Positions 1-64,000 of a stretch of DNA of 64,000 bases are shown here, piece after piece. Location of the stretch: positions 1 through 64,000 of the forward strand of contig JAFLBR010000014.1 of the NCBI GenBank assembly GCA_017303795.1. The letters run 5' to 3'. The DNA comes from Cytophagales bacterium (GTDB lineage Bacteria > Bacteroidota > Bacteroidia > Cytophagales > Cyclobacteriaceae). Position numbers and translations under genes: made by a program. Each line of letters opens with the position of its first letter. Positions within the stretch are counted from its first letter, which is position 1. Under the pieces are notes generated by a model. That model made no database searches. It was not told the DNA's origin and saw only the letters and a program-made list of their open reading frames with translations.

Positions 1-57
1 TGACTGTTCGTTGAGTATCCCGATAATCTGGGCCTCCGTAAAGCGCATCTTCTTCAT
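1..57 (-). CDS. IS3-family transposase OrfA, N-terminus only (cut by window edge)
   Basis: The minus strand opens with ATG at 57 and reads MKKMRFTEAQIIGILNEQS up to the window edge. This is the typical start of IS3/IS911-group OrfA, the helix-turn-helix subunit (K-x-R-F-T-E-x-Q-I-I) that is fused to the DDE OrfB by programmed frameshift. Only 19 residues are visible, so intactness of the element cannot be judged. The neighbouring broken antitoxin gene suggests that insertions have disturbed this locus. Confidence 0.85.
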   Translation of the reverse strand, partial: MKKMRFTEAQIIGILNEQS

Positions 58-108
58 TTGCTGTTTTTGTTAGGTTAAAGTTAAAAAACTCTATTTTTAA
101 CCTGTTCA
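1..108 (-). mobile_element. Left end of an IS3-family insertion sequence (partial)
   Basis: The orfA start lies about 50 bp inside what should be the element's left end. On the minus strand a TGAACAGGTT sequence begins at 108, which would fit the 5'-TG terminus usual for IS3 elements. The exact end is inferred: the right terminus is outside the window, so inverted repeats and target duplication cannot be compared. Confidence 0.45.
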
Positions 109-130
109 AAAAAAACAGCCTAGTACCCGG

Positions 131-153
131 GTTCGACATTATAAATGTCGAAC
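131..153. repeat. 23-bp palindrome, hairpin family copy A
   Basis: GTTCGACATT, a 3-nt loop ATA, then AATGTCGAAC form a perfect 10-bp stem. A near-identical copy with loop ACA lies at 62233-62255 and a degenerate copy at 474-496. It overlaps the 3' end of the broken antitoxin gene and supplies that gene's last codons. Two related hairpins with different stem bases (TTCGGGATT/AATCCCGAA) lie at 62174 and 63678. Confidence 0.75.
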
Positions 154-392
154 AGTTTTTTTACTTAAGTACTTCTCCTTGATTTCCCGCATTACAACTT
201 TATGTGATCTGCCTTCACCACGTTCCAACTGCTCAATAGATTTGTTAATTGAGGCTTTTAATTCGGAGGGCAGAGTATCCCACCAGTCTTCATCAGCATC
301 ATTTCTGAGAATATCATAAATCAAATAGAGGATTGTTCATTTGCCTGCTCTATGTATTTATGAAGTTGTTCTTTCAATTGAGCTGTTTCCAT
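139..392 (-). pseudogene. Frameshifted type II antitoxin-like gene
   Basis: From ATG at 392 one frame reads METAQLKEQLHKYIEQANEQ and stops at 321. The next frame, open from about 336 to 139, continues ILYLIYDILRNDADEDWWDT and ends in an E-x-G-x-x-H-x-x-V-M motif. Together they match, as I recall the family, small Bacteroidota addiction-module antitoxins (about 75-80 residues; helical N-terminus, DWWD or similar centre, SHxxVM near the C-terminus). A single-base indel near 331-336 explains the split. The C-terminus runs into the palindrome at 131-153 rather than a usual stop, and no toxin gene is present beside it. It could be a sequencing error, but the odd C-terminus argues for decay. Confidence 0.6.
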
Positions 393-473
393 AGCTACTA
401 GATTTATTAATTCAATTAATAAATGTAAACGATTTTGTTTTCCAAATAGAATTAAAAATTCCATTTTATCTGG

Positions 474-496
474 GCTCGAAATTACAAAAGTCGAAC
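474..496. repeat. Degenerate copy B of the GTTCGACATT hairpin
   Basis: The stretch ends in AAGTCGAAC, followed by AGC as in copy C, but its other arm is CTCGAAATT, so pairing is imperfect. It lies between the broken antitoxin and the next gene. Spacing and the shared flank AGC suggest a decayed member of the same family as 131-153 and 62233-62255. Confidence 0.45.
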
Positions 497-580
497 AGCT
501 CGTAATAAAAAATATCTCTCCTCAGCGGATTGGGTTATACATTTTTATTACGGACCGTAAATTCTAAATTTTCTCGTCTC

Positions 581-1801
581 TTAGTTGCTAATTATTTCAA
601 ATTCGTTTTCCTTATCTGTAATAACTGAATAGTTCTGGTCTTTGAATGAAAGGTTTAATGTTTCATAAATCACTCCGTCCTTGTTAAAGAGTATTAATTT
701 ATTACTATGATTGATATTTGGTCCAAAATGTAATGACACTTGTCCTACTATCATTCCATATACATTCCCAGCGATTTTAAAAAGACTTGAAGTATTCACA
801 CGACTTGTCAGCATTTGGAGTGAATCATATACTTTACTTGTAGGAAAACTCCATTTTATCTTTCCTGAATTCCTATCATATGCTACTGTGAAATAATCTT
901 GGGTATTATCCTCCTTAGGGAAAAAATAGCCAGACGCGATGATTAAATGTTCTTCGGGATCATCAATTATTTTTTCTAGATAGTCAGATGGGGCGTCCCA
1001 TTGTAATTTTCCTTTCAGATTATATAGTTGCAAATTGTTAAGTCTTGGCTTTGATTGGGTTGCGAACAATAGTCTGTCACTCAATATGAGTTGGTGCCAA
1101 ATAAACTGGTTAGTTCTGGATAGTTCGAGTATCGTATCTACGTTTTGAAGATCAATTAAGTAGGTCTGAGTAGATCCTTCAGGGGTTATTAGTAATTGAT
1201 TGCTATTAGAAGTCCATAAATCGCCACCGTGAAAGATAATTGCCTTGTGTTGGCCTTCATTAGAGATATACCATTCCCATGTACCGGCTCCCTCACTATA
1301 ACTTCCTCCCGGTATACTATCAATAAATTGGAGGAGTTTATCCGCAACCTTAAACTTATATTTTACTATCCTACCTCCAAGTCCTCCGCCACGGTAGACA
1401 TCTGAAAACAGATATTCACCTATAAATTCATTCGGATTCCCGAAAGTACTATTCCATTTAATTCTATGTCCATCCAACAGTAAGTAATTTATATTTTGCT
1501 TGTTGTCTTTGCTTGCGCAAACTCTTAAAACTTGCTTGGTGATTGGGTTTACTCTATAAGAAACAATTGTATCTGAACAATTGATATATAACACCGAACT
1601 ATCTATTTTCAGTTTGGTCTGAATATATTTTGCGTTGCCTGTATAGATAATTTCATGCCTCGGATGGCGAAAATTATTCGTAGAGTCGTAAAGCCTCGTT
1701 TTATTTAATGTAGTATCCAGCTCAACAGACTCTTTTGTCTTTATCCTACAGGAGTTAAGCAATAATAAAGCTCCCCCAAAAAATATCAGAAATCTTCCCA
1801 T
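581..1801 (-). CDS. Hypothetical lipoprotein, possible beta-propeller
   Basis: The 406-residue protein starts with a hydrophobic stretch ending in LLLLNSC; Cys18 is a good lipobox cysteine, so it is probably exported and lipidated. I do not recognise a named family. The body is rich in beta-strand-like segments, and phrases such as AYDRNSGKIKWSF near residue 310 resemble PQQ/WD-type propeller repeats that compare stored values. It stands alone: the antitoxin remnant lies downstream and ahcY, on the same strand, is separated from it by a terminator. Function unknown. Confidence 0.7.
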   Translation of the reverse strand: MGRFLIFFGGALLLLNSCRIKTKESVELDTTLNKTRLYDSTNNFRHPRHEIIYTGNAKYIQTKLKIDSSVLYINCSDTIVSYRVNPITKQVLRVCASKDNKQNINYLLLDGHRIKWNSTFGNPNEFIGEYLFSDVYRGGGLGGRIVKYKFKVADKLLQFIDSIPGGSYSEGAGTWEWYISNEGQHKAIIFHGGDLWTSNSNQLLITPEGSTQTYLIDLQNVDTILELSRTNQFIWHQLILSDRLLFATQSKPRLNNLQLYNLKGKLQWDAPSDYLEKIIDDPEEHLIIASGYFFPKEDNTQDYFTVAYDRNSGKIKWSFPTSKVYDSLQMLTSRVNTSSLFKIAGNVYGMIVGQVSLHFGPNINHSNKLILFNKDGVIYETLNLSFKDQNYSVITDKENEFEIISN

Positions 1802-1868
1802 TTAAAATTTACTCTGTAAACATTTCGAATTTAGTCAATTACTCTATTTTTCTATTGGAGGTGAGTCC

Positions 1869-1903
1869 AAAAAAAAATCCCACAGCACCATGCCGCGGGA
1901 TTT
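1869..1903 (-). terminator. Intrinsic terminator of ahcY
   Basis: On the minus strand, AAATCCC and GGGATTT (903-897 with 881-875) form the outer stem, an inner GCA/TGC pairing extends it, and a run of T follows. It lies about 120 bp past the ahcY stop, in the right orientation. Confidence 0.7.
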
Positions 1904-1929
1904 CTCTCTATTTGCAAGCAGAGAGACAC

Positions 1930-1984
1930 CTCACCCCTAACCCACCTCATCCGGCCGTTGGCCACCTTCTCCAAAGGAGAAGGG
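1930..1984. repeat. CTTCTCCAAAGGAGAAG-type intergenic repeat
   Basis: Between ahcY and its terminator lies a GGCC-GTT-GGCC hairpin, then CCTTCTCC-AAA-GGAGAAGG (1965-1983). The text resembles the C-C-C-T-A-A-C-C-C ... T-C-T-C-C-A-A-A-G-G-A-G-A dispersed repeat common in Bacteroidota intergenic DNA. Only one copy is present here, so its repeat nature is taken from general knowledge. Confidence 0.4.
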
Positions 1985-2020
1985 AAGCGGCCTGAAGTAT
2001 TTTTAGGAGCTCGGTATATT

Positions 2021-3334
2021 TTAGTATCTGTAATACTCTGGTTTGAATGGTCCTTTCACAGGCACACCAATATACTTGGCTTGCTCTGATGTAAGCTCAT
2101 CCAACTCAACACCAATCTTCTTCAGGTGCAAGCTGGCCACTTTTTCATCCAGATGTTTCGGCAGCATATACACTTTGTTTTCGTACTTGCTGGTGTTGGT
2201 CCACAATTCAAGTTGAGCCAGCGTCTGGTTAGTAAATGAGTTAGACATTACAAACGAAGGGTGGCCCGTAGCGCAACCTAAGTTTACCAAACGACCTTCG
2301 GCCAACAAGATAATCTGGTTGCCACTTTTTAATGTGTATAAATCAACCTGTGGTTTTACTTCATCGCGCGTAGCGTTTTTCTTTAACCAGGCTACATCAA
2401 TCTCATTATCGAAGTGACCAATGTTACATACAATGGTTTTGTCTTTCATCATTTCAAAATGACGGCCCAACACAATACCAAAGTTACCGGTAGTGGTTAC
2501 TACAATGTCAGCATCTTTAATCGCATTGTCCATCTTCTTCACAGCAAAGCCATCCATAGCAGCCTGCAACGCACAGATCGGATCAATCTCGGTAACGATT
2601 ACGCGTGCACCAGCACCGCGCAACGAAGCAGCAGAACCTTTACCCACATCGCCATAACCGGCTACTACAGCTACTTTACCAGCCATCATCACATCGGTCG
2701 CTCTGCGGATTGAATCCACTAACGATTCTTTACAACCGTATTTGTTATCGAACTTGGATTTGGTTACCGAGTCGTTAATGTTGATGGCAGGCAATGGAAG
2801 TTTTCCATTTTGCTCACGTTCAATCAGGCGGTGTACCCCTGTGGTAGTTTCTTCCGAAATACCACGAATACCTTTAACCAGTTCAGGGTAACGATCCAAC
2901 ACCATGTTGGTTAAATCGCCACCATCATCCAAAATCATATTCAATGGCTGGCCACCTTCAAATGCAAAAAGTGTTTGTTCAATACACCAGTCAAATTCTT
3001 GTTCGTTCATACCTTTCCAGGCATATACCGGAATACCCGCTTTCGCGATAGCAGCCGCAGCATGGTCTTGTGTAGAAAAAATATTACACGATGACCAGGT
3101 AACTTCAGCACCCAGTTCAATTAAGGTTTCAATCAAAACTGCGGTTTGAATGGTCATGTGCAGGCAGCCGGCAACACGAGCGCCTTTCAAAGGCTTTTGT
3201 TTGCCAAATTCTTCGCGGATGGCCATAAGGCCTGGCATTTCGGCTTCGGCCAGTTTAATTTCTTTGCGGCCCCATTCGGCCAGACTAAGGTCTTTTACTT
3301 TAAATTTTGCCTTTTCGGATACGGTTGCAGACAT
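2021..3334 (-). CDS. ahcY: Adenosylhomocysteinase (S-adenosyl-L-homocysteine hydrolase)
   Basis: It reversibly splits S-adenosylhomocysteine to adenosine and homocysteine, clearing the inhibitory product of methyltransferases in the cytoplasm. The 437-residue length is normal. Visible family marks are the NAD-binding [10 protein letters not shown] (about 226-235), [10 protein letters not shown] with the catalytic lysine (about 189-198), CNIGHFDNE, and the C-terminal KPEYYRY that completes the neighbouring subunit's NAD site. The ATG at 3334 gives the usual N-terminus. It appears monocistronic, with a TACCTTTG promoter element upstream (3376-3383) and a terminator downstream. I saw no SAH or SAM riboswitch upstream. 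Confidence 0.98.
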
Positions 3335-3375
3335 AGTGGTTTGTGTTTTTTACTTGTTTATAGAACACGAAGCGG

Positions 3376-3383
3376 CAAAGGTA
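3376..3383 (-). promoter_or_regulatory. Bacteroidota -7 element upstream of ahcY
   Basis: The minus strand carries TACCTTTG, an exact TAnnTTTG match, 42 bp before the ahcY start codon. No good TTTG -33 element was found at the expected spacing, so the call rests on the -7 box alone. Confidence 0.5.
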
Positions 3384-3464
3384 AAAGAAAGGGTTTAGAA
3401 TACCATATATATAGTTAAAGGAACTAATTACCTTCTGGTTTGTTTGAAGTTAAAATTTGATTGC

Positions 3465-4145
3465 ATGCAAAAGATTAAAATAGACATTGTATCGGATGTA
3501 GTGTGCCCGTGGTGTTATATCGGCAAACGCAGAATAGAAAAGGCCATTGACCAACTACAAGGCCAGTTTGAATTTGAGGTTTCTTACCTGCCCTTTGAGT
3601 TAAATTCGCAGGTGCCCAAAGCAGGCCTTGACCAGAAAGCCTACCTGGCCAACAAATTCGGGGGCAATGATCGCTTTATGCAACTTACCCAACATGTAAC
3701 TTCCGTTGCTGCCACTGAAGGTTTGCAATTTGATTTTAATAAACAAAAGGTAATGCCTAACACGCGCGATGCGCATCGCATTATCTGGTTCGCCAAACAA
3801 GAAGGAAAACAATTAGCCGTAAAAGAAGCTTACATGAGAGCTTACTTTGAAGAAGGCGTGGATTTATCTAAACCTGAAAATCTGATAAGCATTGCTGTGG
3901 CTTGTGGTTTATCTGAAGCTCGGGTTATTGCGCTGCTTAATTCTGACGAAGGCTTAGAGGAAGTTGTAACTATGGAACAACTCAATCAGCAACGCGGTGT
4001 AAGCGGGGTACCGTTTTATATTATTAACGATCAGTACGGTATTTCAGGTGCACAGCCTACAGATAGTTTTATACAAGCGCTTACGCAGATTGGCAGTGAA
4101 GTTGAAACGGCCAATGCATGTAATGTTGAGAGTAAAGAGTGTTGA
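3465..4145 (+). CDS. DsbA-family (FrnE-like) oxidoreductase
   Basis: The protein begins MQKIKIDIVSDVVCPWCYIG; CPWC is the thioredoxin-fold active site of the FrnE/2-hydroxychromene-2-carboxylate isomerase branch of the DsbA family. About 226 residues with an all-helical insertion and a cis-Pro loop (GVSGVPFYII) fit that branch. There is no signal peptide, so it should act in the cytoplasm on polyketide-like substrates or disulfides; the substrate cannot be told. An in-frame ATG at 3444 would add seven residues (MKLKFDC); 3465 is preferred because homologues begin just before the first beta strand. Its upstream region is shared with the divergent ahcY. Confidence 0.88.
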   Translation: MQKIKIDIVSDVVCPWCYIGKRRIEKAIDQLQGQFEFEVSYLPFELNSQVPKAGLDQKAYLANKFGGNDRFMQLTQHVTSVAATEGLQFDFNKQKVMPNTRDAHRIIWFAKQEGKQLAVKEAYMRAYFEEGVDLSKPENLISIAVACGLSEARVIALLNSDEGLEEVVTMEQLNQQRGVSGVPFYIINDQYGISGAQPTDSFIQALTQIGSEVETANACNVESKEC

Positions 4146-4208
4146 CCTCACCTCCCGCGAAACGCGGGACAGGCCCTGCCTTCTACTACATGAAACATTG
4201 AATCCTAA

Positions 4209-4242
4209 AGGCGTCAAGACGGCTTGGAGCCATCAGACGCCT
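4209..4242. terminator. Hairpin between convergent genes
   Basis: AGGCGTC pairs with GACGCCT and, inside it, GGCT pairs with AGCC. It sits between the converging stops at 4145 and 4252. No clear T-run follows, so a terminator role is inferred from position. A second hairpin, TCCCGCG-AAA-CGCGGGA, precedes it at about 4155-4171. Confidence 0.4.
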
Positions 4243-4251
4243 GTAAGAGTC

Positions 4252-5550
4252 TTATTTCTTTATTAACTCTGAATCTTTAATAATAGCTGTAAGTACGCTG
4301 GTGCGGCCATCATCCATGCGTGTCCAGATGGGTGTAATAATTCCTTTAAAGGCATCGATGTTGGTATAATCGCCAAAGAATTTTTCTTCGGTAGGAATAA
4401 AAGGCGTTTCACTAATCTTTACTTCTTTAAACGAACCGCCACCATCTACCGAGTATGCCAGATAGACATCGGTTTGCAAATCATCATACGCTCTGCGATC
4501 GTAATACACGATATAGATATAACCGGTTTCATCATCCACAGCAAGCCACGGCATAAACTGATGTTTACCGGCACCGTCCTGATTAATGCGAAGCGGTTGC
4601 GTCCAGAAATCGCCTTGATTGGTAGAACGCATAAACCAAATGTCGGTATCGTCTTCGCCATTACGCTGATCGGCCCACAGCAAATACAAACTTCCGTTCA
4701 ACCGGCTTTTGCTATTATCAATTTTTAACACGGGCATTCCATTGCTGCGACTAAGGCCGGGTATTTTCATAGCCCAACCACCTTCTTGTTTAGCAATGGC
4801 CAGATCGTTGGTAAGCCAGGTAGTGCCACCATCGAATGAGCGATCCATAAAGATTGTGCCTTGATTAGACCACGCTACAAATACGCGGCCCATCGCATCA
4901 ACAGCCGGTACTGCACCTTCGGCAGTGTTATCATCATCCACGCAATCGCCCGGTGTTTGGTTAATCTGTATGGCCTTGCTCCACTTTTTACCGGCACTGG
5001 TTGACATGCTGAACATAATATTAGAGTGACAATTTGGATCGGTTAATCCATACTTGTCAAACTGCGTCCATGTAGTATAAATGTTTTGCTTGCGCGGATG
5101 CACAGCCGGCCATTCTTTATCCTGATCGGCCGGAGGATTATGTCCAATCGATTCACCTTCACTCCACGTTTCTCCACCATCGGTTGATTTTTGAACCACA
5201 ATGCGATCGAGCCACGCATCATTACTACGACCTTCACCACTTGGGTCGGCTAAATGAAAATAATAGAAGTCACCTTTCACATCGCTGATCACAGCCGGAT
5301 CGCCATACACGCCAAAAGGAGATTTCAACTCGGTAGTTTTCCAGCTTAAACCGCCATCTTTTGTAAAAATGGCTTTGTTCAACACCACGCCTGCTAAAAT
5401 ATTTTTCGGATTTTTCCGGTTAATGGCAATGCTGGGTTCCAGTGGCGGATAAACTCCTTCTACCTGTGTGGCGATAGTCAGATTTTTAAATTGTGCCTGA
5501 ACCTGAGCCGCGCTTAAAATAATTACCAATGCAAAAATTACTCTGCTCAT
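4252..5550 (-). CDS. Secreted Asp-box (BNR) repeat beta-propeller protein
   Basis: A signal peptide (MSRVIFALVIILSAAQVQAQ) is followed by at least five Asp-box-like motifs: TKDGGLSW, STDGGETW, SFDGGTTW, STNQGDFW and SVDGGGSF. Such repeats mark sialidase-like and other six- or seven-bladed propellers. I see no convincing sialidase arginine triad or RIP motif, so exo-sialidase activity is not claimed. It is the last gene of a three-gene operon with an SGNH hydrolase (3-bp gap) and a CocE-type hydrolase, suggesting extracellular or periplasmic turnover of an ester or peptide substrate. Confidence 0.8.
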   Translation of the reverse strand: MSRVIFALVIILSAAQVQAQFKNLTIATQVEGVYPPLEPSIAINRKNPKNILAGVVLNKAIFTKDGGLSWKTTELKSPFGVYGDPAVISDVKGDFYYFHLADPSGEGRSNDAWLDRIVVQKSTDGGETWSEGESIGHNPPADQDKEWPAVHPRKQNIYTTWTQFDKYGLTDPNCHSNIMFSMSTSAGKKWSKAIQINQTPGDCVDDDNTAEGAVPAVDAMGRVFVAWSNQGTIFMDRSFDGGTTWLTNDLAIAKQEGGWAMKIPGLSRSNGMPVLKIDNSKSRLNGSLYLLWADQRNGEDDTDIWFMRSTNQGDFWTQPLRINQDGAGKHQFMPWLAVDDETGYIYIVYYDRRAYDDLQTDVYLAYSVDGGGSFKEVKISETPFIPTEEKFFGDYTNIDAFKGIITPIWTRMDDGRTSVLTAIIKDSELIKK

Positions 5551-5553
5551 TTT

Positions 5554-6255
5554 CTATAGATGCTTTAATTCTTTCAATACTTCAACCCAGTGTTGATACC
5601 CAACGGCATTCAAATGCAATCCATCGTACGTGTACTTCACATCCAATTTTCCCTGACTGTCAATAAACTTACCATACAAATCTATATACGTGTAACGCAT
5701 ACGCGTAGCATAACGTGCAAGTTGATCGTTTATGGTGTTGATGTGATTGCTGTTGTTAAACTGTTGTGGGAAACGCTCAACCGTTTCGTTAACCGGAAGT
5801 ATGCTTTGAATAAAAATTTTGGTTTTAGGCGAACCTGCTTTCACTTTTGAGATTATGCTGAACATATTTTCCAGAATAACTTCGTCTGGTATCTTTTTGG
5901 AAAGATCGTTGGTGCCAATCAAAACAAACAGAGATGAAGGCTTCAGTTTAACAATGTCATCAATACGCGCTAACACACCAAAAGTATTATCGCCCGATAT
6001 ACCGCGATTAATTACCGTGGAGTCTTTCAATAACTGTTTCCACTTACCACCCTCGGTAATACTATTACCCAGAAATACAATTTTGCCCGGCACCACGGCT
6101 TCCTTCTTAAACTTTTCCATCCGCACCCAATAATGTTCGGGCATGTTGGGAATAGTATCGTAAGGCCGCTTCTGCGCGAATGTACTTATTGAAGTAAGAG
6201 CGAGTAATGGTATTACTATCCATATTTTTGAGATGGATTGATTTAAGTTTTTCAT
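5554..6255 (-). CDS. Secreted SGNH/GDSL-family hydrolase
   Basis: After a signal peptide ending near STFAQ come all four SGNH blocks: GNSITEG with the nucleophilic Ser, the block II Gly in GISGDNTFG, GTND in block III, and DGLHLN with the catalytic Asp/His. At 233 residues it is of usual size for a periplasmic esterase or acetylhydrolase. Its start overlaps the stop of the upstream CocE-type hydrolase in an ATGA, so the two are probably translationally coupled. Natural substrate unknown; SGNH enzymes often deacetylate glycans or hydrolyse platelet-activating-factor-like lipids. Confidence 0.88.
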   Translation of the reverse strand: MKNLNQSISKIWIVIPLLALTSISTFAQKRPYDTIPNMPEHYWVRMEKFKKEAVVPGKIVFLGNSITEGGKWKQLLKDSTVINRGISGDNTFGVLARIDDIVKLKPSSLFVLIGTNDLSKKIPDEVILENMFSIISKVKAGSPKTKIFIQSILPVNETVERFPQQFNNSNHINTINDQLARYATRMRYTYIDLYGKFIDSQGKLDVKYTYDGLHLNAVGYQHWVEVLKELKHL

Positions 6256-8147
6256 TTTTTAAAGGTATCAATTTTTGTATTCAGCTTTTCACCACCACCA
6301 ATCTCAACCACCGATGAGCCATATACTTTTATTGTTGCCTTTACAAAGTCTTCGGCATTGGCCTTATAAATATTGTCCACATACTTCTGCGGATTGCGAT
6401 CGATATAGGGAAACCAGGTGCTGTGAATCTGCACCATTATTTTATGGCCTTTCTTAAACGTATGCAGAATATCCTGCAGGGTAACATTCACATCGGTTAC
6501 TTCACCAGGCTTAAATGGTTCGGGCTTTTCAAAACTATTGCGCCAGCGACCACGAAACACTTCGTGGCGAACCAATTGCTGATAGCCACCCATAATAATA
6601 TTATTAGGATTATGCTTGTAGCTGGGATGATCATTTGGATACACATCAATCAACTTCACAATAAAATCGGCATCGGTGCTGCTAATGGCTACTTTCAGTT
6701 TCGCCATAATTTCACCGGCAAGGGTTACGTCATCTGTTAAGGCTTCGGTTTCAAATGTAATTACATCGGGTCGCGAGGCCGCATGGCGCTGATCGTCTGT
6801 CATAAACCTGCGCGGTGTAAACGTTAAGCCTTCCGTTTGCGAAACATAGGGTACCGGTTTAGCCGGATCGCTTACATACTCAAAAGTAGCATCGGGTTTC
6901 AAAGGTTGGTTAACTGATAATTTTCCATTCTCACCAAAATAAAGTTTAACCGGAGGAATTCCCTTGGGCGGCCATTCGGCAAATTGTCTCCAGGTTTTAA
7001 GTCCGCAATCAAACATATACGCCTCGGGCATATTTGCGCTTACATTGTCCTTCAGCAATGAATTAAAAAACTTGCGTTCTATTTCGCGTTGATAAAAAGT
7101 AGAAAGACTATCGCCAAAATAAATATGGTTCACGGCCTGAAACCCAGTTTCGCGCGCCCAATCGCCATGGCTCCACGGGCCCATTACAATAGTGTTTTGC
7201 GCAGCCGGACTGCTGGCTTCAATGCTTTTATAAATATTAAGTGGGCCGTAAAGATCTTCCGCATCGTACCACCCGCCTACTGTCATTACCGCATGTTTTA
7301 CATTTTTAAGGTGCGGTAACAAATTTCTTTTTTGCCAGAAGTCGTCATAGTTAGGGTGATCGATTATCTGTTGCCAGAAAAAATTATCGTGATGATATTT
7401 TTCCGTCACGTTTTTCAATGGGCCTAAATCGAGATTAAAATCATAGCCATCTTTAGGCGCATCTTTATAAAAGCGCATGATCTTATCCATAAACCAATCT
7501 TGTTTGGTCTGGCCTTCTTTCTGATAACCAAACACACCAAAGGCTGCGGTATAACTTTGCAGGTAAGCACCATTATGGTGAAAGTCATCGAACCAGAAAT
7601 CGGAAATGGGCGCTTGTGGCGATGAAGCTTTTAATGCCGGGTGTGCATCGGGAATAGCCGCAGCGGTATAGAAGCCGGGATATGAAATTCCATACATACC
7701 TACCCGACCATTATTGCTTTTCAGATTTTTAGTTAACCAGTCAATGGTATCCCATGTATCCGAACTTTCGTCAATATCTTTTTTATTCTTCCGGTCGTTG
7801 CCGGGAATGTTAGGCCGCATGTTATCAAAGGTACCTTCGCTCATGTACCGGCCACGCACATCCTGAAATACCAGAATGTATTTGTCCTGAATTAAAAACC
7901 GTGATGGATAACCACCTGTTTTGTAATTACTGTAATTGGATGCATTGTAACACGTACGATTTAATAAAATCGGGTACTTCTGCGATTGATCTTTAGGGGT
8001 ATAAACAACCGCAAAAAGTTTTATGCCATCACGCATAGGAATCTGCACCTCGGCTAAATCGTAGTGCGTGCGCAGGTAAACCGAATCAGCATTTTGGGCG
8101 AAGGCTGCTCCTGAGCAAACCAACACCAACAGGGTAAGAAATTTCAT
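6252..8147 (-). CDS. CocE/NonD-family hydrolase (X-Pro dipeptidyl-peptidase-like)
   Basis: The protein has the S15/CocE layout: an alpha/beta hydrolase domain with the nucleophile in GMYGISYPGF, a helical cap, DAEDLYGP and the catalytic His in GPWSHGDW, then a C-terminal jelly-roll (about residues 400-620) ending in the family's V-x-I-H-S-T-W-F-P. I place the start at ATG 8147 because it gives a clean signal peptide (MKFLTLLVLVCSGAAFAQ); the longer frame back to 8222 has no such start. About 631 residues. Members hydrolyse acyl-peptides, glutaryl-7-ACA or cocaine-like esters; the substrate here is open. First gene of the operon 8147-4252. Confidence 0.9.
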   Translation of the reverse strand: MKFLTLLVLVCSGAAFAQNADSVYLRTHYDLAEVQIPMRDGIKLFAVVYTPKDQSQKYPILLNRTCYNASNYSNYKTGGYPSRFLIQDKYILVFQDVRGRYMSEGTFDNMRPNIPGNDRKNKKDIDESSDTWDTIDWLTKNLKSNNGRVGMYGISYPGFYTAAAIPDAHPALKASSPQAPISDFWFDDFHHNGAYLQSYTAAFGVFGYQKEGQTKQDWFMDKIMRFYKDAPKDGYDFNLDLGPLKNVTEKYHHDNFFWQQIIDHPNYDDFWQKRNLLPHLKNVKHAVMTVGGWYDAEDLYGPLNIYKSIEASSPAAQNTIVMGPWSHGDWARETGFQAVNHIYFGDSLSTFYQREIERKFFNSLLKDNVSANMPEAYMFDCGLKTWRQFAEWPPKGIPPVKLYFGENGKLSVNQPLKPDATFEYVSDPAKPVPYVSQTEGLTFTPRRFMTDDQRHAASRPDVITFETEALTDDVTLAGEIMAKLKVAISSTDADFIVKLIDVYPNDHPSYKHNPNNIIMGGYQQLVRHEVFRGRWRNSFEKPEPFKPGEVTDVNVTLQDILHTFKKGHKIMVQIHSTWFPYIDRNPQKYVDNIYKANAEDFVKATIKVYGSSVVEIGGGEKLNTKIDTFKK

Positions 8148-8254
8148 AGCGGTAAGATTTCTACAGCCTGAAAAATACAGATAAGGCAAGCCAACTACAA
8201 TATTTTTATGGTGAGCTCCCATAACCAGGTCTTAGCCACACAAAATATTTTACT

Positions 8255-8262
8255 TATCTTTG
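8255..8262 (+). promoter_or_regulatory. -7 element of the vapBC-like operon
   Basis: TATCTTTG is an exact TAnnTTTG match 20 bp before the antitoxin start. It lies in the short space between the divergent hydrolase operon and the toxin-antitoxin pair. TTAG at 8232-8235 is a weak candidate for the -33 element. Confidence 0.5.
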
Positions 8263-8282
8263 GAAATAGTCAACATTCCGTC

Positions 8283-8447
8283 ATGGTTATTAAGTTGAAG
8301 AAAAATACTACCTCTAAACAATTGAACGAAAAGCTTCTAAACCGGAAACCTGCCAAGGTAATTCAGGCCAAAAAACATTTGGGAAAAGTGAATTGGGGCG
8401 AAGACCCGCTTGCATACCAAAAACGTAAGCGAAATGAATGGGATTAG
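8283..8447 (+). CDS. Antitoxin of a VapBC-like pair
   Basis: A 54-residue basic protein beginning MVIKLKKNTTSKQLNEKL and ending in an acidic-aromatic tail (RNEWD). Its position, size and 14-bp overlap with a PIN-domain gene identify it as the cognate antitoxin. The upstream extension to 8208 lacks antitoxin character and lies before the promoter element, so ATG 8283 is chosen. The N-terminus probably binds DNA and autoregulates the operon, while the C-terminus should wrap the toxin active site. Both are family-level inferences. Confidence 0.8.
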   Translation: MVIKLKKNTTSKQLNEKLLNRKPAKVIQAKKHLGKVNWGEDPLAYQKRKRNEWD

Positions 8448-8805
8448 GGTAGTATCAGATACAAACCCACTGGTTTACCTTTTGAATGGCAATGAAGAGG
8501 TTGGTCGCCTGTTAGATGGAAAAGAATGTTGGGTTTCGGTGATAACTGAATTAGAGCTTTTCGGAAAAAAAAATCTGACAACTGCCGACAAAAAAGAAAT
8601 TCAGATTCTGCTGGATAGTTGTTATATAACCGACCTGTTACCGGGTATTAAGCGGATCACAAAAAATCTGCAACAAACTAACTCGCTTAAATTGCCAGAT
8701 GCCATTATTGCCGCGACCGCCCTATACCTTGGCCTGCCGTTACTAACTGCGGATAAAGCATTTAAAAAAATCAAAGACATTGAACTCATTTTACTCGATG
8801 TCTGA
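8434..8805 (+). CDS. VapC-like PIN-domain ribonuclease toxin
   Basis: A 123-residue PIN domain whose acidic residues are all visible: D9 in SDTNPL, E39 in ITELE, D in KLPDAIIAATAL and D in LTADKAF. These bind Mg2+ for RNA cleavage. The start ATG 8434 lies inside the antitoxin's last codons (14-bp overlap), typical for translational coupling. The natural target (tRNA or rRNA loop) cannot be predicted. The active site looks intact. Confidence 0.88.
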   Translation: MNGIRVVSDTNPLVYLLNGNEEVGRLLDGKECWVSVITELELFGKKNLTTADKKEIQILLDSCYITDLLPGIKRITKNLQQTNSLKLPDAIIAATALYLGLPLLTADKAFKKIKDIELILLDV

Positions 8806-8853
8806 TAAATCAAGTGGCCTCCTCAGTAATTAAATCTATCCGATAAGATTAAA

Positions 8854-10164
8854 ATGGAAACGGTACGGAAATACACGCTCTCAGTCGCCATCATGCTGGT
8901 AATTGCCAATATGATTGGTACCGGAGTTTTCACTTCGCTGGGCTATCAGGTAGGGCCATTGCCTTCGGGGTTTGTTATTTTAATGTTGTGGTTGGTTGGC
9001 GGAGTAGTGGCACTATCGGGTGCGTTTACTTACGCTGAAATTGCAACTACCTTAAAAAAATCCGGTGGCGAATACCTTTATCTCGCCCGCATCTTTCATC
9101 CGGCTCTTGGTTTTTTAAGCGGGTGGATGAGTGCGGTAGTTGGTTTTGCCGGAGCCATTTCGGCTGTAGCCATTGCCATTGGCGCTTATGCAACCGAAGC
9201 CGTTGGAATTTCAACCGAGTTGATTGCTATTGCTGCCATTGTGTTGGTATCTGCAATCCATTGGTTTGGTGTTAAAACAGGAGGCATTGCGCAAACCATT
9301 CTTACCACTATTAAATTAAGTTTGATTGCTTTCTTCTGCGTTGCACCATTTTTCTTTTCGAGTTCCGAAACAGAAGTAAATTTCTTACCTCAACCAGGCG
9401 ACTGGAACCTAATTCTAAGTTCGGGTTTCGCGACTTCACTCGTATTTGTGGTTTATGCGTACACCGGCTGGAATGCATCGGCTTACATTGCCGGTAATCT
9501 TGAAAATCCTAAACGCAATCTGCCCCTTTCGCTTGTTGCAGGTACGTTACTTGTTGTTATCATTTACTTGTTGCTTAACGCGATGTTTATGTACTCGGCT
9601 TCGTTTGCTGAATTAAATGGACAGAATGATATTGGCAATGTGGTTGCCTTTAAACTTTTTGGTGCAAAGGCCGGATTTATTTTTGCGGGCATCTTCAGTG
9701 TAGCACTACTATCAACGCTAAGTGCTATGACTATTGCCGGGCCGCGCGTAACCGAAGCCATGGGCGAAGATTATGGATTGCTGAAATCGTTCACCAAAAA
9801 AAATAAATACGAGATGCCTTACCTTGCCATTCTGGCGCAGGGTGCCTGGGCCATCTTTCTGGTGTTGGTAAGTTCGTTCAAAGAAATTATTCAATACATC
9901 TCCGTTAGTCTTTCCATCTTTTCAATGATTACCGTAATCGGGATTTTCTGGTTGCGCAAACAACATCCGTTGGCAGATTCATTTAAAGTCCCGTTTTATC
10001 CAATAACTCCACTCATTTTTGTGGGCTGCACAATATGGATGATTTATTATGTGGCGGCTGATGACCCAAAGATTTTGATTTACTCGCTGGCAACGTTAAT
10101 ACCAGGCTACATTTTATACCTATTCGCTAACCGTTACAATCGCAAACACAACAACCCCTTATGA
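8854..10164 (+). CDS. APC-family amino acid permease
   Basis: A 436-residue inner-membrane protein with about 12 hydrophobic helices. The first contains the APC unwound-helix signature (IANMIGTGVFTSLG, near residues 18-31), where the alpha-amino and carboxyl groups of the substrate bind. FVVYAYTGWNASAYIAGNLENPKRNLP is the usual TM6 and loop of this group (L-type or cationic amino-acid transporters). Substrate is not predictable from sequence alone. Its stop overlaps the start of the next lipoprotein gene (ATGA), so the two are co-translated. Confidence 0.92.
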   Translation: METVRKYTLSVAIMLVIANMIGTGVFTSLGYQVGPLPSGFVILMLWLVGGVVALSGAFTYAEIATTLKKSGGEYLYLARIFHPALGFLSGWMSAVVGFAGAISAVAIAIGAYATEAVGISTELIAIAAIVLVSAIHWFGVKTGGIAQTILTTIKLSLIAFFCVAPFFFSSSETEVNFLPQPGDWNLILSSGFATSLVFVVYAYTGWNASAYIAGNLENPKRNLPLSLVAGTLLVVIIYLLLNAMFMYSASFAELNGQNDIGNVVAFKLFGAKAGFIFAGIFSVALLSTLSAMTIAGPRVTEAMGEDYGLLKSFTKKNKYEMPYLAILAQGAWAIFLVLVSSFKEIIQYISVSLSIFSMITVIGIFWLRKQHPLADSFKVPFYPITPLIFVGCTIWMIYYVAADDPKILIYSLATLIPGYILYLFANRYNRKHNNPL

Positions 10165-11363
10165 GATTATTTTTTGTATGCCTGCTGGCAGCTTCTTTAT
10201 TTCAGGCATGTACTCCCACTCCAAAAGAAAACGAAACTATCGCTATTGATTCAGTAGCGCAGGATACAGTAGCCATACTGCCGGAGCCACCGCCACCGGT
10301 TATCATTTACAAAGATTCGGCTTTGGATAATCTGGGCCGTTTTGTAGCGGGATTATCGCAAACGGATTCCAATGCGTTTTCGGCTTTGGAAGTTGACCAC
10401 TACTGGCAGGATTATAAAACTGCGATGGATAAAAGTTGGGATAAAATGTTTGAAACCCGCTTAAGTAAAATTACAGGCTGGCGCGATAGTACGTTGGCGC
10501 ATCACAACGATTCGCTTACGCTTTTCTATCCTTTCTCCGGTCCGGATTTTCTGCACGCCACTTATCTCTATCCACATGCATCTACTTACATCTTGGCTGC
10601 CCTTGAACCCATTGCCGCTGTACCGCAGTTGGATACTTTACCGATCACTGTGCGCGATAAATTTTTAGATACGTTGGGGGTTTCGTTGCGCGATATTTTT
10701 CAGAAGAGTTATTTCATCACCAAACACATGAAGACCGACCTGAAACAGGTTAAAGGAGTTTTACCGCCACTCTACTTTTTCATTCAGCGTTCAGGCCATG
10801 AATTTATTTCGCAATCCTTTATAACCATCGATAGCACCGGCACAGAAACCGAAGTAGATCTTAAAAAATTACATTGGCAAAAAACACCCGGAGTAAAACT
10901 CGTGATCCGAAACATCGCCACGCAGGAAATCAAAACGGTGTATTATTTCTCGGTAAGCATTTCCAACGGTGGCTTAACAGAGCGACCTGAATTTGTAACA
11001 TTCATAAGCAAACATGCACCGTTTAATACGTTTGTAAAATCGGCCAGCTACCTGATGCACAACACGCATTTCACCAGCATCAAAGATTTAATACTGGCGA
11101 ACACCGAAAATCTTTTTCAGGACGATACCGGTATTCCATATAAAGATTTTAAAAAGAACCTCGGCTTTGCCGTACAGTTTTATGGCGAGTATGTAAAACC
11201 TGTTAAAGATTTTGGCGATGCCCGCTACCAGGCCGATCTGGATTCAGCCTTCAAAGCATCTACCATAAGGCAAAAACTTCCGTTCTCATTAGGCTACCAT
11301 TGGGGCTCGGCCAAACAGCATTATATTTTGGTACAGAAGAATGAGGTGGGTGAGATGAAATAG
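10161..11363 (+). CDS. Hypothetical lipoprotein
   Basis: The 400-residue protein opens with a signal peptide and lipobox (LFQAC, Cys17), then a proline-rich linker (PEPPPPV, about residues 42-48). The rest is mixed alpha/beta with no motif I recognise. A 4-bp overlap with the amino-acid permease implies co-expression. Likely a periplasmic-side or surface lipoprotein; function unknown. Confidence 0.75.
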   Translation: MRLFFVCLLAASLFQACTPTPKENETIAIDSVAQDTVAILPEPPPPVIIYKDSALDNLGRFVAGLSQTDSNAFSALEVDHYWQDYKTAMDKSWDKMFETRLSKITGWRDSTLAHHNDSLTLFYPFSGPDFLHATYLYPHASTYILAALEPIAAVPQLDTLPITVRDKFLDTLGVSLRDIFQKSYFITKHMKTDLKQVKGVLPPLYFFIQRSGHEFISQSFITIDSTGTETEVDLKKLHWQKTPGVKLVIRNIATQEIKTVYYFSVSISNGGLTERPEFVTFISKHAPFNTFVKSASYLMHNTHFTSIKDLILANTENLFQDDTGIPYKDFKKNLGFAVQFYGEYVKPVKDFGDARYQADLDSAFKASTIRQKLPFSLGYHWGSAKQHYILVQKNEVGEMK

Positions 11364-11379
11364 AAATAACTATACAATT

Positions 11380-11949
11380 ATGAGCAAGTGTATTCTATTT
11401 ATTTTAGTCATTACAATCTCATATCAAAGCCAGGATAATCAGGTAGATTCAGAAGTATCAAATGCAATCGAGCGGGTCTTCACTGCAAAGAGTAATCAAC
11501 TCTGGTCGCGAACGGAAAATGAATTTTTTAGCAGGTGTAAAGCCCTTGGACTATATAATGATGAACTAGATAGATTGGATTCATTCTACAAACTAATTGA
11601 GTTTGTTAAGCTCAACGGATATCCTGAATCATTTTATATCGGTGAAAGTGAAGCCGACCTTCAATTAATCAAAGACCTGAAAGAGATTGGTTATATAGAA
11701 ACTGATGAATCAGCCCAAGTATTTCTTCATAAGATCTGCAAACCTATTGTTGAAGAGTTCAATCACAAGAAATATGATTTAATCTTCGCTTATGGAGCTT
11801 ACAACCCGGATTCAGTAAGTATGTCATTTAATATAATTGCCTCCGAAATAAAACACGGATATAACCGACCAGACTTAAAGCGACCTGGCCTTTACAAGGT
11901 TCACTTACTGTTTTACTTCAGCAGAATGATACGTGGGGATAGAAGGTAA
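11380..11949 (+). CDS. Hypothetical small secreted protein
   Basis: 189 residues with a short hydrophobic N-terminus (CILFILVITISY) that could be a signal peptide, followed by a mainly helical, charged body. No recognised family. It follows the lipoprotein by 16 bp and may belong to the same transcript, but its more AT-rich codon use resembles an accessory gene. The REP-like repeat locus begins about 110 bp after its stop. Confidence 0.6.
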   Translation: MSKCILFILVITISYQSQDNQVDSEVSNAIERVFTAKSNQLWSRTENEFFSRCKALGLYNDELDRLDSFYKLIEFVKLNGYPESFYIGESEADLQLIKDLKEIGYIETDESAQVFLHKICKPIVEEFNHKKYDLIFAYGAYNPDSVSMSFNIIASEIKHGYNRPDLKRPGLYKVHLLFYFSRMIRGDRR

Positions 11950-12061
11950 CACACCTCGGTAGAAATTAAACCTATCTGGCAATTTTAAAACGAATCTAAC
12001 TCTGAACAAAGTTTGTTCACCTAATTGAACCTAAAACTACTTTTTCAATTCAATCTTTAAA

Positions 12062-12253
12062 CCCTGAAAGGGCGCTATTAACAAACGCAGGGTGAAGCCC
12101 TGCGTGTCAAGGAAGATATTATGTAATAGCCCTGAAGGGGCGACATCATATGTCTATGGTCATGGTTTATCACACCCTTTCAGGGTTGTTCTATGCATCT
12201 GTTCCAAATCACAGGGCTTCACCCTGTGTTGAAGTATTTTGCCCTTTCAGGGC
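12062..12253. repeat. REP-like repeat locus 1, two inverted units
   Basis: The gene-poor stretch 11950-12375 is occupied by two copies of a composite unit in opposite orientation. Each unit is a CCCTGAAAGGG-type hairpin, about 12 bp later a CAGGG-loop-CCCTG hairpin, then another CCCTTTCAGGG-type hairpin. Unit 1 has CCCTGAAAGGGC at 12062, CGCAGGGTGAAGCCCTGCG at 12086-12104 and GCCCTGAAGGGGC at 12129-12141. Unit 2 has ACCCTTTCAGGGT near 12174, CACAGGGCTTCACCCTGTG at 12210-12228 and GCCCTTTCAGGGC at 12241-12253. The same unit recurs at 49725-49990. It resembles REP doublets mobilised by RAYT-type transposases; no such gene is in the window. Confidence 0.8.
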
Positions 12254-12375
12254 AAGGCAATCGGACTACCATAGTAGAATCAAGATCGTTCTTTAACAAA
12301 AAATCACTCCGTCCAGACAAATCCATTTTCAACCTTCATCCTTTTTTACTTCCTTTCAGGCTCAACCTTCTTCCT

Positions 12376-14457
12376 ATGAAAACACTTCTTGGTCTCCTGC
12401 TTTTTCTTTCCCTCCCCGCCCTCAGCCAAACGCATTTTGGTTTCAGCGAAAATTCATCGGCCATGCAAACCAAAGCCGAAGAAACTTTTCTGCAACAGCA
12501 GCAAAGCGAGCGCTATAAAAATCATTTAAAAGAACTTACCAAAGAGCCTCACATTGCCGGCAGCAAAGCCAACGAACGCGTGCGCGATTACATGGCCGAG
12601 GTAATGCGCAAGGCTGGCTTTCAGGTGGAAATTTTTCCTTACGATATTTATTTACCCGTAATGCCGGGCACGGCTTATGCCGAAGTGGTGGAGCCCGTTC
12701 GCATTCCACTTAATAATAAAGAGTATATCCATCATGAAGATCCATTTACTGCTAACCCGGAACTACCGGTTGGCTTTAATGCTTATACCGGTTCGGGCGA
12801 TGTAACGGCCGAAGTGGTGTATGCCAACTACGGGCGCAGAGAAGATTTTGAAAAGCTTGCCGCGATGGGCATTTCAGTAAAAGGTAAAATTGTAATCGCC
12901 CGCTATGGCGGAAACTTTCGCGGATATAAAGCCAAGTATGCACAAGCACATGGTGCTGTGGGATTAATCATCTTTACCGATCCGGGCGATAGTGGTTATG
13001 CAAAAGGATTGGTTTATCCGGAAGGCCCATACTTTAATGAAAGTAGTATTCAACGCGGCTCGTTGCTTACGGCAGACTGGACAGGCGATCCGCTCACGCC
13101 TTTCGAACCTGCTTTGCCTGTAGATGGAAAAAAGAAAATCGTTCGTAAGAAACCAGAAGATGTAAGTGGTATGCATTCCATCCCGGTGTTGCCATTGCCG
13201 TATGGATCGGCCAAAGAAATTATTGGACGCATGCAAGGCAAAGTAGTACCTGTCGGTTGGCAAGGTGGTTTACCTTACACCTACAGGTTAGAAGGTGGTT
13301 CAGCATTGAAAGTCCGCGTAAGCGTTCAACAGGAAAGAAAAATTCAGCGGGTATATAATGTAGTGGGAACATTAACCGGTTCCGAATCGCCAAACGAATG
13401 GATTATTGCCGGTTCGCATTACGATGCGTGGGGCCACGGTGCAACTGATCCCAACAGCGGTACTGCAATGTTGTTATCATTAAGTGAATCGTTGGGCAAA
13501 CTCGCGCAAGCGGGTTACAAACCAAAACGCACCATAAAAATTGCGCATTGGGATGCCGAAGAACAAGGTGTAATTGGTTCAACGGAATGGGTAGAACAAT
13601 TTCGCGATGAGTTGAATGCAAAAGGTGTGGCTTACTTTAATGCTGATGGCGCTGTGAGCGGTCGCAACTTTGGTGGTGCCTCCAGTCCTTCACTAAAAAG
13701 TTTAATCATCGAGTCCACTAAAGTGATTCCGTATCCTGATTCAGCAAAAAGTGTTTACGATCATTGGCGCAAGCAAAGCCCGGCCCCTCCTATCGGTAAC
13801 TTAGGGGGTGGTTCCGATCACATTGCATTTTATACGCACATCGGTATTCCATCGTGGAGCGGTGGCACAGGCGGGCCTTCTATGTATCACTCCAACCACG
13901 ATACGTATTATTTCTATGAAAAATTTTCGGATCCTACTTTTAACATGGGGCCGTTGGTAGAACGTGTATTTGGGATTGCTGCTTTGCGTTTGGCTAATGC
14001 CGATGTGATTCCCTATAATGTGAGTCGCTACGGAACAGATTTGCGTACACACTTTGAAGGCCTTCAAAAAGCTATTAGTGCATACGATAAGTCTTCAACT
14101 AAATTTTCTTTCGAGACTTTATTAAAAGCATCGGATGAATTGAAAAAAATTGGAGAAGCGTGTGAGGCCGCATTAAAGACAGCCAACGCTGCCAACAAAA
14201 AAGCCATTAATGCTGAGTTGATTTTATTGGAACGTCAATGGATTGATCAGGAAGGGATGCCGTTTGGTAACTGGTATAAATCATTATACGCTGCACCCGA
14301 TCCGTACAGCGGTTATGCTTCGGCCATCTTGCCGGGCTTTCAATATGAAGCGGCCAATAAATCAACAGCCAACTTAACTAAGTGGGAGCAAAAATATTTA
14401 GCGGCTATTGCACGTTTAAAGACTAAAATGGAATTAATAACCACCCTCACCAAATAA
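12376..14457 (+). CDS. Secreted M28 metallopeptidase, glutamate carboxypeptidase II-like
   Basis: About 693 residues with a signal peptide (MKTLLGLLLFLSLPALSQ), a protease-associated domain inserted near residues 130-300, the M28 peptidase core and a C-terminal transferrin-receptor-type dimerisation domain. Zinc ligands and catalytic residues are visible: GSHYDAWGHG (His about 348), DPNSGTA (bridging Asp), WDAEEQG (catalytic Glu and Glu ligand), NADG (Asp) and YHSNHDTYY (last His). This is the PSMA/NAALADase subfamily M28B, which removes C-terminal acidic residues from peptides. ATG 12376 is chosen over the open frame to 12193, which reads through the repeat locus and has no signal peptide. 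Confidence 0.93.
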   Translation: MKTLLGLLLFLSLPALSQTHFGFSENSSAMQTKAEETFLQQQQSERYKNHLKELTKEPHIAGSKANERVRDYMAEVMRKAGFQVEIFPYDIYLPVMPGTAYAEVVEPVRIPLNNKEYIHHEDPFTANPELPVGFNAYTGSGDVTAEVVYANYGRREDFEKLAAMGISVKGKIVIARYGGNFRGYKAKYAQAHGAVGLIIFTDPGDSGYAKGLVYPEGPYFNESSIQRGSLLTADWTGDPLTPFEPALPVDGKKKIVRKKPEDVSGMHSIPVLPLPYGSAKEIIGRMQGKVVPVGWQGGLPYTYRLEGGSALKVRVSVQQERKIQRVYNVVGTLTGSESPNEWIIAGSHYDAWGHGATDPNSGTAMLLSLSESLGKLAQAGYKPKRTIKIAHWDAEEQGVIGSTEWVEQFRDELNAKGVAYFNADGAVSGRNFGGASSPSLKSLIIESTKVIPYPDSAKSVYDHWRKQSPAPPIGNLGGGSDHIAFYTHIGIPSWSGGTGGPSMYHSNHDTYYFYEKFSDPTFNMGPLVERVFGIAALRLANADVIPYNVSRYGTDLRTHFEGLQKAISAYDKSSTKFSFETLLKASDELKKIGEACEAALKTANAANKKAINAELILLERQWIDQEGMPFGNWYKSLYAAPDPYSGYASAILPGFQYEAANKSTANLTKWEQKYLAAIARLKTKMELITTLTK

Positions 14458-14515
14458 ACAGCAATAGTTTTAAGGTTAACATTAGCTTAATAATTTTAAA
14501 ACAAGAATTACCGTT

Positions 14516-14908
14516 ATGATAAAATTCGCATACACCATATTATACGTTAAAGATGTTGAGCAGAGTATTGCGTTTTATGAAAAAGCATTTGGCTTCATCA
14601 GAAAGTTTATTACCCCGGAAAACGATTATGGGGAGTTATCAGCCGGTGAAACAACACTTTCCTTTGCATCTATTACGTTAGCAAGCTCAAATTTGAAAGA
14701 CGGATTTATCAACAGTAGTCTGGCAAACAAACCTTTTGGTATTGAAATTGGTTTTACAACTGATGATGTTGAAGAAACGGTAAAGGCTGCTATAGATGCA
14801 GGGGGAACAGTACTTGAAGTTCCAAAAACAAAGCCGTGGGGACAAGTAGTCGCTTATGTGAGAGACCCTGACGGATTTTTAATAGAAATTTGTACACCCA
14901 TGAATTGA
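14516..14908 (+). CDS. VOC-superfamily (glyoxalase/bleomycin-resistance fold) protein
   Basis: 130 residues with the two beta-alpha-beta-beta-beta modules of the vicinal oxygen chelate fold: YVKDVEQSIAFYEKAFGF at the start of module 1 and TTDDVEETVKAAIDAGG with VRDPDGFLIEIC in module 2. The final Glu in IEIC is the usual metal-ligand position. Such proteins may be glyoxalase-like, dioxygenase or resistance proteins; no specific substrate is supported. Stand-alone gene between an M28 peptidase and a 2-hydroxyacid dehydrogenase. Confidence 0.85.
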   Translation: MIKFAYTILYVKDVEQSIAFYEKAFGFIRKFITPENDYGELSAGETTLSFASITLASSNLKDGFINSSLANKPFGIEIGFTTDDVEETVKAAIDAGGTVLEVPKTKPWGQVVAYVRDPDGFLIEICTPMN

Positions 14909-14957
14909 TGACCTGTTAAAGAAGAACTTCACATAACCTTTGTTTGTTTAGTAATAG

Positions 14958-15941
14958 ATGTCAAAAAAAATACTCATTACTCGGATAATTCCTCCTGTGG
15001 CAGAAGAACTGTTACAGCAGGCAGGCTTTACGGTAACCGTTTGGCCGGGTGATAGAGCTATGACAAAAGACGAACTGATAGAACACGCACGTAAAGTGGA
15101 TATTTTACTTTCGTTGGGTTCTAACAAACTCGACCGTGCATTTTTTGAAACCTGCAACCATTTGGAAATTGTATCGCAGTTTGCTGTTGGGTTTGATAAC
15201 ATTGATGTAGCGGCCGCCACCGATTTTAAAATTCCGGTGTGTAACACCCCCGATGTATTAAGCGAAGCTACAGCCGATGTGGCTTTTGGCTTGATGATTA
15301 ATGTTTCGCGTAAAATGTTTTATCACCATAAGTTGATTCTGAAAGGTGAATGGAAACAATTTGAACCTTTAAAAAACCTGGGCTTTGAACTTACCGGAAA
15401 AACGCTGGGCATTTTTGGTTTAGGACGCATCGGTAGCATAATGGCGCAACGCTGCAAAGGTGCTTATGGTATGAAGGTGATCTACCACAATCGCAACCGA
15501 AACATAGAAGCAGAAAAAGAAACCGGAGCACAGTACGTTGACTTTGACACATTGCTGCACGATAGCGATATTCTTTCTGTTCACAGTGCCCTCACTCCAG
15601 AAACAAAAGGATTATTCAATAAACAGGCTTTTGCAAAAATGAAAAACACCGCAGTGTTTATTAACACTTCGCGTGGCGGTGTGCACAATGAAGCTGATTT
15701 AATAGAAGCACTTCAAAACAACATTATCTGGGGCGCTGGTTTGGATGTAACTAATCCCGAACCTATGCAGGCCGATAATCCATTATTAAACATGCCCAGC
15801 GTAGCGGTGTTACCACACATTGGCTCAGCTACCATAGAAGCCCGCACCGGTATGGCACGGCTGGCTGCCGAAAATATTATTTCGTTTTATAAGACTGGTA
15901 AGCCTATTACTATTGTGAATGCGGAAGTGTTAAAATCATAG
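14958..15941 (+). CDS. D-isomer-specific 2-hydroxyacid dehydrogenase (glyoxylate/hydroxypyruvate reductase-like)
   Basis: 327 residues with the Rossmann NAD(P) motif GLGRIGSIMAQR, the substrate-binding Arg in INTSRGG, the catalytic Glu in DVTNPEPMQ and the catalytic His in LPHIGSAT. These reduce 2-keto acids such as glyoxylate or hydroxypyruvate to D-2-hydroxy acids. YHNRNRN after the second strand suggests NADPH preference (basic residues instead of an Asp), an inference. Its stop touches the convergent DUF2911 gene (15942), leaving no room for a separate terminator. Confidence 0.92.
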   Translation: MSKKILITRIIPPVAEELLQQAGFTVTVWPGDRAMTKDELIEHARKVDILLSLGSNKLDRAFFETCNHLEIVSQFAVGFDNIDVAAATDFKIPVCNTPDVLSEATADVAFGLMINVSRKMFYHHKLILKGEWKQFEPLKNLGFELTGKTLGIFGLGRIGSIMAQRCKGAYGMKVIYHNRNRNIEAEKETGAQYVDFDTLLHDSDILSVHSALTPETKGLFNKQAFAKMKNTAVFINTSRGGVHNEADLIEALQNNIIWGAGLDVTNPEPMQADNPLLNMPSVAVLPHIGSATIEARTGMARLAAENIISFYKTGKPITIVNAEVLKS

Positions 15942-16556
15942 TTAATTATTGTTTGCAAACTCAAAACGTAAGCGAATTCTCTCCCATTCTATTAAAACAA
16001 CTCCTTGTGAATTGGAGACCTCTTCTACTGAGTAAGTTAGCCTTTGGGTAGTCTGTTCCAATACTTCGGGCTTAACCTCAACCCGTATAACGTCTAAGTT
16101 CTGATCATAATCATCAGCCATGTGTTGGTCCCAGTTTCTGTTCAGAATTACTTTCCACGTTTCTCTACCGGGAATTGTGAATAATCCGTACTTACCAGCT
16201 GGAATTGAAATTGTGTTAATGGTTACATCTGTCATAAACTGTATCGAAGTTGCTCTATGTGCCCCCGTAGCCCACACTTCGTCATACGCAACGAGGCCAC
16301 CCCATATCACTCTATTGCGCACTCCGGGCGATCCGTACTTTATGTGAACATGATTTGAACCAACATTGGTCATAGTAGTTCTTACCGGACTTCCTTTTAA
16401 GGTGTCTTTCGGAATGATACCAGCATTCACGCTGTCTGCATACCCCCCCATCAACATAACCTGATGTGCGCTGTGATCTATCGCTACAGGCTCGCTCTTA
16501 TCTTTCTTACAGGCCGACAATAAAACAATTGCTATAATGATTAGTCCATTTCTCAT
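15942..16556 (-). CDS. DUF2911 lipoprotein
   Basis: 204 residues with lipobox LLSAC (Cys16) and the DUF2911 core: KYGSPGVRNRVIWGGLVAYDEVWATGAHRAT, then IPAGKYGLFTIPG and W-x-V-I-L-N-R-N-W. DUF2911 is a beta-sandwich family common in Bacteroidota with no assigned function. It is the last gene of the long minus-strand operon that contains two MbnP/MbnH pairs, 2 bp after the second MbnH. A second DUF2911 protein is encoded at 51475-52602. Confidence 0.85.
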   Translation of the reverse strand: MRNGLIIIAIVLLSACKKDKSEPVAIDHSAHQVMLMGGYADSVNAGIIPKDTLKGSPVRTTMTNVGSNHVHIKYGSPGVRNRVIWGGLVAYDEVWATGAHRATSIQFMTDVTINTISIPAGKYGLFTIPGRETWKVILNRNWDQHMADDYDQNLDVIRVEVKPEVLEQTTQRLTYSVEEVSNSQGVVLIEWERIRLRFEFANNN

Positions 16557-16558
16557 AG

Positions 16559-17590
16559 TTAGTATTCAGAAAATCGTTTATCTCTTAAAAATTCATGGTC
16601 AGTAAGTGTCTTCAAAAAAGCTACAATATCTTTTTTCTCCTGCTCGTTTAATGTGATACCTAGTTTAGCGTTTTGCTTTAACACCGGATCAAGTGTTTCG
16701 CTGTCTTTCACCCCATCGGTATAATGGTCTAACACTTCTTCCAGTGTGTAGAAACTTCCATTATGCATATAAGGATCGGTGTATTCAATATTACGCAAAC
16801 TGGGCACCTTAAATTTTCCACGATCATTAACGTTAAGCGTAATCTCTTCCCGCCCCTTATCATATCGAAAGTCATTACTAATACCGTTGTTACGATACGA
16901 ACCATCAGTAAATAAATCAGTGGCATGGCAAGTGCTACACTTCTGTTTGAATATGGCAAGACCACTTAACTCCTGCCCGCTAAGTTGACCACCTTCGTTC
17001 CGTACATATTTATCATACCGGCTGTTGGCCGAGATAAGTGTTGCCATGAATTGGCTAAGCGCGCTGAGGAATTGGGCGGATTGAATTTCTTCTACCTGAA
17101 AGGCTTCACGAAAAGCTATTCTATATTTTTCGCTTTGGTTTAGCTTCCTTAAAACATTTTCTAAAGTCTCATCCATCTCCACTGGGTTCTCCAATGCATT
17201 GAGCGGAACAAAATCCAGGTGATTAACTCCACCATCCCAGAAAAAAGTCTTTTGCCAAATCACATTGCTAATGGCCAGAGAATTTCGTTTGCCCAAACGG
17301 TCGTTTACACCATGACTTACATCATGACCATGTTGCGTAAATGCGGAAGGTTGCTGATGGCAGAATCCGCACGAAACAATTCCATTACTGGAAAGATTAC
17401 CATCGTAAAAGAGTTTTTTGCCAAGCAGGAAGCCTTTCTCTGTTATCGGATTATCGTTCAGGCTATAAACCGGTTTTGGTAAATTAGATGGTAATTTAAC
17501 TTCCCATGGTGGGTCTGTGTATTTGAAATCAAATGCCAGTAACCCTAACAGGCTCCCCGTTAAAATCCATAAACTCTTTTTAAAACTCAC
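16559..17590 (-). CDS. Di-haem cytochrome c peroxidase/MauG family, MbnH-like (copy 2)
   Basis: 343 residues with two c-type haem sites, CGFCH (74-78) and CSTCH (218-222), and the family segments FFWDGGVNHLDF, LENPVEMDE and YMHNGSFYTLEEVLDHY. The N-terminal hydrophobic stretch exports it. Members paired with MbnP oxidise a tryptophan of MbnP to kynurenine (MbnH); this gene overlaps the MbnP-like stop by four bases in GTGA, so the start is GTG 17590 and the pair is translationally coupled. Paralogue of 21301-22335. Annotation pipelines would call it cytochrome-c peroxidase; the partner argues for the MbnH role. Confidence 0.9.
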   Translation of the reverse strand: MSFKKSLWILTGSLLGLLAFDFKYTDPPWEVKLPSNLPKPVYSLNDNPITEKGFLLGKKLFYDGNLSSNGIVSCGFCHQQPSAFTQHGHDVSHGVNDRLGKRNSLAISNVIWQKTFFWDGGVNHLDFVPLNALENPVEMDETLENVLRKLNQSEKYRIAFREAFQVEEIQSAQFLSALSQFMATLISANSRYDKYVRNEGGQLSGQELSGLAIFKQKCSTCHATDLFTDGSYRNNGISNDFRYDKGREEITLNVNDRGKFKVPSLRNIEYTDPYMHNGSFYTLEEVLDHYTDGVKDSETLDPVLKQNAKLGITLNEQEKKDIVAFLKTLTDHEFLRDKRFSEY

Positions 17591-18360
17591 TTGCTTCCAG
17601 GTTTATAATGAATGTGTGTCAATGAAAAGATATCAACATAATTATCCGCTATCTGAGTAGATACCGGTCCCCACATAATAGATCGGTTCTCCGTTACTTT
17701 AATGGGTGTTTGTGAATTGAAAAACTTAGCAACATCCACGGTTATGGTTAGTACCGGAGTTTTCTTAGCCGATACTTTCGTTTTAGCCAATTCAAGTTTT
17801 TTGATTCTTATATTATTAAGTGTGGGACTGTCAAATCCGCCAAAGCCACCAATGTGGTAGTAGAAGCCATTGATCGAATCCGGTAAGGAACTGGATTTGC
17901 CCTCCATTTTATAAAAAATATAGCCCGAATTCCACGCCCAATACATACCACGTGCCTGGCCACCCACATCTAACACTCCTTGGCGCTTGTCAGCCGACTG
18001 CGTATTGCGAGCACTATCAATTCCAATTGTAAACGATAACGATTTATACTTTCCGGCAGGAACGCTCAATTGAATATTGCGCGATTCAGGCAAATTGTGC
18101 TTTACCAGAAAATAACAACTATCCTGGGGTATGGCATAAACTGAACCATCGGTACGTATAAGTTCAATGTTACTTATAAAGTAGTTGAGCAAGGTAAACC
18201 GAAGGTTCTCTCCATGCGCATTTGTGTATTCTTTACCAAACACCAAAGGCTCGCTACCAAAGTTATTATTAAATGATAAGATAAGATTTGAACTTTGAGA
18301 AAAAGTGGCAACGTTAATAAGCACGAAGACAAAGGAGAAGATAGGTTTTTTATGTTTCAT
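17587..18360 (-). CDS. MbnP-family copper-associated protein (copy 2)
   Basis: 257 residues with a plain signal peptide (cleavage near FSQ), so probably periplasmic or secreted rather than lipidated. Family marks are NYFISNIELIRTDG, PAGKYKSLSFTIGID and the tryptophan block GMYWAWNSGYIFYKMEG (W141, W143), followed by YYHIGGFGG. In characterised MbnP the matching tryptophan is converted to kynurenine by MbnH and takes part in Cu(I) binding; that is family knowledge. Copy 1 (22395-23189) is a lipoprotein, so the two differ in location. The downstream MbnH-like gene overlaps by 4 bp. Confidence 0.88.
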   Translation of the reverse strand: MKHKKPIFSFVFVLINVATFSQSSNLILSFNNNFGSEPLVFGKEYTNAHGENLRFTLLNYFISNIELIRTDGSVYAIPQDSCYFLVKHNLPESRNIQLSVPAGKYKSLSFTIGIDSARNTQSADKRQGVLDVGGQARGMYWAWNSGYIFYKMEGKSSSLPDSINGFYYHIGGFGGFDSPTLNNIRIKKLELAKTKVSAKKTPVLTITVDVAKFFNSQTPIKVTENRSIMWGPVSTQIADNYVDIFSLTHIHYKPGSK

Positions 18361-18371
18361 AGTATTGTATT

Positions 18372-18527
18372 CTAAATATTGGTGATACGTTCTTTTAAAT
18401 TATTAACTGGTTGACATGAACAGGTTGCTTTGCCCTTTATTGTACCCACATAAAGCAGCGTGAGCGCGCACAGAAGCAGGAACACATTATTAAGAAGCTT
18501 TATTTGCCTTTTAGTTAGCTCATCCAT
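18372..18527 (-). CDS. 51-residue membrane micro-protein with CxC tail
   Basis: I found this by translation of the minus strand: ATG 18527 to TAG 18372. It has one hydrophobic helix (NNVFLLLCALTLLYVG, about residues 13-28), then KGKATCSCQP, placing a CxC pair just outside or inside the membrane. Its ATG shares one base with the stop of the preceding micro-gene (TAATG), and it ends 11 bp before the MbnP-like gene. Tight spacing in an otherwise closed operon argues that it is real. No family recognised; the CxC suggests a metal or redox ligand, an inference. Confidence 0.65.
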   Translation of the reverse strand: MDELTKRQIKLLNNVFLLLCALTLLYVGTIKGKATCSCQPVNNLKERITNI

Positions 18528-18691
18528 TAGTACAGTCCTTTAATAAATTGATAGGTACGATCAAGGGGATTCTTTTCATCCCGAATTGATTTATTTTTTC
18601 GTACCCGTAAAGTCAGTGAGTTTACATCTAAAACTTTTTTTACACTTATGGCAATTAAAGTCAGAATTAAAAGTAGCGTGTAGCTTGTCAT
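18527..18691 (-). CDS. 54-residue membrane micro-protein
   Basis: Translation from ATG 18691 gives an N-terminal hydrophobic helix (SYTLLLILTLIAISV) and then a basic segment with RVRKNKSIRDEKNPLDRTYQ. It begins 15 bp after the triple-rhodanese stop and overlaps the next micro-gene by one base in TAATG. The two fill a stretch of about 350 bp that would otherwise be empty in the operon. No homologue recognised; likely a single-pass inner-membrane subunit. Confidence 0.6.
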   Translation of the reverse strand: MTSYTLLLILTLIAISVKKVLDVNSLTLRVRKNKSIRDEKNPLDRTYQFIKGLY

Positions 18692-18706
18692 TTTTTTATG
18701 GTTTAG

Positions 18707-19903
18707 TTATTTTAATAATTGACCTAGATTATTTAAATGTTGATTCGCTATGCGCCAATGAATCATGGATAGACCACCAGCCAATAGGTTAAAGTTTTGC
18801 AACCCATAGTCGTTCAATTTTTGAGCGGCTTCGTATAATTCATCATTCATTCGCCCGTCATAGATCAAAATCGTACTATGCTGATATTGAGTAAATGTTT
18901 CCTTTCTAAATTCGCTGAGAGGCAGGTTAATAGCGTCTTTTATCTTCCCAATGTTCTTCCATGCTACGGTATCCGTGTTGGTAAACTCACTACGCGGCCT
19001 GATGTCCACAATTACTATCTTTTCTTTTTCCTGCTTCGCCAATAGTTCTTCAGCCAACAGCATAGGATACTTTGTCTTTAAAAAAACGCGTTGTGCAGAT
19101 GGCACCCGATCAATTAAATCATCTAATCCAAAGTGCAAAACACTTACGTCTGTAAACCCCTTATCAATAAGTTGATTGGCCACAGCCGGGCTTTCATCAC
19201 CCCAATTATCGAATAACACTATAGGCTTAGATTTATTAAACATGGTGAACCTTTCAGAAACCAGCTTTTCAGCCGGCATATGGATCACACCTTTTATAAA
19301 TCCAATACGGTTGTCAGCGGATGATTTTGAAATCCCTTTATAAACACTGTCAGGTCGGATATCAATTACCTGAACATTTTTATCATTCAATGTTTTGCCA
19401 AAATCAAGAGCTGATAAGAGTTTATACTTAATACTCGTTTCATAAAATTGATCTTTCAAGGGAAAACTCTTTCTCCCCTTCAGATTAAGGTAAGACATAC
19501 CCCCATTAATATTGACAACCTTTGTAAACGAACTGTCAGCTAATTGCTTGGCCAATCTTCGTGAACGCATACTATGGCTGCAATACAAATAGATGGTGTC
19601 GTTCTTATGTTTGAGGTATTCAGGATAGTACTTGTTAAAATCAAAGTAGTCAGTTTGGATTGCATTCTTTATTCTTCCTTGATTTGAAGCACTGTATTGA
19701 GATGTATCGCTTCGCTCACCGGGTGTGCGAATGTCAAAAAAAATCAACTTTGAATTCTTACTTAATTTATCCAAAAACTGATCCCAATCAATTGTTTTAT
19801 ATAATCGATTGTCGGCTGTGTAATCTTGTGCAATACTTGCATAAAAAGAAAAGCTTATCAATAATATGATAAGCTTACGTACTTTGGTTAAGGTAGTATT
19901 CAT
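18707..19903 (-). CDS. Exported protein with three rhodanese-like domains
   Basis: 398 residues: signal peptide (to about ASIAQ), then three rhodanese-homology domains at roughly 33-145, 160-285 and 290-390. Each shows the CH2A-type start (FFDIRTPGE, VIDIRPDS, VIVDIRPRSE) and an A-strand/loop. Only the first has the active-site cysteine (YCSHSMRSRR, Cys108); the matching loops of domains 2 and 3 read FDNWGDES and YDGRMNDE. So one domain may transfer sulfur or bind a thiophilic metal, and two are probably structural. It sits between a small lipoprotein (10-bp gap) and the micro-genes inside the MbnP/MbnH operon. Confidence 0.88.
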   Translation of the reverse strand: MNTTLTKVRKLIILLISFSFYASIAQDYTADNRLYKTIDWDQFLDKLSKNSKLIFFDIRTPGERSDTSQYSASNQGRIKNAIQTDYFDFNKYYPEYLKHKNDTIYLYCSHSMRSRRLAKQLADSSFTKVVNINGGMSYLNLKGRKSFPLKDQFYETSIKYKLLSALDFGKTLNDKNVQVIDIRPDSVYKGISKSSADNRIGFIKGVIHMPAEKLVSERFTMFNKSKPIVLFDNWGDESPAVANQLIDKGFTDVSVLHFGLDDLIDRVPSAQRVFLKTKYPMLLAEELLAKQEKEKIVIVDIRPRSEFTNTDTVAWKNIGKIKDAINLPLSEFRKETFTQYQHSTILIYDGRMNDELYEAAQKLNDYGLQNFNLLAGGLSMIHWRIANQHLNNLGQLLK

Positions 19904-19913
19904 TGGAAATAGC

Positions 19914-20363
19914 TTATTGGTTTTTTAAGTCTATCAAATTCTTACCTTCTGCAATACACATCTCCATTTTATTACGCACTTGTTCAACTGCAATTTTTTG
20001 CGCTTGTTGAATTTTAATCACCTCTTCGATTAGTATTTCTTTAGTTTGCGCTCCTGTGCCAGAACTACCCGGCACGTCCTGAATGTTGTGCATCCAATCC
20101 ATCATGCCCTTCTCGGCTACCGCTAAATCTGAAAGCACTTTCTTGTATTCCGCAATGCGGGTGGTGTTAGCAATTGTATCTACACTAATCGAATCTAACT
20201 TCAGCGTAAGCTTTTGCCGGAGTTTATACATCTCATCCATGCGCGGCATTACTGCATCATGTATTTCCATCGCTTCCTGATAAAGATTCTGTGCCTGTTC
20301 AAGTTGTTTGTTGTTACTACAAGCGGCAAAGGTTACGATTGCCAGAAATAAAATCTTTTTCAT
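19914..20363 (-). CDS. Small helical lipoprotein
   Basis: 149 residues with lipobox TFAAC (Cys15), then an almost wholly helical, coiled-coil-like body. The segment AVMPRMDEMYKLRQKL and later GMMDWMHNIQD are rich in methionine and carry His residues, which could serve as soft-metal ligands; that is inference. The family recurs in Bacteroidota as a short lipoprotein of unknown function. A probable relative in this window is the His-rich lipoprotein at 32435-32809 (similar length, helical layout and placement of a Trp near the middle). Part of the MbnP/MbnH operon. Confidence 0.75.
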   Translation of the reverse strand: MKKILFLAIVTFAACSNNKQLEQAQNLYQEAMEIHDAVMPRMDEMYKLRQKLTLKLDSISVDTIANTTRIAEYKKVLSDLAVAEKGMMDWMHNIQDVPGSSGTGAQTKEILIEEVIKIQQAQKIAVEQVRNKMEMCIAEGKNLIDLKNQ

Positions 20364-20393
20364 TATTTATTTTGGTAGTATTTAATACATTTT

Positions 20394-21293
20394 CTAAAAC
20401 ATCCAGGTAACATGGGCTGCCCACCGGTCATGCGCTTTAATTCGACCTTCGGCCAATGCTTGCCGCGCAGGTTTTTGGTACGACAAGCCAAATGCAAACG
20501 AACCCGCATAACCTTCTAAGCCCGCAGTAAAAAACGTAGCTGCTCCACCGGTATCAGCAATCTCGATTTTTTTTTCGCGATTGCGTTGTGCCGCTTCAAC
20601 AAACAAACCCGTGTTGGGCATAATACCTACCTTCTTAATCTGCTGCACATAAAAAACAGAAGCCGAACCGTTGATACGATGACCAAACCGGTACTGCTGT
20701 TGGTTAGCTGTTGCCAGGCGAAGGGTTGCATCGGTAGTAAACCCCAGCCGCCCATGCCTGAGTGTGTACCAGGTATTAACCATAAAATCGACACTGCCCG
20801 TACCTAATTGAAAATTGGGGTTTGCAACTTGTGCTGTGTTGTCTTCAAAACGATGGCGACCAGTAGGCAGTTTAACACCACCTCCTACCCAAACCTGATG
20901 ATTGGTTTTTCGAAGCACTTCTGCGGAGGTTGAAAATAATTGGTAATTCGCTATCACCGGAATATCGCCCACCCCATCCAGATACTTAATACCGGTAGTT
21001 GTTGTTTGTCTATTGACATGATAAGGGACAAAAGCAACTACTTGCCACCGGGGCGATACATAATAACGCCCCCACAGCTCTGCGGTTTGAAAAAGCTCGG
21101 ATGTTGCCAAACTTGGATGCAAGCCCAGATGCGAATCGAATGACTGTGTACGATAGCGCAACCCGACAAAGCTTTTATGAAACTGAGGTAGTATGCCCCA
21201 ATAATAATTGGCTGCGCCACAACCACAAATATCACACGCATATAATCGAACGCCACATATCACAAAACAAAAAATCAACATTGTCCTTTTCAT
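20394..21293 (-). CDS. Outer-membrane beta-barrel-like protein with CDICGCG motif
   Basis: Start ATG 21293 gives 299 residues with signal peptide MKRTMLIFCFVICGVRLYA, immediately followed by CDICGCG (Cys20, 23, 25). The body has alternating amphipathic strands and ends in Phe (HVTWMF), typical of an outer-membrane barrel. The CxxCxC cluster right after cleavage is well placed to bind Cu or Zn in the periplasm or at the surface. In Bacteroidota such proteins occur beside MbnP/MauG pairs, and here the gene follows MbnH copy 1 by 7 bp. The open frame to 21404 lies inside that upstream gene and is rejected. Function unknown. Confidence 0.8.
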   Translation of the reverse strand: MKRTMLIFCFVICGVRLYACDICGCGAANYYWGILPQFHKSFVGLRYRTQSFDSHLGLHPSLATSELFQTAELWGRYYVSPRWQVVAFVPYHVNRQTTTTGIKYLDGVGDIPVIANYQLFSTSAEVLRKTNHQVWVGGGVKLPTGRHRFEDNTAQVANPNFQLGTGSVDFMVNTWYTLRHGRLGFTTDATLRLATANQQQYRFGHRINGSASVFYVQQIKKVGIMPNTGLFVEAAQRNREKKIEIADTGGAATFFTAGLEGYAGSFAFGLSYQKPARQALAEGRIKAHDRWAAHVTWMF

Positions 21294-21300
21294 GTAAGCA

Positions 21301-22335
21301 TTAGTTAGGTGGTTGTGAAAAGCGTTTGTCTTTGATAAACGAGTCGTCTGTAAGCGTAAGTAAAAAAGCAAGAATATCGCTTCGTTCCTGATCTGACAGG
21401 GCAATACCTAATGTCTCGTTATTTCGTAAGAGTGGATCTAACGTTTCGGAGTCTTTTACACCCGACTGATAGTGCATGAGTACTTCCTCCAATGTTTTAA
21501 ACCGGCCATCGTGCATGTAGGGTTTTGTTAACGCTACGTTGCGCAGGGAAGGAACTTTAAACTTACCACGGTCACCACTATATTCCGTTATCCGCTCGCG
21601 ACCGTTGTCTTTTTCAAAAGTGGCATCGAGGCCATTGTTACGAAAGTCATCGTTTGTAAACAGATCGGTAGCATGACAGCCCGTGCACTTTTGTTGAAAG
21701 GCGGTAAGTCCGCGTAATTCTGCTGCGTTTAAAACTTCACCTTCATTTCGGATGTAGCGATCGTATCGACTATTGGCTGAGACCATGAGTACCATGAACT
21801 GCGAAAGCGCATGCAACATACGTTGGCTGTTAATTTCGTCTGTTTTAAAGGCAGCACGAAATCGGGTTTTATACTTTTCTTCTGCTTGCAGTTTAACTAC
21901 TATGTTAGCTATTGTCTCGTCCATTTCTAAGGGATTAAGAATAGCTGCTATTGGCACAAAATCCACATGATTAACGCCACCATCCCAAAAGAAAAATTTT
22001 TTGAAGGCCACATTTTGAATAGCAGGTGCATTTCGAATACCAACCCGTTCATCCACGCCAATACTTAACCGATGCAACGGATCGGCAAAGGCTACATGCT
22101 GTTGATGGCACGAAGCGCACGAAACAGAACCATCGCGCGATAGCGCACCATCGTAAAACAACCTGCGCCCCAGTTCAAAACCTTCTTCCGTTATCGGATT
22201 GTTCTGAAACGTGTAAGTGGCAGCAGGAAAATTAGGAGGTGCTTCAAACGCATAAGGATTCTCTACTGACTCTTCATCTACTCCGCAGCCCATCAGGCCG
22301 AAGGCACACATACAACAAAAAAGATAGCGAATCAT
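21301..22335 (-). CDS. Di-haem cytochrome c peroxidase/MauG family lipoprotein, MbnH-like (copy 1)
   Basis: 344 residues with lipobox GLMGC (Cys17), haem sites CASCH (73-77) and CTGCH (217-221), and segments FFFWDGGVNHVDF, ILNPLEMDE and YMHDGRFKTLEEVL. It is highly similar along its length to 16559-17590, implying duplication. Unlike copy 2 it is predicted to be lipid-anchored, matching its partner MbnP copy 1, also a lipoprotein, encoded 59 bp upstream. The likely role is post-translational tryptophan oxidation of that partner. Confidence 0.9.
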   Translation of the reverse strand: MIRYLFCCMCAFGLMGCGVDEESVENPYAFEAPPNFPAATYTFQNNPITEEGFELGRRLFYDGALSRDGSVSCASCHQQHVAFADPLHRLSIGVDERVGIRNAPAIQNVAFKKFFFWDGGVNHVDFVPIAAILNPLEMDETIANIVVKLQAEEKYKTRFRAAFKTDEINSQRMLHALSQFMVLMVSANSRYDRYIRNEGEVLNAAELRGLTAFQQKCTGCHATDLFTNDDFRNNGLDATFEKDNGRERITEYSGDRGKFKVPSLRNVALTKPYMHDGRFKTLEEVLMHYQSGVKDSETLDPLLRNNETLGIALSDQERSDILAFLLTLTDDSFIKDKRFSQPPN

Positions 22336-22394
22336 ACTGTAATTTGAAGACAGGATCAGATTTAATTTCTGATCCTGATCTTCAGTTGATTTAA

Positions 22395-23189
22395 TTAATG
22401 AATATGATCAACTACAAAAGCGGCCTGCACATTGTTGGCAATATCTACACAAGCAGCTGGCGAATGCCGTGAAGCATTGGAGGCAAACGATACTTCACTA
22501 CCCGGCCCTTTAAAAGCTTTCAACACATCCATCATAATGTGTACTTCGGGTGTTTTCGCTCCGCTAACAGCCGGGTTGTCTCCATTAAAACTCAAGGTTA
22601 CATCGCGCAGATTGTTAACCAGATTAGTATTACCACTGATCAACTTATAGCCACCCACATGATACTGAAATACATTTCCCTCTTGCGTTGAAACTCCTGC
22701 AACACCTTCTATAGCGAAGAAGATATAACCACTATTCCAACTCCAGAACAAACCTTTGGCAGGATCAAGCGGGCCAACCTGCGCACCTTGGGTAACCTGA
22801 TTGGCATCCACGCCTACGGTAAAAGTCATTTCGGTGTATTCACCAGCTGGTATGTCAGCTAATGTAAGTACCTGCGAAGCTGCATCCATCTCATCAATCA
22901 GGTAATAACCTTTTGAACCATCGCTAACAACCGGATCGATGAAGTAAGAACCATCGGCACGTTTTAATTTAATATTGCTGATGTAATAGGTTAACCAGGT
23001 TACGTTAAACGATTCGCCTACGGTGTTGGTGTAAATCTGGTTAGGTGTATTGAGTTGTAAGTTTGTAGAACCTACCACATTATCGAACTCAATTTTTAAC
23101 GACCCATTGGTGATGGCCGGTTCTTCATTATCAGAACAGGATAAAACAATAAGTGCGGCAACAAATAAAAATATTTTAGAAGCTTTCAT
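22395..23189 (-). CDS. MbnP-family copper-associated lipoprotein (copy 1)
   Basis: 264 residues with lipobox IVLSC (Cys18), then the MbnP pattern: TYYISNIKLKRADG, PAGEYTEMTFTVGVDANQ, the tryptophan block GLFWSWNSGYIFFAIEG (W149, W151) and FQYHVGGYK. A C-terminal VVDHIH tail ends in His-x-His-type residues that could help metal binding. First gene of the operon running to 15942. No TAnnTTTG box was found directly upstream, so it may be transcribed with the small gene at 23334-23711. Confidence 0.88.
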   Translation of the reverse strand: MKASKIFLFVAALIVLSCSDNEEPAITNGSLKIEFDNVVGSTNLQLNTPNQIYTNTVGESFNVTWLTYYISNIKLKRADGSYFIDPVVSDGSKGYYLIDEMDAASQVLTLADIPAGEYTEMTFTVGVDANQVTQGAQVGPLDPAKGLFWSWNSGYIFFAIEGVAGVSTQEGNVFQYHVGGYKLISGNTNLVNNLRDVTLSFNGDNPAVSGAKTPEVHIMMDVLKAFKGPGSEVSFASNASRHSPAACVDIANNVQAAFVVDHIH

Positions 23190-23333
23190 GTAGAAAACAT
23201 TTTATAGTTAAAAGATGTAAGTAATTGACCTGCGTAAAAGCAGAGCTTAGACTGCTCGAAAAAATTCAAGCACTCAGAGATAAAATGGTTCATGCCCATC
23301 AGTAAAACTGAAGGCGTTATAAATCCATTTTTG

Positions 23334-23711
23334 TTAAGAAAAGATGGGTGGTCGGAATACCGGGTTTTCTGATCCTTCAGGGAAGAAGGTTATTGGTCTG
23401 ATTGAAGGAGCTACTGATTGTACAGAAAATTCAGAGTCCGTAAGCTTAAGTTCGGGCACAAAAAATAATTGAATCTCTGTGGCAACCGGAAGCCTGGCAG
23501 CATTTCGATCCGATTCGTTTTCAACAATGGTTAAACGATCGGCAAAATAAAAATCATGACTACAAGAGGTAATGGGGCGCTCACTCAATAATCCGATCGA
23601 ATAAGCTATATGATCTTTACTTTTGAACAGATAGGATAAAACGCCTAATCGACTGGCGCTATGTAGCACCATGCTGAAAAGAAGTATAGCTATCGTCAAT
23701 CGCTTCAACAC
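23334..23711 (-). CDS. Small hypothetical protein, degenerate Cys-motif family
   Basis: 125 residues with an N-terminal hydrophobic segment. The stretch HIAYSIGLLSERPITSCSHDFYF resembles a Bacteroidota family that usually reads I-x-x-x-L-C-x-N-R-x-x-P-x-x-x-C-N-G-K-C-Y-L; here only one of the cysteines is kept, so any metal or redox role may be lost or changed. The start is uncertain: the frame begins at GTG 23711, close to a promoter-like box. It precedes the MbnP/MbnH operon by 144 bp. Confidence 0.55.
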   Translation of the reverse strand: MLKRLTIAILLFSMVLHSASRLGVLSYLFKSKDHIAYSIGLLSERPITSCSHDFYFADRLTIVENESDRNAARLPVATEIQLFFVPELKLTDSEFSVQSVAPSIRPITFFPEGSENPVFRPPIFS

Positions 23712-23715
23712 GGAG

Positions 23716-23746
23716 CAAATGTAATACAGGGTTGATTAGAAATCAA
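23716..23746 (-). promoter_or_regulatory. Promoter candidate, TTG-N20-TACATTTG
   Basis: On the minus strand TACATTTG (23723-23716) is an exact -7 match and TTG (23746-23744) lies 20 bp upstream, matching Bacteroidota spacing. It would drive 23334-23711 and perhaps the MbnP/MbnH operon, giving a very short or absent leader if the GTG start is right. Confidence 0.45.
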
Positions 23747-23752
23747 CCCTGT
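23726..23752. terminator. 12-bp-stem hairpin, probable terminator
   Basis: ACAGGGTTGATT-AGA-AATCAACCCTGT is a perfect hairpin, followed on the plus strand by GTTTTTTT. It lies just after the stop of the thioredoxin-reductase-like gene (23778, minus strand), so it probably ends that operon, although the T-run is on the opposite side. It overlaps the -33 part of the promoter candidate. Confidence 0.5.
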
Positions 23753-23777
23753 GTTTTTTTAGTTTTAATCAGTTCAT

Positions 23778-24683
23778 TCAAAACAACTCATCGGTCAACT
23801 CCTTATTAATAATAGCCCCAGCTTTGTTGCCGGCAGCAATTGCCGCTGCTACAGCGCGGATCATGGTACTGTTATCGCCAGCGGCAAACACACCTGCCAC
23901 CGTGGTTTGTTGAAAATCATCTACCTGTATAAAACCATGTTCAGTAAGCTGGCAGCCAAGTCTTTCGGGAATGTTGCAATGTTGTGTGGAGTTTGGTTTT
24001 ACAAACAAGGCCTCCACGTTAGCTTGATTTCCATTTTTAAAAATCAATTGTTTAACCTGACTTTGCTCATGAATGGCTTCCGCGATTTCATCTTCAACAA
24101 TCGCAATGTTTTGCTTCGTTAGTTTTTCAGTTTGTTCAACACTTAACGTTGATTTACCATTGGTGTAAAGCGTAACCTTCCGACTCAGGTTAAAAACAAG
24201 TTTGGTGATGTGAAAGGCATGATCGCCATTTGCCACCACACCCAGCGTTTGATTGCGCACTTCGTAACCATGGCAATACGGACAATGTAAAACCGAAATA
24301 CCCCAACAAGTATCAAAACCCTTTACATCATGCTTGTCTTTTAAACCGGTAGCAAAAAGTAATTTCTTTGCTTGAAAGTGTTGCCCGCTTCTGGTCATCA
24401 CTTCAAAGTTTCCATTCACACCTTTGCCTTCAATGGCTTCATCCGAAATAAATTGTACACTATCGTAAGCTTCAACCTGCTTTCGGGCTTGAGTAGAAAT
24501 ATTTGCGGGTGTATCGCCATCATGCAAAAGAAAATTATGCGAGTGTGGTGTTTGTTGGTTGCACGGATTACCGGCATCAATAACTAACACCTTACGCAGC
24601 GATCGGCCCAGCGCCATTGCAGCAGAAAGTCCGGCATAGCTACCACCTATTATAATGACATCAAATGGTCTATCGTTACTCAT
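23778..24683 (-). CDS. Thioredoxin-reductase-like FAD-dependent oxidoreductase
   Basis: 301 residues with the FAD Rossmann motif IIGGSYAGLSAAMALGRS, a second nucleotide-binding region near GVVANGDHAF, the redox pair in HCPYCHGYEV, and the C-terminal GVFAAGDNS that closes the FAD site. CPYCHGYE is typical of the small TrxB-like branch (GliT/HlmI-like dithiol oxidases and bacillithiol-reductase relatives) rather than classical TrxB. It is the last gene of the metal-related operon, 2 bp after the DUF5916 gene, so thiol or metal redox control of the pathway is possible but unproven. Confidence 0.88.
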   Translation of the reverse strand: MSNDRPFDVIIIGGSYAGLSAAMALGRSLRKVLVIDAGNPCNQQTPHSHNFLLHDGDTPANISTQARKQVEAYDSVQFISDEAIEGKGVNGNFEVMTRSGQHFQAKKLLFATGLKDKHDVKGFDTCWGISVLHCPYCHGYEVRNQTLGVVANGDHAFHITKLVFNLSRKVTLYTNGKSTLSVEQTEKLTKQNIAIVEDEIAEAIHEQSQVKQLIFKNGNQANVEALFVKPNSTQHCNIPERLGCQLTEHGFIQVDDFQQTTVAGVFAAGDNSTMIRAVAAAIAAGNKAGAIINKELTDELF

Positions 24684-24685
24684 AC

Positions 24686-26875
24686 TTAAAACTGTTTTAG
24701 ATAACTTACTTTACAAATACTGGACTGATTTCGTTCCAACGAGTTAGTGAAGTTGGTTTCATTAAACACCAGGTATAAAAAACTTAGCGGTGCAAACTGC
24801 CAGCTGCCGCGCACGTTCCAACGCCCTTGTTCATTATAAGAATTGTATTGATAAAAAACAGAAGCCTGGATGTCAGCGTTCCAGGCCAACCGCAACCCAC
24901 CGGTAAGCAACGAGGTGTATTGATTGCGTACCTCACTACCTACAGAACCAAAGTCGTTATACTCATAACTGAATGTTAACGCAACGTTGGGAATGGGTGC
25001 AATCCGGGCACCCACTGTGGTGGTGGCAAGCGTACCATTATAGTATTGACCAAACTCATAACTACCACTCAAGCCAATTTTTTTTGATTGATCGGTTCGA
25101 TACGTTAACCGATGGCGGGCGTAATAATATTCTGCTTGCGCGATAGGAATACCCAGAATAGCAAAGTCAAAATTAATATTCTGCCAGGTAGGTGTAATCG
25201 AATATTCAAAAAAACTGCCATCTTGAAAAATAGTATAGATTGGAAACAGATAAAGATCGGCCTGTTGAAAAGTTAAATCATTTGCGTTGTGATAATAGTT
25301 CACAAAAAATCCCGGATCGAACCTGCGAATGAATTTCCATTTCTTCGGTCGCCAGATAAAATACCCGCCAGGATTATGATGAATAGTATTATGCGAAAAC
25401 ACAAAGCCCATACCCGGCACGTACTTTTCGCTAACCACTTTCGATACCCAACCGTAATACCACTTTGGCAAGAATCTTCCAGCATAGAAATTCCCGGCAA
25501 AGCCAATAGAATCATTTATGTTATCGCGTGAAGCAGAAGCCATGTACTGAATGGTCCAGGTATCATCCGGTCGGATAAACCCATCGATTGTAAGTGTCGT
25601 GTTCTGGTGTTGTTGAAAGCCTTTGCTCTGATCAGATTCATCTAACCGATGCGTAACCATAACTCCTAAATTATTTTGCTTACCATAATTTTTCAGATAA
25701 CGCATCACACCAAAATTGGCGGCACCTTGAAAATCAGTTGCCCGTTGGCGCACGTACATGCCGGCCCACGTTCTTTTCTGGGTGCGATCAGTGAAGCGTA
25801 ATCCGGCATCGATGGGCACCGGGCCAGCATTAAATTGCGAATTAGCCAAACCAATTGTTCTGCTGAAAAATGGGTTGATGCCTTCTGCACCGGCATATAC
25901 GCCTGAGTTCTCCAGAAAAAATTGTCTGCGCTCGGGAAAGAAAACATTAAAGCGCGTAAGGTTATTCACCGCCCGATCTACATCCGCTTGCGCGAAGTCG
26001 GTATTGAATGTAAAATCTAAAACACTGTGCGGAGTAATGGCCCATTTTATTTCACCACCTGCTTTCCACTCGGTGGTTGTTGTTACTTGTTCGCTGGCAT
26101 TGGTGCTTCTGTTGTATTGCAGCAATCCGTAAGGCTGAATGCGGATGTTGGCAGAAGGCGGTGGCAACACAAGGCCTTTCATCTGAGCTGCGTACGTCAT
26201 GCGATAGGGCGAATACGCTTGTGGTATTTGTGGATACACGGTTACTTCATAATCCCTGCGGGCCATTCGTGCAAACGTTACGCCCCACGATGCCGAGTCT
26301 GTTTGCTTATCATATCGTAGCGACTTAAATGGAATGGCAAACTCAGCATAATAACCGCTATCAGTAACATGCGTGCGTACGCGCCACAGGGCATCCCAAT
26401 CGCTGTCGCGATTAGTATCATCAAAAGCTTGCAGGTCGCGTTGTGTTCCTAATGGTGTTGCTTGAAGAGAAACACAATAGCGTTTCAGATTTTGTGGATC
26501 GAGTTGAAGATAAAACACATCATTATCGCCATAGATAAAATCTCTGCGATAATCCTGTACACGAATTCCCTTTCTTCCCAGACTGTCTTTACAAAAAACA
26601 CCAAAGTATAAATTCTTCTTATCGAACAGCACGCGCACTTCCGTTTCGTATAAATACTTTCCGCCCTGGCGAGGTTCCATGCGAAAGAAATCTTTTACCG
26701 GGTCGGCCTGTTGCCAGGATGCTTCCAGCAACTTACCATCTAACGAAATGGTTTCAGTTATTGGCATTGCCCGAAACGAAGGCGCCACTGCTGGCGGATC
26801 GAAGTTGGTTTGGGCAAAACCTGTGCTTCCTAAAATGGACAGAAGCATATTCATCAACCATAAGTGTTTTTGCAT
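24686..26875 (-). CDS. DUF5916 outer-membrane protein with CBM9-like N-domain
   Basis: 729 residues: signal peptide to about GFAQ, an N-terminal carbohydrate-binding family 9-like beta-sandwich (about 35-220, with ITETISLDGKLLEASWQQA and EVRVLFDKKNLYFGVFCKD), then a large beta-barrel-like region ending in KVSYLKQF with terminal Phe. This domain order is DUF5916. Such proteins are common in Bacteroidota and are thought to sit in the outer membrane; the cargo is unknown. It lies 23 bp downstream of the ABC permease and 2 bp upstream of the flavoprotein, so it is part of the same operon. Confidence 0.85.
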   Translation of the reverse strand: MQKHLWLMNMLLSILGSTGFAQTNFDPPAVAPSFRAMPITETISLDGKLLEASWQQADPVKDFFRMEPRQGGKYLYETEVRVLFDKKNLYFGVFCKDSLGRKGIRVQDYRRDFIYGDNDVFYLQLDPQNLKRYCVSLQATPLGTQRDLQAFDDTNRDSDWDALWRVRTHVTDSGYYAEFAIPFKSLRYDKQTDSASWGVTFARMARRDYEVTVYPQIPQAYSPYRMTYAAQMKGLVLPPPSANIRIQPYGLLQYNRSTNASEQVTTTTEWKAGGEIKWAITPHSVLDFTFNTDFAQADVDRAVNNLTRFNVFFPERRQFFLENSGVYAGAEGINPFFSRTIGLANSQFNAGPVPIDAGLRFTDRTQKRTWAGMYVRQRATDFQGAANFGVMRYLKNYGKQNNLGVMVTHRLDESDQSKGFQQHQNTTLTIDGFIRPDDTWTIQYMASASRDNINDSIGFAGNFYAGRFLPKWYYGWVSKVVSEKYVPGMGFVFSHNTIHHNPGGYFIWRPKKWKFIRRFDPGFFVNYYHNANDLTFQQADLYLFPIYTIFQDGSFFEYSITPTWQNINFDFAILGIPIAQAEYYYARHRLTYRTDQSKKIGLSGSYEFGQYYNGTLATTTVGARIAPIPNVALTFSYEYNDFGSVGSEVRNQYTSLLTGGLRLAWNADIQASVFYQYNSYNEQGRWNVRGSWQFAPLSFLYLVFNETNFTNSLERNQSSICKVSYLKQF

Positions 26876-26898
26876 AAACTGTGCGTGATAATAATCAG

Positions 26899-28326
26899 CT
26901 ATGCGATAACAAGTCCGGTATGAACAAAACGTCTATATGCCAACACGCTTCCTCCCAACGCCACAGCCACAAACACAAACAACCCGATTAAGTCTGTTGT
27001 ATAATGTGTAGTAACCTGAGTGGCTGAGTAGCCGGGTTGCGGCAGGTTAGCGATGTCTTCCGGTTGCATGCGCTCGTTTTTAAACATGCGTGGAGTGAAG
27101 TAACTACGCCACGCTTCAGAAAATACAAGCACCTGTTTTCTGAAGTTTTGATAGTGACCGGTGGAAGTACCGGCCAACTCATTCAAACTATTTTGCATTA
27201 ACACGGCTGGTGAAAGCACCCGCCATTGGTTAACCCAGTGCTGTTGTTCTTCCAGCGCGGCATCATATTCTGACACCACCGGTTTTACAGCAGCCTGAAT
27301 AACTTCTACCGAAGCGAAGTATTTCAACCAGAAACTGTATTGGTTTTTTTGTGTACTGTCTTGACTGGCCAGTTCCGGATGATCGCGCAGGTAACCATCC
27401 AGTAACTCGCTTGCCTTTTTGTTGCTCTCGGCTTCAGCCACACGGTATTGATGAATCATGTTAATGCGAGATGGAACCGGATATAATGTGTTGGCGCTTT
27501 GCGAAATGAAAGCGGGAATCAACAAAACCAAAACTACCCATACCGATACCAACGCAATGGCATTGTTGCCGGAAGAAGCTCCGAAAAGATTAATCAGAAA
27601 AGCAACTGCAAACCAGAATAAGGTATAAATCAGCACCAGTACCAACAGCTTCATTACTCCCACCTCTACCGGTACACCAAACATCAACAGACTGATTAAT
27701 ATAGAGAGGATAATAATCAACGCCAGTACAACAAAGCGAACCAATAATTTATTAAACAACCATTGGTACATGGACACTGGTTGTGAAACGGTTAACCGCA
27801 GTACACCGGACTCCTTATCGGCTGATAATAGATTATAGCTGAAAGCGAGCACCAGCAAAGGAAGAAGATAAATGCAAACAAAGGCAAGATCGAACGTACC
27901 AAACATTAACTGCACCGGGTTCGACAATTCAGAGAAACCTAGTGCGTTGGCTTCGCCATATAATTTTGGTTTAACCGTGTGCGTGTATAAATCGCTTTGC
28001 CCGGTGGCAATTAATGCCAGTGGCTCTGCATCCATGGCCACTACCCGCCCGGCACGTTGTCCATATACACTAAGCGAACGCGGATCAAGCCACGGTTCGG
28101 GTGCAGACTTTAATCCGCGACTCAATGAATCAATATCATTCGTATATTTCTTTTCTGCCTGTGCGGTGGCTGTTTTTACTTCTTCAATTGATTGAGTTCG
28201 TTCCTGCACCTTTTCATGCCCATTGCGTACGGCAAAAAAAGTAATACTAAAGAAAATGATGACCAGTGCTACCACCCACTTATCGCGCAAAAGCGAAATC
28301 CATTCGTATCGTGATGATGTAAACAT
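26899..28326 (-). CDS. ABC-2 type permease with DUF3526 (second subunit)
   Basis: 475 residues: an N-terminal helix (VVALVIIFFSITFFA), a long periplasmic domain (about 35-150), then five or so helices with ESGVLRLTVSQPV, and a C-terminal helix. DUF3526 permeases form exporters or maturation transporters of NosY type. It is paired with a homologue (28338-29753; 11-bp gap) and an ATPase, giving a likely heterodimeric transporter. The substrate is unknown; association with COG0523 and His-rich proteins points to metal traffic or maturation of exported metalloproteins. Confidence 0.87.
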   Translation of the reverse strand: MFTSSRYEWISLLRDKWVVALVIIFFSITFFAVRNGHEKVQERTQSIEEVKTATAQAEKKYTNDIDSLSRGLKSAPEPWLDPRSLSVYGQRAGRVVAMDAEPLALIATGQSDLYTHTVKPKLYGEANALGFSELSNPVQLMFGTFDLAFVCIYLLPLLVLAFSYNLLSADKESGVLRLTVSQPVSMYQWLFNKLLVRFVVLALIIILSILISLLMFGVPVEVGVMKLLVLVLIYTLFWFAVAFLINLFGASSGNNAIALVSVWVVLVLLIPAFISQSANTLYPVPSRINMIHQYRVAEAESNKKASELLDGYLRDHPELASQDSTQKNQYSFWLKYFASVEVIQAAVKPVVSEYDAALEEQQHWVNQWRVLSPAVLMQNSLNELAGTSTGHYQNFRKQVLVFSEAWRSYFTPRMFKNERMQPEDIANLPQPGYSATQVTTHYTTDLIGLFVFVAVALGGSVLAYRRFVHTGLVIA

Positions 28327-28337
28327 AAATCGGGTTG

Positions 28338-29753
28338 TTAAATGACTTTAATTTTAGAAACCGCTACATAGAGTGCTGCAAAAGAGACAAGCAACCAGAC
28401 TAATAGTGTAGCGAAGTTGCTTTGATTGGCCGCAAAGACTGCCGCATAAGCCGGAGGCTGATACTCAAAATCCGGAACCGACTCCCAGAGTTTTTCATTG
28501 GCCAGATAATCCCAATCACCGGTCTTTGAGTTGTCAACCATATCCCCATTCATTTTACCTACCAGCATAATGCGATAGCGTTCTGCTGCATCGGCAAAAT
28601 TCCAGTGCGCTGCATAATCGGTGCGGCAAATGGCCATGGACAAAAAGCGCGTAGGCAGAAAGGGTGAGAGCGCAGCCGTGGTTCGGTACACGCGGGTTTG
28701 ATTTTCGTAAGTCTCCTTTAACAGGTTATAATGTTTGAAATAAATTTCTGCATCGTGTTCTTCGCCTTGTTGCATCAGGTAACCATCCCAATTAAAAGGA
28801 AGCTGCGATACATTATCTACACCATACTTCGCCAGTGTTTCAGCTTCTAACTTTTTGGAAGCGGCATTCCATGGATCATGCCCATCCAAACCATTCTTCT
28901 TGTCTGCTGCTATTTGCGTTTCAAATTCAGATTGCGTTGGGTAGGGATATAATTCTTCAGCAATAGCGGAAGTGACCTTAGGCATAGCCAGGCAGGAAAT
29001 AATCCAAACCGATAACAACGCCACAAAAGCAAGACTTGATTTTTTAACCAATGCCGATACCAATAAAGTAAGGTTGGTGAATACCGCATAGTACAACAGG
29101 TACACCACAAACAAGATGGTAAATGCTGCCATACTAAACTGACCAAAATTGCTAACGCCTGCCAGCAGGAAAGCCGCTAACACAAACACCGGCAGCACGA
29201 GCAAAACAATAGGCAAAAACAAACCCAACCATTTACCAGCAACCAGCGTAATGGGTTTTACCCCTTGGCTTAACAACAACCGCAGTGTACCACTTTCGCG
29301 TTCGCGGCTCATCGCATTAAATCCCAACAGGATAATCAACAAGGGAATGAGAAACACCAACACAAAATCGGGTGTTAGATCGCCAAAGCGCGACAAAGCT
29401 GTTTGATCTTGTGCCGCCATGTATTGGGCATCGCTACGTTTATGCGCTTCTAAAAAAATACTCACGCCCGAATATTTGTCCACACCATTATCGATCAGCG
29501 CAAGCGGATACTTTGGCTTGAAGGCATACGTGCCATAGTGTGCAGCCGAGTGCGGATTCTTTTCGCCTTGACCCGTCCATTCATTGCGTGCATTTTTACG
29601 GGCAGCTTCGTGTTGTTCATTTACATAATCGTAATACCGTTTGCTTACTAAAAACGAAGTGATGAGTAAAGCAAACACAATAACGGCTGCTATGCGAAAA
29701 CGCCCTTCGCGAAACAGCTCTTTTAATTCTTTGAGTGCGATTTTGAGTATCAT
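28338..29753 (-). CDS. ABC-2 type permease with DUF3526 (first subunit)
   Basis: 471 residues with the same architecture as the next gene: first helix near 22-40, large extracytoplasmic loop, SRERESGTLRLLLSQGVKP before the central helix bundle, and a second extracytoplasmic part before the last helix. Sequence identity to the neighbour is low but layout is shared, so they form a pair. A repeat of about 100 bp (ACTAAGG heptads) separates it from the ATPase gene upstream. Confidence 0.87.
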   Translation of the reverse strand: MILKIALKELKELFREGRFRIAAVIVFALLITSFLVSKRYYDYVNEQHEAARKNARNEWTGQGEKNPHSAAHYGTYAFKPKYPLALIDNGVDKYSGVSIFLEAHKRSDAQYMAAQDQTALSRFGDLTPDFVLVFLIPLLIILLGFNAMSRERESGTLRLLLSQGVKPITLVAGKWLGLFLPIVLLVLPVFVLAAFLLAGVSNFGQFSMAAFTILFVVYLLYYAVFTNLTLLVSALVKKSSLAFVALLSVWIISCLAMPKVTSAIAEELYPYPTQSEFETQIAADKKNGLDGHDPWNAASKKLEAETLAKYGVDNVSQLPFNWDGYLMQQGEEHDAEIYFKHYNLLKETYENQTRVYRTTAALSPFLPTRFLSMAICRTDYAAHWNFADAAERYRIMLVGKMNGDMVDNSKTGDWDYLANEKLWESVPDFEYQPPAYAAVFAANQSNFATLLVWLLVSFAALYVAVSKIKVI

Positions 29754-29762
29754 AGGTTTTAG

Positions 29763-29866
29763 TTGGTAGTAGTTAGTCGTTAGTCCTTAGAAGGTAGTAC
29801 TGAGTCATTAGTATTTAGTTGTTTGGTAGTACTATAGACTAAGGACTCAAGACTAAGGACTAACCA
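29763..29866. repeat. ACTAAGG heptad inverted repeat, locus 1
   Basis: The left part has GTTAGTCCTTAG, TAGTACTGAGTC and TATTTAGTT, and the right part has GACTAAGGACTCAAGACTAAGGACTAAC, arranged so that the arms can pair. The same vocabulary recurs at 52625-52705. It lies inside an operon between the ABC ATPase and permease genes. Confidence 0.6.
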
Positions 29867-29870
29867 AAGT

Positions 29871-30569
29871 TCAATTCATGTGTTTCAAATACAATTTCTC
29901 CAGGTCGGTATGGTTTATCTGATCGGTGGTAAGTTGCTCCACCAACACACCTTGCTTCATAATACCAATGTGCGTTCCGGTTTCTTTTGCGCGAAACAAA
30001 TCGTGGGTTGCCATTAACGTAGCCACACCTTTTTTGCTGAGGCGCGTAAGCAGCTCTGAAAATTCATTGCTCGCTTTTGGGTCGAGACCGGAAGTTGGTT
30101 CATCGAGCAATAACACTTTTGCATCTTTAGCCAGTGCCAATGCAATTCCAACTTTTTGTCGCATACCTTTTGAATAGGTGGACACGCGTTTCGATTGCGC
30201 TTCGGTCTGCAAACCGGCTTCAGTTAAAAATATCTGCAAATTCTCCTTCGAATATTTTTTTCCGGAAAGTCCTGCGAAGTAATCTAAGTTCTCAATTCCC
30301 GAAAGGTTGGGATAGAGCGTAAGATTTTCCGGAATGTAAGTCAGGTGTTTTTTTGTTTCAACCGGATTGGCAGGTACACTTACCCCATTAATCAACACTT
30401 CGCCACTGGTGGGCTGAATGAAGTTGAGAAACAAATTAATGGTAGTGGTTTTACCGGCTCCGTTAGCACCCAGCAAACAAAATATTTCGCCTGGGTTTAC
30501 GGTAAAGCTAACCGCATTAAGTGCAGTAGCATCGTTGTACTTTTTAGTGAGTTGTCTGGCTTCCAGCAT
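29871..30569 (-). CDS. ABC transporter ATP-binding protein
   Basis: 232 residues with Walker A GANGAGKT (34-41), signature YSKGMRQKVGIAL, Walker B VLLLDEPTSGLDP and the switch His in ATHD. The YSKGMRQK form is typical of ABC-2/CcmA-like ATPases that energise NosY/DUF3526 permeases. It follows the DUF1826 gene by 16 bp and should supply both permease subunits downstream. Confidence 0.92.
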   Translation of the reverse strand: MLEARQLTKKYNDATALNAVSFTVNPGEIFCLLGANGAGKTTTINLFLNFIQPTSGEVLINGVSVPANPVETKKHLTYIPENLTLYPNLSGIENLDYFAGLSGKKYSKENLQIFLTEAGLQTEAQSKRVSTYSKGMRQKVGIALALAKDAKVLLLDEPTSGLDPKASNEFSELLTRLSKKGVATLMATHDLFRAKETGTHIGIMKQGVLVEQLTTDQINHTDLEKLYLKHMN

Positions 30570-30585
30570 AGGTTATGTGTTATAA

Positions 30586-31230
30586 TTAAAAATCTAATCG
30601 TAAGAGTAAACGTTTTGCCCCTGCTTGTTCAATTGGCGGAGAGCGGTGAACAATTCCATGAGTGCCCGTTAATTTTGTTTCGCCTTTCAGAATGGCTACT
30701 TCAAAAGGTTGCATGGTTTGTACTTTCGTAAAATCTTTTATGATTTCTTCATTTGTACCTTGAATCAGCTTTTTTCGGTTAACATATTCATCCGCAATCC
30801 ACTCGGTACCCAGCCCGGCATACGTGCACAATAAACGCAAGGCGTAACCATCGGTATGAAATTTTGCACAAGCATTATGTGTTACCACTTTAAGAATCAA
30901 CCGCACGTTGGTAGCGTGTGTTACCCGAAAGAATAAATCGGTGAGGTTGATAATGTCTTCTTTCAGTTTCACCTTACCCACGGTATGAAACCCAACCTGA
31001 TCCAACGCATCGCCTATGGCACTTTCCAAAACAGTTGGAGTTACCACCGCATTAATACCACTAAAGTTTTGATCAATCAACAGGTTTGCATAATGCGTAA
31101 TGTCTGCATCTGCCTTTCGTTTATGATAAACCAGATTTATCTTTTTATGGTGAATCAAATGCAGATCAATCAACTGATTTACCGCAGCCTGTTCTTTATG
31201 AGTGCCAATAATTTCTGTTAACCAATTCAT
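30586..31230 (-). CDS. DUF1826 protein, COG0523-associated
   Basis: 214 residues. The block [29 protein letters not shown] and the ending [20 protein letters not shown] are what I know of DUF1826, a family repeatedly found next to COG0523 GTPases in zinc-responsive (Zur) loci. His-x-Asp and a distal HRSPP give a cupin/2OG-oxygenase-like look, a fold-level guess only. Start overlaps the COG0523 stop by 4 bp. The biochemical role is unknown. Confidence 0.82.
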
Positions 31231-32432
31231 ATTGGCCAGGTGTCGTTAAACTTTCCGCCTTTCAGAAAATGCTGAGCTTCCACTTCGTTGCATAGGCATG
31301 CCTCCAGCTCGCGCTTTACTTTTTCTTTATCCAGATGCTGACCGATAATTACCAGTTCATTCAACCGATCGCCCCAGGTACGATGCCACTTCTTTTGAAT
31401 AAAATCCTGGTTCTCGAGATAAGCCTGATTAGCCGCACGCTCGCGCATAGAAACGGAAGCCCACCAGCGACCATACACTTCGGCTTTTGATGATCCACCC
31501 GCCTGGCTCCATAACAATACTTGCGTGGGTCGAGAGGCCAACCAAAAAATTCCTTTACTACGCACTACGTTGGGTGGCCATTTATGCTGAATGTAATTCC
31601 ATAACCTGTCGGGGTGGAATGGACGCGGATCACGAAACACAAACGAGCTAATACCATACTCTTCCGTTTCCGGAGTGTGTATATTATTCAACTCTTTTAT
31701 CCAACCGGCCGACTGCTCAGCTTTTTCATAATCAAACAGTTTTGTATTCAGAATATCTTTTGCCTGTATTTTACTGTGCGAGGTTTTTATAATTCGTGCA
31801 TCCGGATTTAGTTTGTGGAGCATACCTTCCAGCAGTTTCAGATTTTCAGCATTCACCAGGTCGGTCTTGTTCAACACAATTACATTGGCAAACTCTACCT
31901 GATCGGTAAGCAGATTAACAATGCTGCGCTGATCTTCTGCATCGTCTGTCATCTTTCGTGTAAGCACCGTATCGGCACTACCAAAATCTTTAAAAAAATT
32001 AAAGGCATCTACCACGGTAACCATCGTATCTAACCGTGTTATCTCGGCAAGTTTCAACAACTCTTCACCGGTATCGAATGTAAAAGTTTGTGCTACCGGA
32101 ATGGGTTCGCTTATGCCTGTGCTCTCTATGAGTAAGTAATCGAACTTACCTTGTTTGGCCAGCGTACTTACTTCTTTAATCAGATCTTCCCGTAAGGTGC
32201 AACAAATGCACCCGTTGCTCATTTCTACTAATTTTTCTTCTGTGCGCGAAAGTTTGATTTCATTTTTTACCAGTTGAGCATCAATGTTCACTTCACTCAT
32301 ATCATTTACAATCACCGCTACCTTCATGCCTTCGCGGTTGTTCAATACATGGTTGAGCAAGGTTGTTTTGCCAGCACCCAAAAAGCCACTGAGTACGGTT
32401 ACGGGTAGTTTCTTCGGTTTGAAAAGTTGCAT
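31227..32432 (-). CDS. COG0523/CobW-family GTPase (metallochaperone, ZigA/YeiR-like)
   Basis: 401 residues with the P-loop GFLGAGKT (16-23), the metal-binding CICC (75-78, in [11 protein letters not shown]), Walker B-like [11 protein letters not shown], the guanine-specificity NKTD, and a CobW C-terminal domain (about 270-390). The family inserts zinc, cobalt or iron into client proteins at the cost of GTP; zinc-starvation members (ZigA, ZagA) are typically linked to DUF1826 as here. Unlike many Zn-type members it lacks a long His-rich loop, but the preceding gene encodes a His-rich lipoprotein. Confidence 0.92.
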
Positions 32433-32434
32433 GC

Positions 32435-32809
32435 CTATTTTGATAAAGCTTCTACTCTCTTTTTAATCTTCTCAATTCGTTGTTTCAACTCCAGTTGCAG
32501 TTGTAGCATCTCTTCGGCTGTTACATTCACTGGCTCATGCGAGTGGTTATGCCCTTCATGCTCGTGATGATGTTCATTACCTGGTACTTCGACCAGGTCA
32601 TTTTTCCAGACTTCAATAGCCGCCAGAATCGCGGAAGCTGAATCGGCAGGAAAAGTGTTTTGCTTTAAAGTTGTTTCAAGTTCTTCCACCATCAGCAATG
32701 CCGTGTTGTGTACATCGGCTGCTTCCTGCAACACTTTATCTTCTTTAGAAGAAGCGCCACATGCCGTGAGCCAGAGCAGCACAAAAAATTTAAAGTAGCT
32801 CCGCATCAT
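32435..32809 (-). CDS. Small lipoprotein with His-rich metal-binding stretch
   Basis: 124 residues with lipobox WLTAC (Cys17). A helical pair flanks [14 protein letters not shown] (about 79-92), a strong Zn/Ni/Cu-binding stretch. The rest is coiled-coil-like. It overlaps the upstream DUF3299-like gene by 20 bp and lies 2 bp before the COG0523 gene, so co-regulation with metal chaperoning is very likely. Probably a periplasm-facing metal buffer; paralogue-like to 19914-20363, which lacks the His run. Confidence 0.82.
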
Positions 32810-33221
32810 CGAGTATAAAATTCATGTGGTTTACATCTTTATCATTCAACCGAAGTTTTCCTTTTACGGTAATCACCTGATCGGCTTTGAATTTTGGCGG
32901 CTTATCCGAAAAGAAAATTTCGGCTACAGATTCCGGACCTGCCCCGCCACAGAAAAAGCAAGCTGCATACGGAAACTTCGAAATAATGATGGAGTTGCCC
33001 TGCATATCGAAAGGCAGGTAATGCCCCCGCAGGGTTATGGAAGTTCCAACCTTGCTAACAATGGCTTGATTGAAATTTGGTACCAGGTATTTCTCCTTGA
33101 ATTCCGGAAAATACTTTGGTTCAAAGGCAACTCTGGCAAACAACTTCCAACCGTCATCCAAATCCTGAAAGGGCGAAAAAACAAGCAAAAAGACAATTAA
33201 AGATTTTGTAAATGCAACCAT
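32790..33221 (-). CDS. DUF3299-like exported protein (copy 1)
   Basis: 143 residues from ATG 33221 with signal peptide (MVAFTKSLIVFLLVFSPFQ). The core GHYLPFDMQGNSIIISKFPYAACFFCGGAGPES shares pattern with DUF3299 (G-x-x-L-P ... F-x-x-x-P ... C), a family coded in zinc-regulated ABC loci of Proteobacteria; the assignment is by pattern, not search. CFFCGG gives a CxxC that could bind metal. A close paralogue is 38391-38825. First gene of the long operon to 23778; candidate operators overlap or precede its start. Confidence 0.72.
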   Translation of the reverse strand: MVAFTKSLIVFLLVFSPFQDLDDGWKLFARVAFEPKYFPEFKEKYLVPNFNQAIVSKVGTSITLRGHYLPFDMQGNSIIISKFPYAACFFCGGAGPESVAEIFFSDKPPKFKADQVITVKGKLRLNDKDVNHMNFILDDAELL

Positions 33222-33264
33222 GTTGCAATTATAAAGTATTTCACTAACATGCAACAATGTTTCA
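33213..33264. promoter_or_regulatory. Two 15-bp palindromes, candidate metal-responsive operator pair
   Basis: TGCAAC-CAT-GTTGCA (33213-33227) is a perfect palindrome and TGCAAC-AAT-GTTTCA (33250-33264) is a second copy with one mismatch, 37 bp apart start to start. They lie at the 5' end of the COG0523/DUF1826 operon and in the space shared with the TonB receptor gene. A Fur/Zur-type regulator is the natural candidate given the gene content; the regulator is not encoded in the window. Confidence 0.55.
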
Positions 33265-33277
33265 AAAAGATTATATT

Positions 33278-33293
33278 TTTAGATTAGTCTAAA
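33278..33293. promoter_or_regulatory. DtxR/MntR-like operator
   Basis: TTTAGA-TTAG-TCTAAA is a perfect inverted repeat resembling DtxR/IdeR/MntR boxes (T-T-A-G-x-T-A-G-x-C-T-A-A). It lies about 27 bp upstream of the -7 element of the TonB receptor gene, a good place for repression or activation. The regulator identity is inferred from motif likeness only. Confidence 0.45.
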
Positions 33294-33319
33294 TATTTTT
33301 TTATAATATTCTAATTAAA

Positions 33320-33327
33320 TAAGTTTG
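33320..33327 (+). promoter_or_regulatory. -7 element of the TonB receptor gene
   Basis: TAAGTTTG is an exact TAnnTTTG match 11 bp before ATG 33339. It supports that ATG over the in-frame GTG at 33327, which would overlap the promoter. The leader would be very short. Confidence 0.45.
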
Positions 33328-33338
33328 TGGGTCTAAAA

Positions 33339-35588
33339 ATGAAAACACGCCATCTCTTACTTTTTCTACTCATTTCCCTTACGGGATTTGGCCAATCTGA
33401 ACAGCTAAAAGGAGTTGTTACCAGCAAAGGCGAGCCAGTGCCGTTTGCCAATGTGTTGATTGAAGGCACCACAACCGGCACCAGTACCACAGAAAATGGA
33501 AACTTTGTACTGGAACGACCTGCCGGAAAATTTACTTTGGTGATTTCAGGTATTGGTTATAAAACCTTGCGCAAAGAAATAACTGCCACAACTACAAGCG
33601 TGCAACTTGAGCTGACTGAAGATGTAGCCGAGTTGGAAGCTGTAGTAGTAACCGGTACCATGAAAGAAGTTACCAAAATGAATTCGCCCATACCGGTGGA
33701 AGTGTTTGCCCCTTCTTTTTTTCTTAAGAACCCAACGCCCAATATTTTCGAAGCACTTTCTTTAGTGAATGGTGTGCAGCCACAAATCAATTGCAATGTT
33801 TGCAACACAGGCGACATACACATTAACGGATTGGAAGGCCCTTATACCATGATCTTAATTGATGGGATGCCCATTGTGAGTAGCCTCGCTACGGTGTATG
33901 GCTTATCGGGTATTCCCAACAGTTTGGTAAAACGCATGGAGATTGTGAAAGGCCCGGCTTCTACACTCTACGGATCGGAAGCAGTAGGCGGTGTAATAAA
34001 CATCATTACCAAAGAACCCGGCTCGGTACCAAAATTTAAAGTTGATGCCTTCGGTACTTCGGTAGGTGAGTACAATCTGGATGTAGCTTCGGGGTTGAAA
34101 GTGAAAAAAGCTTCTACCCTGTTTGGCGTAAACTATTTTAACTACAACCAGAAGCGCGACATCAATAACGATAACTTCACCGATGTTACATTGCAAAACA
34201 GGATCTCACTTTTTAATAAGTGGAGTTTCTACAGACCATCCGGAAAAAACTTTTCGTTGGCCGGTAGGTATGTAAATGAAAACCGGTGGGGTGGCGAATT
34301 ACAATGGACAGATCAGCATCGCGGCAGCGACCAGATTTATGGTGAATCTATTTATACTAACCGGGCCGAGTTGATTGGTAATTATCAACTCAACACCCAA
34401 ACCCCGGCTTACATCGATTACTCATACAACTATCATTTGCAGGATTCCTATTACGGTGTTGTAAAGTATTATGCAAAGCAACATGTTGCGTTTACACAAC
34501 TTCGTGTAAACAAAAATTTTGGTCGCCATGATTTACTGGCCGGAATTCCGATGCGTTTTATTCATTACGATGATAATACCGTGGGCACGGCTAATGCCGG
34601 AGTTAATCAACCGGATGTAACTTTCCTGCCGGGAATTTTTGTGCAGGATGAAATAGAGGTTACTTCACGCTTTACCACACTGGCCGGGCTGCGTTACGAC
34701 CGGCACAATGTGCATGGTAACATTTTTACACCACGGCTGAGTTTAAAATTTTCGCCTAATGCCAGCAACACCTTCCGGTTAACCGGAGGCAGTGGTTACC
34801 GCGTAGTGAATTTATTTACGGAAGACCATGCCGCGCTAACCGGCTCGCGCGAAGTAGAAATCCGCAACGATCTGAAGCCGGAGCAATCGTGGAATATAAA
34901 CCTGAACTATGCACGCAACATTATCTTAAATGAAGGCTTCGTTAACTTCGATGCAAGTTTGTTCTATACTTACTTCACCAATAAAATTGTGGGCGACTTT
35001 CTAACTGATCCTGATAAAATCATTTACGATAATTTAAACGGTTATGCCATCTCGCGCGGACTAACCGTAAATACCGACATGGCTTTTGCCAATGGACTAA
35101 AAGTAATTTCAGGTGTTACGTGGATGGATGTGTACCAGATTCAGAATGAAGTAAGTGAACTGAAAGTGCCACAACTACAGGCACCAAAATTCTCGGGCAC
35201 GTTTACGGTAAGTTACACTACACCTAAGTTGGGCATTACCTACGATTTAACCGGCCGCGTGTATGGCCCCATGCATTTACCTGTTGTCGAAAATGATTTT
35301 CGTGCGGCTATGTCGCCCTGGTTTGGGTTATTGAATGTACAGGTAAGCAAAGCGTTTAATAATGTAGAAGTGTATGCCGGTATAAAAAACCTGCTCAACT
35401 TTATTCCAAAAAATCCATTGCTGCATCCGGATGATCCGTTCGACCGTGCCGGAGGAAAATACTTTGATGCTAACGGTGCTCCCCGCCCCGATACCAACCC
35501 GAATGGTTATACCTTCGACACCACTTACAACTACGCACAATTACAAGGCGCAAAAATGCAGGTGGGGATTAGGTGGACGATTGATTGA
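33339..35588 (+). CDS. TonB-dependent receptor with carboxypeptidase-regulatory-like N-domain
   Basis: About 749 residues: signal peptide (to about GFGQ), a carboxypeptidase-like beta-sandwich (about 22-95, LKGVVTSKGEPVPFANVLI), the plug domain (NGLEGPYTMILIDGMPI and GPASTLYGSEAVGGVINIIT) and a 22-strand barrel. A CNVC pair in the plug (QINCNVCNTGDIHI) may touch a metal or metallophore. Placement opposite the COG0523/DUF1826 operon, with shared operators, suggests uptake of zinc or another metal complex. The protein ends MQVGIRWTID and lacks the usual terminal Phe. GTG 33327 is the alternative start. Confidence 0.92.
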   Translation: MKTRHLLLFLLISLTGFGQSEQLKGVVTSKGEPVPFANVLIEGTTTGTSTTENGNFVLERPAGKFTLVISGIGYKTLRKEITATTTSVQLELTEDVAELEAVVVTGTMKEVTKMNSPIPVEVFAPSFFLKNPTPNIFEALSLVNGVQPQINCNVCNTGDIHINGLEGPYTMILIDGMPIVSSLATVYGLSGIPNSLVKRMEIVKGPASTLYGSEAVGGVINIITKEPGSVPKFKVDAFGTSVGEYNLDVASGLKVKKASTLFGVNYFNYNQKRDINNDNFTDVTLQNRISLFNKWSFYRPSGKNFSLAGRYVNENRWGGELQWTDQHRGSDQIYGESIYTNRAELIGNYQLNTQTPAYIDYSYNYHLQDSYYGVVKYYAKQHVAFTQLRVNKNFGRHDLLAGIPMRFIHYDDNTVGTANAGVNQPDVTFLPGIFVQDEIEVTSRFTTLAGLRYDRHNVHGNIFTPRLSLKFSPNASNTFRLTGGSGYRVVNLFTEDHAALTGSREVEIRNDLKPEQSWNINLNYARNIILNEGFVNFDASLFYTYFTNKIVGDFLTDPDKIIYDNLNGYAISRGLTVNTDMAFANGLKVISGVTWMDVYQIQNEVSELKVPQLQAPKFSGTFTVSYTTPKLGITYDLTGRVYGPMHLPVVENDFRAAMSPWFGLLNVQVSKAFNNVEVYAGIKNLLNFIPKNPLLHPDDPFDRAGGKYFDANGAPRPDTNPNGYTFDTTYNYAQLQGAKMQVGIRWTID

Positions 35589-35595
35589 TAAATAA

Positions 35596-35652
35596 AGAAA
35601 CGGAAAGTATGTTTGCCAACATGCAGAATAATTTAACGGTTTAGCCGTTTCT
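35596..35652 (+). terminator. Competing hairpins after the TonB receptor gene
   Basis: AGAAACGG (35596-35603) can pair with CCGTTTCT (35645-35652), or the latter can pair with AACGG at 35635-35639. No strong T-run follows at once. A terminator or attenuator is possible. Downstream, TGCACTAGTGCA (35692-35703) is a separate 12-bp palindrome before the next gene. Confidence 0.35.
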
Positions 35653-35746
35653 GTTTCATGTGTTAAAAATTTATTTTTAAGGTCACATGCCTGCACTAGT
35701 GCAGCATTTCGGCACACAGGCATGGAATTCTAAAATTGAGATTTAG

Positions 35747-36910
35747 ATGAAACTTCACCTCACCCTACTGGCTCTGGTTGTATCAAGCGTTGGTCTTTGT
35801 CAGAATTTCGACAACCTGCTAACCAGAAAACAAATCGATTGCCCGGACATTGCTTATAACAGCGCGCTCTATTTTGTGAAGTACATGGATGAAAACAAAA
35901 TTGATTCCGCTGGCCTTTTGTTGGATTACTGGCAATCGAAATGTGGCCTTCGCGAACCCGTTTTTAGGGCTAAACTTTTGTTTGCATTAAAAACACAAAC
36001 CTTCAGCGACAGCCTGATAACGGACAAAGTGCTGGACTACATTTTTATGTACCAAAACAGGCTTGAATTTATTACCAATCCTGATCCATTTGCGCAAAAC
36101 TATGAAGACTACAAGTCGTACTTTGGTTTTGTTCCGCCAGGCGAAACATTCGATACGTTTACCCGCCAATTAGCTTCAACTCTAAAATGGATTTACCCGA
36201 CCCACTCTACCGAATACATGTTGGCCGAATTTTATGGTGACAATCCAGATGAAATCTTTACCAAAATTCAAACTGGTACTCACAATACATCACCCTTATC
36301 AATTGAGTACACGAAGGCGGTTAACCGGTTTATTAATTTACCAGAGGGCCACATGTCGTGGATTACTGGAGTGTGGATTCCAACAGGCGCACTTAAACCA
36401 TTGGGCACACACCCCGAGCTTGGGTTTCAAATGGGAGCCAAGCACAAAAAAATGAATTACGATTTAACGCTCTCTTTTAAGTTTGTGAACTCACCAAATA
36501 CTTATTTAGCCCGAAGAAACGGTGTACTCGAACCAACCAAACAATTTTTTGGTGGGTATATTGGTTTTGATGTGGGCCGCGATATTTTCTCGCACAAAGG
36601 AAATGAATGGCAGGTAATAGGAGGAATTGGCTTTGATGGTTTTGATGCACTAAAGGAAGATCAAGACAATGATCTGGAGTCGGTAAGTGTCGGCTCTTAC
36701 AATTTCAATTTCGGGTTGGCATATCGTTATTATGTGAACAATCATTTTTATTTGGGCTTACGCGCCAAATATAATGTAGTGGATTATACGTTAAACCGGG
36801 TAATTGATTTTACCGGTAACCCTATCACTATTCAGTTTATAGTGGGCGGTGTAAATAATTACTACCGCAATCATTACCTAGATGACTTGAAATACCGGTA
36901 TAGAAAGTGA
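35747..36910 (+). CDS. Hypothetical secreted protein with barrel-like C-terminal half
   Basis: 387 residues with signal peptide (MKLHLTLLALVVSSVGLCQ). The N-terminal half (about 20-200) is helical; the C-terminal half has alternating strands typical of outer-membrane beta-barrels (GFQMGAKHKKMNYDLTLSFKF, FNFGLAYRYYV, FYLGLRAKYNV). No known family recognised. It follows the TonB receptor by about 160 bp with hairpins between, so co-regulation is uncertain. Confidence 0.7.
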   Translation: MKLHLTLLALVVSSVGLCQNFDNLLTRKQIDCPDIAYNSALYFVKYMDENKIDSAGLLLDYWQSKCGLREPVFRAKLLFALKTQTFSDSLITDKVLDYIFMYQNRLEFITNPDPFAQNYEDYKSYFGFVPPGETFDTFTRQLASTLKWIYPTHSTEYMLAEFYGDNPDEIFTKIQTGTHNTSPLSIEYTKAVNRFINLPEGHMSWITGVWIPTGALKPLGTHPELGFQMGAKHKKMNYDLTLSFKFVNSPNTYLARRNGVLEPTKQFFGGYIGFDVGRDIFSHKGNEWQVIGGIGFDGFDALKEDQDNDLESVSVGSYNFNFGLAYRYYVNNHFYLGLRAKYNVVDYTLNRVIDFTGNPITIQFIVGGVNNYYRNHYLDDLKYRYRK

Positions 36911-36937
36911 TTGAGTAACACAACAAAATTTTCTGGC

Positions 36938-37747
36938 TCAGGCCTTGTTATTCAAAAATAATAATTTCATCAAAGCCTTCTTAATCCCATCCGCATTATT
37001 TGTATCCGTAACCAAAGTAGCCTGCTTCTTAACTGCATCTGGCGCATTGCCCATGGCAATACTGGTACCCGCCAGTAAGAACATATCCACATCATTAAAA
37101 TTATCACCAATGGTAATAATCTGATCGGCTGTTATGTTTCGCGCTGAAATTACTTTTTGAATACCCTTACTTTTTGAAGCCCGATTACTTACTATCTCCA
37201 AATAGGTAGGCTTTGATTTGTGAATATTAAGATTTTCAAAACCAATACTTTTCAAATGTACCGAGACAGCGTTTAGCGCATCGGACTCTCCCATCAACAT
37301 AATTTTATTGGCATAAAAATCATCTGTAATAAGTTTATCCAACTCAATTTGTGTTGCCACGCAATTGGTGATTTGGCTTTCTTGTGCAATCCAGCCATCA
37401 TGTTGATTCGTGTACCAGATGTGGTGTTTATAAATACTGATGCTGATCTTGAAGTTACGTACCTCATTAATAATTTTACGTGCGTCCTGAAGAGCTATCA
37501 TTTCCTCATCCAAAATTTGATCATTCTGAATTACAAGAGCACCATTAAAACAGATTACCGGGTTTTCAATAATTCCAAGTTCCTTATAAAAAGGCAACGT
37601 TGCATTTGGCGGTCTTGCGGTGACAATGGCGATAAGAATACCCTGCTGATGTAGCTCGGTGATTATTTCTTTTGTACCAGCCGAAATAGTCAGGTCATCT
37701 GTCAGAAGTGTTCCGTCCACATCAATAAATACTGCCTTGTATTTCAT
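36938..37747 (-). CDS. HAD-superfamily Cof-type phosphatase
   Basis: 269 residues with HAD motif I FIDVDGTLL (nucleophile Asp9), motif II TARPP, a C2-type cap (about 85-185), motif III Lys in SKSKGIQK and motif IV IGDNFNDVDMF. Cof/YbiV-type enzymes dephosphorylate sugar phosphates, FMN or other small phosphoesters; substrate unknown. Convergent with the preceding plus-strand gene. Confidence 0.92.
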   Translation of the reverse strand: MKYKAVFIDVDGTLLTDDLTISAGTKEIITELHQQGILIAIVTARPPNATLPFYKELGIIENPVICFNGALVIQNDQILDEEMIALQDARKIINEVRNFKISISIYKHHIWYTNQHDGWIAQESQITNCVATQIELDKLITDDFYANKIMLMGESDALNAVSVHLKSIGFENLNIHKSKPTYLEIVSNRASKSKGIQKVISARNITADQIITIGDNFNDVDMFLLAGTSIAMGNAPDAVKKQATLVTDTNNADGIKKALMKLLFLNNKA

Positions 37748-37787
37748 TCAACCATTAAAGTTTTTTTTGCGTATTTGTTGTGTGGAG

Positions 37788-38372
37788 TTATCTACCGCTA
37801 AACCGGTAATGACCAATAATTTTATAACTGAACAGCATATCTTCCAGCACCTGCCCCGCACCAATGTTATGTACAATCAAATTGCGTTTACCATCAACTG
37901 ATTTTTGATTGACTACAATACCAATGTGTAATATGCTTCCACCAAGATTCCAACAAACAACATCGCCTGGTTTATAGTCGGAGGCCTGATCGGTAATAGC
38001 CAACTTCGCTTGTTGCCGTTCAAAATATGTCATCAGGTTAGGCACTCTGCGGTGGTCAATGTTTTTATCGGGCTTCTTCAAACCCCAGTTTTTAGGATAA
38101 GCCGAAAAATCCGAACGCATATCCTCATGCACTTCTTGCTGTAAATCAATGCCCACTTTGCGGTACACACGGATTACAACATCGGTACACACACCTTTAT
38201 TGGCGGGCACATCGCCATTCGGATAGCCAATCGAAAAATACTGTGGATCGTATGTAACCTGTTGCCCGATTAAAGTAGCGGCTGAATCGGCCAGCGTTTT
38301 GAAAAAATTATCTTGTGCCCATACAGGAATGGACGCAATACTTAATACAGAAAATATGAATAGTCTTTTCAC
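37788..38372 (-). CDS. DUF1287 exported protein (NlpC/P60-like fold expected)
   Basis: 194 residues with signal peptide ending PVWAQ, then the DUF1287 pattern: GQQVTYDPQYFSIGYPNGDVP, GVCTDVVIRVYR (Cys that would be the nucleophile), NIDHRRVPNLMTYFER, and PGDVVCWNLGGSILHIGIVV (His). A Cys-His pair suggests a thiol amidase or peptidase on cell-wall material; activity is unproven. Ends 40 bp upstream of the HAD gene. Confidence 0.83.
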   Translation of the reverse strand: MKRLFIFSVLSIASIPVWAQDNFFKTLADSAATLIGQQVTYDPQYFSIGYPNGDVPANKGVCTDVVIRVYRKVGIDLQQEVHEDMRSDFSAYPKNWGLKKPDKNIDHRRVPNLMTYFERQQAKLAITDQASDYKPGDVVCWNLGGSILHIGIVVNQKSVDGKRNLIVHNIGAGQVLEDMLFSYKIIGHYRFSGR

Positions 38373-38390
38373 CCTGATTGATCAGGAATT

Positions 38391-38825
38391 TCACTTCACC
38401 AGTACGGCATCCAACACAATAAAATTACCGTGCTCCAGATCCGAGTCGTTCAGTTTTAGTTTGCCTTTGATGCGAATAAATTCATCGGCTTCGAACTTGC
38501 TGGGTTTAGTTTTAAACGATACTTCGGCAATGGACTCTGGCCCCGCACCGCCACAGAAAAAACATTGTGCGTATGGAAACTTCGATAAGATAATGTACGC
38601 ATCGCCTTCTACATCTACCGGCAGGTAATAACCTTCAAGTTCAATCTCTTTACCAACTTGTGCTTTTAAGTCGGCCGAAAAAGTTGGAAACAAAAAATAC
38701 TCACCGGCTTTCTCGTTGTACTTCGCATCAAATTTGGTTTTAGCAAAAGCAACCCAGCCATCGACCTGAGCAAATGCCACCACACTCAATACAGTTAACA
38801 CCAAAGAAAAAGTTAATTTTTTCAT
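38391..38825 (-). CDS. DUF3299-like exported protein (copy 2)
   Basis: 144 residues with signal peptide (to about VVAFAQ) and the core GYYLPVDVEGDAYIILSKFPYAQCFFCGGAGPES, clearly paralogous to 32790-33221 (shared SKFPYAxCFFCGGAGPES and KGKLxLND). It follows the FtsX-type permease by 56 bp in an ATPase-permease-DUF3299 order, which I know from zinc-regulated Zrg-type loci of Vibrio. The likely role is the extracytoplasmic partner of the ABC system. Confidence 0.72.
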   Translation of the reverse strand: MKKLTFSLVLTVLSVVAFAQVDGWVAFAKTKFDAKYNEKAGEYFLFPTFSADLKAQVGKEIELEGYYLPVDVEGDAYIILSKFPYAQCFFCGGAGPESIAEVSFKTKPSKFEADEFIRIKGKLKLNDSDLEHGNFIVLDAVLVK

Positions 38826-38881
38826 AACCTGCTTTTTACAAATTCAAAATTACAAATTCGTTTTACAATCCTGCACACCGT

Positions 38882-40123
38882 TCAACCCTGTGCCAACACT
38901 TTGTGTATATCGGTTCGATATGCCTGAAAAGATGGAATAAGCGAACAGATAATACCCAGCACCACGCTGCCCACCAATAAGTACAACTCCTCCACATAAA
39001 ACACAAAAGCATTCACACCGGCTGTCTGGCTTTCGGTTACAAGTGTGGTAAACAAAAACAATACCACATGGCCTAGCGCTACACCCAACACGCTTCCGCA
39101 GAAGGTTAACACCACGCCTTCCAATTGTGTTGCCCAAAGTAATTTACTTCTACTGGCACCCATGGAACGCATAATGGCCAGATCGTACTTACGCTCTTTT
39201 AATGAATTGTACAACGCAATAAAAATACTGAGTGCCGAAATAAAGATAAGCACATAGGCAAAGCCTGTAAGTGCATCGATACCTACACCCAAAATGGAAA
39301 ACAACCGCGCTGCTTCAAATGAAGGCGATGCTGCCTGCATATTGGTTTGACTGTTGATGTAACGCGGCAACTGAATAGCCGCAATAGGATTTCGATATTT
39401 TAATAACAACGCGGTAAGCTCGCGTGTTGAATCGGACGCAAATGCTGTTGGTACCAAAACTGAAGCACTCAACGAATCGGGTTTAATTGTTTCATGTTCT
39501 TCTTCGCTATGTTCATGTACCAACCAGATGCTGGATACATTGGTAAGAATTAAATTATCCAACACACTGAAAGTTGGTTTTAAAATTCCCTTTACTACAA
39601 ACGGATGTTCTTCATGTGCATGACCGGCTTCGCTTAAGCCGTGAGCACTGGCGAACGTATCATCCAGCTTCAGGTTAAGTAATCGGGCTACTGTGGCACC
39701 AATAGTTACTTCCATATCCTGCTGCCACCACGTGCCGGTTTCCAATTCAGCTTTATACAAATCCGCGTAAGCGCGTGTAGTGCCAACAAGTCTATAGTTC
39801 TGATAGCTATCGCCCAATGCCATTGGGATGGCATTTTTTACAAGACGATGTTTAGCTAACCGATCGGCCTCTTGCAGTTTAATATTTCCTGTGGGGAAGT
39901 CGATATGAAAAACATTACATAAAATAAGTTGCAAAGGACTACCCTTCGCGCCTACCACCAGATCGATCCCTTTTGTGTTATCAGAAATTTTTTGCTGGAG
40001 CTGATTGCTGAACAATAACAAGATAGTAATCATGGCAATGCCCAACGACAACAATAAGATATTGAGCAGTGTATTGAGTGGCCGTGCTTTCAGGTAAGCG
40101 AATATGAGCGCAAACAGATTCAT
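38882..40123 (-). CDS. FtsX/MacB-type ABC permease with His/Glu-rich loop
   Basis: About 413 residues from ATG 40123: TM1 near 17-37, a large periplasmic (MacB-PCD-like) domain, then three helices, the first in FAYVLIFISALSIFIALYNSLKERKYDLAIMRSMGAS, the standard FtsX motif. The periplasmic domain contains SEAGHAHEEHPF and LVHEHSEEEHE, unusual for lipoprotein exporters but expected for zinc-handling Zrg-type permeases. Start overlaps the ATPase stop in ATGA; the longer frame to 40237 lies inside the ATPase gene and is rejected. Confidence 0.88.
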   Translation of the reverse strand: MNLFALIFAYLKARPLNTLLNILLLSLGIAMITILLLFSNQLQQKISDNTKGIDLVVGAKGSPLQLILCNVFHIDFPTGNIKLQEADRLAKHRLVKNAIPMALGDSYQNYRLVGTTRAYADLYKAELETGTWWQQDMEVTIGATVARLLNLKLDDTFASAHGLSEAGHAHEEHPFVVKGILKPTFSVLDNLILTNVSSIWLVHEHSEEEHETIKPDSLSASVLVPTAFASDSTRELTALLLKYRNPIAAIQLPRYINSQTNMQAASPSFEAARLFSILGVGIDALTGFAYVLIFISALSIFIALYNSLKERKYDLAIMRSMGASRSKLLWATQLEGVVLTFCGSVLGVALGHVVLFLFTTLVTESQTAGVNAFVFYVEELYLLVGSVVLGIICSLIPSFQAYRTDIHKVLAQG

Positions 40124-40746
40124 AGTTGTATCAGGTGATGAATCCGGTTTTTTAACCGTTGATCGTGCGTAGCGATAATTAAAGTAGCTTGATTTTGCTG
40201 GGCTACCGAAACCAGCAACTCGCTTACACGATCGCAACTTCTATCATCCAAAGCCGAAGTAGGTTCATCGGCCAGAATAACCGAAGGTTTGTTTAACACC
40301 GCACGGGCAATAGCCACCCGTTGCGCTTGCCCAAGGCTCAACTCCTGAATACGTTTTTTCTTTTGATCGGCAATACCCAACTGCACAAGCACTTCTTCCA
40401 CGCGACTTCTATCTTGTGTTAATCCCGCCAGGTAAGGAGCCATCAGTAAGTTTTGTTCTACCGTAAGTGCTGCCAGCAAATGGTTGCGTTGAAAAATAAA
40501 TCCGTAGTGCTTACCGCGAAAGCGATCTAATTCACTTTCGCTTAGGTTGGTGATGGAAGTTCCGTTTACTTCAATGGTACCTTGCTGGTTCTTAAGCAAA
40601 CCACCCATCAAATGAAGCAAAGTGGTTTTACCACTGCCCGATTCGCCCAACAAAAGAAACTGATCGCCACCGGCAATATTCAAATCACCAAAAGCAATTT
40701 CTTTTTCTGAATTGTAGGTGTAAGAAAGGGAACGGGTGCGGATCAT
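40120..40746 (-). CDS. LolD/MacB-type ABC ATPase
   Basis: 208 residues from ATG 40746 (an upstream ATG at 40773 adds nine). Walker A GESGSGKT, signature LSLGQAQRVAIARA, Walker B VILADEPTSALDD and ATHDQ are all present. It pairs with the FtsX-type permease by a 4-bp overlap. Context with a DUF3299-like protein and the His-rich permease suggests a zinc-linked transporter rather than lipoprotein release. Confidence 0.92.
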   Translation of the reverse strand: MIRTRSLSYTYNSEKEIAFGDLNIAGGDQFLLLGESGSGKTTLLHLMGGLLKNQQGTIEVNGTSITNLSESELDRFRGKHYGFIFQRNHLLAALTVEQNLLMAPYLAGLTQDRSRVEEVLVQLGIADQKKKRIQELSLGQAQRVAIARAVLNKPSVILADEPTSALDDRSCDRVSELLVSVAQQNQATLIIATHDQRLKNRIHHLIQL

Positions 40747-40862
40747 TTCAAAAAGTTCAACAAAAGTAAACAAGTAGTGCAGACTTCGAACTCATTTTTT
40801 TGTGAACGAAAAGTTATGTTTCAAATCTGATTGGTAAGTCAACAAATAATTTACACAAATGG

Positions 40863-41621
40863 TTACACCCAATCGGCAAACGAGATTTCCTTCAAATTAA
40901 AAGCTTTGGTGGCTCCATCAATCTTTACCTGTAGCCGTCCCTGTTCATCAACCGACTCAATAGAGCCTTTTACAATTTCCGACCCTGTTTTAAACTCCTG
41001 TTGCTCGCCCAACCTATAAAGTCGCTGAAGATAATCGTGCTGAAGTTTTGCAAAATTTCCTTCGCGCAATTGCAGGTAGCGAACCTCAACTGCTTGCAGC
41101 AATTCATGTAGTTCGGTATTCAGGTTAAACTCTTTGCCGGTTTCAAGCTTAAGCGAAGTGGCACGTGGATTTTGAAACACCGTTTGGTTAATGTTCAGTC
41201 CTGCGCCCGCAATCACAAACTGAACAACAGCCCCCGACAAAGAGCTTTCAATGAGAATGCCGCAAATCTTTTTCTCGTTCACCAATATATCGTTCGGCCA
41301 TTTAATTTTAACTGCATTAGTTTTAGTGGTTATGTAATCGGCCACCGCCAATGCAACCACTTGTGTAAGCACAAATTGCTGGTGGGGCAGTACGTTGGGT
41401 TTAAGTAAAACCGAAAAAGTAAGATTCTTGCCGGGCTCAGAAATCCACAGGTTGCCGCGCTGGCCCCGGCCACTGTATTGATTATCAGTAATTACAACGG
41501 TGCCCTCGGCTGCAGAGGCACGCTGGCCCAGGTCCATAGCAAGGGAATTTGTGGAGTGACAATCTGGCACAAAAACAAGGTTCTTGCCCACGAAAAGCGT
41601 GCTGGCAGGGATTTTATACAA
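40863..41621 (-). CDS. birA: Biotin--[acetyl-CoA-carboxylase] ligase, catalytic type
   Basis: 252 residues with SGRGQRG (biotinyl-AMP binding), NLTFSVLLKP, KWPNDI and KICGILIE, then a short C-terminal domain. There is no N-terminal helix-turn-helix, so it activates biotin and attaches it to carboxylases without the repressor role. The start at 41621 is TTG (YKIPASTLFVGKNL); Bacteroidota homologues commonly begin M-Y-K-I-P, so this unusual start fits. Divergent from rsfS with 55 bp between. Confidence 0.93.
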   Translation of the reverse strand: MYKIPASTLFVGKNLVFVPDCHSTNSLAMDLGQRASAAEGTVVITDNQYSGRGQRGNLWISEPGKNLTFSVLLKPNVLPHQQFVLTQVVALAVADYITTKTNAVKIKWPNDILVNEKKICGILIESSLSGAVVQFVIAGAGLNINQTVFQNPRATSLKLETGKEFNLNTELHELLQAVEVRYLQLREGNFAKLQHDYLQRLYRLGEQQEFKTGSEIVKGSIESVDEQGRLQVKIDGATKAFNLKEISFADWV

Positions 41622-41633
41622 GGTTATTTTGGT

Positions 41634-41641
41634 TAGCTTTG
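41634..41641 (+). promoter_or_regulatory. -7 element of rsfS
   Basis: TAGCTTTG matches TAnnTTTG, 36 bp before the rsfS ATG. The wider GTTAGCTTTG context is repeated before the acyl carrier protein gene at 49404-49413. Confidence 0.5.
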
Positions 41642-41676
41642 CAGATTGTACTGATTAAAAAATCGAAGATAGATTA

Positions 41677-42048
41677 ATGCCGAAAAAAAAGAAGGGGGCT
41701 GATTCTGAAAAACTCAGCGATGCCATTGTAAAAGGGATGCAGGAGAAAAAAGCATCCGAAATTGTGGTAATGGATTTACGGAAAGTAAAGAATGCGGTGG
41801 CCGACTTCTTTGTGATTTGCTCGGGTAACAACGACAGGCAATTAGAAGCTATTGCCGACTCCATTGATGAAGAGGTGTACAAAATCATGAAAGAAAAACC
41901 CTGGCATGTGGAGGGTAAGAACAATAAAGAGTGGATGATTCTCGACTATATAACCGTGGTAAGTCATGTATTCCGGAAAGACCGCAGAGAGTTTTACACC
42001 TTAGAAAAACTGTGGGGCGATGCCGAAATAACCGAGATTGAAGGTTAA
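41677..42048 (+). CDS. rsfS: Ribosome silencing factor RsfS
   Basis: 123 residues with the RsfS/Iojap core: VVMDLRKVKNAVADFFVICSGNNDRQLEAIAD, PWHVEGKNNKEWMILDY and VVSHVFRKDRREFYTLEKLW. It binds ribosomal protein L14 and blocks subunit joining in poor conditions. The next gene is ftsH, an arrangement common in Bacteroidota, 53 bp downstream and probably on the same transcript. Confidence 0.96.
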   Translation: MPKKKKGADSEKLSDAIVKGMQEKKASEIVVMDLRKVKNAVADFFVICSGNNDRQLEAIADSIDEEVYKIMKEKPWHVEGKNNKEWMILDYITVVSHVFRKDRREFYTLEKLWGDAEITEIEG

Positions 42049-42101
42049 CAGAACTTATTAATTCTAAAGACGTTATTCATAAGTAATTTTTTAAAACTGA
42101 A

Positions 42102-44132
42102 ATGGACAAGGAAAGAGAAAAGAAAATAGCGCCCAAAGTACCGCGGCCTAATTACCAGATGTGGATCATCTTAGTACTGGTGGCGGTAGTATTGGGTATC
42201 AGTTATATCAATAAAAGTGGCGAACTGGTAGAAATTACCGAGAGCCGTTTTGAAGATATGGTGGAAGCCCGAAACGTTAAAAAACTTGTACAGATAAAAA
42301 GCGATAACATCTGGATTATTGAGATTACACTCAAAGAAGATGCATTGCAGAATGCCAAGTACAAACAAGAAATTGAGCGATCCAGCCCATGGGGAGTGAA
42401 GCCAAATGGCCCGCACTATAAAATGAAAGTGGGCTCGATTGATAAGTTCATTGAAAAATATGAACTACTGCAAAAAAATGTTTCGCGTGCCGACCAGATA
42501 GATCTTAAAGTTGAAGAAAGGCAAGATTATACTTCCTTCTTGTTCAATATGGGCTTTTTGGTGTTGTTAGTATTAGGCTTCTGGATGTTAATGCGCAGAA
42601 TGACAGGTGGTGGCGGACCAGGCGGCCAGATTTTTAATATTGGTAAATCAAAAGCAGCACTTTTCGATGCTGAAAATAAAGTACGCATCACGTTTGCCGA
42701 TGTAGCCGGACTGGAAGAAGCAAAAGAAGAAGTAAAAGAGATTGTTGACTTCTTAAAGACACCACAAAAGTTCACGAAACTGGGTGGTAAAATTCCGAAA
42801 GGTGCATTGTTGGTTGGCCCTCCGGGTACCGGAAAAACCTTGCTTGCAAAAGCCGTTGCCGGTGAAGCTGGTGTTCCGTTCTTCTCGTTGTCGGGATCGG
42901 ATTTTGTGGAGATGTTTGTGGGCGTGGGTGCTGCGCGTGTGCGCGATTTGTTTAAACAAGCAAAAGAAAAAGCACCTTGTATTGTGTTCATAGATGAGAT
43001 TGATGCCATTGGTCGCTCACGCGGAAGAGGCCAGATGCCTGGTGCAAATGATGAACGCGAAAACACGTTGAACTCGTTGCTGGTAGAAATGGATGGCTTT
43101 GCTACCGATAGTGGTGTAATTATTCTGGCCGCTACTAACCGACCTGATGTATTGGATTCAGCCTTATTGCGTCCGGGTCGCTTCGATCGTCAGATCAGTA
43201 TTGATAAACCAGATATTGGCGGTCGCGAACATATTTTCAAAGTACACTTAAAGCCTATAAAGCTTTCGAAAGATGTAGATGTTAAAAAATTAGCAGCGCA
43301 AACACCCGGTTTTGCCGGAGCCGAGATTGCCAACGTATGTAACGAAGCCGCTTTGATTGCTGCTCGCAGAGATAAAGGTGAAGTGGATATGCAGGATTTC
43401 CAGGATGCTATCGATCGCGTGATTGGTGGTTTGGAAAAGAAAACTAAAATTATTTCGCCTGAAGAAAAACGCATTGTGGCTTACCATGAAGCCGGTCATG
43501 CCGTGGCCGGATGGTTTCTGGAACATGCCGACCCTTTGGTTAAAGTAAGTATTGTACCACGCGGTGTTGCTGCGTTAGGTTATGCACAGTATTTACCGAA
43601 GGAACAATTCCTTTACCAAACTGAGCAACTAATTGACGAGATGTGCATGACCTTTGGTGGTCGGGCTGCAGAGGAAATTGTATTTAATAAAATCTCTACC
43701 GGTGCCCTTAGCGATCTGGAGCGCATTACCAAAATGGCGTATAGCATGGTAACGGTTTATGGTATGAATAAAGAGATCGGTAACATTTCGTTCTACGATT
43801 CGAAGCAATCCGATTATTCGTTTAACAAACCTTATTCTGAAGCTACTGCCGAAAAAATTGATAAAGAGGTTAAGAAGATAATCGACAATGCATTCGAAAG
43901 AACGAAGTCGTTATTAACAGACCACCGCGAACATCTGGAGATTATTGCAAAAGAATTGCTTGAAAAGGAAATCCTGTTTCAATCTGATCTGGAGCGCTTA
44001 ATTGGTAAGCGCCCGTTTGCACACCAGACTACTTACGAGAAATTTACAAACGGAGCCAATACAGAAGTTAAAGAAGAAAAATCGAACGGAGTTCAGGAAA
44101 CCACACCTGAAACTGCCAGTGAAGTGAAATAA
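42102..44132 (+). CDS. ftsH: ATP-dependent zinc metalloprotease FtsH
   Basis: 676 residues: TM1 (about 20-36), a periplasmic domain (to about 145), TM2 (about 148-166), AAA+ domain with Walker A GPPGTGKT (239-246), Walker [11 protein letters not shown] and [11 protein letters not shown], then the M41 peptidase with HEAGH (462-466). It degrades misfolded and regulatory membrane proteins. The glycine-rich linker [17 protein letters not shown] is typical. Followed by a strong terminator at 44161. Confidence 0.98.
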
Positions 44133-44160
44133 AGACTTCGGATAAATTATTAAAAACAGA

Positions 44161-44184
44161 AAGCCCTCCCACGAGGGCTTTTTT
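44161..44184 (+). terminator. Intrinsic terminator after ftsH
   Basis: AAGCCCTC-CCAC-GAGGGCTT followed by TTTT forms an 8-bp GC-rich stem with T-tail, 28 bp after the ftsH stop. Confidence 0.9.
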
Positions 44185-44217
44185 CATTTGCCCAGCTTTT
44201 GCCGTTATTTGCAACCG

Positions 44218-44994
44218 ATGGCGCAAACTCAAACATTACCAACCGGAAAGAAAATTTACTTTGCTTCCGATTTTCATTTGGGTGTGCCCGATGCCGCCAG
44301 CAGCCTAACCCGCGAAAAAAGAATTGTAGCCTGGCTTACGCAGATTGAAAAAGATGCGCATGCCATTTACCTGTTGGGTGATATTTTTGATTTCTGGTTT
44401 GAGTACCGTAACGTCATCCCCAAAGGTTTTATTCGGCTGCAAGGTAATTTAGCAGCATTAAGCGATGCGGGTATTCCTATTTACTTCTTTACTGGCAACC
44501 ACGACATGTGGATGTTCGATTACTTTGAAAAAGAAATAGGAGTTGTTATCTATCGCAAACCCATTGAACTGCAAATAAACAATCACTCGTTCTTGATTGG
44601 ACATGGCGATGGTCTTGGGCCGGGTGACAGCAGTTATAAAATCCTGAAGAAATTTTTCAACAGCTCAATTTGCCAGTGGTTGTTCGCACGCATTCATCCC
44701 AACCTGGGTATTGGTATTGCAAATTATTGGAGTCGTAAAAGCCGCATCAGCAATACAAAGAAAGGCGAACAATTCGTTAGTGAAGACAAAGAGTTTCTAT
44801 TAACCTATTGCAAAGAAGTAGAACAAACACAACATCACGATTTTTATATTTTCGGGCATAGACATCTACCATTAGATTTAAAAGTAAGTGCGAGCAGCCG
44901 TTACATAAACCTGGGCGAATGGGTCCACTTCGATACCTACGCAGTGTATGATGGAGACAACGTGACTTTGAAAAAATTTGAAGTACCTAAGTAA
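44218..44994 (+). CDS. lpxH: UDP-2,3-diacylglucosamine diphosphatase (LpxH-like)
   Basis: About 258 residues from ATG 44218 (homologues start just before YFASDFHLG). Metallophosphoesterase motifs are in order: SDFHLG, LGDIFDFWFEY, GNHDMW, GHGDG and FGHRHLP. In Gram-negatives LpxH splits UDP-2,3-diacylglucosamine to lipid X in lipid A synthesis; the long spacer after GHGDG (GPGDSSYKILKKFFNS) is typical of LpxH. Its stop overlaps the next start (TAATG). Confidence 0.92.
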   Translation: MAQTQTLPTGKKIYFASDFHLGVPDAASSLTREKRIVAWLTQIEKDAHAIYLLGDIFDFWFEYRNVIPKGFIRLQGNLAALSDAGIPIYFFTGNHDMWMFDYFEKEIGVVIYRKPIELQINNHSFLIGHGDGLGPGDSSYKILKKFFNSSICQWLFARIHPNLGIGIANYWSRKSRISNTKKGEQFVSEDKEFLLTYCKEVEQTQHHDFYIFGHRHLPLDLKVSASSRYINLGEWVHFDTYAVYDGDNVTLKKFEVPK

Positions 44995-45791
44995 TGTTTA
45001 AGACCATACTTTTTGTTTGTTGCTTTGTGCCTCTATTCGGTTACGCACAATCTGATTTTAAAAAAGTAAAATCGTGGAAGGCTAAAAAAACAGAACTGAT
45101 CTCTTTGGATCGTCTCGGTAACTTTATCTTCATTGAGAAGTCGGGGCGTATGATTAAGTACAATGGTGACGGAAAAAAATTAGCAACCTCTGCCAGGCAA
45201 CCCGTAACATTAGTGGAGCCGTGGTTTCAGCCAACCATTTTTGTTTACAACCGCAGCAAGCAACACTATAATCTATTAGACCGCAATTTTGAAAGTAGTT
45301 CAACACATGCAGTTGATTCTGCCTGGGCCATCGAACCCATATTGGTTTGCCCAACACACGATAACCGCCTGTGGATTTTAGATCAGGCCGATTGGTCGCT
45401 TAAAAAAGTACTACCTACTACTAATCAGGTTATACAGGAGTTTAGTCTGGCTCCAGAAAATTTAGAGCAGGCTGACTTTATTTACCTGCGCGAATATCTC
45501 AACCTCGTTTTCCTACTGGATAAAAATTCAGGCATTATAATTCTCAATCACCTCGGTAAAGTAATCGAACGTATCTCCGTGCCCGGACTCAAAGGTTTCT
45601 ACTTTTTTGGAGATGAGATGTACTTCGTTCAGGATGGAAAGCTGAAATACTTCAATCTGCTTACTTCGCAATGGCGTGAGCATGCGCTGCCCTCAAATGC
45701 CGTGCAGGCCATTATAACCGATGAATGCCTGGTTACGCTGAGTGTTACGAAGGAGGTTACTCTATATAGATACACGTCCTCATCGGATTAA
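44994..45791 (+). CDS. Hypothetical secreted protein, propeller-like
   Basis: 265 residues with signal peptide (to about GYAQ). The body alternates strands with repeats such as LDRLGNFIFIEKSGRMIKYNGDGK and LREYLNLVFLLDKNSGIIILNHLGKVIE, suggestive of NHL/propeller blades, but no family is certain. It overlaps the lpxH stop by one base and so is probably cotranslated. Bacteroidota often have a lipoprotein-like partner here; role unknown. Confidence 0.7.
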   Translation: MFKTILFVCCFVPLFGYAQSDFKKVKSWKAKKTELISLDRLGNFIFIEKSGRMIKYNGDGKKLATSARQPVTLVEPWFQPTIFVYNRSKQHYNLLDRNFESSSTHAVDSAWAIEPILVCPTHDNRLWILDQADWSLKKVLPTTNQVIQEFSLAPENLEQADFIYLREYLNLVFLLDKNSGIIILNHLGKVIERISVPGLKGFYFFGDEMYFVQDGKLKYFNLLTSQWREHALPSNAVQAIITDECLVTLSVTKEVTLYRYTSSSD

Positions 45792-45871
45792 ACTCAAAAG
45801 TAGGAAAAGTCGATTTTCATAGCTGAGACTTCGCATGATCACTATATCTGTAAATTGATTAAATTCACGTC

Positions 45872-46171
45872 ATGGGAATAAATGAAACCTATAAAAGACA
45901 GATTCAAGAACTTTGTAAGAATTACAAAGTGAGAAGTTTGTACTCCTTTGGATCAGTAAATACTTCTCGATTTTCGCCTGATAGTGACGTTGATTTGCTA
46001 GTTGATTTTAAAATAGAAGACCCTCTAGAATACGCTGATAATTATTTCAACCTGAAGTTTGAATTGGAAAAAATATTCAATCGTCAAATAGACTTATTAG
46101 AGAGCAAAGCAATCAAAAATCCTTTTTTATTGGCAAGTATTGATCGAACTAAAGTTCTGGTGTATGGATGA
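45872..46171 (+). CDS. mntA: MntA-type nucleotidyltransferase antitoxin
   Basis: 99 residues with GS-x10-DxD (G27, S28, D39, D41 in the segment FGSVNTSRFSPDSDVDLLV), the active site of minimal nucleotidyltransferases. In MntA/HepT systems the antitoxin AMPylates a tyrosine of the HEPN toxin. The toxin gene starts 8 bp before this stop. The active site looks intact, so an active antitoxin is expected. Confidence 0.88.
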   Translation: MGINETYKRQIQELCKNYKVRSLYSFGSVNTSRFSPDSDVDLLVDFKIEDPLEYADNYFNLKFELEKIFNRQIDLLESKAIKNPFLLASIDRTKVLVYG

Positions 46172-46496
46172 TGAGGTGAAGACCTGGTTAAAGGATATTG
46201 AACAAGCTATTAGCGAAATCAATTCTTTTATCCCAGTAGTGAAAAACTTCAAGGACTTCCAAAAAGATTTAAAAACCAGAAGAGCTGTTGAACGAAACAT
46301 AGAAATAATTGGTGAGGCAATGACAAGAATTCTTAAAGTCGAGCCCAACATTAGAATTTCAGAAACCCGCAAAATAGTTGACACCCGCAATAGGATCATT
46401 CATGGCTACGATTCAGTTTCAGAGGAAGTGCTGTGGGGCATCATCATTAGAAACCTGCCAACATTAGATCAAGAAGTCAAGCAGCTTCTCAATTAG
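46164..46496 (+). CDS. hepT: HepT-type HEPN ribonuclease toxin
   Basis: 110 residues from ATG 46164 (homologues start just before a helix like MDDEVKTWLKDI), all helical, with the RX4HXY motif RNRIIHGY (R75, H80, Y82). R and H form the RNase site in the dimer and Y82 is the expected AMPylation target. It overlaps mntA by 8 bp. A mid-helix RRAVERNIEIIGEA is the usual HEPN core. Confidence 0.9.
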   Translation: MDDEVKTWLKDIEQAISEINSFIPVVKNFKDFQKDLKTRRAVERNIEIIGEAMTRILKVEPNIRISETRKIVDTRNRIIHGYDSVSEEVLWGIIIRNLPTLDQEVKQLLN

Positions 46497-46660
46497 TACC
46501 AATCAAGTTGAAAATTAGGTTTTATCTGTGTTCATTTTTGAACATCTTTGTACGCCTAAGCACAAACCGAACTACAAAACCGTGTTTTTAATGCTCAAAA
46601 CGTAATGGCATAATTTTTCCTTTAAGTCTTTAAGAAGTTAACTATTTAAACCTACCTACT

Positions 46661-48025
46661 GTGAACGAAGGCAAAATCCTGATGATTGATGACGATGAGG
46701 ATGTTTTACTGGCAGCCAAAATGTTGCTTAAAAAATCCAATCATCAGGTTATCATTGAAAAAAATCCTAACAAGATTCCATTCCTGCTCAACAACGATAC
46801 CTACGATGTAATTCTGCTGGACATGAACTTCAGCAAAGACACCACCAGTGGTAAAGAAGGTTTTGAGTGGTTGAAACAAATTAAAGAGCGCGACCCAGAT
46901 GCTGTAGTAATTATGATTACCGCTTTTGGCGATGTGGAGATGGCCGTGCGCGCACTGAAAGAAGGTGCTACGGATTTTATTCTCAAGCCCTGGCAGAACG
47001 AAAAATTAGTAGCTACTATTTCTACAGCTATCAAGTTAAAGAAATCGTACAACGAGGTTGATAAACTACGCAAGGCTAAACAAATGCTGGAAGAGCAGAT
47101 CAGCCAACCTTTCCGTGATATTATTGGCCAAAGCAATGCTTTAAAAGATGTGTTCGGGCTAATTGATAAAGTTGCCAAAACAGATGCAAACGTTTTGATT
47201 CTGGGCGAGAACGGAACCGGAAAAGAATTAGTAGCCCGCGCTATCCATCAAAAATCGATGCGCAAAGACAGTTCGTTTGTAGCAGTAGATATGGGTGCTA
47301 TAACCGAGACTTTATTTGAAAGCGAATTGTTTGGGCATAAGAAAGGAGCGTTTACAGATGCGCGAGAAGACCGGCCCGGAAGATTTGAACTTGCCAATGG
47401 CGGCACGCTATTTTTAGATGAGATCGGAAACCTGAGTATGGCATTGCAAAGTAAATTATTAAGTGCATTGCAATCGCGGCTGGTAACGCGGGTAGGTTCT
47501 AACCAGGCAACCGAAGTAGATATTCGGTTAATCTGCGCTACCAACATGCCGCTGCATCAAATGGTATTGGAAGGAAAATTCCGACAGGATTTATTGTATC
47601 GGATTAACACGGTTGAAATTACCATTCCACCACTTGGCGATCGCATTGATGATATTCCATTACTGGCCAATCACTTCCTGAATCATTACGCAAAAAAATA
47701 CCGGAAGGAAGCGCACAACATTTCGCCTGATGCAATGAATAAGCTGAAGAAGTACCCTTGGCCGGGCAATGTGCGTGAGTTACAACATGCCATTGAACGC
47801 GCTGTTATTATGGCCGACTCTTCTACGTTACAGGAAAGTGATTTCTTGTTTAGCCGTAAAAGTTCTAACGACATAGCTGCCGATACCTTAAATCTTGATG
47901 AAGTAGAAAAGGCTGCTGTGGTAAAAGCCATTCAACTTCATAACGGCAACATCTCTAAAGCCGCAGATGAATTAGGTCTTACGCGCGCTTCGTTGTACCG
48001 CAGAATGGAAAAGTATGGACTTTAA
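46661..48025 (+). CDS. Sigma-54-dependent NtrC-family response regulator
   Basis: 454 residues: receiver domain (1-125; D10, D11 and phospho-acceptor D54 in ILLDMNF), AAA+ domain with Walker A GENGTGKE (182-189), loop GAFTDA (229-234) in place of the canonical GAFTGA, and a C-terminal Fis-type helix-turn-helix (KAADELGLTRASLYRRMEKYG). The GTG start at 46661 fits homologues. The GAFTDA variant is common in Bacteroidota. It overlaps the histidine kinase gene by 11 bp. The upstream region carries GTTCA-TTTT-TGAAC (46530-46543). Confidence 0.93.
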   Translation: MNEGKILMIDDDEDVLLAAKMLLKKSNHQVIIEKNPNKIPFLLNNDTYDVILLDMNFSKDTTSGKEGFEWLKQIKERDPDAVVIMITAFGDVEMAVRALKEGATDFILKPWQNEKLVATISTAIKLKKSYNEVDKLRKAKQMLEEQISQPFRDIIGQSNALKDVFGLIDKVAKTDANVLILGENGTGKELVARAIHQKSMRKDSSFVAVDMGAITETLFESELFGHKKGAFTDAREDRPGRFELANGGTLFLDEIGNLSMALQSKLLSALQSRLVTRVGSNQATEVDIRLICATNMPLHQMVLEGKFRQDLLYRINTVEITIPPLGDRIDDIPLLANHFLNHYAKKYRKEAHNISPDAMNKLKKYPWPGNVRELQHAIERAVIMADSSTLQESDFLFSRKSSNDIAADTLNLDEVEKAAVVKAIQLHNGNISKAADELGLTRASLYRRMEKYGL

Positions 48026-49367
48026 TAAGCGATCGCCACTCGTCACCCGTATTGCAATACTGGTGGCCACTATAGTGGTGTTTGCGTTTATGGTTGCTGC
48101 CGATAAAAGAAGTTACATTCTGATACTGGCATTATTGGGTGCCATTATCTTTCAGGTAAAACAATTACTCAAAGAGGTAGAAGGAAAAGATATTCCTTTG
48201 TCATCTTTCTTTGATTCGATCCGCTTCGATGAAATTACCCAAACGTTTAAGGCCGATGACAATTCGGCTACGGTTCAAAAACTACAACGCGAGTTAAACG
48301 ATGCACTGACCAAACTTAAACAGGCTCGCAAAGAAAAAGATTCGGAGTACCAGTTCTTCAAAAACATTGTTCAGCATGTAGGTATTGGTTTGTTAACCTT
48401 TAAGCGCGATGGTTCTATTCAGATTATGAACAGCGCGGCCAAACGTGTGCTGCGGGTTACTAAAGCCGATCGGGTTGAAGATTTGAAAGTGGTGAGCGAA
48501 TCGCTGGTAGATACTTTCCTTAAACTAAAAACCGGTGGCCGCGAATTGTTGCAATTAAAATTTGGCGATGAAACAGTTCAGCTTTCGGTTTTTGCCATTG
48601 AACTTACGTTGCGCGATGAAGAAGTAAAACTCATTTCGATGAGTAACATTCAAAGCGAACTGGAAGAAAAAGAAATGGAAGCGTGGCAAAACCTGGTGCG
48701 TGTGCTTACGCATGAAATCATGAATTCGGTTACGCCAATTTCTTCGCTGGCCGGAATTGTAGAAGAAGATCTGAAAACCCGCATCGACCGCCCTACCGAA
48801 TCGGAACTGAAAAAAGAAGATCTGGAAGATATGTACCTGTCGTTGCAAACCATTAGCAAACGTAGCGCTGGGCTTATCAAGTTTGTAAAAGAGTTTCGTA
48901 ATCTAACTCACATTCCCAAACCCAAGTTGGCCGAAGTGAATGTGAAAGAGTTGTTAGATGAACTGGCACAACTTCATAAAAAAGAATTGGCCGATAATCA
49001 GATTACCATTTCCGTTTCGGTTGACCCGGCTAACCTGTATGTGCTGGCCGATAAAACCATGATTGAACAAGTAATCATAAACCTGATTAAGAATGCTATT
49101 CAGGCGTTTGATGAACAACCAGAAAAACAAATTGAGCTTAACGGCTATACCAACGAAAAAGGCCGCACGATTATTTCTGTTAAAGACAATGGCTCAGGTA
49201 TTGATAGCGAAGCCCTCGAAAAAATCTTTATCCCCTTCTACTCTACCAAAAAAACCGGTTCGGGTATTGGGTTAAGTCTCTCCAAGCAAATCATGCGGCA
49301 GCATGAAGGAAACATTACCGTTAAATCGGAATTGGGTAAGGGAACGGAGTTTTTGTTGCGGTTCTAA
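48015..49367 (+). CDS. Sensor histidine kinase, partner of the NtrC-type regulator
   Basis: 450 residues: two TM helices (about 12-28 and 33-47), a coiled coil (85-112), a PAS-like domain (about 113-215), HisKA with H233 in LTHEIMNSVTPI, and an HATPase with DNGSGI and GTGIGLSLSK-like GSGIGLSLSK. The N-box helix (LINLIKNAIQAF) is present. With little periplasmic sequence between the helices, it probably senses membrane or cytoplasmic signals. Together with the upstream regulator it controls sigma-54 promoters; the targets are unknown. Confidence 0.92.
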   Translation: MDFNKRSPLVTRIAILVATIVVFAFMVAADKRSYILILALLGAIIFQVKQLLKEVEGKDIPLSSFFDSIRFDEITQTFKADDNSATVQKLQRELNDALTKLKQARKEKDSEYQFFKNIVQHVGIGLLTFKRDGSIQIMNSAAKRVLRVTKADRVEDLKVVSESLVDTFLKLKTGGRELLQLKFGDETVQLSVFAIELTLRDEEVKLISMSNIQSELEEKEMEAWQNLVRVLTHEIMNSVTPISSLAGIVEEDLKTRIDRPTESELKKEDLEDMYLSLQTISKRSAGLIKFVKEFRNLTHIPKPKLAEVNVKELLDELAQLHKKELADNQITISVSVDPANLYVLADKTMIEQVIINLIKNAIQAFDEQPEKQIELNGYTNEKGRTIISVKDNGSGIDSEALEKIFIPFYSTKKTGSGIGLSLSKQIMRQHEGNITVKSELGKGTEFLLRF

Positions 49368-49405
49368 ACTTCTTCTGCTAAAAAGTGAAAGTCTAAAAAG
49401 ATTGT

Positions 49406-49413
49406 TAGCTTTG
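49406..49413 (+). promoter_or_regulatory. -7 element of the acyl carrier protein gene
   Basis: TAGCTTTG, in the context GTTAGCTTTG, matches TAnnTTTG and is identical to the box before rsfS. It lies 16 bp before the ATG. Confidence 0.45.
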
Positions 49414-49429
49414 AGCAATCAATATTCGT

Positions 49430-49669
49430 ATGCCAGACGTTCAAAAAAAGGTACACGCCATCCTGATCGAGAAATTAGGAATTCCCGATTCTGAAATTAC
49501 ACCCGAAGCCAGTTTTGTAAAAGACCTCGGTATCGATTCGCTTGACTATGCAGAATTGGTGATGGAGTTTGAACAAACTTTCGATATTAAAATTCCGGAT
49601 GATGATGCCGAGAAGATGCAAACCATCGGGCAAGCCATTGGGTACATAGAAAGCAAACTGGCTAAGTAA
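49430..49669 (+). CDS. acpP: Acyl carrier protein
   Basis: 79 residues, acidic, with the phosphopantetheine site in LGIDSLDYAELV (Ser37) and the recognition helix LVMEFEQTFDIKIPD. It carries acyl chains for fatty acid synthesis or another type-II system. It is not next to fabF here, so a secondary ACP cannot be excluded; the sequence looks like canonical AcpP. Confidence 0.88.
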   Translation: MPDVQKKVHAILIEKLGIPDSEITPEASFVKDLGIDSLDYAELVMEFEQTFDIKIPDDDAEKMQTIGQAIGYIESKLAK

Positions 49670-49724
49670 TTCTTGTATTTCGCTTAAGTATTTTCAGAGC
49701 GCCTGAAGCCTGAAAATTTATCTC

Positions 49725-49990
49725 GCCCTTTCAGGGCTAAACCAACTACCATTTTATTAACGCAGGGCTTCACCCTGCGTTTAGTTTATTCCGCCCTTTC
49801 AGGGCTAAGTAAAGTGGAACTGAGCTACTTGGTTTTTTCTATTAAAGCAACGTTATTTCATATAGAGATTGTGCCGCTTAGTGATGAGTTAATTCTCAAT
49901 TTATGTTCAGCCCTGAAAGGGTTTAATACCATAAGACAGGGTGAAGCCCTGTCGCAAAAAAAAAGTGAATAGGCAAAGCCCTGAAAGGGT
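49725..49990. repeat. REP-like repeat locus 2, two inverted units
   Basis: The gene-free stretch 49670-50006 consists mostly of two units. Unit 1 has GCCCTTTCAGGGC (49725-49737), CGCAGGGCTTCACCCTGCG (49761-49779) and GCCCTTTCAGGGC (49793-49805). Unit 2, inverted, has GCCCTGAAAGGG (49910-49921), GACAGGGTGAAGCCCTGTC (49935-49953) and GCCCTGAAAGGGT (49978-49990). The locus matches 12062-12253 with unit order reversed. Stem ends vary in pairs (CG/CG, CA/TG, GA/TC), evidence of selection on the hairpin. Confidence 0.8.
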
Positions 49991-50006
49991 GAGATTGAAA
50001 TCCACT

Positions 50007-50345
50007 CTAAACATTCTCCAACTGATAGTAACTACTAAAACGCTTCATCCTTTTTGCTGAATCCATCAAAAAAGGTTTTACATCTGCAAGATTAGATAGC
50101 GGAGCTACCTGCCAGCCATTGGTAACTTCATTCCAAAATACCACAAACTTTTCCAGCGAAAGCATCAGCACATCCATTTCGTAAATCTCTTCGCCTTCGC
50201 AATCGTGCATACCAGTAAACTGCAACAGAATATGGCCGCGCTTTACCAACTCGCCCTTGTTGCAATCAATGCTGTTCAGGCGCATCAGCAATTTGCTTTC
50301 AGTATCCCAGGCTTTAAATTTTATTTTGCGCGATTTAAATTCCAT
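50007..50345 (-). CDS. YopX-domain-like protein
   Basis: 112 residues from ATG 50345 (MEFKSRKIKFKAWDTESKLL). R-K-I-K-F-x-A-W-D, ILLQFTGMHDCEGEEIYEMDVL and VVFWNEVTNGW match the YopX fold often seen in phage proteins and sporadic chromosomal genes. No phage context here. The frame extends upstream to 50429 across the divergent promoter of the lipid kinase and is not used. Function unknown. Confidence 0.75.
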   Translation of the reverse strand: MEFKSRKIKFKAWDTESKLLMRLNSIDCNKGELVKRGHILLQFTGMHDCEGEEIYEMDVLMLSLEKFVVFWNEVTNGWQVAPLSNLADVKPFLMDSAKRMKRFSSYYQLENV

Positions 50346-50356
50346 GTCAGTAAAGT

Positions 50357-50364
50357 TACCTTTG
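50357..50364 (+). promoter_or_regulatory. -7 element of the lipid kinase gene
   Basis: TACCTTTG matches TAnnTTTG immediately before ATG 50368. If used, the transcript is leaderless or starts translation slightly downstream. Confidence 0.4.
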
Positions 50365-50367
50365 TTT

Positions 50368-51285
50368 ATGACTCGCACCATAGCCGCAAGTAAGAAGGTA
50401 TTATTCATTGTAAATAAATTTTCAGGCACCGGTTACAAACCCGCGGTGGAAGGTCGGCTACTTTCTTTTTGCCAGCAAGCCGGTATGGAAGTGCATATAG
50501 AGTTTACACAAGGTCGCGGCCACGCCACCGAGTTGGCTATGCAAGCCGCAACTTCAAAAAACTTTGATGTAGTATTTGCAATGGGTGGCGATGGCACTGT
50601 AAACGAAGTAGCAAAAGGTGTGGTAAACACACAGCAGGTTATGGGCATTATCCCGAAAGGTTCCGGCAACGGACTTGCCCGGCATTTGGGTATTTCTGTC
50701 GATTTCAAAAAGGCATTACCCTACATCGCAGCTACTGCCGTAATAGACATGGACTCGTTTACGGTTAACAATCATTTGTCGATTAATGTGTCGGGTATTG
50801 GGTTTGATGGCCACGTGGCCGGATTGTTCGGAAAGAATGGTAAACGCGGATTGATTAATTACTCACGACTGGTCTTGCAGGAGTTTATGCAGTATCCGGA
50901 GTTTACTGGTGAGATTACGATTGATGGAGTGCTTGTAAACGAACAAGCCTTTGTGCTGGCGTTTGCCAACTCATCGCAGTTTGGAAACAATGCCCGCATT
51001 GCACCACATGCATCAGTTTGCGATGGTGAATTGGACCTAAGTTTTGTACGCAAAGTATCCTTTGTACAAGCCGCAGGGTTTGCACACAAAATGTTTACCG
51101 GTAACTTGAGTACTTCACAGTTTGTTAAAATTATTAAAGGCAAAGAAATTAAGCTTCGGTTTCCTAAGCCCATGGCTTTTCATGTAGATGGCGAAGCCAT
51201 GCAGCCAGCAAGCGAGTTCGCGGTAAAAATCAACCCCGGTTCTATCCGTTTGTTGATTCCCAACAACCAATCAAAAAATATCTAA
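50368..51285 (+). CDS. Diacylglycerol/lipid kinase (YegS/DagK-family)
   Basis: About 305 residues from ATG 50368. VLFIVNKFSGTG, the glycine-rich GGDGTVNEVAKGV, the PKGSGNGLARHLG substrate loop and DGELDL are the family's signatures. It phosphorylates diacylglycerol, sphingosine or related lipids at the membrane. The long frame from 50257 overlaps the opposite-strand YopX-like gene and is rejected. Confidence 0.9.
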   Translation: MTRTIAASKKVLFIVNKFSGTGYKPAVEGRLLSFCQQAGMEVHIEFTQGRGHATELAMQAATSKNFDVVFAMGGDGTVNEVAKGVVNTQQVMGIIPKGSGNGLARHLGISVDFKKALPYIAATAVIDMDSFTVNNHLSINVSGIGFDGHVAGLFGKNGKRGLINYSRLVLQEFMQYPEFTGEITIDGVLVNEQAFVLAFANSSQFGNNARIAPHASVCDGELDLSFVRKVSFVQAAGFAHKMFTGNLSTSQFVKIIKGKEIKLRFPKPMAFHVDGEAMQPASEFAVKINPGSIRLLIPNNQSKNI

Positions 51286-51474
51286 CTTAATAGTCCGGAT
51301 TCGGATAGCCCTTCGGGGAAGTGAAGCCGTATAAGCACTGTTAAATCAACCCTAACACAATGAAATGAGCATAAACCAGACTCCCCAACGTGATGTTAAT
51401 ATCGGCATCTTATAAAAGGCTGAAGTCTCAGAATGCGAATTCCATGTGACAACTAAAAAAACAATTATTAGCGC

Positions 51475-52602
51475 ATGAAAAAATTAATTACACTTTGCCT
51501 GTTGGTATGGGGCATTTCGGCCACTGCCCAACAACTTACCACGCCACCCAGTGGCGACAATCAAAAATCGAAAGTAACGCAGTTTATCGGACCCGTTGAA
51601 GTTTCGATTGCGTATAGTAGTCCCGATGTACACGGCCCCAATGGCGAAGACCGCACCGGAAAAATCTGGGGTGAAGTAGCGCACTTTGGTTTTATCGATC
51701 AGGGTTTTGGAACTTCCAAGGCTGCACCCTGGCGTGCGGGCGCAAATGAAAACACGGTGTTCACAGTTTCGCACGATGTAAAAATTGAAGGCAAGGAATT
51801 GAAGGCCGGCACGTACGGACTTTTTCTGGCGGTTGCCAAAGAGGGCGCTTACACGTGGATCTTCTCTAAAAACTCTTCCAGTTGGGGAAGTTATTTTTAT
51901 GATCCCAAAGAAGATGCACTACGGGTAGATGTTATGCCCTTAGAATCTCCTTATAAAGAATGGCTCACCTATGGTTTTGAAGATCGTTTGCCAGCATCGG
52001 CTAAAGCCTATCTGCGTTGGGAGAAAAAAAGAATTCCGTTTAAGATAGAAGTAGCAAACATAAACGAAGTATATGTAACCAAAATGCGCGAAGATTTGAG
52101 AAGTTCAGTTGGGTTTAAGCAAGAGAACTGGTTGACAGCCGCACAATTCTGCGCTCAAAATAAAATCCATTTAGAAGAAGCATTAACGTGGGTCGATCAA
52201 TCCGTAAGCACTCCGTTTATTGGCGTAGAGAATTTTAATACGTATCAAACCCGTGCTGCCATTTATCAAGCAATGGGCAAAACCACCGAAGCAAATGCGC
52301 AAATGGATAAAGCTATTAAAGACCCTGCTGCAACTGTTCAGGATATACACCAGTATGGTCGTGCTTTGCTTAACAATGGTCAGAAAGAAAAAGCGATGGA
52401 GATTTTTAAATTCAATGCTCAGAAAAATCCACAAGACAAGTTTACACCCAATGTTGGTCTGGCACGTGCCTATACTGCTGCTGGCGATAAGAAGAATGCC
52501 ATTAAGCATTGGGAACTTGCTCTGAAAAACTTACCCGAAAATCAAAAACAATTTTCATCACAGTACGAAGCTGAAGTAAAGAAGTTGAAGGAAGGAAAGT
52601 AA
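51475..52602 (+). CDS. DUF2911 protein with C-terminal TPR repeats
   Basis: 375 residues: signal peptide (to about TAQQ), DUF2911 beta-sandwich (about 25-190: VEVSIAYSSPDVHG, PWRAGANENTVFTVS, KAGTYGLFLAV, WGSYFYDPKEDALRV) and TPR-like helices (about 215-370: YQTRAAIYQAMGKTTEANAQMD, YGRALLNNGQKEKAMEIF, GLARAYTAAGDKKNAIKHWE). Exported, role unknown. The related single-domain DUF2911 lipoprotein is at 15942-16556. Confidence 0.88.
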   Translation: MKKLITLCLLVWGISATAQQLTTPPSGDNQKSKVTQFIGPVEVSIAYSSPDVHGPNGEDRTGKIWGEVAHFGFIDQGFGTSKAAPWRAGANENTVFTVSHDVKIEGKELKAGTYGLFLAVAKEGAYTWIFSKNSSSWGSYFYDPKEDALRVDVMPLESPYKEWLTYGFEDRLPASAKAYLRWEKKRIPFKIEVANINEVYVTKMREDLRSSVGFKQENWLTAAQFCAQNKIHLEEALTWVDQSVSTPFIGVENFNTYQTRAAIYQAMGKTTEANAQMDKAIKDPAATVQDIHQYGRALLNNGQKEKAMEIFKFNAQKNPQDKFTPNVGLARAYTAAGDKKNAIKHWELALKNLPENQKQFSSQYEAEVKKLKEGK

Positions 52603-52624
52603 TTATTCTTTAGTCCTGAGTAGA

Positions 52625-52705
52625 TAGTCTTTAGTCCTGAGTATTTAGTTGTACTAAGGACTAAGGACTAAGGACTAAAGACTAAGGACTCAGGACTAAA
52701 GACTA
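52625..52705. repeat. ACTAAGG heptad inverted repeat, locus 2
   Basis: TAGTCTTTAGTCCTGAGT (52625-52642) is perfectly complementary to ACTCAGGACTAAAGACTA (52688-52705). Between them lie four near-tandem ACTAAGG units. It sits between the converging genes ending at 52602 and 52711, where it could terminate both. Related to 29763-29866. Confidence 0.75.
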
Positions 52706-52710
52706 TGATA

Positions 52711-54141
52711 CTACTGCTTTCTAATCAACTCACCCAGCGTCCGTAAACCCTTTTCTACTTTTTCGCTCCAGGGCATTCCGTAACTCAGCCGGAAGTAATT
52801 ATGAAACTGGCCTTGCGCAGAAAAAATCTGTCCGGGAGCAATACCAATATTATGTTTCAAAGCCTGCTTGTGCAGTTTAAAACCATCGGCATGTTTTTCC
52901 ATTTCCACCCAAAAAACAAACCCACCTTGCGGCCTAGCAATGCGAATGGATTCTGGAAAGTATTCGGTAATAGCCTGCATATATTTCAGGCTTTGCGTGT
53001 GTAAAGCTTTGCGCAGATGGCGTAAGTGCAATTCGTATCGGCCATTTTGCAAAAAGTGCGCAATCGAAACCTGAGCCAGTGTATTGGTGGCTACATTATT
53101 CATGCGCTTCAACTGAATAACCTGCTTCTTGAATTTTCCAGGTGCTGCCCAACCAATGCGATAACCGGGCGCAAGCGATTTGGAAAACGAGCCGCAATGC
53201 AACACCAATCCTTTCTTATCAAACGTCTTGCACGTGCGCGGGCGAGTTTTTCCAAAATACATTTCGCCATAAATATCATCTTCAATTAATGGGATTTCTT
53301 TTTTGGCTAACAGATCCACTAATTGTTTTTTGCGATCGTCCGGCACGCAACTCCCCAACGGATTATTAAAGTTAGGCACAAACACACATGCTTTAATATC
53401 AAAACGATCTAGTGCCTGTTGCAAATAATTGAGATCAATTCCGGTTACCGGATCAGTAGGCACCTCCACTACTTTTAATCCCAAACTTTGCATTACCCGG
53501 AAAATACCATAGAAGGTTGGACTCTCCGTAGCCACTGCATCGCCTGGTTTGGTTACGGCTTGCAAACAAAATGATATGGCTTCCATACAACCCGCAGTAA
53601 CTACCAGATCATCTTCGCTTAGCGAACCTCCCCAGTTAAAACTCAAACGTGCAATTTGCTTCCGCAGTTTTTCATTGCCTTGAATATGTTCATAACTCAA
53701 ACAATGATCGGGTTCATTCCGCAAACTGTGGATAACCGATTTATTAAGTTTGGCTGCGGGCAACAAAGATGCATCGGGTGCGCTTAATGAAAATGACGTA
53801 AGCTTAGGCGAACGCAAATCATGATACACACTCGAAATCATTTCGTCCACACTTACGGGCAAAGCTTCATCGGTAGGTTCGCAAATGGCGGGTACATCAA
53901 ACGGAAGTTGACGCGAAAACTTTACATAGTAACCTGATTGCGGTCTAGCTTCAATCAAACCTTTGCTCTCCAAATAGTAGTAAGCCTGAAAAGCGGTACT
54001 TAAACTAATGCCTTGCTCTTTACTTAACGCTCGTACCGAAAGTAAGCGGTCGCCAATCTTTAATGCACCTTTGTCAATCAGCGATTCGATGCGGCTTGCC
54101 ACCTCCAAATAGAGATGATCGGGTTTCTCAAGTACCTCCAT
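52711..54141 (-). CDS. MocR/PdxR-type GntR regulator with aminotransferase-like domain
   Basis: 476 residues from ATG 54141: winged helix (1-75: VASRIESLIDKGALKIGDRL ... SLSTAFQAYYYLESKGLIEAR), then a fold-I aminotransferase domain with the PLP lysine in GSFSKSLAPGYRIGW. MocR regulators use PLP or an aminated ligand as effector and usually control a divergent neighbour: here an EamA exporter gene starting 73 bp away. The frame to 54216 lies past the likely promoter region. Confidence 0.9.
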   Translation of the reverse strand: MEVLEKPDHLYLEVASRIESLIDKGALKIGDRLLSVRALSKEQGISLSTAFQAYYYLESKGLIEARPQSGYYVKFSRQLPFDVPAICEPTDEALPVSVDEMISSVYHDLRSPKLTSFSLSAPDASLLPAAKLNKSVIHSLRNEPDHCLSYEHIQGNEKLRKQIARLSFNWGGSLSEDDLVVTAGCMEAISFCLQAVTKPGDAVATESPTFYGIFRVMQSLGLKVVEVPTDPVTGIDLNYLQQALDRFDIKACVFVPNFNNPLGSCVPDDRKKQLVDLLAKKEIPLIEDDIYGEMYFGKTRPRTCKTFDKKGLVLHCGSFSKSLAPGYRIGWAAPGKFKKQVIQLKRMNNVATNTLAQVSIAHFLQNGRYELHLRHLRKALHTQSLKYMQAITEYFPESIRIARPQGGFVFWVEMEKHADGFKLHKQALKHNIGIAPGQIFSAQGQFHNYFRLSYGMPWSEKVEKGLRTLGELIRKQ

Positions 54142-54214
54142 AAAAAAATTGATATGGTCAAAATTATCAAAACTGAAACTGTTTTTTGTACGTTGAAACG
54201 AGAAAATTTGTGGC

Positions 54215-55177
54215 ATGAATTCAAACTCTACTCAAAAGTCAGGGGCTTTGGCTTACCTCGCACTTGCAGCCGTGTGTATTATATGGGGCACCACCTACCT
54301 CGCCTTGCGTGTGGGCGTTACTCAGTTTCCCCCGTTTCTTTTTTCGTTGATCCGGTTTTCAATTGCCGGACCGTTGTTGGTTTTGTTCATGCTCACCATT
54401 GGCAAACAAAAGTGGCCCGATCGAAAAACACTTTTTAACCAAGCAGTAAGTGGCATCTTAATGACCACGTTAGGTGTATCAATGGTAGGTTGGGCTGAAG
54501 TTTATATTTCGAGCGGACTGGCTGCCGTTATTTGTTCAGTTATGCCGGTGTGGACAATCTTAATCAATGTGTTGATTCTGAAAGATGAAAAACCAAACTG
54601 GTTAATCATTACCGGAGTATTAGTAGGGCTTACTGGCATTGTAATGATCTTTAGCGAACACCTGGCCGAGTTTGCTAACCCACTTTATATTTTCGGAATT
54701 GTGATAACTTTTGCGGCTAACATTTCGTGGGCCGTGGGTAGCATTTGGGTAAAGAAGAAAAATGAAAACACTAATCCATTTCTGGGTGCCGGTTTACAAA
54801 TGAGTTTCGGTGCGCTGGCTATAATTCCGCTTAGTTTATTGTTTGATGACTATTCAAAGATTCAATGGTCGAACGAAGTGATTACAGCACTAACCTACAT
54901 TATTGTTATTGGGTCGATGGCTGCATATGTGTGTTACTCTTATGCGATAAAAAAATTACCGATGACGGTGGTTTCACTTTATGCCTACATCAACCCGATT
55001 GTAGCCGTGCTGTTAGGTTGGGTGTTGTTAAATGAAAAACTAAACCTTCAAATTGTGTTGGCCATTATGCTAACCATTGCTGGAATTTACATTGTTAACC
55101 TTGGCTATCGCACAAAAAATTCAGGTTCAGGAATGCTGCAATCCATCAGCAGAAAATTTAAGTTTTCAAGATCATGA
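54215..55177 (+). CDS. EamA/DMT-family drug or metabolite exporter
   Basis: 320 residues with ten TM helices in two EamA repeats (CIIWGTTYLALRVGVTQFPP at the start of the first; NISWAVGSIWVKKKN in the second). YedA/RhaT-like members export amino acids or other small metabolites. Divergent from the MocR regulator; overlaps the following GNAT gene by 4 bp. Confidence 0.9.
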   Translation: MNSNSTQKSGALAYLALAAVCIIWGTTYLALRVGVTQFPPFLFSLIRFSIAGPLLVLFMLTIGKQKWPDRKTLFNQAVSGILMTTLGVSMVGWAEVYISSGLAAVICSVMPVWTILINVLILKDEKPNWLIITGVLVGLTGIVMIFSEHLAEFANPLYIFGIVITFAANISWAVGSIWVKKKNENTNPFLGAGLQMSFGALAIIPLSLLFDDYSKIQWSNEVITALTYIIVIGSMAAYVCYSYAIKKLPMTVVSLYAYINPIVAVLLGWVLLNEKLNLQIVLAIMLTIAGIYIVNLGYRTKNSGSGMLQSISRKFKFSRS

Positions 55178-55629
55178 GTTTGCTGATTCTTGATTATGAA
55201 CCAACCCACCAACCGCACTTTGAGCGACTGAACCGGCATTGGATTGAAAAATATTTCTGGATGGAATCCGTTGATGTGGCCGTGCTTCAAAATCCGGAAG
55301 AACATATTCTGACACTCGGTGGCCATATCTTAATGGCAGAGTATGAACACCAGGTTGTAGGTACGGTTGCATTAAAGTTTGTTAAACCCGGCCTGTATGA
55401 GTTTACCAAAATGGCTGTTGATGAAACCCATCACGGTTTAAAAATTGGTAAGCAATTGGCCGAGGCTGCAATCGCCTGGTGTAAACAAAAAAATGCACGC
55501 CACATCATTCTGTATTCAAATACAAAATTGGTTCCGGCCATTACGCTCTATCGCAAACTGGGCTTTCGCGAAGTAGAATTGGATGGTCCCTACAAACGAA
55601 GTGATATTAAAATGCAACTTGATTTATAA
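55174..55629 (+). CDS. GNAT-family N-acetyltransferase
   Basis: 151 residues with the GNAT acetyl-CoA loop (ETHHGLKIGKQLAEAAIAWC), strand 4 (EFTKMAVDE) and the C-terminal YRKLGFREVELDGPYKRSDIKM. Acceptor not predictable. The ATG lies within the last codons of the exporter gene, so they are translationally coupled. Confidence 0.87.
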   Translation: MSLLILDYEPTHQPHFERLNRHWIEKYFWMESVDVAVLQNPEEHILTLGGHILMAEYEHQVVGTVALKFVKPGLYEFTKMAVDETHHGLKIGKQLAEAAIAWCKQKNARHIILYSNTKLVPAITLYRKLGFREVELDGPYKRSDIKMQLDL

Positions 55630-55631
55630 TT

Positions 55632-56075
55632 ATGCTTACACAAAACTTAACTGTCATCATTACGCGCGATCTGCAAAAGCTAAAATCCGAATTAGAACTT
55701 TATCAAGATGAAGCTAACATCTGGAAAGTAGATAAAAATATTGCTAATACCGCTGGCAATCTTTGTTTGCACCTGGTGGGTAACTTAAACGCCTACATTG
55801 GCGCAACATTGGGCAACACCGGCTATGTGCGCAACCGCGATGCAGAGTTTGAACTAAAAAATACCTCCCGTAAGGAATTAATTCAAAAAATTGAAGACAC
55901 AATAAGCATGATCAATATCGTACTTCCAGGCATTGATGAAAAAATACTAAAGTCCGAATACCCATTATTAGTTCTGAAAGAAAAGACATCCACAGAATAT
56001 TTTCTGGTACACCTTGCCGTGCACTTAGGTTATCATTTGGGGCAGGTTAATTACCACCGCAGGTTACTGGATTAA
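55632..56075 (+). CDS. DinB/DUF1572-like four-helix metal-binding protein
   Basis: 147 residues, all-helical, with the three likely metal-ligand histidines of the DinB fold: LCLHLVGNLNAYIG, AVHLGYHLGQVNYHRRLL near the C-terminus. Family members are bacillithiol-S-transferases and related thiol enzymes, although many are uncharacterised. It starts 2 bp after the GNAT gene; the pair is probably one unit with the EamA exporter. Confidence 0.83.
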   Translation: MLTQNLTVIITRDLQKLKSELELYQDEANIWKVDKNIANTAGNLCLHLVGNLNAYIGATLGNTGYVRNRDAEFELKNTSRKELIQKIEDTISMINIVLPGIDEKILKSEYPLLVLKEKTSTEYFLVHLAVHLGYHLGQVNYHRRLLD

Positions 56076-56142
56076 CCTTTAGCACATCTGTTTTACTTTC
56101 GCTTTTAGTAATATCTTTACCTGACAATAAATCTAAACGCTC

Positions 56143-57210
56143 ATGACACTTACTTCTTCCATCCCAGTAAAAAGAACCACTCAGTCAAGGTTAAGCACGG
56201 TTGATTTCAGTAACCTAGGCTTTGGTAATTACATTTCCGATCACATGCTGGTGGCTAAGTACGATAAAGGCACCTGGCAAGATCCACAAATTATTCCTTA
56301 CGGAGATTTGATGATGAGTCCGGCAATGCTTTCACTACATTATGGGCAAGCCGTGTTTGAAGGCATGAAAGCTTTTCACATGAAAGATGGTGGCATCAAT
56401 GTTTTCAGAGTAGAACGTCATCATAAAAGACTTAACCGCTCGCTGGAGCGGATGTGTATGCCCGCCATCAGCGAAGAACTTTTTGTTAATGGATTGGAGG
56501 CTATTGTTAAAACCGATGCTGACTGGATTCCCAAAGACAATGGTAGTTCGTTGTATTTGCGCCCCGTAGTTTTTGCATCGGAAGCAAAACTCGGAGTAAA
56601 AGTTGCTGATCAATATTTGTTTGTAATTCTTACCAGTCCGGTGGGGCCATACTTCAGCAAACCGGTTCGGTTAAAAGTTGAATTGGATTATGTACGTGCG
56701 GCTGAAGGCGGAACCGGTTTCGCAAAGTGTGCCGGTAACTATGGTGGTGCATTTTATCCCACACAACAAGCCCGCGAGCAGGGTTTCGATCAGGTAATCT
56801 GGACAGATGCGAAAGAACATAAATACATTGATGAATCGGGCGCGATGAATATCATGTTTGTACTCGATAACAAATTAGTGACGCCTGCCCTCTCATCTTC
56901 TATTCTGGATGGCGTAACCCGCAACACCATTATTACACTTGCAAAAGATATGGGCGTAACGGTGGAAGAAAGAAAAATCAGCATTGAAGAGATAGAAAAA
57001 TCTTTCAAAAATAAAACCTTAACCGAAGCCTTTGGTGCCGGAACAGCCGCTGTTGTTTCGCCTATTGCTACTATTAACATCAACGGCATGGACTATCACT
57101 TACCAGAAGTTAAAGCCGATAGTTTTCAGCTTCGTGTAAAAAATAAGTTGGGCGAAATTCGCAGTGGTGCTGCACCCGATACTTATAACTGGAACCACGT
57201 CATCAAATAA
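56143..57210 (+). CDS. ilvE: Branched-chain amino acid aminotransferase
   Basis: 355 residues, class-IV PLP fold, long (BCAT) type. The PLP lysine is about residue 195 in GFAKCAGNYGGAFYPTQQA; HYGQAVFEGMKAF, NVFRVERHHKRLNRS, LYLRPVVFASEAKLGV and FGAGTAAVVSPI are all family segments. It interconverts Leu/Ile/Val with their 2-keto acids. First gene of an apparent operon with 57214-58209 and 58214-58855 (gaps of 3 and 4 bp). Confidence 0.95.
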   Translation: MTLTSSIPVKRTTQSRLSTVDFSNLGFGNYISDHMLVAKYDKGTWQDPQIIPYGDLMMSPAMLSLHYGQAVFEGMKAFHMKDGGINVFRVERHHKRLNRSLERMCMPAISEELFVNGLEAIVKTDADWIPKDNGSSLYLRPVVFASEAKLGVKVADQYLFVILTSPVGPYFSKPVRLKVELDYVRAAEGGTGFAKCAGNYGGAFYPTQQAREQGFDQVIWTDAKEHKYIDESGAMNIMFVLDNKLVTPALSSSILDGVTRNTIITLAKDMGVTVEERKISIEEIEKSFKNKTLTEAFGAGTAAVVSPIATININGMDYHLPEVKADSFQLRVKNKLGEIRSGAAPDTYNWNHVIK

Positions 57211-57213
57211 GTT

Positions 57214-58209
57214 GTGATACGCGGTGCATTTTTTACCGGGCAAAATCTGCCTCTGGAGATTCGTGAAATCAAAAAACCAAAACCTGTAAAAGATCAGGTG
57301 TTGGTGCGCCTGCATTATGCAGCTCTCAACCATCGCGATTTGTGGGTGCAACAAGATTCCATTCCACAGCAACCTGTAATCTTAGGTTCGGATGGTTGTG
57401 GTGTAATTGAAGATGTAGGCGAAGATGCCGACCCATTGTTAATCGGTGCCGAAGTAATTATTAATCCAAGCCTTAATTGGGGCAACAACCCGATAGTACA
57501 AAGCGACACATTTAAAATTTTGGGTTACCCCGATGCCGGAACATTTAGCGATTACGTATGCGTTTCCAAAAAACAAATTTTTGAAAAGCCCGAGCATTTA
57601 AGTTTTGAAGAATCGGCTGCTGTGCCATTAGCCGGATTAACAGCATACCGTGCCTTGTTTTCAAAAGCCCGCTTACGCGCGAAAGAAAAAGTATTGATAA
57701 CCGGTATTGGCGGTGGCGCGGCATTATGGGCCATGCAGTTTGCGGTTGCCTATCAGGCGCGGGTTTATGTAACATCCAGCTCGAACGAAAAAATTGAAAA
57801 AGCAAAAGCACTCGGTGCGATACAAGGTTTTAACTACACCGATCCCGAATGGACAAAGCAAGCACAGAAAGAAGCCGGAGGTTTTGATATCGTGATTGAC
57901 AGTGCAGGTGGGCCACAGTTTTCGCAATTGTTTGATTTGATGATGCCCGGAGGACGCATTGCCATTTTTGGTCGTACAGCAGGCAACATACCCGATGTAC
58001 CCACACGGTTACTGTATTGGAAACAGATTTCCATTCACGGCACAACTATGGGTACCCGAGATGAATTTTTATCGATGTTGGATTTATTGGAAAGTCGAAA
58101 TCTAAAACCGGTAATCGATCAGGTATATCCACTCGAAAACATCCATGATGCTTTTCAACGTATGAAGAGCGCTAACCAGTTTGGTAAGATTGTTTTGAAG
58201 ATAAAGTAA
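57214..58209 (+). CDS. Zinc-type/quinone-like MDR oxidoreductase
   Basis: 331 residues of the medium-chain dehydrogenase/reductase superfamily: N-terminal GroES-like domain (ALNHRDLWV; ILGSDGCGVI), Rossmann GIGGGAALWAMQFA and C-terminal VYPLENIHDAFQRMKSANQFGKIVLK. No structural Cys cluster is visible, so it may be the zinc-free quinone reductase type. Start is GTG 57214 (VIRGAFFTG). Substrate unknown. Confidence 0.88.
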   Translation: MIRGAFFTGQNLPLEIREIKKPKPVKDQVLVRLHYAALNHRDLWVQQDSIPQQPVILGSDGCGVIEDVGEDADPLLIGAEVIINPSLNWGNNPIVQSDTFKILGYPDAGTFSDYVCVSKKQIFEKPEHLSFEESAAVPLAGLTAYRALFSKARLRAKEKVLITGIGGGAALWAMQFAVAYQARVYVTSSSNEKIEKAKALGAIQGFNYTDPEWTKQAQKEAGGFDIVIDSAGGPQFSQLFDLMMPGGRIAIFGRTAGNIPDVPTRLLYWKQISIHGTTMGTRDEFLSMLDLLESRNLKPVIDQVYPLENIHDAFQRMKSANQFGKIVLKIK

Positions 58210-58213
58210 AACC

Positions 58214-58855
58214 ATGAGCACCTTCCCCATCACCGACAAAACTGAGATCACCCGTTTACCCAAACGCGGTGTGTATGATGTTGATACTGTTCACGCCATT
58301 TTAGATGAGGCTCTGGTTTGCACGGTTGCCTTTACATTAGAAGGTCAACCATTTCAAATTCCAACAGGATTTTGTCGGATTGATAACAAACTATACATAC
58401 ACGGTTCGGTTGGTAGTTTTTACATGCGCGAACTACAACAGAAAAAACTTCCGGTATGTATTAGCGCCACCTTGCTGGATGGCATGGTGCTGGCCCGTTC
58501 GGCTTTTCATCATTCCGTTAATTATCGTTCGGTGGTCATGTTCAGCGAACCCGAACTGATCACCAACAAAGACGAACTTTATACTGCACTGGAAGTATTC
58601 ACCAACAAGATGTGCCCTGGCCGTTGGGATGATGTTCGCAAACCAACCGAAGGCGAGTGGAAAGCAACTATGGTGTTGGGTTTTGAAATTAAAGAAACCT
58701 CAGCCAAAGTTCGGGTTGGCCCACCTAAGGACGATGAAGAAGATTATGATTTGAATGTTTGGGCTGGAATTCAACCGTTGAAATTAGAACGCAAAACCCT
58801 TATTGCCGACCCAGGTTTAAAGGCTGGCGTGCCTGTTCCACCTTACCTGCTTTGA
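58214..58855 (+). CDS. Pyridoxamine 5'-phosphate oxidase-like FMN protein
   Basis: 213 residues with the FMN split-barrel: RLPKRGVYDVDTVHAILDEALVCTVAF, then PTGFCRIDNKLYIHGSVGSFYMREL, VSAT-like CISATLLDGMVLARSAFHHSVNYRSVV and a C-terminal extension. This is the COG3467-type branch, more likely flavin-dependent or haem-related than pyridoxamine oxidase proper. Last of the ilvE unit. Confidence 0.85.
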   Translation: MSTFPITDKTEITRLPKRGVYDVDTVHAILDEALVCTVAFTLEGQPFQIPTGFCRIDNKLYIHGSVGSFYMRELQQKKLPVCISATLLDGMVLARSAFHHSVNYRSVVMFSEPELITNKDELYTALEVFTNKMCPGRWDDVRKPTEGEWKATMVLGFEIKETSAKVRVGPPKDDEEDYDLNVWAGIQPLKLERKTLIADPGLKAGVPVPPYLL

Positions 58856-58976
58856 GGTTTCAGAAGGAAATTTGGGCCGGATTTGGTATCTTCGCGGCCA
58901 GTTGAACCAAACGCAGGGTTCATTGGTTACAAAAGCAGCCATTTGGCTTAAAAATCAACAAAAAAACAATAACACC

Positions 58977-59204
58977 ATGGGAAGACCTCCTGTATTACCT
59001 AAGAAGAAAAAAGACGGTTTTTGGCTGGAAGTACGCAACAAAGGCGCAAAATCAGGTACTATTTTAATTCGCGATAGCTATGTGGCCATGATGCAGGCCG
59101 CCAAGCAATACGAAACCACCAAAGATGTCATCATCATGGGTGAACACAAAAACGGCAAAAAAGTGGACGATAAGGCGAAAGCTAAAAAGGCTAAAGAAGC
59201 TTAA
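58977..59204 (+). CDS. Small basic hypothetical protein
   Basis: 75 residues from ATG 58977 (MGRPPVLPKKKKDGFWLEV), lysine-rich at both ends with a strand-like centre (GTILIRDSYVAMMQAAKQY). The 5' extension to 58872 reads through non-coding sequence. Ends before a terminator at 59232. It is widespread in Bacteroidota in my recollection, with no function assigned; nucleic-acid binding is plausible from charge. Confidence 0.65.
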   Translation: MGRPPVLPKKKKDGFWLEVRNKGAKSGTILIRDSYVAMMQAAKQYETTKDVIIMGEHKNGKKVDDKAKAKKAKEA

Positions 59205-59231
59205 TCAGAGCAACTTAAAACTTTAAGAAAG

Positions 59232-59256
59232 GCTACCTAAACGGGTAGCTTTTTTT
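59232..59256 (+). terminator. Intrinsic terminator
   Basis: GCTACC (59232-59237) and GGTAGC (59244-59249) pair, followed by TTTTTTT. It ends the small basic protein gene and lies just before the tadA stop on the opposite strand. Confidence 0.85.
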
Positions 59257-59262
59257 ATTGCA

Positions 59263-59709
59263 TCACTCCCTAAGTCTTTTAAAAAATTCCTGTAAAAGAA
59301 TCTTACTCTCCTGTTCACCAACTCCTCGCTTTATGGTTGTGCGGGCATGCAGCAAGGGCGAACTGACCAACGAGTAACCCCGCTGTACATCGCTGGCTCC
59401 AAAAACCAATTGCTGTAATTGTACCCAATGCAATGCACCGGCACACATCACGCAAGGTTCAAGTGTAACGTAGAGTGTACACTCGCTCAGGTATTTCGAA
59501 CCAAGGTAATTGGCAGCTGCGGTTACGGCCAGCATCTCAGCATGAGCCGTAGCATCTGTTAATTGTTCAGTTTGATTGTGCGCACGCGCGATTATTTTAT
59601 TCTGACAAACAACAACTGCACCAACTGGCACTTCACCTAAGTCTAATGCCTTACGTGCTTCTTTCAAAGCTTCACGCATAAAGTAATCGTCAGTGTAAAG
59701 ATCCAGCAT
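59263..59709 (-). CDS. tadA: tRNA-specific adenosine deaminase
   Basis: 148 residues with the zinc deaminase motifs HAE (in ATAHAEMLAVTAAA) and PCVMC (EPCVMCAGALHW), plus RAHNQTEQL typical of TadA. It converts A34 to inosine in tRNA-Arg(ACG). Convergent with the small gene upstream; ends 7 bp after its terminator. Confidence 0.93.
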   Translation of the reverse strand: MLDLYTDDYFMREALKEARKALDLGEVPVGAVVVCQNKIIARAHNQTEQLTDATAHAEMLAVTAAANYLGSKYLSECTLYVTLEPCVMCAGALHWVQLQQLVFGASDVQRGYSLVSSPLLHARTTIKRGVGEQESKILLQEFFKRLRE

Positions 59710-59728
59710 GAATGAAGAAGTAACTGTT

Positions 59729-60277
59729 CTACTTAATCCTGATTGTCTTCATCATAGCGCGCACATTTTCCTGCCAGTCTTCTTTAGAAGATTTGGGGCA
59801 GTTAAACGAAAACACGAGTGTGCGCTCTGGTTCTATCAGGTATTGAATGTACGTATAGCGATAAACCGGCTGTTGTTCACCCAGCTCCATTTTATTGCCG
59901 TTTACACGCGATTCAAATTCCAGAAAAATTAATTTCTTTTTATGCACCTCGTGCACACCTTCATTAATCATATCTACCCGATCATAAAAACTCTGGATGC
60001 TGGCCTTGAAAAACTTTTGTGCCATTTCCAGATCCGCATCGGGCCATTGGGTAGCGGAGATGTTCACACTGAAATCGAGCGTGCGATTTAAATCGGTATA
60101 AGCGGCCAACGGAGCCCGCACCGAAGGATAACGCTGAATAATATCATCGGTAGTCATGGGCGAAAGCTCGGCCGGCAACGAAATGGTAATGCCCTCGGCT
60201 ACTTTGGTTTTAACCAACTTATCAGGCGAAAAGCCAAACAGACTAACAATCGACAGGAAAATAAGGAATCTCTTCAT
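59729..60277 (-). CDS. Hypothetical exported protein
   Basis: About 182 residues with signal peptide (MKRFLIFLSIVSLFGFS). The body (AEGITISLPAELSPM ... LNRTLDFSVNISATQWPDADLEMAQKFFKASI ... FLEFESRV ... RTLVFSFNCPKSSKEDW) resembles PsbP/DUF1795-like alpha/beta folds that bind ligands, a weak guess. ATG 60277 or 60283 are equally possible. It ends 19 bp before tadA on the same strand and may be cotranscribed. Confidence 0.7.
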   Translation of the reverse strand: MKRFLIFLSIVSLFGFSPDKLVKTKVAEGITISLPAELSPMTTDDIIQRYPSVRAPLAAYTDLNRTLDFSVNISATQWPDADLEMAQKFFKASIQSFYDRVDMINEGVHEVHKKKLIFLEFESRVNGNKMELGEQQPVYRYTYIQYLIEPERTLVFSFNCPKSSKEDWQENVRAMMKTIRIK

Positions 60278-60363
60278 AGTCATTTTACAACGAAAAAGGG
60301 TAGCCTGCTCTATATAACGGGCAACCTTTATTAATTTGCGAGCCCAAATTTAAGGATTTTAAC

Positions 60364-62115
60364 ATGCTAAGAACTCATACGTGTGGCGAGCTGCGGCTGA
60401 ATGATGTAAATAAAACTGTTACCCTTACCGGCTGGGTGCAACGTACCCGCGATAAGGGCAGCCTCTTGTGGATTGATTTACGCGACCGCTATGGAATTAC
60501 CCAACTTTTTCTGGAAGAAGGTAAAACCGATGCTGCCACCCTGCAGGTTGCCCGCAGCCTGGGTCGTGAGTTTGTGTTGAAAGTGCAAGGCACAGTAGTG
60601 GAGCGTCTTTCTAAAAATGACAAGATGCCTACTGGCGATATTGAAGTGAAGGTAAGTTCAATTGAAATATTGAATGCATCTAAAGTGCCACCCTTTACGA
60701 TTGAAGATAATACCGATGGTGGTGATGATCTGCGCATGAAATACCGCTACTTAGACTTGCGTAGAAATACCGTACGCGAAAGTTTACAGCTTCGGCATAA
60801 AATGGCGCAGCAAACGCGCATCTATCTCGATAGTTTAAATTTTATTGAAGTTGAAACTCCGGTGCTAATAAAATCTACACCGGAAGGTGCACGCGATTTT
60901 GTGGTGCCCTCGCGCATGAACCCCGGTGAGTTTTATGCATTGCCACAATCGCCACAAACGTTTAAGCAATTGCTGATGGTATCGGGCTTTGATCGCTACT
61001 ACCAGATTGTAAAATGCTTTCGCGATGAAGATTTAAGAGCCGACCGCCAACCAGAGTTTACGCAGATCGACTGCGAGATGGCCTTCATTACACAAGAAGA
61101 TATTTTACATACGTTCGAAGGATTGGTACGCCATCTTTTTAAAACAGTAAAAGGAATTGACATGCCTTCGGTGCCCCACATGACGTATGCCGATGCCATG
61201 AAATTTTATGGATCGGATAAACCCGATACGCGCTTCGATATGAAATTCGTGGAGCTGAATACAGTAGCACAGGGTAAAGGCTTTCAGGTATTTGATAGTG
61301 CCGAATTAGTAGTTGGCATTTGTGCGCAAGGTAGCGCTGAATACACGCGTAAGCAGTTAGATGAACTTACTGAATTTGTAAAGCGGCCGCAGATTGGCGC
61401 TAAAGGTTTGGTGTATGTTCAATGTAAAGCCGATGGCACCTTTAAATCATCGGTAGATAAATTTTATTCGACAGAAGATTTAAAACAGTGGGCAGAAAAA
61501 TTTGATGCCAAGCCTGGCGATTTGTTGTTAGTACTTTCAGGCGAAACGGCTAAAACACAAAAAGCATTAAGCGAATTGCGTTTAAAGATGGGTGACACCT
61601 TGGGCTTACGCGATAAAAATAAATTCGCGGCCTTGTGGGTAATTGATTTTCCATTGCTGGAGTGGAACGAAGAAACCGCACGCTGGCATGCCATGCACCA
61701 TCCGTTTACATCGCCTAAACCACAAGACATTCAGTTGTTAGACACCAACCCCGGTGCCGTGCGCGCCAATGCCTACGACATGGTGATTAACGGAACAGAA
61801 GTGGGTGGTGGTTCAATTAGGATTCACGATCGCGCCACGCAACAACTTATGTTTACCCATCTGGGCTTTAGCGAAGCTGAAGCGAAAAAACAATTTGGCT
61901 TCTTAATGGATGCCTTTGAATTTGGCGCACCGCCACACGGTGGTATTGCGTTTGGCTTCGATCGTTTGTGTTCCTTGTTTGGTGGTGCCGATTCTATCCG
62001 CGACTTCATTGCCTTCCCTAAAAACAATGCGGGCCGTGATATGATGATCGATACGCCTTCCACAATCTCGCAAGAGCAATTGAATGAATTGAGTATTGCG
62101 GTAAAAGGAAGTTAA
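60364..62115 (+). CDS. aspS: Aspartyl-tRNA synthetase
   Basis: 583 residues: OB-fold anticodon-binding domain (1-110), class II core with motif 2 [21 protein letters not shown] insertion (about 285-410), and motif 3 [22 protein letters not shown] and [13 protein letters not shown] are typical bacterial AspRS segments. ATG 60364 fits the usual [11 protein letters not shown] start. It is the last housekeeping gene before the accessory end of the window. Confidence 0.98.
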
Positions 62116-62167
62116 GAAGTAAGGGCTAGTAACTCCTGATTTTTGAGATCGTCAGATTATGCTATTT

Positions 62168-62228
62168 ATGCTATTCGGGATTTGTAATCCCGGAACCAGA
62201 TATAATGGATTTTAAAAATCTTTTTATG
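62168..62228. repeat. CGGGATT hairpin repeat, copy D
   Basis: Contains TTCGGGATT-TGT-AATCCCGGAA (62174-62195), then CCAGATATAATGGATTTT and AAAATC. The same roughly 60-bp block occurs at 63673-63734. Followed almost directly by hairpin copy C (62233). Both hairpins share an A-T-T loop A-A-T centre with different flanking bases. Confidence 0.75.
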
Positions 62229-62232
62229 TATA

Positions 62233-62255
62233 GTTCGACATTACAAATGTCGAAC
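62233..62255. repeat. GTTCGACATT palindrome, copy C
   Basis: GTTCGACATT-ACA-AATGTCGAAC, a perfect 10-bp stem, near-identical to 131-153 and followed by AGCC. It lies about 70 bp before the distal boundary of the cassette-like unit B. Confidence 0.8.
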
Positions 62256-62325
62256 AGCCATAAGATTGCTAAAGATTAAAATCTAAAATCATTGAATAGA
62301 AAGTAGTCGTGCAACAGCTACCCAT

Positions 62326-62837
62326 GTTGTGGGCTTTGCGACTGTCAACCGTTACTTTGTCTGTTTACACTCTGTATTCATAATCCAGATTGTCGTTGCA
62401 TCTCTGTCGAGTTCAACTGTCTCTTCGTCCACCATTTTAAGAATACTATCGTTCTTCAACGAGTCGAAGAAGTCTTTATATGAATAATAAAACTTCAATT
62501 GAAACTTATCGTTCAATTCAGTCCATTGTCCCGAAACATTAATGTTTCCAGGTACTTTTGTAATAAACCCGGACTTGTCCTCAAAAAAGGATTTTATTGC
62601 AAACTTATTTGATTTGTCAAGGTACAAAGCCCAAGTCACTGAGTCCGAATTTGTTCCAATCCATTTTAGATAGTCAACATAAACTGAGTCGTATGATAAA
62701 ATGTCTCGCTCTGCAAAGTCTAATGAGTCAAATGGTCTATTTTTCCACGTGTCGGTTTTTGTCCCACATGAAAAAATAATAAGTAATAGTCCAATGGTTA
62801 ACGTTCTTATCATCTGTCTCGGAGCATTACCCACAAC
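62326..62837 (-). other. Cassette-like unit B
   Basis: The unit is bounded by GTTGTGGG (62326-62333, plus strand) and CCCACAAC (62830-62837), an inverted pair, and holds the single gene 62352-62813 with hardly any free space. GTCAACCGTTACTTT (62344-62358) is at its 3' end and is also found at the 3' end of unit A (63010-63024). The layout is that of an integron cassette: one short gene, own boundary repeated as complement at the far end. Confidence 0.5.
62352..62813 (-). CDS. Small hypothetical lipoprotein (cassette gene)
   Basis: 153 residues from ATG 62813 with lipobox IIFSC (Cys16). The body is short, mixed alpha/beta (ILSYDSVYVDYLKWIGTNSDSV; SGQWTELNDKFQLKFYYSYKDFF). No family recognised. 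Its composition is more AT-rich than the housekeeping genes, and it lies inside a cassette-like boundary pair; the gene after it on the same strand is similarly arranged. Confidence 0.65.
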   Translation of the reverse strand: MIRTLTIGLLLIIFSCGTKTDTWKNRPFDSLDFAERDILSYDSVYVDYLKWIGTNSDSVTWALYLDKSNKFAIKSFFEDKSGFITKVPGNINVSGQWTELNDKFQLKFYYSYKDFFDSLKNDSILKMVDEETVELDRDATTIWIMNTECKQTK

Positions 62838-63009
62838 GTTTGTGTTTATGCAGTGCGGGGAATAGGAGGGCTAAAAAATGTAGCGCAGCGAAATGTTTAG
62901 CCCGACCTGCACGTCTCTGTCCCCCGACACCGAACTAAATTAAGAAAATACTTTTAATACCTACACCAAACCCCCGCATTGCATAAACATTTTGTTGTAG
63001 CTCGTGCGC
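62830..63009 (-). other. attC-like long imperfect inverted repeat between two cassette-like units
   Basis: The outer arms are CCCACAAC (62830-62837) and GTTGTAGCTCGTGCGC (62994-63009). Next to them GTTTATGCAGTGCGGGG (62844-62860) pairs with CCCCGCATTGCATAAAC (62972-62988), 16 of 17. An inner GGGCTAAA ... TTTAGCCC (62868-62903) forms another stem. The plus-strand right boundary is complementary to the start of unit A (63548-63563). Classical attC cores (GTTRRRY) are not matched exactly, so the call is attC-like. Confidence 0.5.
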
Positions 63010-63082
63010 GTCAACCGTTACTTTAATTTGACTTGTCTCAAGTCCACCGTTAATTATTTTGACGTGTACGAGTCCGCCTAAA

Positions 63083-63529
63083 CTAATTTGTCCGCGAAGC
63101 CGAGTCAATGTCATTTGCTTCTGAGTCCTTATTTATTGTCGGCTTTCTTAGTCTATAGTTAAATCCCAGTATCGCTCCTGTCAGTGGTAGTACTACTGGC
63201 ATAATGAAACTGCTTAAAAAGTATGGGAGTATTTTGAAAGTCAGACTTACCAGAATTGCATAAAGTCCAACGGCTGCGATTAGTCCCAGGAAACTTAGTC
63301 CAATTGATTCTGTAAATTCATTTTGTCGGCCGAGTTTTTTAAGTGTCAAATAACCTACAACTCCGATTCCTGTCCACATTGACAAGTAGCCCGCTATTGA
63401 ACCAAACATCACAGAATAATAAAGGTCCCAAGGGTCAAAAAGGGAGAATATTAAAACTCCTACGAGTCCACAGGCTAGTCCAACGAATATCTCTTTAACT
63501 ACAAGTTCAAATTTTATGTCCTTTGTCAT
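63083..63529 (-). CDS. Small integral membrane protein (cassette gene)
   Basis: 148 residues with four predicted TM helices (about 12-30, 38-60, 75-95, 104-126) and a short hydrophilic tail. No family recognised. It is flanked by inverted copies of GTTGTAGCTCRTGCGC (62994-63009 and 63548-63563), the boundaries of cassette-like unit A. Confidence 0.65.
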   Translation of the reverse strand: MTKDIKFELVVKEIFVGLACGLVGVLIFSLFDPWDLYYSVMFGSIAGYLSMWTGIGVVGYLTLKKLGRQNEFTESIGLSFLGLIAAVGLYAILVSLTFKILPYFLSSFIMPVVLPLTGAILGFNYRLRKPTINKDSEANDIDSASRTN

Positions 63530-63569
63530 GGGTCAAATCTTTGTCGAGCGCATGAGCTACAACATTCGA

Positions 63570-63635
63570 ATATAGGCAATTAATTGCCTATATACCCACC
63601 TATTACATGGATATAGGAAACTGAGTTTCCTATAT
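63570..63635. repeat. Two adjacent long palindromes
   Basis: A perfect 24-bp palindrome (63570-63593; arms ATATAGGCAATT/AATTGCCTATAT) is followed by a perfect 25-bp one (63611-63635; arms ATATAGGAAACT/AGTTTCCTATAT, one-base centre). The ends match while the centres differ in pairs, so the two share a hairpin design. They lie between unit A and hairpin copy E. Confidence 0.8.
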
Positions 63636-63672
63636 TTCCTTATGTCTACCGCCAATCTCCCAGCAAGACTTG

Positions 63673-63734
63673 TGCTATTCGGGATTTGCAATCCCGAAAC
63701 CAGATATAATGGATTTTAAAATCCCTTTATCTAT
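63673..63734. repeat. CGGGATT hairpin repeat, copy E
   Basis: TTCGGGATT-TGC-AATCCCGAA (63678-63698) plus the CCAGATATAATGGATTTT block, then AAAATCCC. About 85% identical to 62168-62228. It closes the accessory stretch before the partial gene. Confidence 0.75.
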
Positions 63735-63789
63735 CGTGGCCGCAACAAATTTTGCTTCATTTTCATAGGATGAAACTAATTGATTGAAT

Positions 63790-64000
63790 TTAATCCTGAA
63801 TCTGCCTACCCGACCTAATGATGCCTTCAAAATCATCATAATCATTCATTACTATAAACCCATAGGTAGATTCATTTGTATTCAATAGGTATTGAGTTCC
63901 AAAAGTTCGTTCGGTGGTAGAGTTCCACTCAAATTTTATTTTCAGTAAGTCATTTCCATTATTTAAGGGATAAAAGTTATTCTCAATAGGCTTGAATTCA
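63790..64000 (-). CDS. C-terminal part of an unidentified protein (cut by window edge)
   Basis: The minus-strand frame is open from the window edge to TAA at 63790, about 69 residues, including NPLNN-like YPLNNGNDLL, IKFEWNSTTERTFGTQYLL and the end GIIRSGRQIQD. No start is visible and no family is recognised. It could be a beta-rich lipoprotein or cassette gene. Confidence 0.5.
   Translation of the reverse strand, partial: EFKPIENNFYPLNNGNDLLKIKFEWNSTTERTFGTQYLLNTNESTYGFIVMNDYDDFEGIIRSGRQIQD

Follow-up and report, generated by a model that had tools for sequence, protein, structure and literature searches.

A Probable Two-Cassette Array of an Integron-Like Gene-Capture System in a Cytophagales Bacterium

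Results

Two Small Genes Lie in Cassette-Like Units

The window (the whole 64,000-nt stretch of DNA analyzed) contains two small minus-strand genes that, judging from their borders, appear to be packaged as swappable cassettes. Read along the minus strand, the order is a palindrome (63570-63593), a 6 bp gap, cassette A, an attC-like site (62830-63009), and cassette B. The features are the following:

62838..63563, minus strand: cassette A, made up of a gene and an attC-like site, first bases GTTGTAGCTC, reading GTTGTAGC...; borders predicted from the cassette rule (see below)
63083..63529, minus strand: gene A, 148 aa, membrane-protein look by eye
62830..63009, minus strand: attC-like site of cassette A, with outer cores, short spacers, an inner helix, and a long variable loop
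62326..62837, minus strand: cassette B without its attC, first bases GTTGTGGG, last CCCACAAC; 92% identity to a cassette of genome G770, both ends agreeing within 4 bp
62352..62813, minus strand: gene B, lipoprotein look by eye, counted from an ATG start, or 160 aa long when translated from the GTG further upstream at 62834
62344..62358 and 63010..63024, plus strand: 15-mer GTCAACCGTTACTTT present at the 3' end of both unit A and unit B, by sequence match
63570..63593, no strand: attI-like perfect 24-bp palindrome, 12/12 pairs, 0/200 shuffles as good, with the first GTT of cassette A lying 18 bp past its centre
63611..63635, no strand: second perfect palindrome of the same type as 63570-63593 (ATATAGGAAACT...), no cassette attached

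An initial annotation of this DNA had described two minus-strand genes in units bounded by inverted pairs, with a shared sequence at their 3' ends, and all of these features were present where it had placed them. The pair of unit A joins 62993-63009 with 63548-63564 (17 nt, 94% complementary), and that of unit B consists of GTTGTGGG at 62326-62333 and 62830-62837. The source genome holds only two exact copies of GTCAACCGTTACTTT, so that it does not serve as the general search signature that had been proposed. GTTGTRG alone, tried as a signature, occurs 17 times in the window vs. 14.3 expected, with no excess. Neither gene A nor gene B matched a Pfam or NCBIfam family at E ≤ 0.01.

Four palindromes with at least 11/12 pairs occur in the 64-kb window, two of them at the cassette element, and block shuffles gave 1, 0, and 0. 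The layout of palindrome and first cassette is like that of the recombinase loci described below, and the window array has no adjoining recombinase. A palindrome similar to 63611-63635 precedes an array on contig C12 of the source genome. In addition, the entire cassette element is flanked by direct repeats of 59 nt (90%) at 62166-62224 and 63670-63728, which contain an inner GGGATTTGTAATCCC hairpin; stretches similar to them match in other genomes of the genus.

A Recurrent attC-Like Site Pairs Better on the Bottom Strand

The 180-bp structure between the units had been likened to an attC site. Its arms (62843-62860 and 62972-62989) pair at 17 of 18 bases, and 44 sites of this kind were found in the source genome at E ≤ 1 using a covariance model (R1). 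Script scans requiring long outer stems had missed most sites, and the covariance model was used instead; it was built from 21 source-genome sites, which match by construction. A DNA search of the same genome gave 26 places at E ≤ 10. The sites often lie at contig ends, as expected of assembly-breaking arrays, and 13 are located at the end of contig C7 (L029). Within the 21 sites, compensatory double changes were observed at 16 of the 17 pairs of the inner helix, whose covariation was 0.522 against 0.138 in shuffles (0/500 shuffles as high); slid controls were only 30-39% paired. The window feature is placed above chance by this recurrence, namely the 44 sites, the compensatory changes, and the self-complementary unit ends.

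Gene-strand mismatches at helix positions 1-14, counted in 218 of 223 sites in the register chosen for best pairing, were A.C in 376 cells and G.T in 17; the A.C mismatches recur at a few fixed positions, and these cells are therefore not independent. An A.C mismatch on the gene strand reads T.G on the opposite one, and it is therefore the non-coding strand that makes the better hairpin. Energies of the arm duplexes favored this bottom strand in 167 of 170 sites (two were worse) and in 39 of 39 loci, with a mean difference of 2.4 kcal/mol. Unlike the arm duplexes, whole-element folding energies did not clearly separate the strands, and the folding of 62830-63009, which the initial annotation had called for, was only modestly unusual (z of -2.2 and -2.6). 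Position 10 of the outer stem shows the same kind of mismatch (0/124 complementary). These data bear on whether the hairpins could be dispersed repeats, terminators, or RNA structures between small genes instead of recombination sites. The hairpins do lie at 3' ends of genes, and shuffled versions of the window site fold only modestly worse than the site itself, but a transcript strand that keeps A.C and avoids G.U (376 vs. 17) is the opposite of what an RNA helix would show.

Integron attC cores follow the consensus GTTRRRY / RYYYAAC. As had been noted for the window, the cores of this system lie mostly outside it: only 14 of 170 and 14 of 172, respectively, fit. The GTTGTRG boundaries first described are present in the window but represent only one core form, GTTGTA and GTTGTG together accounting for 59 of 170 cores, and the general core is GTT[A/G]NNN.... 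GTT and AAC are invariant by the way the cores were located. The C preceding GTT is nearly invariant (169/170), so that the exact cut bond cannot be assigned. Three minus-strand mirror hits out of 177, and two of 174 hits that did not have both cores, were left out. One site at the end of contig C9 (L053:8757-8894) has arms that look like different attC types and fold poorly.

Units Obey a Cassette Rule and Recur With Exact Borders

The two sides of one attC in an array derive from two cassettes, and about four of their outer bases pair. When the six bases that follow GTT at the start of a unit were set against the six that precede AAC at the end of that unit, 5-6 matches were found in 124 of 132 units; the same comparison between the two sides of one site gave 14 of 171, and between random pairs 5%. 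Self-complementary unit ends were found in arrays of the source genome (C7 and C20; 14/16), of G770, a single-contig genome of the same genus (44/46), and of G736 (10/10). The rule was passed by 192 of 204 units, in which the longest ATG ORF lay on the cassette strand in 140 and on the opposite strand in seven, the other 45 having none of 50 aa.

Unit B and a G770 unit are 92% identical over 62325-62841, with different DNA on both sides. The window departs from this relative right after CCCACAACA, where the attC of unit B itself has been lost. Units of G770 that are 98-100% alike occur at different places, their shared stretch beginning 1-5 nt ahead of GTT and ending close to where the attC ends, and one unit is common to Arenibacter and Lacinutrix at 91%, from 19 nt before GTT. 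Many of the pairs listed by the unit comparison were overlapping flanks of neighboring units, and only same-core pairs with both borders near unit ends were used. Two large opposite-strand arrays with about 50 sites in 60 kb were observed in G770 (L221-L223; G770:C1:150000-209999); no recombinase was found between them, and the recombinase hits of this genome lie at 322960 and 2303889.

A match between the start and the end of a unit across hundreds to thousands of bases is not explained by a terminator, and units that are almost identical reappear with GTT at their borders; we thus regard repeats, terminators, or RNA structures as an extremely improbable account of the hairpins. Differences by exact units were seen between places and between species, which were compared here in place of the strains originally suggested, and the motif was found more than once. 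We consider it very probable that the two units of the window form an array of cassettes belonging to an integron-like gene-capture system.

An Insertion-Less Tyrosine Recombinase Leads Into the Arrays

The source genome contains two recombinase genes, each leading into a cassette start. That on contig C16 codes for a 343-aa tyrosine recombinase, and a cassette start follows 95 bp after its stop. The array comprises a gene matching PDC-S26 in PADLOC, an attC-like site, a four-gene cassette, and two more sites, which makes three sites behind the recombinase. The four-gene set (L049:6170-12334) is methyltransferase/ATPase/helicase-like, apparently forms one cassette, and is DruM2-like and weakly Mza-like in PADLOC. 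The second gene, on C24, codes for a 420-aa recombinase with a cassette start 135 bp after its stop. This start equals one of the C7 array at 126 of 126 bases from the G of GTT and differs just before that G; both contigs end inside the shared stretch, whose length, but not its left border, is therefore set by the assembly, and nothing more of a C24 array is visible. The two proteins match PF00589 (Phage_integrase) with E values of 4e-41 and 3.6e-35, and tyrosine recombinase fold matches were found. Against the XerC and XerD equivalogs TIGR02224 and TIGR02225 they scored 177-188 bits, below the cut-offs of 335 and 330. The genome also has two Xer-like genes (C11 and C18).

Using the C24 recombinase as query, the best 80 loci of a longer list were retained, whose titles are all from Bacteroidota but one (a Chlorobiota MAG). 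R1 hits at E ≤ 1 were present in 41 of these 80 loci, and 172 of the 174 plus-strand hits lay downstream of the recombinase in the same direction, the other two lying upstream (L125). Among the 39 loci without sites, 27 had less than 500 bp of contig downstream and 12 had 582-9997 bp. The start of the first cassette could be placed in 37 of the 39 loci with downstream sites, and in 32 of these 37 it lay 35-67 bp after the recombinase stop. A palindrome was centred 15.5-18 bp before the first GTT in 29 of the 37 loci, surpassing 95% of shuffles in 25 of the 29, and was absent from this place in eight. In the source genome, the C16 locus has no palindrome, and that of C24 is imperfect, best centred 30 bp off. 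At recombinase-less array starts of the same genome, five of 11 being placeable, four palindromes were centred 18-18.5 bp before GTT, with 11, 12, 8, and 8 of 12 pairs as counted without a shuffle control. These palindromes indicate that arrays begin at such sequences also where no recombinase is nearby.

The recombinase resembles integron integrases and archaeal XerA. The span from the KGxKxR motif to H-x-[LF]RH is 68-70 aa in 79 of 79 recombinases (69 in both from the source genome; among the 80 loci, L162 had no readable recombinase) vs. 111 aa in 30 of 30 canonical IntI. The recombinase thus does not have the 42-residue insertion specific to IntI. In a quick tree of 41 of 81 Bacteroidota recombinases and 23 of 30 IntI, with long outgroup branches and XerA not included, it was separate from the two Xer-like enzymes of the source genome. 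About 100 extra N-terminal residues are often present. Residues 1-105 of the L087 recombinase form extra strands and helices barely covered by PDB matches, and many genome hits to this protein align only from about position 100 on. Acinetobacter plasmids (hits H8-H15) code for a recombinase, one labelled TnpF, that is 55% identical over query residues 185-418; such relatives may serve other elements.

These loci allowed us to weigh whether the window is an ordinary integron array served by a canonical IntI. The overall architecture is the same, as are an attC-like hairpin with R and L cores and a spacer and the bottom-strand bias. Against this stand the insertion, missing in 79 of 79 recombinases vs. 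0 of 30 canonical ones, and the cores, so few of which fit GTTRRRY. In addition, TIGR02249, the canonical IntI model, gave no match over cut-off in the source genome. Together with the rarity of IntI in the class and its position relative to the sites (see below), these results make a canonical integron highly improbable.

Sites and Recombinase Co-Occur in the Class

The class was taken as Bacteroidia and the phylum as Bacteroidota, from named relatives in the recombinase scan. R1 sites at E ≤ 1e-4 were found in at least 234 of 395 class genomes and the recombinase at E ≤ 1e-70 in at least 195 of 395; these are lower bounds, since few candidates per genome were scored (eight for sites, four for the recombinase). 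Canonical IntI was detected in one of the 395 class genomes vs. 105 of 395 in a phylum sample. Both site and recombinase were present in 161 class genomes, the site only in 73, the recombinase only in 34, and neither in 127 (odds ratio 8.2). Within the genus, 41 of 62 genomes had the recombinase, and G146 had eight sites with no recombinase hit.

A control sample was composed of 80 of 108 phylum genomes, chosen for IntI-profile hits; R1 hits occurred in 29, the recombinase in 23, and both in 20. In these genomes, 16 of 25 insertion-less recombinases lay within 10 kb of a site vs. just two of 87 IntI-profile places, which include partial ones and, in G172, the insertion-less recombinase itself. 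Seen from the sites, 24 of 80 lay within 10 kb of an insertion-less recombinase and four of 80 within 10 kb of an IntI-profile place, the rest being near neither. In some control genomes, the recombinase gene and the sites diverge in orientation, an arrangement also seen in classical integrons. Plasmids are also involved: a finished Chryseobacterium plasmid carries the recombinase and five sites (in a looser script scan, 3/5 units had 5-6 of 6 self-complementary positions), and plasmids with related recombinases had two sites in Persicobacter, one weak site (E 0.002) in Rufibacter, and no site in Pontibacter.

Xer enzymes are known to serve elements in trans, and the cassettes could accordingly be real but moved by a housekeeping Xer or another enzyme, the linked recombinase being a passenger. 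The two Xer-like genes of the source genome, the palindromes, which we take to look dif-like, and the 73 site-positive genomes without a recombinase hit would fit such a scenario. It is nevertheless very unlikely, given that sites lie on the 3' side of the recombinase in 39 loci, that the first cassette follows its stop so closely in 32 of 37, and that site and recombinase co-occur with an odds ratio of 8.2. Overall, the initial suggestion of a distinct recombination system in Bacteroidota was borne out by the arrays of short ORFs and the linked tyrosine recombinase that it had proposed searching for, both of which were found, together with an attI-like site, exact-unit duplications, and cross-species units.

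Discussion

Integrons have been defined by an integrase with an IntI-specific additional domain around patch III (PMC9668308). This domain was not found in the recombinase, nor do the cores follow the integron consensus. Other integron traits are present: paired attC-like arms with a spacer and a variable loop, whose structure is kept despite sequence change; a putative attI which, by layout, lies beside the recombinase gene and at which the first cassette starts; and complementary ends within each unit with one gene direction. The system thus appears to behave like an integron in its anatomy but fails two defining features, the IntI domain and the core consensus, and we therefore do not file it as an integron member.

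The likeness to integrons extends from the recombinase beside an attI-like site, followed by a same-direction array of small-gene cassettes, to the imperfect attC-like hairpin with AAC and GTT cores and an unpaired spacer, which pairs better as bottom strand, and to cassettes recurring as exact units. Unlike integrons, the recombinase has the shorter motif span and often the N-terminal extension, the core is GTT[AG]NNN instead of GTTRRRY, a palindrome of 22-24 bp often makes up the attI-like site, the recombinase gene is directed toward its array in 39 loci, and palindromes with arrays also occur without an adjoining recombinase. In contrast to Xer systems (XerA, XerH, and XerCD/dif), the recombinase is linked to arrays of hairpin-bearing gene cassettes. 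An "Integron-like" subgroup of simple tyrosine recombinases in which the insertion is not fully conserved has been reported (Smyshlyaev et al., 2021, PMC8138268), and the recombinase may belong to it; the sections of that article drawn on here contain no account of cassette arrays in Bacteroidota, or of attI or attC, for insertion-less members. Among the open-access matches listed, none described this system in its title or the start of its abstract. As for SOS control, one paper on Bacteroidetes LexA mentions integron integrase only in its reference list.

By analogy with the general integron mechanism, the tyrosine recombinase (from C16 and C24 in the source genome) would recognize an attI-like site in the form of the palindrome, together with the attC-like hairpin on a circular cassette, and would act on the window array in trans. 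The cassette would be inserted beside the palindrome by a crossover at or beside C/GTT, repeated insertion would generate arrays, and attC x attC crossovers would excise, duplicate, or move cassettes. Integrons recombine a single-stranded, folded bottom-strand attC (PMC8352920). The proposal draws on the anatomy, linkage, unit borders, unit duplication, cross-species units, and strand bias of pairing apparent in the sequences compared; from these we infer catalysis by the recombinase, a circular intermediate, single-strand recombination, and service in trans. Counting against it, 73 of the 234 class genomes with sites gave no recombinase hit at E ≤ 1e-70, and 34 of the 195 with the recombinase gave no site. 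The same holds for G146, for the 12 site-less recombinase loci with 582-9997 bp downstream, for the control-genome sites near neither enzyme, for the palindromes missing or imperfect at C16 and C24 and absent from the usual place in eight of 37 loci, for the short outer pairing within one attC, for the window array with no adjoining recombinase and an attC lost from unit B, and for relatives of the recombinase that may serve other elements. A further reading sees a second lineage of integrons, common in Bacteroidia, that either runs parallel to the IntI integrons or is older. Its insertion-less recombinase would act on folded bottom-strand attC and load cassettes in trans into several dif-like palindromic sites spread across the chromosome, so that one recombinase would feed many arrays, including that of the window. 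We put the chances of this reading at about even, after a slight reduction because the recombinase loci of the source genome have no clean palindrome.

Integrons have been reported as rare in Bacteroidetes, with only In0 known earlier and then one complete integron in Salinibacter (PMC9024848), and the IntI insertion has been called essential for integron function (PMC8138268). If the system recombines as its anatomy says, gene-cassette capture would be available to more than half of the class genomes sampled. Finders that demand the insertion would then likely miss these arrays, the insertion would not be required for attC recombination, and it would become testable whether integrons originated from Xer-like enzymes. 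The system also suggests a large and so far unexplored reservoir of small mobile genes.
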